Assembly: GCA_019359015.1 (NCBI GenBank)
Contig: JAHHID010000072.1
Location: forward strand, 1 to 38,279
Length of the DNA: 38,279 nucleotides
Source of the DNA: Spirirestis rafaelensis WJT71-NPBG6
GTDB lineage: Bacteria > Cyanobacteriota > Cyanobacteriia > Cyanobacteriales > Nostocaceae
Reading direction: 5' to 3'
The number at the start of each line of letters is the position of its first letter. Within the stretch, counting starts at the first letter, position 1. The notes beneath the pieces are model-generated. The model worked only from the letters and a program-made list of their open reading frames with translations, was not told where the DNA came from and did no database searches. Positions 1 through 38,279 of this stretch are shown here, piece by piece. The translations under genes were made by a program, and so were the position numbers.

Positions 1-199
1 GGCTTTATTTCAACGTTGCAAAGTGATATCTGATAACCACGACCTAATCCGTGGTCTAACTTATTACCATTGGTGGCCGCTAACAAATAGAAGTTTTACT
101 ACGTGCATTTAACCGGATTTGATATTACTTGTCTGTGAACTATATATACGAAGTAGCTTATAACTACAGAAAAGAGAAAATCTTTGTCCCAATTAGGTA

Positions 200-2410
200 A
201 TGGGAATGAGTAAGCAGCTAGGCAAGCATTTTGTTAAATTATTCTTTAGACACAAAGAACCGCTTAGTCGAAAATACAGGGAATTGATTACTGCCTTCTG
301 CGTTGCAGTCTGCATCTTAATTTTGCGGTCTTTAGGGTTATTGCAATCCTTAGAATGGGCAGCTTTGGATCAATTTTTCCGCTTACGTCCAAATGAAGCG
401 CTAGAAAATCGTATAACTATTGTAGCGATTGATGAAGCTTCTTTGCGCCAAGTAAGTTCTTGGCCTATTCCAGATAGGGTGATTGCAGAACTGTTAGAGA
501 AATTAAAAGTCCACAAACCACGTGCTATTGGTTTAGATATATATCGAGATTTGCCAGTTGAGCCAGGACATTATAATCTAGTTGAGGCTTATAAGTCGAT
601 GCCAAACTTAGTAGGCATTGAACTATTGGGACATAATAAAAATACTATTGTTTCAGCGCCACGGGAACTAAGCGATCGCGATCAAGTTGGTTTTAATAAT
701 GTGGTATTTGATGGTGATGGCAAAGTACGTCGGAGCTTGTTGTATTGGCACGACATCAATCGTAAATTACATCAAAGTTTTGCATTGAAGCTGGCTTTAC
801 TATATTTAAAGAACGAGGGTATTACTCCCAAGAAAGCAACCAGCAATCATAAGTATTTACAGTTGGCTAAGGCAGTATTTCATCGTTTTGAACCAAATTA
901 TGGTGCCTATATAGAAGCTGATGCTAGAGGCTACCAAATTTTATCTAACTTTCCCAAACCAGCCTGCAAAAACTTAGAAGTAAAATCCTGCCCTTTTCGT
1001 CAGGTTTCTCTGATAGATGTGCTAGCTAACAAAGTGCCAAAAGATTGGATTAGCGATTCGATTGTGCTAATTGGTTCAACTGCGCCCAGTCTCCCAGATT
1101 ATGTATTAATACCATACTCCAGCCGTTTGATGGGGGCGGTAAAGCCTGTAGCTGGCATCGAATTACAAGCCTATTTTATCAGTGAGTTAATTACAGCTGC
1201 TCTGGAAGGAAGACCTTTACTAAAAGTTTGGTCTGATGAAGTCGAATGGTTGTGGATTTTCGCCTGGGCTTATTTTGGAGTGGCAACGAGGCAGCGAATA
1301 CAACGCCCTAGTATTAGTGCCTTAAGTATAGTTTTTTGTTGTTTGCTGCTAACTGGTTATGCTTATGTTGCTTTTCTTGATGGTTGGTGGATACCAATCT
1401 TACCTGGGTTGCTAACCTTTTGCGGTTCAGCTGTTGTGCTGACTTATCAAATAGCCCACATGCAAGAAGAGCTAAAACGCTCTAAAGAATTTTTACGTCA
1501 AGTGATTAATACGATTCCTGACCCAATTTTTGTCAAAAATGAAAAACATCAATGGATTGTTTTAAATGAGGCTTATTGTCAATTCCTGGGTTATCCGAAA
1601 ACGATGTTAATTGAAAAGTCAGATTATGACTTTTTCCCCAAACATGAAGCTGATGTTTTTCGCCGACAAGATAATTTAGTGCTTTGGAGTAAAAAACCCC
1701 AAGAAAATGAAGAAGAATTTACTGATGCTGTTGGTAAGACTCATCTAATTGCTACTAAGCGATCGCTTCACAAAGATACCGCCGGTAATTTCTATTTAGT
1801 TGGTGTCATCCGCGATATTACGGAACGCAAGTTGATGGAAGAACAACTCAAGGACACTGCTGATAAGTTATCCCGCTCTAACAATGAATTAAAACGCAAA
1901 GAAGACCAGATGCGTTATCTTGCCTATCACGATCCGCTCACTGGTCTAGCCAATCGCAAATATTTCACCGAACAACTTCAGGAGTCGCTAGAGTGGGCGC
2001 AAAACAACGATTTGTTACTAGCACTGCTGTTTATTGATTTAGATGGCTTTAAGCAAGTTAATGATACTTTAGGACACGATATAGGCGATCGCCTGTTGGT
2101 AACGATTGCCCAGCGACTCAAGAACTCTTTGCGCGGCACTGATACCGTTTCCCGTTTGGGTGGCGATGAATTTACAGTCATTTTACGCGCAATTCCCAGT
2201 ATGAAAGTTGCAGCAAGAGTCGCCGAAAAAATTCTCAGAACCATTACCGAGCCAATTGTTTTCGACAAATATACTACCAAAGTCTCCGCCAGTATTGGCA
2301 TCAGTATCTATCCAATTAACAGCCACGACTGCGAAACCTTACTTAAACAAGCAGATACTGCGATGTATCGTGCCAAGCATTTAGGTAAAAACCGATATGA
2401 ATTTGTTTGA
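200..2410 (+). CDS. CHASE2-PAS-GGDEF membrane diguanylate cyclase
   Basis: This 736-residue protein is a membrane sensor that makes cyclic-di-GMP. Residues about 30-50 form a first membrane segment, followed by an extracytoplasmic CHASE2 sensor (about 55-340, with the typical 'ITIVAIDE' start). A cluster of membrane helices follows (about 350-420), then a PAS domain (about 430-545, 'IPDPIFVKNE') and a GGDEF domain (about 570-736). The active-site GGDEF is intact at 654-658, and an RxxD inhibitory site (RGTD, 645-648) lies five residues before it, so an active, product-inhibited cyclase is expected. There is no EAL domain. The start could be the ATG at 200 or at 206; the sequence before both is only weakly SD-like. 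The sensed signal is unknown. Confidence 0.93.
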   Translation: MGMSKQLGKHFVKLFFRHKEPLSRKYRELITAFCVAVCILILRSLGLLQSLEWAALDQFFRLRPNEALENRITIVAIDEASLRQVSSWPIPDRVIAELLEKLKVHKPRAIGLDIYRDLPVEPGHYNLVEAYKSMPNLVGIELLGHNKNTIVSAPRELSDRDQVGFNNVVFDGDGKVRRSLLYWHDINRKLHQSFALKLALLYLKNEGITPKKATSNHKYLQLAKAVFHRFEPNYGAYIEADARGYQILSNFPKPACKNLEVKSCPFRQVSLIDVLANKVPKDWISDSIVLIGSTAPSLPDYVLIPYSSRLMGAVKPVAGIELQAYFISELITAALEGRPLLKVWSDEVEWLWIFAWAYFGVATRQRIQRPSISALSIVFCCLLLTGYAYVAFLDGWWIPILPGLLTFCGSAVVLTYQIAHMQEELKRSKEFLRQVINTIPDPIFVKNEKHQWIVLNEAYCQFLGYPKTMLIEKSDYDFFPKHEADVFRRQDNLVLWSKKPQENEEEFTDAVGKTHLIATKRSLHKDTAGNFYLVGVIRDITERKLMEEQLKDTADKLSRSNNELKRKEDQMRYLAYHDPLTGLANRKYFTEQLQESLEWAQNNDLLLALLFIDLDGFKQVNDTLGHDIGDRLLVTIAQRLKNSLRGTDTVSRLGGDEFTVILRAIPSMKVAARVAEKILRTITEPIVFDKYTTKVSASIGISIYPINSHDCETLLKQADTAMYRAKHLGKNRYEFV

Positions 2411-2460
2411 ACTCTTTAGGTCGAAAGCAAGCCTATGCCGTCTATTCGTAAGCAGCGAAT

Positions 2461-2612
2461 ATTGAGATCTGGACATTTTATTACTTGTAAGTGCCTGAAG
2501 GAGTACGCGCTTCGCTACCGCTTGCTCTTGATGGTCAGTCAGCAAGACGCGGGAAACCCTCCTGAGCTTGCTGGACTCACCGCGCTGCTTCGCCACGGCA
2601 CTGGTTTGCTCG
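2461..2612. repeat. Interspersed GC-richer repeat, cyanobacterial intergenic type
   Basis: This stretch is more GC-rich than its AT-rich surroundings. It shares words such as 'GGACTCACCGC' and 'CACGGCACTGG' with repeats near 15060, 22630 and 23270. Short ORFs across it are translations of the repeat and are not genes. Confidence 0.55.
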
Positions 2613-2629
2613 TTCATGTCCAAATAGGT

Positions 2630-2758
2630 GAACCTATCCCACTATTCTAAAAATCCCTACTTCTTTTCGTAAAATGTGCTTGAAAACCTTGATTTTTCGT
2701 TTTTAGTTCTCAATCAGCTTAAGTTTGGTAGCACAAATCTTATTAGTGGGATAGGTTC
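2630..2758. mobile_element. Candidate 129-bp MITE with 15-bp terminal inverted repeats
   Basis: Perfect 15-bp inverted repeats (GAACCTATCCCACTA at 2630-2644 and its complement at 2744-2758) bound an AT-rich core with no coding capacity. The size and layout suit a miniature inverted-repeat element. I could not define a target duplication, so a structured intergenic repeat is an alternative. The rest of the 2759-3170 spacer is AT-rich and shows nothing I recognise. Confidence 0.45.
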
Positions 2759-3208
2759 GCGCAATAAGTATTTTTATGTATATTTACTTAATATTGTTTA
2801 AAAAATCTTTTAAATTAACTTCTCTTGAGAAATAAATACTTAAGAGTAAACTGCAATTTGGGCAAAATTTACCTGGAAATTCCCTTATCTCCACTATTTT
2901 AAAATGCTCACTTTTAGATATATTTGGGCAATTTTGTCAATTTTTTCGAGTTTTCGTTAGATTCAATAATATTTTTTCAAAAAAATATTTTAAGTAAGTA
3001 ATAGAGCAAAAATATACATATATAACTTATGGCTGATGTCAAAAGTAGGATTTTTACAATATTTATTAAGTATTAAGAATAATTAAAGTTGAAGGAGTCA
3101 CGTACTGGGGATCGCTTTTTATTTACACATAGCAAATAAAAATTTAGTTATTTACCGAAAAAATTAATCAGAGTATTGAAGATAATTAAACAACAGGAAT
3201 CAATCAAA

Positions 3209-3475
3209 ATGCAAGGGAATTTACTGAGACAAATAGAAACAAGTTTGAGAATTGCTACTACTGTAGTATTTTGTATAGGCTCTGCCTTGATAATGCCTAA
3301 AATTGCCGAGGCAACAGGAGTTTTGAGCAGCTTGGCTGCTGATAGTATTAGGGTGCAGAAAAGCAATTTGGAGAGATTAAATAGTACAAATTTAAACTCT
3401 CAATTAAGTAGCGATACTTACGAACCTCCAAATAATGGTAGTCCTGATAGTCAACATGGTACTGGCACACGTTAA
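3209..3475 (+). CDS. Small exported or membrane-anchored protein with C-terminal PPxxGxPxxxxGxGTR motif
   Basis: I do not recognise this 88-residue protein as a named gene. The ATG at 3209 is preferred over the TTG at 3176 because an AGGA box lies about ten bases upstream. Residues about 14-34 are hydrophobic and end near 'AEA', like a signal peptide or anchor. The last 17 residues contain PP..G.P....G.GTR, which from memory resembles the N-terminal motif of secreted cyanobacterial DUF928-type proteins, but here it stands alone at the C terminus. It is monocistronic, followed by the convergent nadB. The function is unknown; a secreted peptide is one possibility. Confidence 0.6.
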   Translation: MQGNLLRQIETSLRIATTVVFCIGSALIMPKIAEATGVLSSLAADSIRVQKSNLERLNSTNLNSQLSSDTYEPPNNGSPDSQHGTGTR

Positions 3476-3571
3476 GAAATAAATAATTTACAAAATTTAA
3501 ATATTAAGTTGATAAATAGGCAGGCGTAAATAAAGATAAGTTGTTTTTTTATATACTTCATGCCCATTCTT

Positions 3572-5272
3572 CTATACTAAAAATTGTGAATTGCTAATAA
3601 TCGGACTTTTGCTCCAGTAGTGTTTTTGTACTAGTGTATGTGCCTGCCAATCAGAAGCGGTTTGAGGATGATCTAAACGGAAGTGTCCACCACGACTTTC
3701 GGTTCTAAAAGCAGCACTTTTAAGAATTAAATAAGCTACATCTAATAAATTCCGGGTTTCTGCCCAGAGTCGCAACTGCCTTTCAACGTCGGGTAAAGTG
3801 AAACTAGCTGGTTGTGTTGGACGTAATCTAAGTAAAAATTGAGTCAGTTTCAAAGTAGCAAAATCTTGTTGCCAGGATTCAATAGTAGCGATCGCTTTTT
3901 TTAAACTTTCTTCTTGACGACAAATACCAGCACTTTCCCACACTAAACGCGGTAACTTCTGTCGTAATTCTTCTAGCTGTGCTTCTTCGTTATTCCACTC
4001 ACCTTCAGAAAGGATAAACTCAGAAGGATAAAGTGTAAATTCAGATTCTTTCCCTTTATCGGTCTGACTTGTGACTTCTGACTTCAGATTAGCCATCTGT
4101 GCGCCAAACACAATACATTCGAGCAGGGAATTACTTGCCAGACGATTCGCGCCATGTACACCAGTACTCGCAGTTTCCCCCACCGCATACAAACCGGGAA
4201 TATTTGTCTGATTCATCAGATCCGTAAGAATACCACCCATCCAGTAATGAGCAGCTGGTGCAACCGGAATTGGTTGCGAGAAGACATCAATGCCCCAATG
4301 CTGACAAACTTTAACAATGTTGGGGAAGCGGTAACGAATCTTGTCAGGAGGGATGGGACGCATATCTAACCATACATGAGCCGTGGCAAGGTCGCTAGAA
4401 GTGGCTTGCAAGTGGCTAAAAATGGCTCGACTGACGACATCTCTAGGAGCAAGTTCACCAGCTGGGTGGTAGTCAAAAGCAAAGCGCCGTCCTTCATTAT
4501 CAACCAAGTGTGCGCCTTCGCCGCGCACAGCTTCACTAATGAGAAAGCGATCGGCACCAAGTTTAGTTAAAGCAGTCGGGTGAAATTGGACAAATTCCAA
4601 GTCTCGCAAAATTGCTCCAGCACGCCAAGCGATCGCTACTCCATCGCCGGTACTCACCGCTGGGTTAGTGGTTTGGGCAAAAACTTGACCACCACCACCA
4701 GTTGCCAAAACTACTGCGTCGGCTCGTATCCAGGTAATTTTACCTTGATAAAACAGACTAATTCCCTGACATGTTCCGCTTTCGGGTTCCAGCCACAACG
4801 ATAGCGCCAAAGCTTGCTGAATTACTTGAATATTCGGGCGTCGCAATACTTGAGCGGTGAGGGTGGTAGTTACTTCTCTACCTGTAGTGTCGGCAGCGTG
4901 AAGAACCCGATGCCGAGAATGGGCAGCTTCTAAAGTTAAAGCTAACTCGCTATTATGACGGTCAAAAGCTACTCCCAGATTTACTAAAGATTGAATACAA
5001 CTTTTGGCGTGTTCGGCGAGGAATTCCACTGCTTTTGGATCGCATAAACCGGCACCTGCGCGTAAAGTATCTTCAATGTGCAGGTAAGCAGAATCTTCCG
5101 GAGCGATCGCCGCAGCAATACCTCCTTGTGCCCAATCACTAGCGGACAAAGAAACAGTTTCTTTAGTAATCAAACCGACTTGTAAGTGCTCTGGCAAACA
5201 AAGCGCCGTGTATAGTCCAGCAGCACCAGCACCGACTACTAAGACATCAAATTGGCTGTTGATATTTAGCAA
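3572..5272 (-). CDS. nadB: L-aspartate oxidase
   Basis: This 566-residue cytosolic flavoenzyme oxidises L-aspartate to iminoaspartate, the first step of de novo NAD synthesis. The N terminus carries the FAD dinucleotide-binding motif (VGAGAAG, about residue 12). Family landmarks include 'FVQFHPTAL', 'ISEAVRGEGAHLV', the substrate-site region 'YWMGGI' and 'GETASTGVHGANRLASNSLLE'. The C-terminal helical domain is present and the length is normal. The start is a TTG at 5272 just before the FAD motif; no better ATG is visible. It lies downstream of psbU on the same strand, separated by about 170 bp of tandem repeats, so co-transcription is possible but not required. Confidence 0.95.
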   Translation of the reverse strand: MLNINSQFDVLVVGAGAAGLYTALCLPEHLQVGLITKETVSLSASDWAQGGIAAAIAPEDSAYLHIEDTLRAGAGLCDPKAVEFLAEHAKSCIQSLVNLGVAFDRHNSELALTLEAAHSRHRVLHAADTTGREVTTTLTAQVLRRPNIQVIQQALALSLWLEPESGTCQGISLFYQGKITWIRADAVVLATGGGGQVFAQTTNPAVSTGDGVAIAWRAGAILRDLEFVQFHPTALTKLGADRFLISEAVRGEGAHLVDNEGRRFAFDYHPAGELAPRDVVSRAIFSHLQATSSDLATAHVWLDMRPIPPDKIRYRFPNIVKVCQHWGIDVFSQPIPVAPAAHYWMGGILTDLMNQTNIPGLYAVGETASTGVHGANRLASNSLLECIVFGAQMANLKSEVTSQTDKGKESEFTLYPSEFILSEGEWNNEEAQLEELRQKLPRLVWESAGICRQEESLKKAIATIESWQQDFATLKLTQFLLRLRPTQPASFTLPDVERQLRLWAETRNLLDVAYLILKSAAFRTESRGGHFRLDHPQTASDWQAHTLVQKHYWSKSPIISNSQFLV

Positions 5273-5280
5273 TGGACAAG

Positions 5281-5425
5281 ATTGGGGGAGTGGGGAATGC
5301 GGGAGTGGGGGATGGGGTGATGGGGAGAGGGGGGATGGGGGGATGGGGAGAGGGGGAGAGGGGAGGAAAAGAATTGCTCTTTTTGTCTTTGTGTCTCCTT
5401 GTCTCCTTGTCTCCTTATCTCCAGT
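5281..5425. repeat. Short tandem repeats (G-rich heptamer-like and GTCTCCTT units)
   Basis: The psbU-nadB spacer is built of degenerate 'TGGGGGA/GAGGGGGA' units (about 5281-5370), followed by three copies of 'GTCTCCTT' and a diverged one (about 5393-5420). Such short tandem repeats are common in Nostocales spacers. ORFs through them are not genes. Confidence 0.75.
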
Positions 5426-5441
5426 CCCCAGTCCCTAGTCC

Positions 5442-5882
5442 CTATCTGTAGATGCCGTTGTTAAAGCGATCGTCTCCTTCGTTGAAGGCAGGTTCCTGAT
5501 CGGTCACGGTAAAGTGATCTAGGTTGGCTTGCAGGATTTGTTTTTGGCGATCGCTTAATCCGGGAATGTTTAACACATCATCTAGCTGCTGGTAAGGAGC
5601 ATTTTCGATGATTTTCCTAGCGAGGGTAGGATACAGTCCTGGATATTGCTGAAAAGCTCGCACGTTGGTGTTATTTAAGTCAACTTTTTTCCCAAATTCT
5701 GTTGCTAGTTTTTGGTCTGCCTTATTTTGCGTTGGTTGAAAGAACTCAACTGCAAGAACTGGCACAAATTGCAAACTGACACCATTGATATTGCTAGCTT
5801 GGGCTATCTGAGTTGTTCCCAACCATCCCCAGCAGCCAAGCAACAAGCTAAACACTGTTAATAAACGCACCAATTTTTTCAC
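5442..5882 (-). CDS. psbU: Photosystem II extrinsic 12-kDa protein PsbU
   Basis: This 146-residue precursor is a lumenal extrinsic subunit that stabilises the oxygen-evolving complex of photosystem II. Residues 1 to about 29 form a signal peptide ending 'AQA', for thylakoid lumen export. The mature part shows the PsbU signature: '[11 protein letters not shown]', '[17 protein letters not shown]', 'DVLNIPGL' and the C-terminal 'FNNGIYR', with the double helix-hairpin-helix-like fold of the family. The start is GTG at 5882 with a GAGAGG box about ten bases upstream. About 295 bp of upstream sequence (5883-6177) holds its promoter region; I see no defined motif there beyond a HIP1-like site near 5938. 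Confidence 0.95.
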
Positions 5883-6177
5883 AATTTTTTACCTCTCCAT
5901 CAAACTGAAATAAAAGTTTTAAGCTCAGAGCACGAGCGCGATCGCTCGTCATTCGTCACAGAACGACAAAAGACATCGTCTGAGAAGCTCATAACTTAAT
6001 CAACACAGCAGTCATCAGAAACTAATATACAGCGTATTAATATCCACAATATTTACTGCTACTGCCGTTGGTTGTACTTTTACTAAAAATTATCAAAGAA
6101 GAAAGCAAAAATACTTATTATTTTTGGCTTGGTGGAACACCGATGAATGGGAGCGCATAAACGCATCAAGCAAAGCT

Positions 6178-6918
6178 TTAACGCCCAAAAAGTAAGCCTC
6201 CATTAACGTTCAGCACTTCACCCGTGATAAATGAGGCTTTTTGTGAAGATAAAAATAGAACAGCTGCCACAACATCCCCAACATTCCCAGATCGACCTAC
6301 AGGGGTTTGCTTGACTATTGACTGAACGATTTCTTCAGACCACTCGTTGGTAATAGCGGTGTTTTCTATGTAACCAGGAGCAACAGCATTAACCGTAATT
6401 CCTTGGGGACTGAGTTCGCGTGCAAGAGCATAGGTTAATCCATGTACGCCCGCTTTGGCTGAGGCATAGGCTAAATAACCCGGTCGGTTTCCTCCCGTAA
6501 ATGCAGCATTAGTGCTGATGTTAATTATGCAACCTCCCGGTCTGGTCAAATGAGGAGCAACCGCCATTGCCATCAGAAAAGTACCTTTGAGATTAGTGTT
6601 TATCACCTCATCCCAAAGTTGTTCGGCTTCGTCTAACGGCGTACTGGTTGTCACCCAACGCGGAAAGCCTGCGGTGTTGATTAACACATCAATATTGCCG
6701 TATTCCTGAACAATAGAACTAACAACCTCAGTGATTTCGTTTCCCTTGCTGACATCTGCTTGATGCCACACGCAATTGAAACCAATTGCTTGAGCTGTAG
6801 ATTTAAGCTTTTCTTTATTTCGTCCAATAATTACAACATGAGCATCTTCTTTAACAAAACCTTCCGCAATGCCACGTCCGATGCCACTACTGCCACCTGT
6901 GATGATTACGACTCGCAT
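6178..6918 (-). CDS. SDR-family oxidoreductase (FabG-like)
   Basis: This 246-residue classical short-chain dehydrogenase has the NAD(P)-binding TGxxxGxG motif at the N terminus ('TGGSSGIGRG') and a conserved 'NTAG'-like stretch ('INTAGF'). The catalytic Ser region ('INISTNAAF') and the YxxxK pair ('YASAK') follow. The C-terminal 'GEVLNVNGG' is typical of FabG-like enzymes. The substrate cannot be read from sequence. Only 33 bp separate its start from the end of the upstream DUF3120 gene on the same strand, so the two may be co-transcribed. Confidence 0.9.
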   Translation of the reverse strand: MRVVIITGGSSGIGRGIAEGFVKEDAHVVIIGRNKEKLKSTAQAIGFNCVWHQADVSKGNEITEVVSSIVQEYGNIDVLINTAGFPRWVTTSTPLDEAEQLWDEVINTNLKGTFLMAMAVAPHLTRPGGCIINISTNAAFTGGNRPGYLAYASAKAGVHGLTYALARELSPQGITVNAVAPGYIENTAITNEWSEEIVQSIVKQTPVGRSGNVGDVVAAVLFLSSQKASFITGEVLNVNGGLLFGR

Positions 6919-6951
6919 ATTATGACTGCTTTTGTTAAAGATTTTTCATGT

Positions 6952-7725
6952 TTAAGACGCAACGGCAGCTAGCAGAAATAAGCTATCTACCAAAATTGTA
7001 CTCAGCACGGCTCCACTAAAAGCGTACCAATGCCGTTGCTGTTTAATTAAAGGCAAAACGCCAGCACTCAACAAAATTACGGCGAGAATTAGCGCCCAAG
7101 TTTCTCCCCAAGGTGTTTGTACTTGCGCCACAGCACTATGTAATATTGGTGATGCTAAATCTGGTTCGACACGCATAATTTGCCGCCAATAGGGCATTAA
7201 GTCTACCAGGTAAAAATACACGTCGGTTAAAGCTGTACCCAGTAAAGAACCAAAATAAAACCAGTTACCGACTTTGCCCCAATTCCGCATTAAGCACCAA
7301 CAAGCAAATGGTAGCCCGATTGACTCTACTGGCAAATGCCATAACGGTTCCCAACGCAACCAGCCCCAATAAATTGAACCGGCTAACCAACTCCAGCTGA
7401 ACCCTAGTAGTAAATCTCCCCAAACATAAGTTGCGGAATTTGACATTAATCTAAAACTCAGCCAAACCCAAAATCCTGTTAATACAAAACTTAATAAAGG
7501 TAGCGATCGCACTAATGGTGCTTCGATAAACACTGGCACAGATACTAAAAATACCGCCGCTGTAAACACTAACCAATTTTGGCGAGACGATACCATTACC
7601 GTAAATGAGGGACTCAAAGACAGTACTGTCTCTAACTCCTCTCGGCTTTTTTGCACCGTTTCGGTCTCTAATGCGTCAATTGCGGGGGTAGAAGCCGCGT
7701 AAGAAGACAATGTATTGTTAATCAA
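6952..7725 (-). CDS. DUF3120 family membrane protein
   Basis: This polytopic membrane protein of up to 257 residues belongs to the cyanobacterium-restricted DUF3120 family, as judged by recall of the 'SRQNWLVF' to 'LVDSLFLLAAVA' conserved block. At least five hydrophobic helices are visible between residues 50 and 255. The longest frame starts at a TTG (7725). The conserved part begins around residue 47, so an ATG at 7596 (residue 44) is a plausible true start, and the first 43 residues look like a low-complexity leader. The function is unknown. The position 33 bp ahead of the SDR gene suggests an operon. Confidence 0.85.
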   Translation of the reverse strand: MINNTLSSYAASTPAIDALETETVQKSREELETVLSLSPSFTVMVSSRQNWLVFTAAVFLVSVPVFIEAPLVRSLPLLSFVLTGFWVWLSFRLMSNSATYVWGDLLLGFSWSWLAGSIYWGWLRWEPLWHLPVESIGLPFACWCLMRNWGKVGNWFYFGSLLGTALTDVYFYLVDLMPYWRQIMRVEPDLASPILHSAVAQVQTPWGETWALILAVILLSAGVLPLIKQQRHWYAFSGAVLSTILVDSLFLLAAVAS

Positions 7726-8275
7726 AGTTTTTAATATTGTTTACTTAACTTTATATTATTTAAGATATCACAACAATAAATCCCCTAGGGGGGCATATTT
7801 ATTTTACTTTAATTTTAATTGGGTAAAATTATCTGACCCGGACACAAGGACAACAACTGCGTAAAGTTGGATAATTCGGTAAGTTTACGCAGGTAATATG
7901 GGAATCTGGTTAATGGATATTTGTGTAGTATGGGTTGGCATATGTAGTAGCAATCCTGGGCGCAAACGCGATCGCGCTATTGAAACAGCAATGAGCGCAA
8001 AATTATACAAAAACGAACCGCACTCTTAAACACATAAGCCAGTGCCTTGGTTATTTTCCCTCTTGTTCGTTATTTTCTTTTGCTTGGGCTGCATCGCTGC
8101 CGATAAACTTGTAGCAACTTGCGCGGCACAAAATTTGGGAGAGTTTTTGTGTAAGTCCTATGAAAAATACTTAATAGCCCAAAGTCAACCGTCCAAAGTC
8201 AACAATCCAAAGTGCAGGTTTTTTCACTATTGACTATTGACTGTTGACTCTTAACCTTTAATTTTTGACTATCCG
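7726..8275. other. Intergenic region between DUF3120 and uppP
   Basis: This 550-bp spacer has no gene I trust. It contains a C/G run 'CCCCTAGGGGGG' (about 7783), a HIP1-like site near 7970 and, at 8180-8260, repeated 'AAAGTCAAC' and 'TTGACTATTGACTGTTGAC' units of the kind common in cyanobacterial spacers. A weak 63-codon frame (8042-8233, GTG start) ends inside those repeats and is discussed under rejected items. Confidence 0.5.
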
Positions 8276-9235
8276 ATGCTATCAAAACGTCAATTATTTG
8301 TTCTTTTAAGTGCAGTATCCGCTTTCACCTCGGTTGCAGCATTCCCGCTCAAAGTTATTAGCACCCAACCGAATCCAACAGCATCCGGGGTGCAACAAAT
8401 GAATATCTTTCAAGCGATTGTTTTAGGCTTTGTGCAAGGAATGACTGAATTCTTACCTATCAGTAGTACAGCACATTTAAAAGTCGTCCCCGTGGCACTT
8501 GGTTGGGGTGATCCGGGGGTAGCTTTTACTGCCGTAATTCAACTCGGTAGCATCGCTGCCGTTGTGTCGTATTTTTGGCAGGATCTGGTGCGAATTATCA
8601 AAGGGACGAGAAGAGCGATCGCTCTTAAAGATTACAATGACTTTGACTTTCGCCTAAGTTTGGGAATTGTCTTGGGAACAGTGCCGATCGTCTTCTTTGG
8701 ACTTTTGATTAAAAACCTTATTCCCGATTTTGATAATTCACCCATCAGAAGCTTATCAGCGATCGCTGTTGCCTCTATTGCTATGTCAATATTACTGGGA
8801 GTAGCGGAAAAATTAGGCAAGCGCCAACGCGACTTTGAGAAAGTCACTATGGCAGATGGTTTATTGATGGGTTTAGCGCAGTCTCTATCATTAATTCCTG
8901 GGGTGTCTCGTTCTGGTTCTACCTTAACAGCAGGACTATTTATGGGATTAGAAAGAGAGACAGCGGCAAGATTTTCCTTTTTGTTAGGGATTCCAGCCAT
9001 TACCCTTGCTGGATTAGTTGAGTTAAAAGATCTTCTCTCAGTAGGGTTAAGTGCTGCTGCGATAGTTCCTTTAGTCGCTGGGGTAATTTCCGCTGGCGTA
9101 TTTTCATATATAGCGATCGCCGGGTTGTTGCGCTTCCTAAAAACTCAAAGCACATGGGTGTTTATTTGGTATCGCTTGGCATTTGGGATAGCAATCTTGA
9201 GTGCGATCGCTGCTGGAATTTTGAAAAATAGTTAA
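8276..9235 (+). CDS. uppP: Undecaprenyl-diphosphate phosphatase (BacA/UppP)
   Basis: This integral membrane enzyme dephosphorylates undecaprenyl-PP to recycle the lipid carrier for peptidoglycan and other envelope glycans. Both family signatures are intact: 'QGMTEFLPISSTAHL' near residue 55 and 'PGVSRSGSTLTAG' near residue 205. About eight hydrophobic helices are present. The frame from 8276 encodes 319 residues with a 41-residue N-terminal hydrophobic extension that resembles an extra signal or helix. A start at ATG 8399 would give the usual length of about 278 residues. The downstream palindromes at 9242-9274 may end transcription. Confidence 0.94.
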   Translation: MLSKRQLFVLLSAVSAFTSVAAFPLKVISTQPNPTASGVQQMNIFQAIVLGFVQGMTEFLPISSTAHLKVVPVALGWGDPGVAFTAVIQLGSIAAVVSYFWQDLVRIIKGTRRAIALKDYNDFDFRLSLGIVLGTVPIVFFGLLIKNLIPDFDNSPIRSLSAIAVASIAMSILLGVAEKLGKRQRDFEKVTMADGLLMGLAQSLSLIPGVSRSGSTLTAGLFMGLERETAARFSFLLGIPAITLAGLVELKDLLSVGLSAAAIVPLVAGVISAGVFSYIAIAGLLRFLKTQSTWVFIWYRLAFGIAILSAIAAGILKNS

Positions 9236-9241
9236 TAACAG

Positions 9242-9274
9242 TTGTAGAGACGCTTGGGTATCGCGTCTCTACAA
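9242..9274. repeat. 12-bp stem inverted repeat (possible terminator or REP-like)
   Basis: TTGTAGAGACGC (9242-9253) pairs perfectly with 9263-9274 around a 9-nt loop, seven bases after the uppP stop. There is no long T-run, so it may be a REP-like dispersed palindrome rather than a classical terminator. Confidence 0.7.
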
Positions 9275-9339
9275 AAGCAGCGGAGTGAGGAGTTAAGACG
9301 AGTAAATAGTTAAAATATTTTTGCTGACAACATAACTTC

Positions 9340-9369
9340 TGTACAGACGCGAAATTTCGCGTCTGTACA
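9340..9369. repeat. Perfect 30-bp palindrome
   Basis: Positions 9340-9369 form an uninterrupted palindrome (15+15 bp, core GCGAAATTTCGC), 18 bp before the DUF512 start. It shares the 'AGACGC/GCGTCT' ends with the repeat at 9242-9274, so both look like members of one dispersed palindrome family. Confidence 0.8.
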
Positions 9370-9387
9370 ACTCATAACTTATAACCC

Positions 9388-10713
9388 ATGTCTACCATTA
9401 ATCCTGCCCGTATTACTGGGGTATTACCAGATTCCATTGCCGCTGAAATTGGCTTTGCAGCGGGGGATGCGATCGTTGCTATCAATGGTACGCGTCCCCG
9501 TGATTTAATTGACTATCAGTTTTTGTGCGCTGATGAAGTTCTGGAATTAGAAGTTTTAGACGAGAAAGGAAAAACTCATCATATTGAAATTGAAAAAGAC
9601 TACGACGAAGATTTAGGATTAGAATTTGAAACGGCGCTGTTTGATAATTTAATTCAGTGTAATAACCGCTGTCCATTTTGCTTTATCGATCAACAGCCAC
9701 CAGGCAAGCGAGAAAGCTTGTATTTTAAAGATGATGATTATCGCTTGAGCTTTTTGTATGGCTCATACTTAACTCTTACCAATTTACCAGAGCGAGAATG
9801 GCAGCGCATAGAACAAATGCGACTATCTCCGTTATATGTTTCGGTTCACGCTACCGAACCAGAAGTTAGAATTAGATTGTTGAAAAATCCCCGTGCGGGA
9901 CAAATATTACAACAACTTAAGTGGTTTCAAGAAAGACGATTGCAAATTCATGCTCAAGTCGTCGTTTGTCCTGGTATAAATGATGGCAAACATTTAGAAC
10001 AAACATTGCGAGATTTAGCCTCCTTTTCTACTGGGGAAGTGCCTGCGGTAGCATCAGTAGCAGTGGTACCAGTGGGTTTGACGCGGTTTCGTTTAGAGAA
10101 AGATGAACTTATACCAGTAACTGAAGAAAAAGCGATAGAAGTGATTTCGCAAGTGCGATCGCTTCAAAAAGAATTTAGCAAAAAATACGGTTCTAATATA
10201 GCTTGGTTAGCCGATGAGTGGTTTTTGATTGCTGGTGAAGAATTACCCAGCGAAGTTGAATATAGCGACTACCCCCAAATTGATAACGGTGTAGGTTCGA
10301 TTCGCTTGTTTCTCAAGCAGTTTGCAACCGCTGCTGCTAAATTATTACCACCAAAAATATCGAAAGCGCGAAAATTGACTTGGGTAGTTGGCAATGCAGT
10401 TGAAAAAGCATTTCAACCCATTTTACAGCAATTGAATGCTGTAGAGAATTTAGAAGTAAATATGCGTGCTTTGAACAGCGATTATTGGGGACAGAGCATC
10501 AGCGTTACCGGGTTGCTAACTGGTCATGATTTGCTTTTAAACTTACAAGGGCAAGATTTAGGAGAAGGAATTTTGCTACCAAAAGTTATGCTCAAACATG
10601 GTGAATTGATATTTTTAGATGATATGAGTATTGAGGAAGTAGCTCGCAAACTGAATACAAAAATCTTACCAGTCGCTGGAGTGGAAGATTTAATCAATAC
10701 CTGTATTCATTAA
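9388..10713 (+). CDS. TIGR03279-type radical SAM protein (PDZ + radical SAM + DUF512)
   Basis: This 441-residue cytosolic protein starts with a PDZ-like domain (about 5-60, 'ITGVLPDSIAAEIGFAAGDAIVAING'). A radical SAM core follows, with the cluster-binding CX3CX2C at Cys91, Cys95 and Cys98 ('CNNRCPFC'). The C-terminal DUF512 domain is marked by 'WLADEWFLIAGEELP' and 'VTGLLTGHDLL'. The arrangement matches a family widespread in cyanobacteria whose substrate is not known to me. The start follows the 30-bp palindrome closely, leaving little room for a conventional leader. Its 3' end overlaps by 20 bp a small opposite-strand frame. Confidence 0.93.
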   Translation: MSTINPARITGVLPDSIAAEIGFAAGDAIVAINGTRPRDLIDYQFLCADEVLELEVLDEKGKTHHIEIEKDYDEDLGLEFETALFDNLIQCNNRCPFCFIDQQPPGKRESLYFKDDDYRLSFLYGSYLTLTNLPEREWQRIEQMRLSPLYVSVHATEPEVRIRLLKNPRAGQILQQLKWFQERRLQIHAQVVVCPGINDGKHLEQTLRDLASFSTGEVPAVASVAVVPVGLTRFRLEKDELIPVTEEKAIEVISQVRSLQKEFSKKYGSNIAWLADEWFLIAGEELPSEVEYSDYPQIDNGVGSIRLFLKQFATAAAKLLPPKISKARKLTWVVGNAVEKAFQPILQQLNAVENLEVNMRALNSDYWGQSISVTGLLTGHDLLLNLQGQDLGEGILLPKVMLKHGELIFLDDMSIEEVARKLNTKILPVAGVEDLINTCIH

Positions 10714-10918
10714 AAAATTGCTCACTCATTCGTTCGTAATGCTGGCAGAGATTCTTTAATTGAAGAATATAATCAACAGAAGAATGCTTTTTCCAAAGAT
10801 TGATATTGTATCCACCCTGGCATTTCATACTGACAATTAAGCCAGCAGTAGAATCAGCATAGGCTCTTAAGGAGAAATTAGCCCAAACACAAATTGTCAG
10901 AGCAAGGAGTAATATCAT
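10694..10918 (-). CDS. Possible small exported protein, unrecognised
   Basis: This 74-codon frame begins with a plausible signal peptide (hydrophobic residues 1-17, ending 'AYA' at 19-21) and a mature part with two cysteines and the stretch 'GGYNINLWKK'. From memory, that stretch recalls short cyanobacterial secreted proteins with 'YYINLW', and this copy may be truncated. No good ribosome-binding site is visible and the 3' end overlaps the convergent DUF512 gene by 20 bp. It may be a decayed remnant. Confidence 0.4.
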   Translation of the reverse strand: MILLLALTICVWANFSLRAYADSTAGLIVSMKCQGGYNINLWKKHSSVDYILQLKNLCQHYERMSEQFFNEYRY

Positions 10919-11214
10919 GTTTGGTTAAAGACTTATCATGGTTGTCCGCAGGGGAGTAGGGGGCACTCTAGCAAGGGGGAGGGTTTTTGAGCTTGATGCT
11001 CCCGATCCGGAAATTATAACTAATTAACCGGACTTGATATAACGTGGATTTTTTCAGTAGTGTTCTCATAGTTTTCCGTCAGGGTGAAGTGTGACTTGAA
11101 TATTTCAGCAAGCACATTGGCAACCCGGAGCGGATTTTGAGCAGCGATCGCTATGAATGCAACCAGTGATCGCATCGTAGTATGATTGGATTTAAGCTTG
11201 AGTCGATACGCGAA
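10919..11214. other. Intergenic region with dispersed-repeat fragments
   Basis: No gene is seen. 'GATGCTCCCGAT' (about 10993) resembles the terminal repeat of the element at 11935-12058. 'AACCGGACTTGATATAAC' (about 11026) matches 16 of 18 bases with the sequence near 112 at the left of the window, so this spacer carries pieces of at least two dispersed repeats. Confidence 0.4.
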
Positions 11215-11676
11215 CTAATCTCCCAAGATGCCGCCCCAAGTGAATGGACCGACAACCCCTTCGATGTTGGAATCGCGTTCACCATACTTCTGAAATTCAA
11301 TCACAGCAGCTTTCGTTTTTGAACCAAAAACGCTATCTGGCACACCTGGATTCATTCCTTTTGACACCATCGCTTCTTGCATCAGTTGAACCGCCTTGCC
11401 TCTGTCTCCCTCTCTCAAGAAGGTTCCAGGTTGATCGTTCGCCCAAGCGTACTCCATTGCTGCCCAGGTTTTGAGTCCAACAATACCATCTGGAAGCAGC
11501 TTTTTGGACTGCTGAAATTTAATGACGGCAGCTTTAGTGCGCGAACCAAATTTACCATCTGGTGCATCTGGAGTAAAGTTGCGAATTTGCAAAATGTACT
11601 GTAGGTCTGTTACTTCTGGTCCGGTTGAACCTTCTTGAAGAACAACGATTGACTTTGATTGTGCGGCATTAGACAT
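11215..11676 (-). CDS. Tandem peptidoglycan-binding domain protein
   Basis: This 153-residue protein consists almost wholly of two PG_binding_1-type helical repeats, about residues 12-75 ('LQEGSTGPEVTDLQYIL' to 'DGIVGLKTW') and 82-150 ('LREGDRGKAVQLMQ' to 'EGVVGPFTWGGIL'). No catalytic domain and no signal peptide are visible, so it either acts inside the cell or is exported by an unseen route. An AGGAG box eight bases before the ATG supports the start. Its role is probably wall binding, but no partner gene is adjacent. Confidence 0.88.
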   Translation of the reverse strand: MSNAAQSKSIVVLQEGSTGPEVTDLQYILQIRNFTPDAPDGKFGSRTKAAVIKFQQSKKLLPDGIVGLKTWAAMEYAWANDQPGTFLREGDRGKAVQLMQEAMVSKGMNPGVPDSVFGSKTKAAVIEFQKYGERDSNIEGVVGPFTWGGILGD

Positions 11677-11785
11677 TGGAATTCTCCTGTGAGTGTAAGT
11701 AATATTTAGCGTCGATAATATAGCTTATCAACAATATTTCCGAAAACCAGATAAACTCAAAGAGCGTAAAATCACCTATCCTATT

Positions 11786-11891
11786 AGGGACTTCCAAAAA
11801 ATAAATTATGCCATTATTTAAAATGATAATCATTCTTATAAAGATGCTGTCTTTTGTTTTTTTTGGAATATTTTATTCTTTGGAAGTCCCT
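11786..11891. mobile_element. Candidate 106-bp MITE with about 20-bp terminal inverted repeats
   Basis: AGGGACTTCCAAAAAATAAA at the left end and its near-complement at the right end (one mismatch) bound an AT-rich non-coding core. Flanks 'CTAT' and 'TATA' hint at a short target duplication but are ambiguous. The core holds the palindrome AATGATAATCATT (11822-11834), which matches the centre of a Fur box. Confidence 0.6.
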
Positions 11892-11934
11892 TATAAGAAA
11901 AGGTACTAAAAAACCACGCAATCAGGCTGCAAAA

Positions 11935-12058
11935 TCGGGAGCATCCCAATTTTGTGAAAAGCTCTCAGGCTACACAAACAAAGCCTGCGCTCGTCTAGCT
12001 TTGTTTGTATAGCTATACTCTTGAGTGGGTATTGCAGCTTTCATTGGGATGATCCCGA
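11935..12058. mobile_element. Candidate 124-bp nested inverted-repeat element
   Basis: Outer arms TCGGGAGCATCCCAAT (11935-11950) and its complement (12043-12058, one mismatch) enclose inner 11-bp arms ACAAACAAAGC (11974-11984) and its perfect complement (11998-12008). The nested stems point to a MITE-like or structured RNA-forming repeat with no coding capacity. Confidence 0.55.
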
Positions 12059-12162
12059 AAAATCTGCTTTATTTGGCTGTTTTTATATTTGCTGCTTTAA
12101 ATTTCTTTAACCCACATTGCTGGGTAATTTACGATGCATTAGTCTAAAGTCGAGTAATAAGC

Positions 12163-14886
12163 GTGAGGAGTCAAAGCGTGAGGAATCAAGAAAAACGAAT
12201 AAGGAAGAACGAAAAAAGCAAAAAGAGAAAATTAGTAATACCTTTGACCTTTTACTTTTTACCTTTTACGTTTTTTAACATCAAGCCTGCGATCGCGGCG
12301 ACCCAAAGCCCTACATTAACGATAGTACAGAGCCAAGAAAATACTAATCAGTGGACAGGGATAACAAACCGGTTGCAACAAGCCGGGGTAAAGTATTGTG
12401 TAATTTCCTTGACAAATGTCAGGAGTGCGGCAGATTGGGGCGATCGCCAAGTATTATTTTTACCGAATGTAGATACACTAACACCCCCACAAGCGATCGC
12501 TCTAGAAGAATGGATGAGCAAAGGGGGGCGATTAATTGCTAGTGGACCTGTAGGTACTTTATCAGCACCGGGAGTGCGACAGTTATTGCAAACACTCTTA
12601 GGGGGTTATTGGGGATTTAGCCTCAATGATGCACAACAATTGCAACCTGCAAAAAACAACTTACAAAATTGGGCAACCCAAAACGAACTTTTTGGCAAAG
12701 TGCGCGGTGGCGTTGTCGTTGCTGATAATGCAAACAGTCAAGCTACTGCTGTTTGGAATTCTAAGGATAATCCCGCCGCCGTCGTCGCAACTCAACGATC
12801 CACCTTTTTTGGCTGGCGTTGGGGGGTAGATACAGCTTCATCTCCTGAGTTAGATACTGCTTGGTTAAAAGCCGCTGTCAACCGTCATGTGAAAGAAGCA
12901 GCAAATACCTCAAATAAAGTAGAAGGCGGTTCGCCAAACTGTTCTACATCCGTCGCCCTCGCTTCCCCCACTCCTCGCACTCCCCCCAGTCCCCGCACTT
13001 CCTCAACTCCCCGCGCCTCTTTCCCCGCACCTCTCACCGCCACTGCACCCCAACCTAGACCGATTCCCAATGTCAACCCCCCAAAGTCAGAAGAAGCGAT
13101 CGATCAACTCGAACAAGCGGTGCGTCTAGATGTTGTCCCCAACTCAAATGCACCGATTAGTAATAGTGATGCGATCGCCTTACAACAAGAATTAGAAAAT
13201 CTCATCGGTCGAGTTGACAGTGCCAATTTAACCGCCAACGCCATTGACAACAATCCCCAAGTCAAGCAGGCGCAACCTACCCAGGTAGCATCCACAAGAC
13301 CTGGAGTAGCAATTTCTAACACCGAACAAGCTAGAAATATTGCTAAAAACTTACCTCAGTTAATTGCTCAACAAAAGTACGCCGAAGCACGTCAGCAATG
13401 GACTCAAGCAAAAGGCAATTTGTGGCAGCAGTTTCCTGTTGATCGCCAATTGGCTCAACCAGAAATTCGCGCCGTCTGGTTAGACAGAGGTACAATTGTC
13501 CGTGCCAGAAACGAGCAGGGACTCGCGGAGATTTTTGATCGGCTGTCAAAAGCCGGTATTAACACCGTTTTTTTTGAAACCGTAAACGCTAGTTATACAA
13601 TTTACCCTAGTCAAGTTGCGCCCCAGCAGAACCCCTTAATCCGTGGTTGGGACCCTTTAGCAGCAGCAGTGAAATTAGCCCATGAGCGCAAGATGGAATT
13701 ACACGCTTGGGTTTGGACATTTGCTGCTGGCAACCAGCGTCACAACGAGATTATCAACGTTGCTGCTAATTACCCAGGACCAGTGCTAGCGGCTCATCCT
13801 GACTGGGCAAACTACGATAACCGGGGTAACATGATTCCCGCAGGACAAACTAAGCCATTTTTCGACCCAGCTAATCCTGAATTGCGTCAGTATTTACTTA
13901 AGCTTTATGAAGAAATTGTTACTCGCTATGATGTTGATGGGGTGCATCTAGACTACATTCGCTATCCTTTTCAAGATCCAGCCGCAGGCAGAATTTACGG
14001 TTATGGTAAAGCTGCCAGAGCGCAGTTTCAACAACTTAATGGTGTAGATCCAATTAGTATTTCTCCGTCTCAACGGGATTTGTGGCAAAAGTGGACGGCA
14101 TTTCGTGCCCAGCAAGTTGATAGTTTTGTCGCCCAAGCTTCACAACAGTTGCGACAAAAGCGACCTAATTTAATTATGTCAGTTGCCGTATTTCCCCTGC
14201 CAGAACTAGAACGCATTCAGAAAATTCAACAGCATTGGGAAGTTTGGGCAAGACAGGGAGATATAGATTTAATTGTCCCCATGACTTATGCCTTAGATAC
14301 TCCTCGCTTCCAGCGACTAGCACAACCTTGGATTGCTTCTACAAAACTAGGTTCTACCTTATTAGTGCCGGGAATTCGCCTGCTTTCCTTGCCGGTAATT
14401 GGCGCATTCGATCAAATTCAGGTAATCAGGGACTTGCCAGTTAGCGGTTACGCATTATTTGCCGCAGAGAATCTGACCAACGAGTTACAGAAAGTCTTTG
14501 GTAATACTCAAGGTAGTATTCGCCAAGGTGAACCGATCCCTCACCGTCAGCCTTTTAAAACTGCTGCCGTGCGTTACACAGCGCTGCAACGCGAATGGAA
14601 GTTTGTCTTGCAAAACGACCAATTGCGCCTACCTCAAACGACACTTTCAAGTTTTAACAGCCAAACAGAAGTTTTGCAAAGTGCTTTAGATCAGCTTTCT
14701 GTCGCACCTTCTCCGAGTAAGTTAATAGCCGCAAGAGCAACGCTTACTCGCTTTCAGTCTCAATTCCGCACTTGGATGCGCCAAGAAGCTATTGATAATC
14801 CTTATCAAGTTAGAGCCTGGGAAAATCGCCTCGCCACTATCGAAAGGTTATTGCGATACGGCGAACGGGTGCAGTTGAAACGTTAG
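12163..14886 (+). CDS. Exported GHL10-type glycoside hydrolase-like protein with N-terminal GATase-like domain
   Basis: This 907-residue protein has a hydrophobic leader at about residues 24-46 ending 'AIAA'. A GATase/ThuA-like domain (about 50-215, 'NRLQQAGVKYCVISLTNV') follows, then a Pro/Ser/Thr-rich linker (about 265-310). The family glycosyl-hydrolase-like 10 barrel occupies about 435-770 ('IRAVWLDRGTIV', 'MELHAWVWTFAAG', 'DGVHLDYIRYPF', 'DLIVPMTYALDT'), and a helical C terminus ends the protein. The substrate is probably an envelope glycan, but this is inferred from the family. GTG starts at 12163 and 12178 are both possible. The leader is encoded by 'CTTTTACTTTTTACC' repeat-like DNA. 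Confidence 0.85.
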   Translation: MRSQSVRNQEKRIRKNEKSKKRKLVIPLTFYFLPFTFFNIKPAIAATQSPTLTIVQSQENTNQWTGITNRLQQAGVKYCVISLTNVRSAADWGDRQVLFLPNVDTLTPPQAIALEEWMSKGGRLIASGPVGTLSAPGVRQLLQTLLGGYWGFSLNDAQQLQPAKNNLQNWATQNELFGKVRGGVVVADNANSQATAVWNSKDNPAAVVATQRSTFFGWRWGVDTASSPELDTAWLKAAVNRHVKEAANTSNKVEGGSPNCSTSVALASPTPRTPPSPRTSSTPRASFPAPLTATAPQPRPIPNVNPPKSEEAIDQLEQAVRLDVVPNSNAPISNSDAIALQQELENLIGRVDSANLTANAIDNNPQVKQAQPTQVASTRPGVAISNTEQARNIAKNLPQLIAQQKYAEARQQWTQAKGNLWQQFPVDRQLAQPEIRAVWLDRGTIVRARNEQGLAEIFDRLSKAGINTVFFETVNASYTIYPSQVAPQQNPLIRGWDPLAAAVKLAHERKMELHAWVWTFAAGNQRHNEIINVAANYPGPVLAAHPDWANYDNRGNMIPAGQTKPFFDPANPELRQYLLKLYEEIVTRYDVDGVHLDYIRYPFQDPAAGRIYGYGKAARAQFQQLNGVDPISISPSQRDLWQKWTAFRAQQVDSFVAQASQQLRQKRPNLIMSVAVFPLPELERIQKIQQHWEVWARQGDIDLIVPMTYALDTPRFQRLAQPWIASTKLGSTLLVPGIRLLSLPVIGAFDQIQVIRDLPVSGYALFAAENLTNELQKVFGNTQGSIRQGEPIPHRQPFKTAAVRYTALQREWKFVLQNDQLRLPQTTLSSFNSQTEVLQSALDQLSVAPSPSKLIAARATLTRFQSQFRTWMRQEAIDNPYQVRAWENRLATIERLLRYGERVQLKR

Positions 14887-15190
14887 GAATTGGGGAGTTT
14901 GAAGAGGGGGAAACAGGAAAGGGGAAACAGGAAAGGGGAAAGGGGAAAAGCCCCATGCCCAATGACGCCAGATGCTTCTCCTGTCGGAGACGCTGCGCGA
15001 ACAACGGAGGGAACCTCCCTTCGGGTTCGCCACTTCGACGGGACGGAAACCGACACCGCCGAGTGGACTCACCGCAACGCACTGGCTCCCCAATGCCCAA
15101 TGCCCAATAAATCCGCTTTTAGGTAGGCGACAGTTTTCAAGTCATGAGTCTAGATTTAAATACGTGTGCACAATGATTTAAATTGCCGTT
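14887..15190. repeat. Spacer filled with tandem and interspersed repeats
   Basis: About 14907-14950 is 'GGGGAAACAGGAAA/GGGGAAA' tandem repeat. About 14955-15115 is an interspersed repeat rich in small hairpins, with 'GGACTCACCGCAACGCACTGGCTCCCC' words shared in part with 2561-2600, 22630 and 23270. Overlapping frames on both strands are repeat translations. Confidence 0.7.
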
Positions 15191-16534
15191 ATGAAAGCTT
15201 CTGCGCGTTGGGTACTGCTAGCTTTATTACTGTTTGCAGCAGCCTGCGATCAAACTCGCGCTGATGAAGATGCTCCCACAAAGTCAGCCTCTGCACCTTC
15301 ACCCCAATTAGCGCAGAATTCTTCGCAGTCGGCAAATATTGTCCGCACTGAAACACTTTCGCCCACACCCATCCGCATCAACGTCAAAAATTTACCGCAA
15401 CCTTTCGCAACTAAAAGCGCTTCCAAGTCGCCTAATGTTGTGTCAATTCCGCAAAACCCGGTGTTGCGCGTACCCCCAGGCTTTCAAGTTAAGGTTTTTG
15501 CTGAAAATTTAGATGCGCCACGCTGGTTGGCTTTAACTCCCAATGGTGATGTGCTGGTGACAGAAACTCGCCAAAACCGCATTCGCTTGTTGCGTGACAC
15601 CAACGGTGATGGTGTGGCTGATCAGCAAAAAACGTTTGCTAGTTCAGCAAATGGACTCAATCGACCTTTCGGTATGGCTTTTGCAGGTAATTCCTTCTTT
15701 CTGGGCAATACTGATGCTGTTTTACGGTTTCCCTACACTCAAGGACAACAGCAAATCTCTGGTGCGGGTACGAAAATTGCCGATCTTCCGGCTCAAGGTT
15801 ACAACAATCACTGGACGCGTAATGTGGTTGTTTCACCTGATAGCAATAAATTATACGTATCGATTGGCTCAGGAACTAACGTAGATGAAGAACCGCTTCC
15901 ACGGGCTTCTGTGCAGGTGATGAATTTAGATGGTTCTGGGCAACAGACTTTTGCTTCTGGCTTGCGTAATCCAGTCGGTCTGGACTTTCACCCGGTAACT
16001 AAGCAACTTTATACGACTGTCAACGAGCGAGATGGTATCGGCGATGATTTAGTACCAGACTATTTGACCCGCGTCCAGCAAGGGGAATTTTACGGGTGGC
16101 CCTATGCATACTTTTTACCAAGCAATCTCGACCCGCGTCAAACGGCGAGTGGCAAAAGTAAACGCCCAGATTTCGTAGCGCGTACCCGGACACCAGATGT
16201 TTTGTTTCAAGCGCATTCAGCAGCATTGGGTTTGCAGTTTTATGACGGTAAGACGTTTCCAGAAAAATACCGCAATGGTGCTTTTGTGGCTTTTCGTGGT
16301 TCTTGGAATCGCGATCGCGGAACTGGTTACAAAGTTGTTTTTGTCCCTTTTGATAATCAAGGGCGATCGCTTGGCTATTATGAAGACTTTCTCACCGGAT
16401 TTCTCCTAAACCCAACTGAACCTACTACTTGGGGGCGTCCTGTTGGCTTACTCGTCCTACCTGACGGTAGTTTATTACTGACCGAAGAAGCGAATAATCG
16501 CATTTATCGGATTCAGTATACGGGGAATAGATAA
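15191..16534 (+). CDS. Sorbosone-dehydrogenase-type PQQ-family beta-propeller lipoprotein
   Basis: This 447-residue protein begins with an export signal and a candidate lipobox ending at Cys19 ('LFAAACD'), although the residue at -3 is Ala rather than Leu. After a low-complexity linker (about 25-90), a six-bladed beta-propeller starts at 'VPPGFQVKVFAENLDAPR'. Family landmarks are 'NGDVLVTETRQNRIRLL', 'YNNHWTRNVV', 'LRNPVGLDFHP', 'EFYGWPYAYF', 'FVAFRGSWNR' and 'LLTEEANNRIYRI'. Members are annotated as sorbosone or PQQ-dependent sugar dehydrogenases, but substrate and cofactor use are unproven here. It probably acts in the periplasm as an aldose or sugar-aldehyde oxidising enzyme. Confidence 0.88.
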   Translation: MKASARWVLLALLLFAAACDQTRADEDAPTKSASAPSPQLAQNSSQSANIVRTETLSPTPIRINVKNLPQPFATKSASKSPNVVSIPQNPVLRVPPGFQVKVFAENLDAPRWLALTPNGDVLVTETRQNRIRLLRDTNGDGVADQQKTFASSANGLNRPFGMAFAGNSFFLGNTDAVLRFPYTQGQQQISGAGTKIADLPAQGYNNHWTRNVVVSPDSNKLYVSIGSGTNVDEEPLPRASVQVMNLDGSGQQTFASGLRNPVGLDFHPVTKQLYTTVNERDGIGDDLVPDYLTRVQQGEFYGWPYAYFLPSNLDPRQTASGKSKRPDFVARTRTPDVLFQAHSAALGLQFYDGKTFPEKYRNGAFVAFRGSWNRDRGTGYKVVFVPFDNQGRSLGYYEDFLTGFLLNPTEPTTWGRPVGLLVLPDGSLLLTEEANNRIYRIQYTGNR

Positions 16535-16580
16535 TGGTGAATAAGAAAAAATACTGATATTTATTTAGTTGAGATTAGTT

Positions 16581-16979
16581 ATGACTCAGAATGAAAATAC
16601 TTCCCAGTCAAATATTGATGAATCTTCACACTCAGGTACACGTTACTGGGGTCATGTGGAGGTTATAGAAGAGGGAGAAACCTACAGAATTAGTCGGGTT
16701 GAAATTAAGCCCAGGCACAGCATTAAACCACAAATTCATTATCACCGTAATGAACATTGGGTTGTCGTCTCCGGGGTAGCAAAGGTGACTTGTGGCGATG
16801 AGGAAATATTACTCAATCGTAATGAATCAACTTATGTCCCTTCCGCAACATTGCATCAGGTAGAAAATCCGGGACATATTCCCCTAATTATTCTGGAAAT
16901 TCAAAATGGTGAATATTTGGGTGAAGATGATACGGAACGTCCTTACGAGCTAAATTTAGTTAAGCCCGTAACTGAATAA
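16581..16979 (+). CDS. Cupin of the mannose-6-phosphate isomerase type II C-terminal family
   Basis: This 132-residue single-domain cupin has the metal-binding motif 1 pattern 'HYHRNEHWVVVSG' and motif 2 'PSATLHQVENPG', flanked by 'RYWGHVEVIEEGETYRISRVEIKPRHSI', which is characteristic of the C-terminal domain of bifunctional GDP-mannose pyrophosphorylase/isomerases. It is a stand-alone isomerase-like domain, so it may act in mannose/GDP-mannose supply or bind a related sugar phosphate. The ATG at 16581 is chosen over a TTG at 16569, since the domain begins well after either. Confidence 0.88.
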   Translation: MTQNENTSQSNIDESSHSGTRYWGHVEVIEEGETYRISRVEIKPRHSIKPQIHYHRNEHWVVVSGVAKVTCGDEEILLNRNESTYVPSATLHQVENPGHIPLIILEIQNGEYLGEDDTERPYELNLVKPVTE

Positions 16980-17049
16980 GGCAATGGGCAATGGGAATAA
17001 AGCCAAATCTCTTTCTATCCCCCATGCCCCATGCCCATTGCCCATTGCC
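16980..17049. terminator. Long inverted repeat between convergent genes
   Basis: A 16-bp perfect stem (16980-16995 with 17034-17049, sequence GGCAATGGGCAATGGG) made of the 'CAATGGG' spacer repeat sits exactly between the convergent cupin and HEAT-repeat genes. It could end transcription from both sides, although it lacks a T-run. Confidence 0.55.
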
Positions 17050-17053
17050 CCAA

Positions 17054-17812
17054 TCAAAACCATCCTTCTTGTTCCAGGGTTTCAATTAACTGCAAGCCAC
17101 GGGGATCGCCTACGCCTAAAAGAGACGCTTTAGAGTCTTCTCGCACTCCTAAATCTGTATCTTCGGCAAAAGCCTGAATTAAAGCATCGATGGCGGTGGC
17201 ATAAACTACGTTAGAAGGTAATTCACGGCACAACTGCCCGATCGCCCAAGCGCTGTTACTCCGCACTGCGGCTATGGGATCTTGTACTAGAGCTTCAATT
17301 AGTGGTGGTATCGCCCCGACAACTGCCTCATAACTCACTTCTGCCATCTGCGCTAAGGCGCTAGCTGCCCATAATCGAACTGCGGAAATATCGGTTCTCA
17401 AGGCGTCTGCTAAAGGTGCTAAAGAACGGCGATCGCGGCAATTTCCTAAAGCCCAAACTACTCCTTTACGTACATAGCCATTCCAATCGCGGTTTAGTTG
17501 GGCAATTAAAGGTTCAACAGCATCTCGACTGGGATTGCGTCCAATGCCATAAGCGGCACTCACCCGCACTAATGGGCAGGTATCAGTTAACAAGCCAATC
17601 AGATGCGGGGTAGCCCTGGCATCTTCAATGTCACAAAAAGCTCTTGCCGCTAGCATCCGTTGCTGCGGTTGGGGGTTTTCCAGGAGGGCTAGCATCAAAT
17701 CTGGATCGGGCTTTGCCACTTCTGACTCAGCAGTTAGCGGCTCTATTTGATCCAGAGGGCTTTCTAGCTCAACCTCGGCATCGAGTAGGCTTAAGTCGTC
17801 TTCGTCATACAT
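17054..17812 (-). CDS. HEAT-repeat protein
   Basis: This 252-residue soluble protein has an acidic N-terminal stretch (1-30), followed by about six HEAT/PBS-lyase-type helical repeats (about 35-245). Examples are 'RMLAARAFCDIEDARATPHLIGLL', 'VRVSAAYGIG', 'VRKGVVWALGNC', 'VRLWAASALAQMAE' and 'VRSNSAWAIGQLC'. Such proteins in cyanobacteria include phycobilin lyase-like and NblB-like proteins, but no bilin-binding or catalytic residues can be assigned here, so a general scaffold role is the safe call. It is a single gene with its ATG at 17812. Confidence 0.88.
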   Translation of the reverse strand: MYDEDDLSLLDAEVELESPLDQIEPLTAESEVAKPDPDLMLALLENPQPQQRMLAARAFCDIEDARATPHLIGLLTDTCPLVRVSAAYGIGRNPSRDAVEPLIAQLNRDWNGYVRKGVVWALGNCRDRRSLAPLADALRTDISAVRLWAASALAQMAEVSYEAVVGAIPPLIEALVQDPIAAVRSNSAWAIGQLCRELPSNVVYATAIDALIQAFAEDTDLGVREDSKASLLGVGDPRGLQLIETLEQEGWF

Positions 17813-18069
17813 ATTTTATTTCATTTGCCGCCCTGATCGGGATCAACAAACAACCCCCAATGCTAATAAGTCATCTAAAGGATGAAGTGTGAAGTTTTAA
17901 CGCCACTAATAAATCATAAGGATTGAAACAAAAAGGTTTTATTTCTTTTTTCCAGGGATAAATCAGTTTGTTGTAACGCAAAGCTTAAATTCATCCTTTA
18001 TCCTTTATGCTTTTTTGTCAAAGGCTGATATGTATCGCTTAAATTATACATTCTTCCATAACAAAGCCT
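17813..18069. other. Spacer between HEAT-repeat and GNAT genes
   Basis: AT-rich spacer of about 257 bp. It contains inverted copies of 'AAAGGATGAA' and 'TTCATCCTTTATCC' (about 17877 and 17992), a common spacer motif. No gene or RNA is seen. Confidence 0.4.
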
Positions 18070-18714
18070 TTAAATTTTCTTAGAATCTAGAGATTTTACC
18101 ATCCATAGAGACTGCGTTTCATAACCTAATTGATTGTAAAGATTTAATGCGGCTTGATTTGACTTAAAGACTTGCAAACCAATTTGGCGATCGCCTCTTG
18201 TCATCGCCCAGTTTTCTACATATTCCATCAAAGCTTTACCAATACCGCGTCGCCGATGTTCGCTCACAACATACAGCAAAAAGATATGAGCATGGCGATC
18301 GCCTCTGACTTGATCTATCGAATTTCCCACCCAGAGACAAGCGACAGGGGAAGAGGGGGGGAGGGGGGCAGGGGGAGATGAGGAAGCTTCGGGAGCAGGG
18401 GGGGCAGGGGGAGATGAGGAAGCAGGGGAAGAGGGGGGGAGGGGGGCAGGGGGAGATGGGGAAGCTTCGGGAGCAGGGGGGGCAGGGGGAGAAATTCCTC
18501 CAAGTCTGGTTGTCTCGTTGTCTCCATCTCCGACAAAATCCACCCACCACAGAGGTGTTTCGCTGGAGAAGTATTGCTCAACTGTTCGCGCTAGGTGGGA
18601 AAAATCCTCGCCTGGAAACATATCCTGATAAGTTCGCTGCATGAACTTTACCAGCAGCGCCCGATCTAAAGTTGAACCACGGCGAATGTTGTACCCAGGT
18701 AGTAAGGAATTCAA
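18070..18714 (-). CDS. GNAT-family N-acetyltransferase with a Pro-rich tandem-repeat insertion
   Basis: This 214-residue protein is a GNAT acyltransferase. The acetyl-CoA-binding block 'FLLYVVSEHRRRGIGKALMEYVENWA' and the C-terminal 'LQVFKSNQAALNLYNQLGYE' are intact. Between the N-terminal part (to about residue 70, 'WWVDFVGDGDN') and 'PVACLWVGNSIDQV' lies a Pro/Ser/Ala-rich stretch of about 60 residues. It is encoded by two copies of a 78-bp G-rich repeat, which looks like an in-frame invasion of a surface loop. The start appears to be a TTG at 18714. The substrate is unknown. Confidence 0.85.
   Translation of the reverse strand: MNSLLPGYNIRRGSTLDRALLVKFMQRTYQDMFPGEDFSHLARTVEQYFSSETPLWWVDFVGDGDNETTRLGGISPPAPPAPEASPSPPAPLPPSSPASSSPPAPPAPEASSSPPAPLPPSSPVACLWVGNSIDQVRGDRHAHIFLLYVVSEHRRRGIGKALMEYVENWAMTRGDRQIGLQVFKSNQAALNLYNQLGYETQSLWMVKSLDSKKI
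18345..18496. repeat. Two-copy 78-bp G-rich tandem repeat inside the GNAT gene
   Basis: A unit beginning 'CAGGGGAAGAGG' at 18345 recurs at 18423, a period of 78 bp (26 codons). The second copy is nearly identical and runs to about 18494. As 78 is divisible by three, copy-number changes keep the reading frame. Each unit itself contains smaller G-rich subrepeats. Confidence 0.88.
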
Positions 18715-18729
18715 AATTCAAAATTGCTA

Positions 18730-18918
18730 TTAGCTATTAGCCAATGGTGGTGTAAATGCGAAACCATTTACAGGTAAAAGACTTACTCCTACTTCTTCAA
18801 TAGGTGCGGGTGCTGCCATATCGGAAGGTAAAAAAATGCGGGCACTGACTGCTACTAGGGCAAGGGTAAATACTAGTACAGCCAACAAGGGGGCGATGTA
18901 TTGACGAATTATAGCCAT
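18730..18918 (-). CDS. Small single-pass membrane protein, conserved-looking
   Basis: This 62-residue protein has one strong transmembrane helix (about residues 8-29, 'APLLAVLVFTLALVAVSARIF') followed by a short Pro-containing tail ('DMAAPAPIEEVG'). From memory, similar 60-residue proteins occur widely in cyanobacteria without a named role. It has an ATG start and is 15 bp upstream of the GNAT start on the same strand, so the two are probably co-transcribed. Confidence 0.7.
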   Translation of the reverse strand: MAIIRQYIAPLLAVLVFTLALVAVSARIFLPSDMAAPAPIEEVGVSLLPVNGFAFTPPLANS

Positions 18919-19049
18919 GTTTGAATTGTAAGCTGCAATGGACTTTTATGAGGAACTTACTGAATATTTGTAAAGTTTGCGCTCATTTATTTTAGCGATT
19001 TTTGGGGGATAGGATATAAGGTTAGCGCCGATTGCGAAGCGCAGCGGCG

Positions 19050-19454
19050 TTACCGCCGATCGCGTTCCAAATCGGCGATCGCTCTTTCCCAATACCAATC
19101 TTCGGGCATTCCTGGATAATTCTGCTTTGCTTGCTCAATTAAGCGATCGGCGGCAGCGGTGTCTCCTGATAATAAAGAGACAAGCCTATTTTTCATTCTG
19201 TTATGACTACCTCCACTATCCTCAACCCAATTCGGTATCTCTTCCACGAATGAGTCAGAATCGTGTCGGCGAAACTGCCAAAATAAAACGTAATAAAGTG
19301 TCGCAAAAATTATGATTAGGCTGAGTGTTCCTAAGAAAGTTAGGAAGTTAAAAGGCAAAAAGCCTAAAACTAACTGAGACAGAACGTAGCCAAGTAATAA
19401 ACCCGTAACGAAGAGAATAAATGTGCCGACAAAAACGACTACTTGGTTTCCCAT
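19050..19454 (-). CDS. Conserved hypothetical membrane protein
   Basis: This 134-residue protein has two transmembrane helices (about 5-28 and 34-60) and a charged cytosolic tail. The tail contains 'LVSLLSGDTAAADRLIEQAKQNYPGMPEDWYWERAIADLERDRR', given here in parts: the 'GD..AA.RLI..AK...PG.PE.WY.E.AI.DL.RDR' pattern is likely the conserved core. I do not recognise a function. Its start overlaps the end of the AmpG-like gene by 16 bp on the same strand, indicating translational coupling. Confidence 0.8.
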   Translation of the reverse strand: MGNQVVVFVGTFILFVTGLLLGYVLSQLVLGFLPFNFLTFLGTLSLIIIFATLYYVLFWQFRRHDSDSFVEEIPNWVEDSGGSHNRMKNRLVSLLSGDTAAADRLIEQAKQNYPGMPEDWYWERAIADLERDRR

Positions 19455-20746
19455 AAATCCTCATTTTCTAGATCGAGTCCTGGTCTTGGCATTGCTTCTA
19501 TTGGAGAATTCCAAGGGGCAAACACTGGTAACAGAAGTAGTCCTGGCACAGCGGCGACAATAGTAATTAAGAAAAATGTAGACCAACCTGTAACTTCAGC
19601 GATCGCACCACCCGGAGCAGATAGAATATCACGGCTGACTGCCATTAAGCTAGAGAGTAAAGCATACTGAGTTGCAGAAAAGCGCTGATTACAAAGACTC
19701 ATCAAAAAGGCAACAAACGCGGCTGTTCCTAACCCGCCACAAAACTGTTCAATGTTGATAGCTAACACCATTACTTGGTAATTTTTGCCAAGGTATGCCA
19801 AACAAAAGTAAGCTAAATTACTTACAGCTTGCAGAATGCCAAATACCCAAAGTGAGCGATTTATGCCAATTCTGCTTAAAATTGAACCACCTGCCAAAGC
19901 ACCAACAATAGTAGCGATTAATCCCATTCCTAACTTAATTGCCCCAATATCAGTTTTGGTAAAACCGGTTTGCAGCAAAAAGGGTGTGGTCATATTACTT
20001 AGTAAAGCATCGCCCAATTTATATAGGGTAATAAATAATAAAATCAACAAGCCCCGGATAACACCTTTGCGCTGAAAAAATTCTCCAAAGGGTAAAAATA
20101 CCGCTTCGGCTAAGGAAGCAGGAGGGCTAATTTCTTTTGGTTCTGGTGCGAATAAGGTCGCAAAAATACCGATCGCCATCGTACCAGCCATGATTAAATA
20201 AACTGACGACCAAGGTAAGCGATCGGCAAGTATGAAAGCCAATGCACCTGCTACTAGCAAGCCAATTCGATAACCTAAAATCCAAATCGCTGCACCAGCA
20301 CCCATTTCTAATGGTGTTAAAACGTCGGTGCGGTAAGCATCACCAGCGATATCTTGAGTAGCACTAATAAAAGCGATGATAATAGCGTTGATGGCAAGAA
20401 ATTGTAATGCTTGTTTGGGTTGTTGAAAACCCATAAGGGCGATCGCAATCATCAATGCAATCTGCGTCAACAGCAACCAACCCCGGCGTCTTCCTAAAAA
20501 TGGTAGGGTGAACCTATCCACAAAAGGTGCCCAAAGAAACTTTAATGAATAAGGCAAACTCGCAAGACCAAACCAGCCAATAGCCGCCAAATCCACTTTT
20601 TCCACCGTCATCCAGGCTTTTAAGGTATCACCGATTAAATGTAAAGGCAAACCGGATGCCAAGCCTAGTAATAATAAAGCCGCCATTTTGTGGCTAACAA
20701 AAACTTGTCCCAGTCCTTTAATTTCTTTCATTATTTCCAGATTCAT
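19439..20746 (-). CDS. AmpG-like MFS permease (muropeptide transporter family)
   Basis: This 435-residue polytopic membrane protein has about twelve helices. The N-terminal half carries the AmpG pattern 'LGLASGLPLHLIGDTLKAWM', 'LASLPYSLKFLWAPFVDR', 'FLGRRRGWLLLTQ' and 'ISATQDIAGDAYRTDVL'. AmpG proteins import anhydromuropeptides for cell-wall recycling, but cyanobacterial members may carry other substrates. The ATG at 20746 is preferred because GAGG lies six bases upstream; a GTG at 20752 is also in frame. The overlapping downstream small membrane protein may be its partner. Confidence 0.88.
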   Translation of the reverse strand: MNLEIMKEIKGLGQVFVSHKMAALLLLGLASGLPLHLIGDTLKAWMTVEKVDLAAIGWFGLASLPYSLKFLWAPFVDRFTLPFLGRRRGWLLLTQIALMIAIALMGFQQPKQALQFLAINAIIIAFISATQDIAGDAYRTDVLTPLEMGAGAAIWILGYRIGLLVAGALAFILADRLPWSSVYLIMAGTMAIGIFATLFAPEPKEISPPASLAEAVFLPFGEFFQRKGVIRGLLILLFITLYKLGDALLSNMTTPFLLQTGFTKTDIGAIKLGMGLIATIVGALAGGSILSRIGINRSLWVFGILQAVSNLAYFCLAYLGKNYQVMVLAINIEQFCGGLGTAAFVAFLMSLCNQRFSATQYALLSSLMAVSRDILSAPGGAIAEVTGWSTFFLITIVAAVPGLLLLPVFAPWNSPIEAMPRPGLDLENEDLWETK

Positions 20747-20752
20747 CCTCAC

Positions 20753-21100
20753 CTCAGTAAATTTTAGTTATCTTGCCATACCTGTTGTATAATTTCATGC
20801 CAATATGCCGGAAGCAGAAATAAAGGCGATCGCTTACACCTGACTTTTTCCACCATCTTTTTTGAGGATGAGATTAGTCTGAGTCTGACTTTCTTAATTG
20901 AAATAGGCTTATTTCAATGTGATTAATGCAGTTTTAGCTGTTGATTGAAGTCTCACTCTCAATTGCTTGTTTATCATGAAAAAGGCATCAAAGAATGTAT
21001 TCACATGAAAACCGATATCACATTATAGTTTCCAGACAAATTGTCCTCTTATCAGGGAAGATAGACGAATAAAGGATGCCCCTTTAAGATACCTAGTTCC
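20753..21100. other. Spacer at the left edge of the Dnd island
   Basis: About 348 bp without a gene. It holds a perfect 8-bp inverted repeat TTGAAATA...TATTTCAA (20898-20917) that could be an operator for the AmpG-like gene or part of the boundary. No tRNA or integrase is seen at this edge. Confidence 0.4.
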
Positions 21101-22558
21101 TTAAGTTTCATTAACTTGGTAAATTTGATGCCCTCTAATTTCTACTTCGTGTGCGGCAAGGCATTTTTCCCAACCTTTACGGGTACCGATGTCGCTTTTG
21201 CCTTTGAGCAATCCTAATTCTTGTTCTTGTTGAGTGAGTTTAGCAAATTCTGCGAACATAGGATAGTTAGAATTAACAAACGTTTCTTTGCGGTGGAGAA
21301 TCGGCGGATTTACTCTACTTTGATAGTCTCGGTGGGTTATCTTTAAAGTTTTAAAGTCAATAATTATACTGGCTTGTAACGCTGGATGGGGGTCTGTGTC
21401 GAATTCTGGGTAAAACAGGTAGCAAATTTGCTGTTTATCTGTGCAGTATTTTATCAATGTGGCTTGATCTACACGTCCGACAGTACGACTAGCGCAGCCT
21501 TCGTAAATTCTAAGTATCGGATCGAGTGCGGAAAGTGCAGAAACGTGAACGTAAAGAGCGCTGCGAGTGTGTTTACCGATTTTGCTTTTTTCGCAAGCTG
21601 TTTGAATAACTTCTGGTTGACCTAAGCTGAAAAGCTTGCTGTCAGCGACTTGACATGCTTCTTCGTAGCTACCGAAAAAGGCTTTGATGTCGTGGCGCAT
21701 TTCTGGCGCTAGCTTAGAGAAAGATGGGCGTTGATCGAAATGGGTCAAAGCAAGATAAACTTGGATATCAAGAGAACGACGATAGGCGATCGCATCCCAT
21801 TCGGCTTCGTCAGTTGCTTGTAAAATCACCGCAAAGGCACGGCGAAAGTTACCAAACTCAATCAGTAATTCTTGTTCATTTTCTAATTCACCTTTCATCG
21901 GCAGTCTGCCACGGCGCGTATAAAATTGCATCAGTGGTTGCAACTTTTCTTTATAGTCCTCAAAGCGCTTTGTCGGGATGCGGACTCTCGGCGTAGAATT
22001 GCTAGAAAAAAAGCGGATGGCTTTGTAGCTTTCTTTTTGAGCCTCATCTCTAAAAACAAAATAGATGCCTAGCGCCACGGGTACTGCATCTGTATTTAGC
22101 GCTTCATCAATGTAACTTTTGAGTTCTTGTTGGTCGTAATATTTCTGAAATGTATTGCGACGAGTGACGATACCATCACCGTAAGCTAATTGAGCGTTGC
22201 TGGGAGCATTAATCAGCACTTGAGCCGCGACAATTAAAACTTGCCGGGTAAGTTCCCAGGCTTTGCAAAGTGCCTCACGCCGTTCCTCTGGCTTTTCAAT
22301 CACGTTGAGGACGTAGCCCAAGTTGACGACATCTGCGGCGGTGAGTGGTATGTCTGGATAATAGTAAGGGTCCCAGCCTGCACTGGTGTAGCCTAAATTT
22401 GCTACTCGCTGTACATCCCCACCATGTCCGCAACCGTAGTCAAAAAAGGTGGTATCATTAGTTAAAATTGCCCATTCTATTGCCAATCGCACAGGGCGAG
22501 ATATGTCAGTGCGAAAAATCGCGGCTCTGTGACGTTCGATTTCTAAGTAATGTGACAT
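21101..22558 (-). CDS. DNA phosphorothioation-associated putative methyltransferase (TIGR04096 type)
   Basis: This 485-residue protein starts 'MSHYLEIERHRAAIFRTDISRPVRLAIEW', a signature of the Dnd-linked methyltransferase family. A SAM-binding motif 'FFDYGCGHGGDV' lies at about residue 40, followed by 'NLGYVLNVIEKPEERREAL'. The long C-terminal part shows 'ALGIYFVFRDEAQ' and a middle helical region. The target is presumed to be DNA at or near phosphorothioate sites, but this is inference. The frame remains open to 22684, yet that extension is a translated interspersed repeat, so ATG 22558 is chosen (22579 possible). It is the last gene of the dndCDE block. Confidence 0.88.
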   Translation of the reverse strand: MSHYLEIERHRAAIFRTDISRPVRLAIEWAILTNDTTFFDYGCGHGGDVQRVANLGYTSAGWDPYYYPDIPLTAADVVNLGYVLNVIEKPEERREALCKAWELTRQVLIVAAQVLINAPSNAQLAYGDGIVTRRNTFQKYYDQQELKSYIDEALNTDAVPVALGIYFVFRDEAQKESYKAIRFFSSNSTPRVRIPTKRFEDYKEKLQPLMQFYTRRGRLPMKGELENEQELLIEFGNFRRAFAVILQATDEAEWDAIAYRRSLDIQVYLALTHFDQRPSFSKLAPEMRHDIKAFFGSYEEACQVADSKLFSLGQPEVIQTACEKSKIGKHTRSALYVHVSALSALDPILRIYEGCASRTVGRVDQATLIKYCTDKQQICYLFYPEFDTDPHPALQASIIIDFKTLKITHRDYQSRVNPPILHRKETFVNSNYPMFAEFAKLTQQEQELGLLKGKSDIGTRKGWEKCLAAHEVEIRGHQIYQVNET

Positions 22559-22598
22559 AAAGATATTAAAAATAACCATAGATGCACACAGAAAGTAG

Positions 22599-22735
22599 GG
22601 AATTGGGCATGGGGCATTGGGCATTGGGGAGCCAGTGCCGTGCGGAGGTCTCCTCCGTTGAGGCATAGCCGCGTCATTGGGCATTGGGCATTGGTTTTCC
22701 CTTTCCCCTTTCCCCTTTTCCCCTCTTTAAAATCC
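22599..22735. repeat. Interspersed repeat copy (left, inverted relative to 23162-23303)
   Basis: Contains 'GGGCATTGGG' units, 'GAGCCAGTGCCGTGCGG', 'TTGAGGCATAGCCGCGTC' and a 'CCCTTTCC' run. The reverse complement of 23162-23303 shows the same blocks in the same order. Confidence 0.8.
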
Positions 22736-22766
22736 CCTTTTCCTGTTTTCTGTGGTTTAATAATCC

Positions 22767-23156
22767 TTATATCTTTTTAATAGCCACTTCTATCAAATCT
22801 TCAATCTTCTTGATATTTGAATCGCCTGCTAAGTAACCGATACCACGATGTAAATGCAGGCGAAATTGTGTTACGAGGGTTTCTTTGTCAGTACCTAAAT
22901 TATCGTTGTAGCAACGTTGTTTGAGGGCAAGTAGGAGAATATCAGACATTTCACCGCCAAAGACGCGCCAAGTCATTTCCACGTTGCTATCTTGGGGAAT
23001 TGGTACGGGGGAGGGGATGGTTGGTTCAGCGAGGGAACGACAAAACGCCCAACGGCATAAGATATTCCATTGGTCGATTTTGGTGTTGCGTCTTAGTTTG
23101 AGAAGTTGATCTTTTGCGGTTTGGGAAAGTTTAATGCGTTCAATTGATGTTTCCAT
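22767..23156 (-). CDS. dndE: DNA phosphorothioation protein DndE
   Basis: This 129-residue protein matches DndE in size and in motifs 'KLSQTAKDQLLKLRR', 'WNILCRWAFCRSLAEP', 'EMTWRVFGGE' and a C-terminal 'HLHRGIGYLAGD'. Structural work on the family reports binding to nicked duplex DNA; together with DndC and DndD it is needed for sulfur incorporation into the DNA backbone. It lies downstream of dndD on the same strand but is separated by about 147 bp of repeats, and is flanked by inverted copies of the same repeat on both sides. Confidence 0.93.
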   Translation of the reverse strand: METSIERIKLSQTAKDQLLKLRRNTKIDQWNILCRWAFCRSLAEPTIPSPVPIPQDSNVEMTWRVFGGEMSDILLLALKQRCYNDNLGTDKETLVTQFRLHLHRGIGYLAGDSNIKKIEDLIEVAIKKI

Positions 23157-23161
23157 AATGT

Positions 23162-23303
23162 TGGGGAGGGGGAAAGGGGAAAGGGGAAAGGGGAAAGGGG
23201 AAAGGGGAAAGGAAAAGAATTATTACCAATGCCCCATGACGCGGCTATGCCTCAAACTCCTCCACCCCCGCACGGCACTGGCTCCCCCATGCCCAATGCC
23301 CCA
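23162..23303. repeat. GGGGAAA tandem repeat plus interspersed repeat copy (right)
   Basis: About 23166-23210 is six consecutive GGGGAAA heptamers. About 23230-23303 carries 'GACGCGGCTATGCCTCAA', 'CCGCACGGCACTGGCTCCC' and 'ATGCCCAATGCCCC', the reverse complement of the copy at 22599-22735. It abuts the dndD stop codon. Confidence 0.82.
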
Positions 23304-25292
23304 TTACCAAAAATAGCCTGGTTGTATGGTTGTTTGCCGGGTGGAGGAGTCGTATTTGAGGAGATATTCGCGGGCGATCGCTTCATTTTTATGAAGTGTT
23401 TCAACTTCGTTTTTGCCTATCTCAGTATCTGTAGATAACAAAATTACTTGATGGCTGGCTGAGGGAAAGTAGCGTTCTACTAAGTTACCACGGTGAGAAG
23501 AATCAAGTCTGCCTAGCGGTGTATCGATGGCGACTGGTAAGCGTCGTCCGGAGACTCGCGCTAAACCCCAAAGAAAGGCGATCGCTAAAAGTTGTTTTTC
23601 CCCTGCGGAAAGACGATGTTTGGGAACTGGTTTCCCTTGCAAGTCATAAAGGGAAAGGCTGAAGGTGTTGGTATCGATAGCGACGCGATGCACTAAATCA
23701 GATTTGTGCAGAAGATAGCGGAAGCATTCTGTAACTTCAACTTCTAGTTTATTTAGCTTTCGCAAAGTTAATTTTTCGCGGAAAAGCTTGAGTGTATCTT
23801 GAACTTTAGCGGCTGAAGAAATAATATGCTCTTTATTTTGGCGATCGATATTTTTTTCAGTATAGTTTTCTAGCTCTTTTTTAGTATTGCGAATATTTAT
23901 ATCTAACTCATCCAAACGGCGTTTTGTTATTTCCCAACTTGCTTTAGCTTCAGCAACTTGCTGTTGTGCTTGTTGCAAATCATCAACTAATCTTTGATAA
24001 TCTTCTGGTGATGCAGCAGTTTGAATTTGTCTTTCTAAAGTGATAATTTCTTCTTCTTTTGTTTGTAATATATTGAGTTTATCTTCGGCATTATTTTTTG
24101 CTGATCGCAAGTGATGATGAATAATATTATCTAACTGATGCAGTGTTTCGCTATCAGTTAATAACCAAGGCTGTTCTGTTGTAGCTTTTTCTAAAGATTG
24201 ATTTTCTTTATTGATGAAATGTTTAATTTTATCAACTTTTTCATCACCCAAAGCCAAATTGTGAATCAAATCGAGTAATCGTTTATCTCGCGCAACTAAT
24301 AAATCATGTGCTAATGCAGCTTGTTGAATATGAAGTTCTTTTTCTCCTTGGGTGTAAATCTGATTCAGCAAAGGTTCAATTAAAGCCAAAGGTAAAATAT
24401 TAGCCGCTAATTCACACATTAATTGACGTGTTTTCTCGGCTGACGCAGTTATTTCTGACTTCTGCTTCTCTAACTGACTGCGTTCTCCAGCGATTTTACC
24501 ACCCTCAGAAATAAATTTATCAACAACTTCTTGCTGACGAAGTTCAACTTCTTTTAACTTTTCTTGTAAAGATGCTAAATTTAGCGTTTCTGCATCGTAC
24601 TCTTTTTGTTGCTCTTTTAGCCTATTTTCAATTTCCTCTAAATTTGCTAAATATTTAATATCAGCAATTTCTTTGCGTTTGCGATTGACTAATATTTCCA
24701 AATCAACTGCTAGACGTTCAGCTAGTTCTAGTCCTAAAAGTCCGCTAATTGCATCAACTACAATCGGTGGAGGTATTTCTTGTTCTGCGAGTTCCTTAAC
24801 TTGTTCTCCGTCAAAGAGAAATAAGTTAGAAATTCCTAAAGGTAATAGATTTTCGATGTAATCATCCCAAGTGTTAGCTAAAGCATCAATACCCCATGTT
24901 TTATCATCTTCACCAAAAACTCCTAAATCATCTTTACCATCTTTAAGATTTCTTCCCCAAGTCCGCACAACGCGGTATTTTACTGGTTTGTCATTTTCAA
25001 TATGTTCAAAAACTAATTCAATCCGGGTTTTATCAACTGGATCGCTGTGACTGTTAACGCATTGAGTAAGAAAATCACTATAGCTAAGATTACCACGAGT
25101 AGAACATTGAGCGCGATGTCCATAAAGTGCGAGACGAATCGCATCCATTAGCGTTGTTTTTCCTCCACCATTCATCCCACCTAAAAGGATGATGGGACGA
25201 GAATTTTCTTCATAAATTTCTGGATTAAGATTGATGACTTGTTTTCCACAGTAGGGACCAAAGTTTTGTAATACGAGTTCAATAAATTTCAT
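23304..25292 (-). CDS. dndD: DNA phosphorothioation ATPase DndD
   Basis: This 662-residue SMC/Rad50-like ATPase is the energy-coupling part of DNA sulfur modification. It has a Walker A motif at residues about 39-47 ('GMNGGGKTT') and the family-typical 'FLFDGEQVKELA' near 170. Long coiled coils run from about 200 to 530, the ABC signature 'LSAGEKQ' is at 561, and Walker B/D-loop 'PVAIDTPLGRLDS' is near 586. The ATG at 25292 is chosen because the conserved 'MKFIELVLQNFGPY' begins there; the frame extends 11 codons further. It lies between dndC and dndE on the same strand. Confidence 0.94.
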   Translation of the reverse strand: MKFIELVLQNFGPYCGKQVINLNPEIYEENSRPIILLGGMNGGGKTTLMDAIRLALYGHRAQCSTRGNLSYSDFLTQCVNSHSDPVDKTRIELVFEHIENDKPVKYRVVRTWGRNLKDGKDDLGVFGEDDKTWGIDALANTWDDYIENLLPLGISNLFLFDGEQVKELAEQEIPPPIVVDAISGLLGLELAERLAVDLEILVNRKRKEIADIKYLANLEEIENRLKEQQKEYDAETLNLASLQEKLKEVELRQQEVVDKFISEGGKIAGERSQLEKQKSEITASAEKTRQLMCELAANILPLALIEPLLNQIYTQGEKELHIQQAALAHDLLVARDKRLLDLIHNLALGDEKVDKIKHFINKENQSLEKATTEQPWLLTDSETLHQLDNIIHHHLRSAKNNAEDKLNILQTKEEEIITLERQIQTAASPEDYQRLVDDLQQAQQQVAEAKASWEITKRRLDELDINIRNTKKELENYTEKNIDRQNKEHIISSAAKVQDTLKLFREKLTLRKLNKLEVEVTECFRYLLHKSDLVHRVAIDTNTFSLSLYDLQGKPVPKHRLSAGEKQLLAIAFLWGLARVSGRRLPVAIDTPLGRLDSSHRGNLVERYFPSASHQVILLSTDTEIGKNEVETLHKNEAIAREYLLKYDSSTRQTTIQPGYFW

Positions 25293-25325
25293 TTTCCGAA
25301 ATATTTTATGAAAAATTCTATCCAC

Positions 25326-25456
25326 TGGAGAATTAATATCTTTCGTAGGAAGCGTTTTAACGCTTATTTTCTTTTAAAGAATAATGATTTTTTTGGATTT
25401 AGAGCACTAAAGTGCTGACTACGAATATCCGCTCTTAATTTAGCAACAGTCTAACT
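25326..25456. repeat. dndC-dndD spacer with small hairpins
   Basis: 'AAGCG...CGCTT' (about 25349) and 'AGCACTAAAGTGCT' (about 25403) form short stems in an AT-rich spacer. The second belongs to a 'GTAGTCAGCACTTTAGTGCT' repeat I recall from Nostocales spacers. These could modulate read-through from dndC to dndD. Confidence 0.5.
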
Positions 25457-27085
25457 CTATTCGCCCTTTTTCTTTTGAAATTTCATACTCCCCCAAGTTT
25501 TCGGTTGTGCTTCATCTGTTAACGCAACATCTCCCAAAGTTAGCTGCTTCACCTTTTCTACATCACCGGAACCGGCTGCGGTTTTTAAATCTCGTTTGTA
25601 ATGAGCATTTTTTATCGCTTGCTCTGGAGAACGTGAACTAGTGTCAAAACATTTCTCTAATTTGTCGTATATTCCCACGCGACGCGACATTTTGCGATAT
25701 TGACGTTCTGTGTCTAACAGCTTCGCCATTAATTCTAAATGCATTCCATCACCTTCACAAATTTCTTCTAACACAGCCCATTCATCGCTACCGAGTAGAC
25801 TATAGCCAGCACTAGGACGGGGGTCAGAGAAAACTTCACCAGTCACTTCCATATAAATGCGGGGTAAACTATCATCAAATTCGTGCTTTTCTTCTAGCCA
25901 GATACGACGAATTTCGCTTAGTTCTTCTGGGGTAATTAGGGTAATGTCACGCATATTTTCTGGTGCTGTGCGACGCATTTGTGTTTGCGCTTCTAACACT
26001 CGTCTTACCCAATGTTCCCGCCAATATTTGGTATAGGGACCGGGTATTGGTTCAACTGATATTTCACCATCTACATTGCGGTCAAAAAGTTGCACGTTAC
26101 CCCAAATTCGTCGAAAATCTCTTTTGTCCCGATCATCTTTAATATCTAATTCATTGCGGATATCAAGTAGAGGCTGCATCCATTCTTTTTCTTCATCATT
26201 CTGGATCATCGCCTCCATTGATTTATCTTTATTAACCATTGTGCAAACCCAGCAACCAAAGCGCGAATCTCCACAACTGGGGGTAGATGTATCTACTACA
26301 AGAGGGCATTCGTTGTCTGCTGTCGCACCTCGATACATACTGAATAAATCTTTATTGCTATGTTCCCAAGGATTTTGCCACTGATTTAGGTATAGCCAAA
26401 CTTCATCAGTACGCCAGTCTTCAATAGGACTGTAAATCAGAGAATTGGGCAAACTAGGACTATTATAAAGTAGAGATTGAGGTGAACTTGAATTAGGATT
26501 GAGACGATCCTGTAAGCTACCTAGTTGATGTTTTTCCATTGAAGCGGCACGTTTAATGCTTTCAGCCTTGCGTGTACCCAAAAGAAGAATTACTTCTCCG
26601 TTAACTCTAACTACATCACGGACAAAGTGGTTAGAAGGGTAAATTTTGAGACGTTCAGTACACCATCTAAATCTATGACGCGGTGCTGGGTAGCCTTTAC
26701 CAATCAGGTTTACCCAAAAAGTGTCTTTGATATCGGGATAGAGTAGATGAGGTTCTACAGGCATTCCTTGCTCTTGAGCTGCCACCTTCATCCGCTCTAA
26801 CGACTTGCGTACCCAATTTGAGACTATAGGATTTTCTACCAGCGTATCTGTTGTAATAACATGAATGGTCTTAATTCGTTTGGAGGGTGGGAGTTTAGCA
26901 ATGGCATTCCAGATCAGCTGCAAAGTTGCTGTCGAATCTTTACCACCGGAGTATCCAACTACCCAAGGAATGGCATCCAGAGTGTATAATTCTTGTATTT
27001 CTTGTGTCAGGGCTTCGATATAATCTACTAACTCTGCAACTGTACGCACTTGCTGAGTTTTCTTTTCTGGTTGTGCTGTAGCCAT
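25457..27085 (-). CDS. dndC: DNA phosphorothioation sulfurtransferase DndC
   Basis: This 542-residue protein belongs to the PAPS-reductase-like ATP pyrophosphatases. The PP-loop 'YSGGKDSTATL' is intact at residues 45-55. Cysteines expected to hold an iron-sulfur cluster are present in 'RWCTERLK' and in the 'CGDSRFGCWVCTMV' cluster in the middle of the protein. DndC activates DNA and transfers sulfur supplied by a cysteine desulfurase. A strong GGAAGGAGAA box precedes the ATG at 27085. It heads a minus-strand unit dndC-dndD-dndE-methyltransferase and is divergent from dndB. Confidence 0.95.
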   Translation of the reverse strand: MATAQPEKKTQQVRTVAELVDYIEALTQEIQELYTLDAIPWVVGYSGGKDSTATLQLIWNAIAKLPPSKRIKTIHVITTDTLVENPIVSNWVRKSLERMKVAAQEQGMPVEPHLLYPDIKDTFWVNLIGKGYPAPRHRFRWCTERLKIYPSNHFVRDVVRVNGEVILLLGTRKAESIKRAASMEKHQLGSLQDRLNPNSSSPQSLLYNSPSLPNSLIYSPIEDWRTDEVWLYLNQWQNPWEHSNKDLFSMYRGATADNECPLVVDTSTPSCGDSRFGCWVCTMVNKDKSMEAMIQNDEEKEWMQPLLDIRNELDIKDDRDKRDFRRIWGNVQLFDRNVDGEISVEPIPGPYTKYWREHWVRRVLEAQTQMRRTAPENMRDITLITPEELSEIRRIWLEEKHEFDDSLPRIYMEVTGEVFSDPRPSAGYSLLGSDEWAVLEEICEGDGMHLELMAKLLDTERQYRKMSRRVGIYDKLEKCFDTSSRSPEQAIKNAHYKRDLKTAAGSGDVEKVKQLTLGDVALTDEAQPKTWGSMKFQKKKGE

Positions 27086-27209
27086 TTCTCCTTCCCTGTA
27101 TAGACACGGGCATTAGTTACCCTTTTTATCTCTGTTACACTCATCAACCTTTGTATTGTAGAACCTAACGTAAAGTTTTTAAAAAGTTGTCTATCCACCA
27201 GCGAATTTT

Positions 27210-27228
27210 ATACAAAACTAATTTGTAT
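27210..27228. promoter_or_regulatory. Candidate operator upstream of dndB
   Basis: A perfect inverted repeat ATACAAA-5 nt-TTTGTAT lies 27 bp before the dndB start, in the 169-bp divergent dndC/dndB spacer. A wider imperfect pair, 'AACGTAAAGTT' (about 27168) and 'AACTTTTACGTT' (27230-27241), surrounds it. DndB homologues have been reported to act as repressors of dnd operons, so autoregulation is a reasonable inference. Confidence 0.5.
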
Positions 27229-27254
27229 TAACTTTTACGTTTTCAAAAATTATC

Positions 27255-28829
27255 ATGACTGACATTGCAAGCGAGTATCTATCAAGGGAAAACAAGGATA
27301 AACAGGTACTGGCTTTATTGCTAGAGAAATTCCTGGGGAAAAAGGATCAAATCCTCGTCCAGAAAACAGAGATGGGTGGAACTGAAGCTTATGTGGGTTC
27401 TGTCACATTAGAGTGGTTTGCTGGTCGGGTTCGTTTTGCGTCTTCTTTACCGTTGCTTCAGAAAAAGTATAATTCTGAAACCGATAATGTGGAGATTGAC
27501 GCGGATAGTATTGAAGAAATTCGCCAACGTCCTCTTGATTGGTCACGTCAACTACCCCTAGCGCAGTATCTAGCAGCAAGGACTAATCATAAGTTTCCCC
27601 CTGTTTTGGTCGTGATTAACCAACCTTGGGTGGACAATCCGAAAGCTGCTGAGTGGAATAAACAAGGAAGCGCGACAAAATCGACTATTGATTTTACCCC
27701 ATTAGATAAAGATGGCAAAGTCGGTTTACTCAACGTTTCTGAAGAGGATGTAACCATTTATGCACTAGATGGTCAGCATCGACTGATGGGGGTACAGGGG
27801 TTGATGGAGTTGATTAAAACTCGCAAACTCCAGCGTTACAAAAAAGATAAAACCGCTGATGATACTTTTATAACGTTATCTGACTTGATAGAACAGTATC
27901 ATGTAGACCCAGCTTATCTGCAAAACTTGCCCACAGAAAAGATTGGGATTGAATTTATTTGTGCAATCGCTGCTGGAGAAACTCGCGAACAAGCAAGACG
28001 ACGGGTGAGATCCATTTTTGTTCATGTTAACTTGATGGCTGCACCTTTAACAAAAGGTCAGTTGGCGCAGTTAAATGAGGATGACGGTTTTTCGATTGTT
28101 GCGAGAAAAATCGCTGTAACGCATTCACTTTTTGAACAAAAGCGCGATCGCAAACCTCGCGTTAATTGGGATAGTGCAACAGTGGCATCGAAATCAACAG
28201 TTTTAACGACGCTGCAAGCTCTACAAGATATGTCTGGGCGATATTTGGGGCAAAAGTTCCCTTTGTGGAAACCCTTGGATAAAGGTTTAATTCCCATGCG
28301 TCCAGAGGATGATGAACTTCAAGAGGGAATCAAAGAGTTTGAGAAGCTATTTGATTATTTAGCGAGTCTTCCCAGCTATCAGCTTCTAGAAGAAGAGGAT
28401 ACACCACCTTTGCGACGATTCAGCTTTGAGAAGGATGGGGGTGAAGGAAATATGCTTTTTCGTCCTGTGGGACAAGTAGCGATGGCGCAAGCTTTAGGAA
28501 TTTTGGTTTTTCGCAAAGGGTTATTACTTGAAGACATATTTAAGAAGCTTCGCAGGTTCGACCAAAAGGGAGGATTTAGTGGTATGGACTATCCGCAATC
28601 TCTCTGGTATGGGGTTTTGTATGACCCAAATAAAAAACGGGTGCAGGTTGCGGGAAGGGATTTGGCAGCAAAGTTATTAATATATATTTTAGGTGGAATC
28701 ACAGATCAGATGGAGCGTGCAGAACTTCGCAAAGCTTTAGCGAATGCGAGAACTGTGGAAAATAAAACTATCAGTTTTGATGGTAAGTTTGTTGAACCAA
28801 AGGAAGTAGGACTTCCACCTACTCTCTGA
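27255..28829 (+). CDS. dndB: DndB, DGQHR-domain protein of the phosphorothioation system
   Basis: This 524-residue protein carries the DGQHR motif at residues 172-176 ('YALDGQHRLMG'), defining the DndB family, followed by 'GETREQARRRVRSIFVHVN'. DndB is not essential for sulfur insertion; in characterised systems it lowers or tunes modification and represses transcription. Here it is transcribed away from dndC, so one intergenic region may control both units. No clear SD box precedes the ATG, which sits soon after the palindrome. It converges on the HNH gene with a 42-bp gap. Confidence 0.93.
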   Translation: MTDIASEYLSRENKDKQVLALLLEKFLGKKDQILVQKTEMGGTEAYVGSVTLEWFAGRVRFASSLPLLQKKYNSETDNVEIDADSIEEIRQRPLDWSRQLPLAQYLAARTNHKFPPVLVVINQPWVDNPKAAEWNKQGSATKSTIDFTPLDKDGKVGLLNVSEEDVTIYALDGQHRLMGVQGLMELIKTRKLQRYKKDKTADDTFITLSDLIEQYHVDPAYLQNLPTEKIGIEFICAIAAGETREQARRRVRSIFVHVNLMAAPLTKGQLAQLNEDDGFSIVARKIAVTHSLFEQKRDRKPRVNWDSATVASKSTVLTTLQALQDMSGRYLGQKFPLWKPLDKGLIPMRPEDDELQEGIKEFEKLFDYLASLPSYQLLEEEDTPPLRRFSFEKDGGEGNMLFRPVGQVAMAQALGILVFRKGLLLEDIFKKLRRFDQKGGFSGMDYPQSLWYGVLYDPNKKRVQVAGRDLAAKLLIYILGGITDQMERAELRKALANARTVENKTISFDGKFVEPKEVGLPPTL

Positions 28830-28871
28830 CTGCCAAACCTAAGATGAAGCTCTCTGGTGTAAACGTTTTTA

Positions 28872-30083
28872 TTATATACGATGTTTCTTTCTATGCCAGA
28901 TAAGTGCCTCAGGATTGGGGCGATATTTTTCTTTAATTGGTAAAAATATTTTCTGCCCCTGATAACTCTTCATTGGTATTATCTTCAAACTTTCTACTGT
29001 CGTCAGGCATTCCTCAGAAAACTTATTGGAGACTATAATTGAATAATTTTTATCATCTATGCCAAAACAGCCATTATCAAACGCCCAATGATGATTTTTA
29101 CAAAGTGATATTCCGTTACTTAATTGGTTATTGGAACTTACTGAAAGTGGCTTGATGTGAGCAGCATCGACAATATTTATGTAGCTTCGTATATCAACAG
29201 GTTTGATATTGAATTTGAGCCTGCAAACAGCGCATTGATATTCATATATGTGAATAATTGAGCGGCGAAAAAGTGAGTCTATTACGACATATTTTCTTTG
29301 ACTATATTTTTTTTCACTGTTTTTAGGCTCAGTCACCTCTTGATTTTGCTTTTGAGCATCTAAATCAAATGTATTTAAAGTATCATCTATTTGGGTATTG
29401 GTTTCATCAAAAAAAAAGGTATCCATAAGTACATTAACTAAGTAATTCCTCGATTGTGTATCCTGTAGAATCTCCCAAAGTTCATCATCAAATCTTCCAT
29501 ATTCTACTAGCTGTTTAAGTTTTGTCTCACTTTTGATTCTATTTCTACCCTCAGCATCTTTTATATCCAGGACTTACGCAACTGGCACATTTATCTGAAA
29601 ACTGTCACATAGAATTAATATGGCTCTAAGGTTTATAAATCAATGCTTACAAGCATTTACGGCAAATTGAAATATATGTGCCAGTTGACCTTATATTGTG
29701 ACGCTTGCGTAAGTCCTAATATCTTCAAATTTTGGTGATTCTTGTTTAAGTTCTAAATGCCAAAATTGCTCTCCTGTTTCTTTATATTTATCATTTATCA
29801 AATTCTCAAAAGGCTGATGAAAAGCAGATTTTTGACCTTTAAATTCTCCTACTAAAATTCTTTGGTATTTTTTAAATATCTGTTTTAGATCTTCATACTC
29901 AGGCTTATTAGTATGAATTTCATTTTTCAATATCTGTTGATTTTCAAGTAGCTCAATAATCGATAAAAGAAAGATAGGCTTATAAGGAGAATACTCCTTA
30001 TATTTATTGTAAGTAATTTGTCCTCTTTTGGCTTGACAAAATAAGGAAGCATAATATTCTAAATTTTTTGTGCTTTTACTCAT
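28872..30083 (-). pseudogene. HNH endonuclease of the Dnd island, split by a 151-bp MITE
   Basis: Two frames are fragments of one gene. The upstream part (29691-30083, 130 codons) ends 'ESPKFEDI' and then runs into the element and a stop. The downstream part resumes with 'KDAEGRNRI' before 29562 and contains the HNH core 'CAVCRLKF', 'VDAAHIKPLS' and 'NGISLCKNHHWAFDNG'. Removing 151 bp plus one 5-bp duplicate restores 352 codons (351 residues). The N-terminal layout ('SPYKPIFLLSIIELL', 'FHQPFENLI') recalls the sulfur-binding domains of ScoMcrA-type nucleases, which cut phosphorothioated DNA; that match is from memory. A separate 184-codon frame starts at ATG 29426 but has no SD box, so a functional split protein is uncertain. 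Confidence 0.88.
29568..29718. mobile_element. MITE with AGGACTTACGCA termini and 5-bp target duplication
   Basis: Terminal 12-bp repeats AGGACTTACGCA (29569-29580) and its perfect complement (29706-29717) are followed inward by a second pair, AACTGGCACAT and ATGTGCCAGTT. One extra base lies outside each terminus. The flanking 5-mer ATATC occurs at 29563-29567 and 29719-29723 and is single in the reconstructed gene, so it is a target duplication. No transposase is encoded, so it would need a full-length relative elsewhere. Confidence 0.92.
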
Positions 30084-30097
30084 TATTTATTAATTTT

Positions 30098-30577
30098 TTA
30101 TTGACCATTTAAAAACTTCCGGAGGTCAAATTCATCTTCTTTTAGTTCTTGATTATCTCTTTCTATGCTTAAAAGTAATAAAACTCGTTCTGAATAGTCT
30201 ACTGCGCCCCTAAATTCTACTTGTAATATTTCCAGCCCACCATTAACATATTCTTCAAATACGCGAAGACGTTCATTTTCATGTTCATACTCATCAGAAG
30301 AGATAATTTTAATATCTTTAGTTCCAGTAATTGCCAGTAACTTGATTACTAAATCGTATCCTCTGGAAACAAAAACTTCCTGTCCAATTGGCGATGGTTC
30401 TCTTTTAGATATTTCGCCTAAAGGAACTCGCTTATTATGCTTCGCACCCAAAGCAGCGGCAAAAACGATCGCATCAGCAAAAGTCTGAAAAGGACCCATT
30501 GCACCATCAGCTGAGATTAAAGCCTTCACCAATTCAGCTTTATCTTTAGCAACCCTGATTCTGCCAGTTTCAGCCAT
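30098..30577 (-). CDS. DNA phosphorothioation-associated protein 4
   Basis: This 159-residue protein is recognised as the Dnd-associated protein 4 family by 'RIRVAKDKAELVKALI', 'GPFQTFADAIVFAAALGAKHNKRVPL' and a C-terminal 'ERVLLLLSIERDNQE'. Its biochemical role is not known to me; the family was defined by linkage to dnd genes. It lies 14 bp upstream of the HNH gene on the same strand, so the two form a transcription unit and probably work together, perhaps as part of the restriction arm. Confidence 0.85.
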   Translation of the reverse strand: MAETGRIRVAKDKAELVKALISADGAMGPFQTFADAIVFAAALGAKHNKRVPLGEISKREPSPIGQEVFVSRGYDLVIKLLAITGTKDIKIISSDEYEHENERLRVFEEYVNGGLEILQVEFRGAVDYSERVLLLLSIERDNQELKEDEFDLRKFLNGQ

Positions 30578-30621
30578 AATATTGATATATACTACGTTGC
30601 AATTGTAAGCAAAAACCTAAA

Positions 30622-30732
30622 CGCCATACTCTTACAGAGTCACTCCGTAAACGCACTTTCTTCTGTTGTCTTAGCTGTTCGTTTTTCGGAAAAATAAGCG
30701 CGATACTCCTGCGGAGTCACTTCGTGAACGCA
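30622..30732. repeat. Two direct copies of a 34-bp spacer repeat
   Basis: 'CGCCATACTCTTACAGAGTC...' (30622-30655) and 'CGCGATACTCCTGCGGAGTC...' (30699-30732) align with few mismatches and both end 'AACGCA'. The second copy lies just beyond the Uma2 stop and contains a CTCCTGCGGAG hairpin. They belong to dispersed Nostocales spacer repeats. Confidence 0.65.
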
Positions 30733-31287
30733 TCACATCATAAACAAATTATCCACCGGCATTGACCATCCCGGTACTGCGGGTTCAGCTTGCGCTACTT
30801 CACCACGACGATAGACTTGAGGTTGTTCGGGATTACTTGCACAATATACCCTAACAACTTCTTCCTTAAGTACATCTACATCCCACACAACTAACGTACC
30901 CGCAGCAAAGTAATCAAGACGCTTTGCAGCCATATCTTTTTCTGCTGTATCACCATAATCATTTTCACTTCTCACCTCAGCGGCAAAAACAGGTGCACCA
31001 TTGAGGAACTTCCCACCTGTAGATTTGCCGATGTAAAATGCTGCATCAGGACTTAAAGAACGACGATTAGGAAGATTCACAACAAAACCAACATTATCCG
31101 GTAAAGCATAACCACTCTTTGTCAGACGTTCATAATCGCGCAGACTAGCATAAATTTCGCCTCCTGCACGTCCTGGTAAAAATCCAGTTGGAGACATCAG
31201 CAGCAGTTTTCCATTTACAATTTCCGCCTTACAATTGTCAGGTACTCGGTACAAATCTTCAATAGTTGCTTCAGCTTTTATACTCAT
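30733..31287 (-). CDS. Uma2/DUF820 family putative endonuclease
   Basis: This 184-residue protein belongs to the Uma2 (DUF820) PD-(D/E)xK-fold family, abundant in cyanobacteria. Visible landmarks are 'AEIVNGKLLLMSPTG', 'SLSPDAAFYIG' and 'FAAEVRSENDYGDTAEKDMAAKRLDYFAAG', with the acidic and lysine residues expected of the fold; I quote it in parts as D of 'SPD', E of 'AEVRS' and K of 'MAAKRLDY'. ATG 31287 is preferred to the longer frame (to 31410) because GAGGT lies eight bases upstream. It may be an independent passenger or part of the island; context does not decide. Confidence 0.82.
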   Translation of the reverse strand: MSIKAEATIEDLYRVPDNCKAEIVNGKLLLMSPTGFLPGRAGGEIYASLRDYERLTKSGYALPDNVGFVVNLPNRRSLSPDAAFYIGKSTGGKFLNGAPVFAAEVRSENDYGDTAEKDMAAKRLDYFAAGTLVVWDVDVLKEEVVRVYCASNPEQPQVYRRGEVAQAEPAVPGWSMPVDNLFMM

Positions 31288-31381
31288 AAAATACCTCAGA
31301 TTAATTTGAGATAATTTAAATTTAACAAATGCATAGCCGTAAGGCTTGTCGTGAGACATCGCACATCCTTCTCTCTGTATC

Positions 31382-31491
31382 CTTTGCGCCTCTGCGGTAG
31401 CCTGCGGCAAGCCGCTTGCGCGTCTACGTTTTTGTGAGAAAATACACTAAGCGCATAGAATAATCTCACGCAAAGCCGCAGAGGCGCAAAG
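31382..31491. repeat. 16-bp inverted repeat pair flanking the Uma2-ATPase spacer
   Basis: CTTTGCGCCTCTGCGG (31382-31397) pairs perfectly with 31476-31491, just past the ATPase stop codon at 31497 on the minus strand. It is a known-looking dispersed palindrome ('TTTGCGCCTCTGCG') and may reduce read-through into the Uma2 gene. Confidence 0.7.
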
Positions 31492-31496
31492 AATAA

Positions 31497-33566
31497 TTAA
31501 CCCCCACGTTCAACCTCAATAATTTCCGTATACTCAAATTCATTCGGACTTTGCCTAACTAAGGGATATCTTTCCCCACTCAACTCTATATAATCTTGTT
31601 CGCAATCAGGTTTAGAAGAATAGTAAACCAACACATATTCCCTCCCTATTCTCTCACCCATTTCCTCCTCAACTTCACCTCGCCATTGCGTCTTAGTTAC
31701 CAACACAATCAACTGATTTGCTAATTGAGGAATAGTTTTCGCAATTTGTCGCCGATAGTTATTATCTAAACTACCAAAAGGCGAATCCATCACTATCGGA
31801 AACGTATTACTATCTGGCATCATCAACATTTTTCTTTCACTCCATTCCCTTACCTTGTCAATAATGCTGCCAATAAAAGATAAACTGAGAATTTGATTTT
31901 CGCCTGTGGAAGCTGCAACTGATGCTTCGATACCTGTTGTATTTTCCACTAGCGTCAATTCATATTTATCGCTAATTTTGGGAATGTAAGGTGTAAAAGA
32001 AATTTCACTGAATATTTCTTTTACTCGCTTTTCAAGTTGCAAGCGAAAGTGATTTTCTTGACGAAACTTAACTTCTGTTAATCGCTCAATTGCATCTTGG
32101 GTAGCAGCAATACGTCGTTGTGCTAGTCTTTGCTTATCCTCATTCAGCTTCTGTTTAGCAACTTGCTTATTCAAGCCTTCAATTTCCACTTTCAAATTAG
32201 CAATTTGCTGCTGATTTGCACCTTGCTCTAAGGTTAACTCTCTGATTTTGTCTTCAATTTCATCTAACCGCTTTTGTAAACTGCGAATTTCTTCACTTGG
32301 ATCTTTTCGCAAGCGTTCTTGAATGTTATCTAACTCTCCTTCAACTTGAGATATAGTTTGTCTTAGCTGATTAATTCTGGCTTGTTCTTTATCAACTTCT
32401 TCCCAAAACGCGACTGCTTGCTTGTCAATTTCATCTACTTGAGCACTCATGCGGAAAGCTGTTTCTTCCACCGCTGAAGAACCAGCTTTATCGAGCAACT
32501 TTCTCACATTCTCATGTCGATGAGTTCCGTCGTGTAATTCTGCACCACAAATACAGCGTTTAGAGTTGAGTAAGTCGGTAACAAACTCCCGCGAAATTCC
32601 CGAAGTTAATTGACCGCGCTGTTTTAAATCTTCGATAATAGTCCGAAACTGGCTTGTAGTTTCCGATAGCAACACCGTATAACCGCGTGTGGAAATAACT
32701 TTTTTCAGTGCTTCTCTGGTTTGTTTGAGATTTTCTTGGTTTGCTTTTTTCTGGTTTTCTAACTCTTGTCGTCTTTCTTGAATTTCTCTAGCAGCGCTGA
32801 GTTCTCGCAAACGGCTACTTGTCTCTTTTTTAAAGGTTTCTTGATACTCTAATTCTTGTTTTATTTCCGTTTGTCGCTTGGTGATGCGCTCAATTTCCCG
32901 CTCTAGCTTTTCTTGCTGTCTTAAAAGCTGTTTCGTTTCTGAATCACCGATGACTTTTAATTCATTATCTAAAGTTTTCTTTGCTTCCCCCAAATGCTTG
33001 ATTGAACGATTTATTACTTCCACCCCCAAAAGCATCTTTGTCGCTTCCGCAATTTCTGCTTTTTTATCGGAACGCACTATTTGCTCAATGCGTTCGCCAT
33101 CAAACAAGAAATATTGATGTAAACTACTTGGTAAAATCTGATTTATGATATCTTCTGGTTGTTGGAGTGGAAAATACCAGCGTCCATCATCACCAGATAC
33201 TTGCATTAATAATTTTGTCTTACCAACATCAATATCAGTTGCATTTTTATAAACCCGACACTGACGTTTGACGTTGTAGCGTTTGCTATCATGTTCCCAA
33301 CCTATTTCTACCCAACATTCTACAGCTTGCCCGATTTGAGCTTCAGCGATCGCTCGCTTATTAACTAACTGCTCAACTGAGGCAAATGCTGCACTAAATT
33401 TCTCATACAGCACCCATGTAAATCCATTCAGCAGACTGGTTTTTCCCGCGCCATTATTACCATGAATAATGGTCGTATTATGAGCATCACCAACTGCTAA
33501 GATGATTTCTGGTGTCTTGCCATAAAAAGAGCGAAAGTTACACAGCTTGATTGAAGTCAGCTTCAT
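31497..33566 (-). CDS. Second DndD-like SMC/Rad50-type ATPase
   Basis: This 689-residue protein has Walker A at 36-44 ('GNNGAGKTS'), the 'FLFDGERIEQIV' motif at 153-164 also seen in the island's DndD, and coiled coils at about 190-320 and 370-560. A small 'CIC' (Cys338, Cys340) hook-like element sits between the coils. An ABC signature ('ASTGENQILSLSF') and Walker B 'FPIVMDSPFGSLD' complete the ATPase. It differs clearly from dndD in length and hook. Its ATG overlaps the stop of a 57-residue ORF (ATGA), so translation is coupled. It probably drives a restriction or DNA-processing step, which is inference. Confidence 0.88.
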   Translation of the reverse strand: MKLTSIKLCNFRSFYGKTPEIILAVGDAHNTTIIHGNNGAGKTSLLNGFTWVLYEKFSAAFASVEQLVNKRAIAEAQIGQAVECWVEIGWEHDSKRYNVKRQCRVYKNATDIDVGKTKLLMQVSGDDGRWYFPLQQPEDIINQILPSSLHQYFLFDGERIEQIVRSDKKAEIAEATKMLLGVEVINRSIKHLGEAKKTLDNELKVIGDSETKQLLRQQEKLEREIERITKRQTEIKQELEYQETFKKETSSRLRELSAAREIQERRQELENQKKANQENLKQTREALKKVISTRGYTVLLSETTSQFRTIIEDLKQRGQLTSGISREFVTDLLNSKRCICGAELHDGTHRHENVRKLLDKAGSSAVEETAFRMSAQVDEIDKQAVAFWEEVDKEQARINQLRQTISQVEGELDNIQERLRKDPSEEIRSLQKRLDEIEDKIRELTLEQGANQQQIANLKVEIEGLNKQVAKQKLNEDKQRLAQRRIAATQDAIERLTEVKFRQENHFRLQLEKRVKEIFSEISFTPYIPKISDKYELTLVENTTGIEASVAASTGENQILSLSFIGSIIDKVREWSERKMLMMPDSNTFPIVMDSPFGSLDNNYRRQIAKTIPQLANQLIVLVTKTQWRGEVEEEMGERIGREYVLVYYSSKPDCEQDYIELSGERYPLVRQSPNEFEYTEIIEVERGG

Positions 33567-33736
33567 TGCACCGCTTCCTTCACTATTGCCAATATATCAT
33601 CATTAATATGGCTGAGACTTTTCTTATCCAGTCTGCTTTTTTCTAAATGCCATACCCGCTCAATTATTTGCCGCACTTCCTCAGGAGCATTGATAATTGG
33701 CTCCTGAACATCATCGATATTCGGCTCTTTTGTCAT
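33563..33736 (-). CDS. 57-residue protein coupled to the DndD-like ATPase
   Basis: A 57-codon frame starts at ATG 33736 ('MTKEPNIDDVQEPIINAPEE...') and ends in the ATGA overlap with the ATPase start. The product is charged and predicted helical in its middle ('VRQIIERVWHLEKSRLDKKSLSHIND'), with no hydrophobic segment. I do not recognise it. The overlap strongly supports a real gene and suggests a small subunit of the ATPase complex. A perfect 11-bp inverted repeat lies seven bases upstream. Confidence 0.75.
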   Translation of the reverse strand: MTKEPNIDDVQEPIINAPEEVRQIIERVWHLEKSRLDKKSLSHINDDILAIVKEAVQ

Positions 33737-33743
33737 CTCGGTT

Positions 33744-33770
33744 TTAAAATAGATTTTTTATCTATTTTAA
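33744..33770. promoter_or_regulatory. 11-bp perfect inverted repeat upstream of the ATPase operon
   Basis: TTAAAATAGAT (33744-33754), five T's, then ATCTATTTTAA (33760-33770) lie 7 bp before ATG 33736. On the gene strand this covers the place of the leader and ribosome-binding site. It could be an operator for an unseen repressor or a hairpin in the 5' leader. Confidence 0.6.
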
Positions 33771-33922
33771 CCGTCTGTACTCGTGTAAGCGTAGCCTTAA
33801 AGGTACTCTTACCGTTATCTTTACTTTCAGCGAGAAAAGCCAAGAAAATTTTAGTTTTTTTGAAATAAATTGCTTTATTTTTGGACTGTTTGCTGATATT
33901 ATTAAAGATAACTATATAACTG

Positions 33923-33979
33923 TCATCATAATGGGGTAGTAGCAGTTTTAAAAATTTTGCTACTACCCCATTATGATGA
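33923..33979. repeat. Perfect 22-bp stem, 13-nt loop inverted repeat
   Basis: Arms 33923-33944 and 33958-33979 are perfectly complementary and bracket the AT-only loop region. It lies between the helicase stop (34126) and the ATPase operon. There is no T-run after either arm, so it is an atypical terminator. A tiny MITE or a folded regulatory RNA are alternatives. The rest of 33771-34125 holds no gene. Confidence 0.85.
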
Positions 33980-34125
33980 AACTCATCTTCTACCTATTAT
34001 TTCATATCTACCCCTGTTTTTATCGATTTTTTTAACTTTTTAATAAAAATTTATCTTAAGTAGAAAAATCGTTTCCCAAAACATTAAATACAAAGTTTTT
34101 TTTGGTGTCTTTGTGTAATCAGAGG

Positions 34126-35598
34126 TTAAATATCCAATAAATCGTATCGCTTTTGTAAAGCGAGTAATTTCATCCTAGCTTCACCTGCATTGTCAGCTAA
34201 ATCGGCAAACTCAACAAAGCGACGCAATTCTTTTCTTAGCAAATTGCGCTCAACTTCTAAAGTGTTTCTGTCAAGTTCTGGTGGTAGCACAATCATGTCA
34301 AATATAGTAGCGCGTTCTTTACCTGGGTGAGGGCGCAAAACTCGCCCGCGTCGCTGAATAAATTGGCGGGGATTTCCTGAACTTGCTAAAATTACAGCAG
34401 TCTGAATTGCCGGAATATCAACTCCTTCATCTAAGCAGCGAATTGCTACTAAACCTTGCAATTCACCGCTTTCAAATTGATGGCGCAAAGTTTCTCTTTC
34501 TTGTAAAGGTGTTTTTGCGGTGTAGGTACTTACCCTATACCCCATTTCTCCTCCTAATATTTTGGCGACTGCTTTGAGTTGGTGTAGCGATGAACGTCCC
34601 TCTTCTTGTGCGCCATCACTACAATAAAAAAGGGTGTGAGTAGTTTCGCGACAAGTCGTCATTAGTTCGCGCAAAGCGTTTAATTTATTTTCTGCCGCGC
34701 CAATTAATCTCGCACGTTGCATTAACAAAGGTTTTAAATCTTGATTGTCTTCAAAGTCACCTACATCTAAATTTTCTCGTTCTCGATACAATAAAATTCG
34801 TCCAATTCTTTTAGTTAAATTTAAATAGGCAAGACTTTCTACTTCAGTTAACTCCACCAAAATGGGATGATACAGATAATGTACTAGCGCACCTTGATAA
34901 ATTGCATTCCTTAACGTGAATTCTGGCTGAAGAACCGCACCAAAGTAATTCAATAAAGATTGAGTGCCATCATCATCAAAATATCTTTCTGGTGTAGCAG
35001 AAAGAGCAAGTCGTAAACCCACGCGGCGTGGTAAACTTTCTTCCAACTTAGGTGCGCCTAAGTTATGTGCTTCGTCGCCAATAATCAAAGTCTTTTCGGG
35101 AAAGTACTTGAGTTGAGATTGAAAGCCATCGCCAATTAATGTGGAATTGGTAGTAACAATCGTGAGAAACGATTGCGAACCAGAACGCACGTTATAAAGT
35201 TGGGTAGAAAGTTGACTTTGCCACGTTCGTAAATCTTCAAAAGCTAAAATGGGCTGCAAGTTGAATTTTTCACATTCTCGCGCCCATTGGGTGACAAGAT
35301 GACGAAAGGGGCACACCACCAACAAAACTTGCAAGTTAATTTGTTTGTATAACTCGCAAGCGATCGCCAATGCTGTAATCGTTTTACCGCTACCAGTAGC
35401 CATCTTCAGCGTACCTCTGCCGTTGTTGGCAAACCAAGACTCAACAGCTTGCCGTTGATATTCCCGTAATTGCAACAGATAAGGCATTCTGGGGCATCCT
35501 GGTAGTTTATGAGTTTGATAATTGCCCTTACTTTCACCTGCAAATGGTTTTTTCAGCTTGAAAGTGGGCAATTTCTCAACTCGTCGCGTCAGGTACAT
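34126..35598 (-). CDS. DEAD/DEAH helicase, phosphorothioation-system restriction enzyme type (TIGR04095-like)
   Basis: This superfamily 2 helicase has Walker A 'ATGSGKT' (67-73), 'DEAH' (175-178), 'SAT' (200-202) and motif VI 'QRRGRVLRP' in the C-terminal half, ending soon after with a helical tail. No nuclease domain is visible. Size and position inside a dnd island match the family named DNA phosphorothioation system restriction enzyme, as I recall it. It could translocate on unmodified DNA and work with a separate nuclease. The frame starts at 35598, but the conserved 'LREYQRQAVE' begins after an alternative ATG at 35487. Confidence 0.85.
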   Translation of the reverse strand: MYLTRRVEKLPTFKLKKPFAGESKGNYQTHKLPGCPRMPYLLQLREYQRQAVESWFANNGRGTLKMATGSGKTITALAIACELYKQINLQVLLVVCPFRHLVTQWARECEKFNLQPILAFEDLRTWQSQLSTQLYNVRSGSQSFLTIVTTNSTLIGDGFQSQLKYFPEKTLIIGDEAHNLGAPKLEESLPRRVGLRLALSATPERYFDDDGTQSLLNYFGAVLQPEFTLRNAIYQGALVHYLYHPILVELTEVESLAYLNLTKRIGRILLYRERENLDVGDFEDNQDLKPLLMQRARLIGAAENKLNALRELMTTCRETTHTLFYCSDGAQEEGRSSLHQLKAVAKILGGEMGYRVSTYTAKTPLQERETLRHQFESGELQGLVAIRCLDEGVDIPAIQTAVILASSGNPRQFIQRRGRVLRPHPGKERATIFDMIVLPPELDRNTLEVERNLLRKELRRFVEFADLADNAGEARMKLLALQKRYDLLDI

Positions 35599-35716
35599 AC
35601 AAATAACAATGACTAAAGTGGTGATGAACCCTGAGAATTGGTTGTTAGTTGTTGGTTGTTAGTAGTTAGTTGTTTTATAAACCACTAACTACTATCCACT
35701 AACCATTACCCATATA
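35599..35716. repeat. Short tandem repeat spacer between lexA and the helicase
   Basis: About 35641-35705 consists of 'GTTAGTTGTTGGTTGTTAGTA' and its complement 'CCACTAACTAC', forming loose inverted repeats after the lexA stop codon. They may serve as a terminator. Confidence 0.6.
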
Positions 35717-36322
35717 TCAGTTGTAACCCCGCCAGACACCGATGAGAGTACCTTGCACCTCTACTTGTACTGCGGATACTTCGATGGGGTTGTATTTGGC
35801 ATTTGCAGGTTTGAGGGTGACGCGATCGCCATTCCTGTAAAATCGCTTCAATGTCGTACCGTGTCCTTCGACTCTGGCGGCGACAATGATACCATTTTTC
35901 AGATGATCTGGTTCTGGTACTGGACGCAGAAATACCACATCTCCATCGACAATCGAATCTTCAACCATACTGTCGCCAGCTACCCGCAAAGCATATGTTT
36001 GCGGAGGTAACGACAAATTAGCCAAATCGAGATGTTCCACGGCATCGGTGAACGGTTCAATTAAACCGCCGGCGGCGATTGTACCTAAAATTGGCACACC
36101 TGGTTTTTGCGGACGCAAAATCCGAATTGTTCGCGCCTTACCTTCACTCCATTCAATATGTCCCTTGGCGCGTAAATGTTCCAAGCGGCTTTGAATAGGT
36201 GCAGGTGATTTCAGGTTCATCGCTTGCATCATTTGCCTAATTGAAGGCGAATGCTGGTGCGATCGGATGTATTCCGCCAGCCATTCGTAAAGTTCTTGTT
36301 GAGCTTCTGTTAGTCTTTCCAT
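35717..36322 (-). CDS. lexA: LexA repressor
   Basis: This 201-residue protein has an N-terminal winged helix (about 1-65, 'SPSIRQMMQAMNLKSPAPIQSRLEHLRAKGHIEW') and a C-terminal S24 peptidase-like domain. The Ala84-Gly85 cleavage bond ('TIAAGGL'), the catalytic Ser118 ('AGDSMVED') and Lys159 ('TTLKRF') are all present, so RecA-stimulated self-cleavage is expected, unlike the non-cleavable LexA of some unicellular cyanobacteria. Two candidate LexA boxes lie upstream, implying autoregulation. It borders the Dnd island and is 118 bp upstream of the helicase on the same strand. Confidence 0.94.
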   Translation of the reverse strand: MERLTEAQQELYEWLAEYIRSHQHSPSIRQMMQAMNLKSPAPIQSRLEHLRAKGHIEWSEGKARTIRILRPQKPGVPILGTIAAGGLIEPFTDAVEHLDLANLSLPPQTYALRVAGDSMVEDSIVDGDVVFLRPVPEPDHLKNGIIVAARVEGHGTTLKRFYRNGDRVTLKPANAKYNPIEVSAVQVEVQGTLIGVWRGYN

Positions 36323-36340
36323 AAATTAGTAGGGAGACAA

Positions 36341-36369
36341 AGTACAAATGTCTCTAGAACATTAGTACT
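36341..36369 (-). promoter_or_regulatory. Two candidate LexA (SOS) boxes upstream of lexA
   Basis: On the gene strand, AGTACTAATGTTCT (36356-36369) fits fully the RGTACNNNDGTWCB consensus that I recall being reported for Anabaena/Nostoc. AGTACAAATGTCTC (36341-36354, plus strand) fits at 12 of 14 positions. They end about 20-35 bp before the ATG. Confidence 0.75.
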
Positions 36370-36471
36370 ACAAAAAACCCCCCAATGGCTTGTAAATTTT
36401 TAATTTTTGATTTTGGGTGAGTAAAGTCAGGGGTGAGGAGCAAATACTTATAATTGATAACTCCTAACTCT

Positions 36472-37392
36472 TTATTGTGCCCCTAAGAGACTTGCAAGTA
36501 AAGCTTTTTGAGCGTGCATCCTATTTTCTGCCTGATCCCAAACTCGTGAGTGAGAGCCTTCAATTACTGCTTCAGTAATTTCTTCACCGCGATGAGCTGG
36601 TAAACAGTGTAAAACAATTGCGTCGCGGTTAGCAAGACTCAATAGCAGATCATTGATTTGGTAGGATTGGAAAATTGGTAGCCTCGCGCCGGCTTCTGCT
36701 TCTTGCCCCATACTTGCCCAAACATCAGTATAAAGTACAGAAGCTCCCTTTACTGCTGCTTCTGGGTCATGAGTTAAAATTACTTCAGTTTTGTTGTCGG
36801 CTATTGCGCGTGCTTTTTCGGTGATGGCTGCATTTGGCTCATAGCCAATTGGCGTGGCAATTCTGACATTCATCCCTACCAAAGCACAGCCTAGCATCAG
36901 AGAATTGGCGACATTATTCCCATCGCCCACATAAGTCAAGGTTAAGCCAGCCAGCGTGCCAAAACATTCTTGAATCGTTAATAAATCTGCCAATACCTGA
37001 CAGGGATGTCCTAAATCTGTAAGCGCATTAATTACGGGAATTTTGGCATAATTGGCAAAAGTTTCCAAATCTTGCTGTGCAAAGGTGCGAATTGCCAAAA
37101 TATCCAAATATCGATCCAACACCCGTGCTGTATCTTGTATCGGTTCCCCGCGGCTCACTTGGGTGACATTAGGGTTAAGATCAATTACCTGTCCACCCAG
37201 TTGATACATCGCCACTGTAAAACTGACTCGTGTCCGAGTTGAAGCTTTGGAAAACAACAACCCCAGCACTTTAGGACAATGCAACTTTAGCCGTTGTGAT
37301 TTCAACTCAGTTGCCATTTGCAAGAGTTCTTGAACTTCCGTTGCACTGAAGTCCGCCAAACTTAATAAATCTCGTCCGATCAACGCTGCCAT
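36472..37392 (-). CDS. argF: Ornithine carbamoyltransferase
   Basis: This 306-residue cytosolic enzyme joins carbamoyl phosphate and ornithine to make citrulline in arginine synthesis. The carbamoyl-phosphate site 'STRTR' is at residues 51-55, 'GHPCQVLADLLTI' lies near 130, and the ornithine-binding 'HCLPAHRGEEI' is near 265. Length and motifs are canonical. The start is ATG 37392. It is a single gene upstream of lexA on the same strand, separated by about 150 bp. Confidence 0.95.
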   Translation of the reverse strand: MAALIGRDLLSLADFSATEVQELLQMATELKSQRLKLHCPKVLGLLFSKASTRTRVSFTVAMYQLGGQVIDLNPNVTQVSRGEPIQDTARVLDRYLDILAIRTFAQQDLETFANYAKIPVINALTDLGHPCQVLADLLTIQECFGTLAGLTLTYVGDGNNVANSLMLGCALVGMNVRIATPIGYEPNAAITEKARAIADNKTEVILTHDPEAAVKGASVLYTDVWASMGQEAEAGARLPIFQSYQINDLLLSLANRDAIVLHCLPAHRGEEITEAVIEGSHSRVWDQAENRMHAQKALLASLLGAQ

Positions 37393-37396
37393 TGTT

Positions 37397-37680
37397 GTGA
37401 TCTGTAAAGAACAATTATGTCTTTATGTTTGTTTAGCGTGCCGTAGTGAAGTACCCCACCGCTCCCGTCGGATGGGGCTTCCTGTCTCACTCGCCGTTGC
37501 CACGTTAGGCACACTCATTACTGAATGTCCGGAACCAAATCCGGTGATGGTCTTACACAGCGTCTCTGGTCTTGCGACCTTTATCTCCTCAGAGGGAGAA
37601 CCCAGGCAGCCGCCCTGCTTCCCAAGGCAGTAATTGTTTTTTTCGTACATCCCTGTGTGGCTTATCTTTTACAGCCTATG
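37397..37680 (-). mobile_element. Probable right end and guide-RNA-like scaffold of a gutted IS200/IS605 element
   Basis: Read on the minus strand, the sequence is GC-richer, folds into many short stems and ends 'GAAGCCCC...GGGGTACTTCAC' (about 37445-37486). This resembles, from memory, the terminal hairpin after tnpB in cyanobacterial IS605-type elements, where the guide (omega/re) RNA scaffold ends. No tnpB remains next to it; a 75-codon frame here is only scaffold read-through. A different structured RNA cannot be ruled out. Confidence 0.45.
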
Positions 37681-37794
37681 GGCGCGAGCCTGTGACCGGG
37701 ATCTTTCCCCCTTTCTCACGCTAGTTACCGTGGTAAGCATCTAAGTGCTACTGTGACCATTGGAAAGCAGCCGTGTGGGTGGGTCATCAACCAC

Positions 37795-37830
37795 TATAAT
37801 GGTAGCATATGTATACTTAAATTGCTACCA
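37795..37830 (+). promoter_or_regulatory. TATAAT box overlapping an 8-bp inverted-repeat operator
   Basis: TATAAT (37795-37800) is followed by TGGTAGCA (37800-37807) and its perfect complement TGCTACCA (37823-37830), whose last base is the A of the downstream ATG. This is the layout of an autorepressed promoter. No good -35 box is visible. Confidence 0.65.
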
Positions 37831-37976
37831 TGACTCAAATTAGCTTGCGTTTGTCGCAGCGAGAAAAAGAACACTTGCAAAAGTATTGCGAGTTGTCAGA
37901 GCGTAATCAAACTGAGGTATTGAGAGACCTTGTTCGTAGATTGTCAATCAAAGGGGTATTGAACCCCCTTGATTGA
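37830..37976 (+). CDS. 48-residue ribbon-helix-helix (CopG/Arc-like) protein
   Basis: A 48-codon frame encodes a short beta strand ('QISLRLS'), helix A ('REKEHLQKYCELS'), a turn and helix B ('QTEVLRDLVRRLS'), the ribbon-helix-helix DNA-binding fold. It begins exactly at the end of an inverted-repeat operator, so it probably represses itself. No toxin gene follows; a hairpin (about 37977-38020, CCGC...GCGG) does. It may be an orphan antitoxin-like regulator or an accessory gene of the neighbouring IS605-like remnant. Confidence 0.75.
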   Translation: MTQISLRLSQREKEHLQKYCELSERNQTEVLRDLVRRLSIKGVLNPLD

Positions 37977-38019
37977 CCGCTATCCATCCCCACCGCATGG
38001 CGGATGGGGAATTTCGCGG
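37977..38019. terminator. Hairpin after the ribbon-helix-helix gene
   Basis: CCGC at 37977 pairs with GCGG near 38016, and inner CCATCC pairs with GGATGG around a short loop, directly after the stop codon. It may be a terminator or the terminal hairpin of a mobile element. The remaining 38020-38221 is AT-rich with no recognisable gene. Confidence 0.5.
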
Positions 38020-38221
38020 ACTTGTTAAAAAAATACCACTTTAAAACCTTACCAGATATTTTGGTGTTCAGCCTGAGGTTTCAGATAGCTTTTGGTATGA
38101 ATCTTCATTTACTCACATCTTCAAACAAAAATTGAGATTATTTAACTACTCAGTATAGAACCCATTTGACATCTTTTACTGTGTTGAAGTAAAGTTAGCG
38201 CAAAAGTTGTATCCAACAGTT

Positions 38222-38279
38222 ATGCCATACTCTAGCAGCCTCACAGACGAAGAGTGGATAATCCTAGAACCCCTACTGG
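38222..38279 (+). CDS. IS5-family transposase, N-terminal 19 residues only (window edge)
   Basis: The frame begins 'MPYSSSLTDEEWIILEPLL', the standard opening of IS5-type (DUF4096) transposases, and is cut by the end of the window. The element's left terminal repeat should lie in the preceding 100-150 bp, but I could not define it without the right end. Confidence 0.85.
   Translation, partial: MPYSSSLTDEEWIILEPLL

Follow-up and report, generated by a model that had tools for sequence, protein, structure and literature searches.

How does a cell that makes phosphorothioated (PT) DNA tolerate, in the same island, a gene of an enzyme class that cuts it? In the window (the whole 38,279-nt stretch analysed, part of a draft genome assembly of 7.07 Mb in 143 contigs), this gene is split. 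Very probably, a recent insertion of an IS701-type MITE, mobilised in trans, broke an SBD-HNH gene, which combines a sulfur-binding domain (SBD) with an HNH nuclease domain, in a dnd/Pbe-type island.

The phosphorothioation island and its split gene

The following island genes were found around the split gene:

21101..22684, minus strand: DNA phosphorothioation-associated putative methyltransferase (TIGR04096, 706.5 bits, cut-off 150)
22767..23156, minus strand: dndE (TIGR03184, 139.6 bits, cut-off 71.85)
23304..25325, minus strand: dndD (TIGR03185, 715.2 bits, cut-off 245.85)
25457..27085, minus strand: dndC (TIGR03183, 721.1 bits, cut-off 290.4)
27255..28829, plus strand: dndB-like gene, convergent downstream neighbour (TIGR03187 DGQHR domain, 192.9 bits; Pfam DndB, 45.1)
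30098..30577, minus strand: DNA phosphorothioation-associated protein 4 (assoc4), upstream neighbour (TIGR04062, 190.6 bits, cut-off 74.25)
31497..33566, minus strand: PbeC / DndD-paralogue ATPase (PDLC02753, 1191.6 bits)
34126..35598, minus strand: DNA phosphorothioation system restriction enzyme (TIGR04095, 663.3 bits, cut-off 600)

The modification genes exceeded their family cut-offs, in line with the view of the first-pass annotation that modification had been kept. The dndB-like gene had no PADLOC match, and PbeB and PbeD were not identified in the window. The product of 34126-35598 is a second restriction arm, complete against TIGR04095. This PbeA-like protein aligned only to the C-terminal two thirds of the PADLOC PbeA models (from ~240). 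Judged by their sequences, dndB, dndC, dndD, dndE and the second restriction module (PbeC-like ATPase and TIGR04095 enzyme) look intact.

Relatives of the split gene numbered 183 in a scan of species genomes, and the best 80 were kept. The neighbourhood of these 80 loci was a conserved dnd one, which places the gene in a dnd island: dndC was nearby in 61, dndD in 55, dndB in 46, pbeC in 44, assoc4 in 41, dndE in 39 and pbeA in 31. These counts are not an unbiased rate, the loci being the best matches to a dnd-embedded query, with 103 relatives left unfetched, and the paralogues dndD and pbeC may have cross-matched.

The split gene itself has the following parts:

28872..29567, minus strand: 3' part of the gene (codons 121-351 and stop), with the SBD end, linker and HNH_2 domain
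28872-29426, minus strand: 184-aa ORF, the longest ATG-started piece of the 3' part
29280..29282, minus strand: codon 216, Ile (Arg in 41/41 other aligned homologues)
29563..29567: target-site duplication copy 1, ATATC
29568..29718, plus strand: 151-bp MITE with IS701-type ends CAGGACTTACGCA...TGCGTAAGTCCTA and stop codons in each of the six frames
29719..29723: target-site duplication copy 2, ATATC
29691-30083, minus strand: 130-aa ORF, today's reading of the 5' part, ending inside the MITE
29724..30083, minus strand: 5' part of the gene (codons 1-120), the N-terminal most of the SBD

The 151-bp element thus splits a single 351-codon gene on the minus strand, and both ORFs are pieces of it. 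Its inverted ends, 29569-29580 and 29706-29717, are exact over 12 bp. The outermost bases, C (29568) and A (29718), do not match each other but are common to 33 identical copies in the genome, which sets the element length at 151 bp. Excision of 156 bp (the element and one 5-bp ATATC; 52 codons) gave a continuous 351-aa frame whose only stop is at its end. The terminal repeats, the duplication and the joining of the fragments into a 351-residue frame were all recovered as they had first been described. Both ORFs had been called HNH fragments, which holds for the 184-aa ORF; the 130-aa ORF is instead mostly sulfur-binding domain, with its last 8 residues coded by the MITE. No Rfam family matched 28800-30200 at gathering thresholds.

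Pfam, run on each piece separately, found HNH_2 only (C half, 43.6 bits, cut-off 21), and no SAD/SRA, DUF262 or DUF1524 domain. The Cys-Cys, His and Asn motif residues of the HNH domain are kept. The joined protein matched the SBDHga1 structure 8h0l over residues 15-178, spanning the insertion point (phmmer E 1e-4). A profile of 42 homologues, built from the 80 fetched loci, matched the 8h0l SBD with E 6.8e-29, and the HNH nucleases TagI and VcaM4I with 1.2e-7 and 0.0012. The predicted structure of the homologue from the MAG PMM_0069 (locus L102; mean pLDDT 81.6) led in a Foldseek search of the PDB to 8h0l (E 6.1e-6) and TagI (2.3e-4), and more weakly to VcaM4I (2.4e-3), the SprMcrA SBD (8.9e-3) and ScoMcrA (2.7e-2). 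On this model the insertion, at codons 120-122, falls inside the SBD between strand 108-112 and helix 134-140. The NCBIfam model for PT-dependent restriction enzymes, NF045808, covered residues 26-348, with a score (100.9 bits) beneath its curated cut-off of 180, so the protein was not filed under it.

By these comparisons, the split gene encodes an SBD-HNH nuclease, of the class known for cutting phosphorothioated DNA. The SBD profile match and the dndC genes near 61 of the 80 relatives bear out the earlier proposal of a phosphorothioate-linked nuclease. No second SBD-HNH gene of this kind was found in the genome.

The inserted element and its possible movers

The element has the marks of a MITE: it is short, its six-frame stops leave no coding capacity, and it is present in many copies. 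Nezha, for example, is a MITE name. At least 40 matches were found in the genome (E ≤0.001), 33 of them 100% identical. The count is a lower bound, as 40 of 85 first-look candidates were scored and 40/40 matched. A 5-bp direct repeat flanked 36 of the 40 matches, as determined by script, and in a thirty-seventh (L037) the duplication was visible by eye once the last base was counted. The remaining three matches comprised one partial copy and two full copies that lack a duplication. The full-length ones, L010/L011 (C75:14487-14637) and L034 (C74:32300-32450), one 100% and the other 99% identical, are possibly products of recombination between copies.

The identical copies and clean duplications point to a recent spread, with the caveat that the assembly is a draft, and they sit well with the earlier view of a recent insertion, here with a perfect duplication. 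Together with relatives uninterrupted at the same sequence, the copy numbers and duplications put the insertion beyond chance, and the event is an ordinary MITE insertion by transposition. Matches to the element at E ≤1e-5 were present in 18 of 149 genomes (own included; 5 candidates scored per genome), the best beyond our own being 94%, in a congener. The plasmid collection held no match at E 1e-5. A search of the open-access literature with the end sequence returned an unrelated match only.

A candidate source of transposase was located on contig C82, where the genome search proposed in the first-pass annotation turned up a full-length IS with MITE-like ends (C82:25938-27239). It measures 1302 bp, has a TTCAG duplication, and encodes a 337-aa transposase scoring 423 bits against the NCBIfam IS701 model NF049921 (cut-off 250). 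It was the only full copy among 3 matches in the genome. The MITE matched its ends at 21/22 bases on one side and 19/22 on the other, and both elements have target duplications of 5 bp.

A second candidate emerged from the assembly itself. Twelve ends of 10 contigs (C5, C11, C23, C29, C36, C48, C57, C74, C123 and C140) stop ~125 bases inside an element. Their sequences are of two types, both opening with the same 20 bases, which are the 20-bp terminus of the MITE. They are likely the two termini of one multicopy element, probably an IS, that collapsed in the assembly and whose body is absent from the contigs. Among 99 genomes (8 candidates scored each), this element had only partial matches outside our own, limited to the inner part or the first 28-39 bases. 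The three inner-part loci inspected had no matching ends, and the search yielded no transposase for the element. The C82 IS agrees with the MITE at the ends alone, and the second multicopy element has the same 20-bp end; either could have supplied the transposase.

In the proposed course of events, an IS701-family transposase would have moved the non-autonomous MITE in trans during a recent burst. Landing in the SBD-HNH gene of the dnd/Pbe-type phosphorothioation island, the MITE would have given rise to the 5-bp target duplication, cut the sulfur-binding domain and parted it from the HNH domain. The activity of the SBD-HNH arm was then very likely lost, as far as sequence can tell, while modification and the second restriction module appear spared.

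The insertion had also been read as a reversible switch, by which some cells of the population would regain the nuclease through precise excision. The excised length of 156 bp is a multiple of three, and precise excision would therefore restore the frame. This is no sign of design, as it follows from the element length at any site. The single strand of element and duplicates, folded with DNA parameters, forms a long hairpin (z -4.05; 0/200 shuffles as stable) that could in principle favour slippage between the duplicates. However, no excised site was seen in this genome, and the empty sites belong to other species that are simply uninserted. Thirty of the 40 MITE loci were examined with 1.5-kb flanks and represented 28 distinct copies, 9 of which sit in a frame that stays open for 60 codons or more to either side. 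Other long frames were thus probably hit too, and the SBD-HNH gene was not specially targeted. The joined sequence, moreover, has Ile where all the aligned homologues have Arg. We consider a switch extremely unlikely, and the claim of reversibility was not borne out, excision being unseen.

Homologues and constraint on the coding sequence

The three closest homologues run contiguously across the insertion site. Those of Hassallia byssoidea VB512170 (L101) and PMM_0069 are both 87% identical over residues 1-351, and that of Nostoc carneum NIES-2107 (L103) is 64% identical over residues 8-351; none has the insert. Over 60 bases about the junction, a single one separates L102 from the joined sequence. 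Naturally split homologues, which would have spoken against a broken gene, were thus not what these relatives showed. The Hassallia homologue has its own in-frame premature stop, at codon 326 of 351.

Shorter or fragmentary homologues were present in five relatives, including L218 and L219 with two overlapping frames each and L221 at a contig edge. In two Nostoc homologues (L108:8001-8927 and L122:8001-8921), one in-frame stop each, at almost matching positions, interrupts the linker close behind the SBD, which would yield an SBD-only protein. An Okeania MAG homologue (L160:3760-4692) has a single in-frame stop within its HNH half. At L141, L159, L164 and L172 (from ~7950), an SBD-alone-like ORF of 175-194 codons between stops lies immediately upstream of a complete SBD-HNH gene.

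Breakage was flagged across the 80 loci as an in-frame stop, a frame change or coverage <75%, with genes near a locus edge dropped. The HNH gene was flagged in 4/79 (L101, L108, L122 and L160), the methyltransferase in 3/10, dndD in 2/47, dndC in 2/59 and dndB in 1/45; dndE (0/34), assoc4 (0/39), pbeC (0/31) and pbeA (0/25) were never flagged. Flagged stops may include terminal ones, and the sample of 80 loci favours intact HNH genes. Very short partial matches (1 dndD, 1 dndC, 2 pbeA) were kept apart from these totals. These counts do not show the HNH gene to be broken more often than the other genes of the island.

Lineage-specific changes were counted by codon, uncorrected, among three sequences (this genome, L101 and L102). 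The private changes of this genome in the joined gene numbered 22:4 (nonsynonymous:synonymous), against 85:193 in dndB, assoc4, dndC and dndD (Fisher p 8.6e-8). The corresponding ratios were 13:4 against 39:83 in Hassallia (p 7.7e-4) and 17:12 against 40:96 in the intact PMM_0069 (p 0.0046). Compared with PMM_0069, the SBD-HNH gene ratio differed at p 0.042 in this genome and at p 0.34 in Hassallia. By these sequence counts, the gene appears to evolve rapidly in each of the three lineages, with the greatest freedom in the two broken ones, although Hassallia taken singly is not distinguished from PMM_0069 by the test. A raised N:S ratio could reflect either relaxed constraint or diversifying selection. 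Sixty-eight alignment columns are conserved across 90% or more of the remaining 41 homologues. This genome deviates in 13 of them, 12 in common with Hassallia and PMM_0069; the one private change is the Ile at position 216.

The gene was probably already under weak constraint when the MITE hit. A stronger version, in which it had died beforehand and the MITE entered a pseudogene, is a serious possibility at somewhat under even chances. The N:S excess over the neighbouring genes, the Ile at an otherwise invariant Arg position and the separate premature stop in Hassallia fit with it. Against it, there is no further stop or frameshift across the 351 codons, and the HNH motif residues remain. The intact L102 gene likewise has a raised N:S ratio, from which this genome differs only at the p 0.042 level, and speed alone is no proof of death. 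The earlier statement that excision would restore the gene exactly therefore holds for the frame but not for the coding sequence, which has diverged and looks near-neutral. With this divergence and the Ile at 216, the rejoined protein may have its frame back and not necessarily be an active enzyme.

Another reading takes the gene as functional until the insertion, evolving fast by diversifying selection of the SBD. The dN/dS ratio was higher in the SBD half (1.53 for ours-Hassallia, 0.63 for ours-PMM, 0.72 for Hassallia-PMM) than in the remainder of the gene (0.55, 0.32 and 0.35, respectively), and 8 of the 22 changes unique to this genome cluster in codons 46-64. However, dN/dS exceeded 1 in only one of the three pairs, the sequences are few, and the dS of the gene was lower than in most neighbours, which hints at recombination. 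We regard diversifying selection as possible but rather unlikely.

The split might also have created something new, namely an SBD-less 184-aa HNH protein acting as a PT-independent nickase. According to PMC7461809, SprMcrA minus 87 SBD residues is a PT-independent nicking enzyme, and the HNH ORF here is open from an ATG at 29426. This ATG is, however, an internal Met codon, which L101 and L102 share, whereas L103 has Ile there. There is no promoter-like site inside the MITE, and the two promoter-like hits at 29501-29530 are no more than shuffled sequence gives (mean 2.0). The changed Arg position, moreover, falls in the HNH half. We consider a nickase very unlikely.

The genus pattern and comparison with known systems

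All five genomes labelled as this genus have dndC. In one of them, PMM_0069 (54% complete), the SBD-HNH gene is intact; in Hassallia byssoidea it carries the premature stop, here the MITE splits it, and the other two (G001 and G004) have no match. Other ORFs occupy the interval from dndB to assoc4 in these two, including a long one in each (L240:10852-12960 and L247:3488-5542; 703 and 685 codons between stops). The long ORF in G001 fits a di-haem cytochrome c peroxidase (L240, 80 bits to CCP_MauG). By place, length and similar first residues, we judged the two long ORFs to be the same gene. DNA comparison with both slots recovered the flanks and short weak matches, and no HNH remnant. A further assoc4 match in L247, a partial one, lies at 3137-3277.

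With five genomes the sample is too small for a test, and both replacements may be one event. Repeated loss of the SBD-HNH arm within the genus (by MITE, by premature stop and by two replacements) while the sulfur marking was kept is therefore a tentative and doubtful reading; the wider count over 80 loci showed no excess of breakage. The interest of the locus lies in this possible repeated loss beside kept modification. If it were true, it would suggest that the nuclease reading the mark is a conditional burden on mark-making cells, and that cyanobacterial dnd islands, described as having no restriction partner, once had one whose presence is tolerated only under some condition. The intact, stopped, transposon-split and replaced versions within one genus form a natural series for testing coexistence. 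In the open-access literature searched, neither the splitting by a transposon nor the genus pattern came up.

The association of HNH nucleases with Dnd is already known in outline. According to PMC10853773, HNH nucleases with an SBD-corresponding domain adjoin Dnd modification genes. In the form counted there (698 taxa), a SAD/SRA domain separates the two domains; Pfam found none in the two pieces of the split gene. In PMC7461809, a dnd cluster was nearby for <3.6% of the SBD-HNH set, whereas the split gene lies inside a dnd island; for such rare pairs, inactive enzymes or differing sequence targets are proposed there. PMC8569181 describes cyanobacteria as without dndFGH and PT restriction, and PMC7470945 describes SBD loops as determining specificity. 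DndI (IscS-DndBCDE-DndI), as given in PMC11662687, is likewise an HNH effector coupled to dnd modification, but it combines DUF262 and DUF1524 with ATPase, whereas the split gene combines SBD and HNH_2.

The MITE resembles IS701-family MITEs in sharing its ends and 5-bp duplication with a full IS701 in the same genome; the two were compared and matched at the ends only, which does not imply that the MITE interior derives from the IS. ScoMcrA, an SBD-HNH type with an added SRA, was a weaker structural match to the homologue of the split gene. The closest likeness in architecture is to the SBD-HNH enzymes of the SprMcrA and EcoWI types, which also have an N-terminal SBD and a C-terminal HNH domain; the gene described here differs in being split, in its position inside a dnd island and in its score beneath the NF045808 cut-off.
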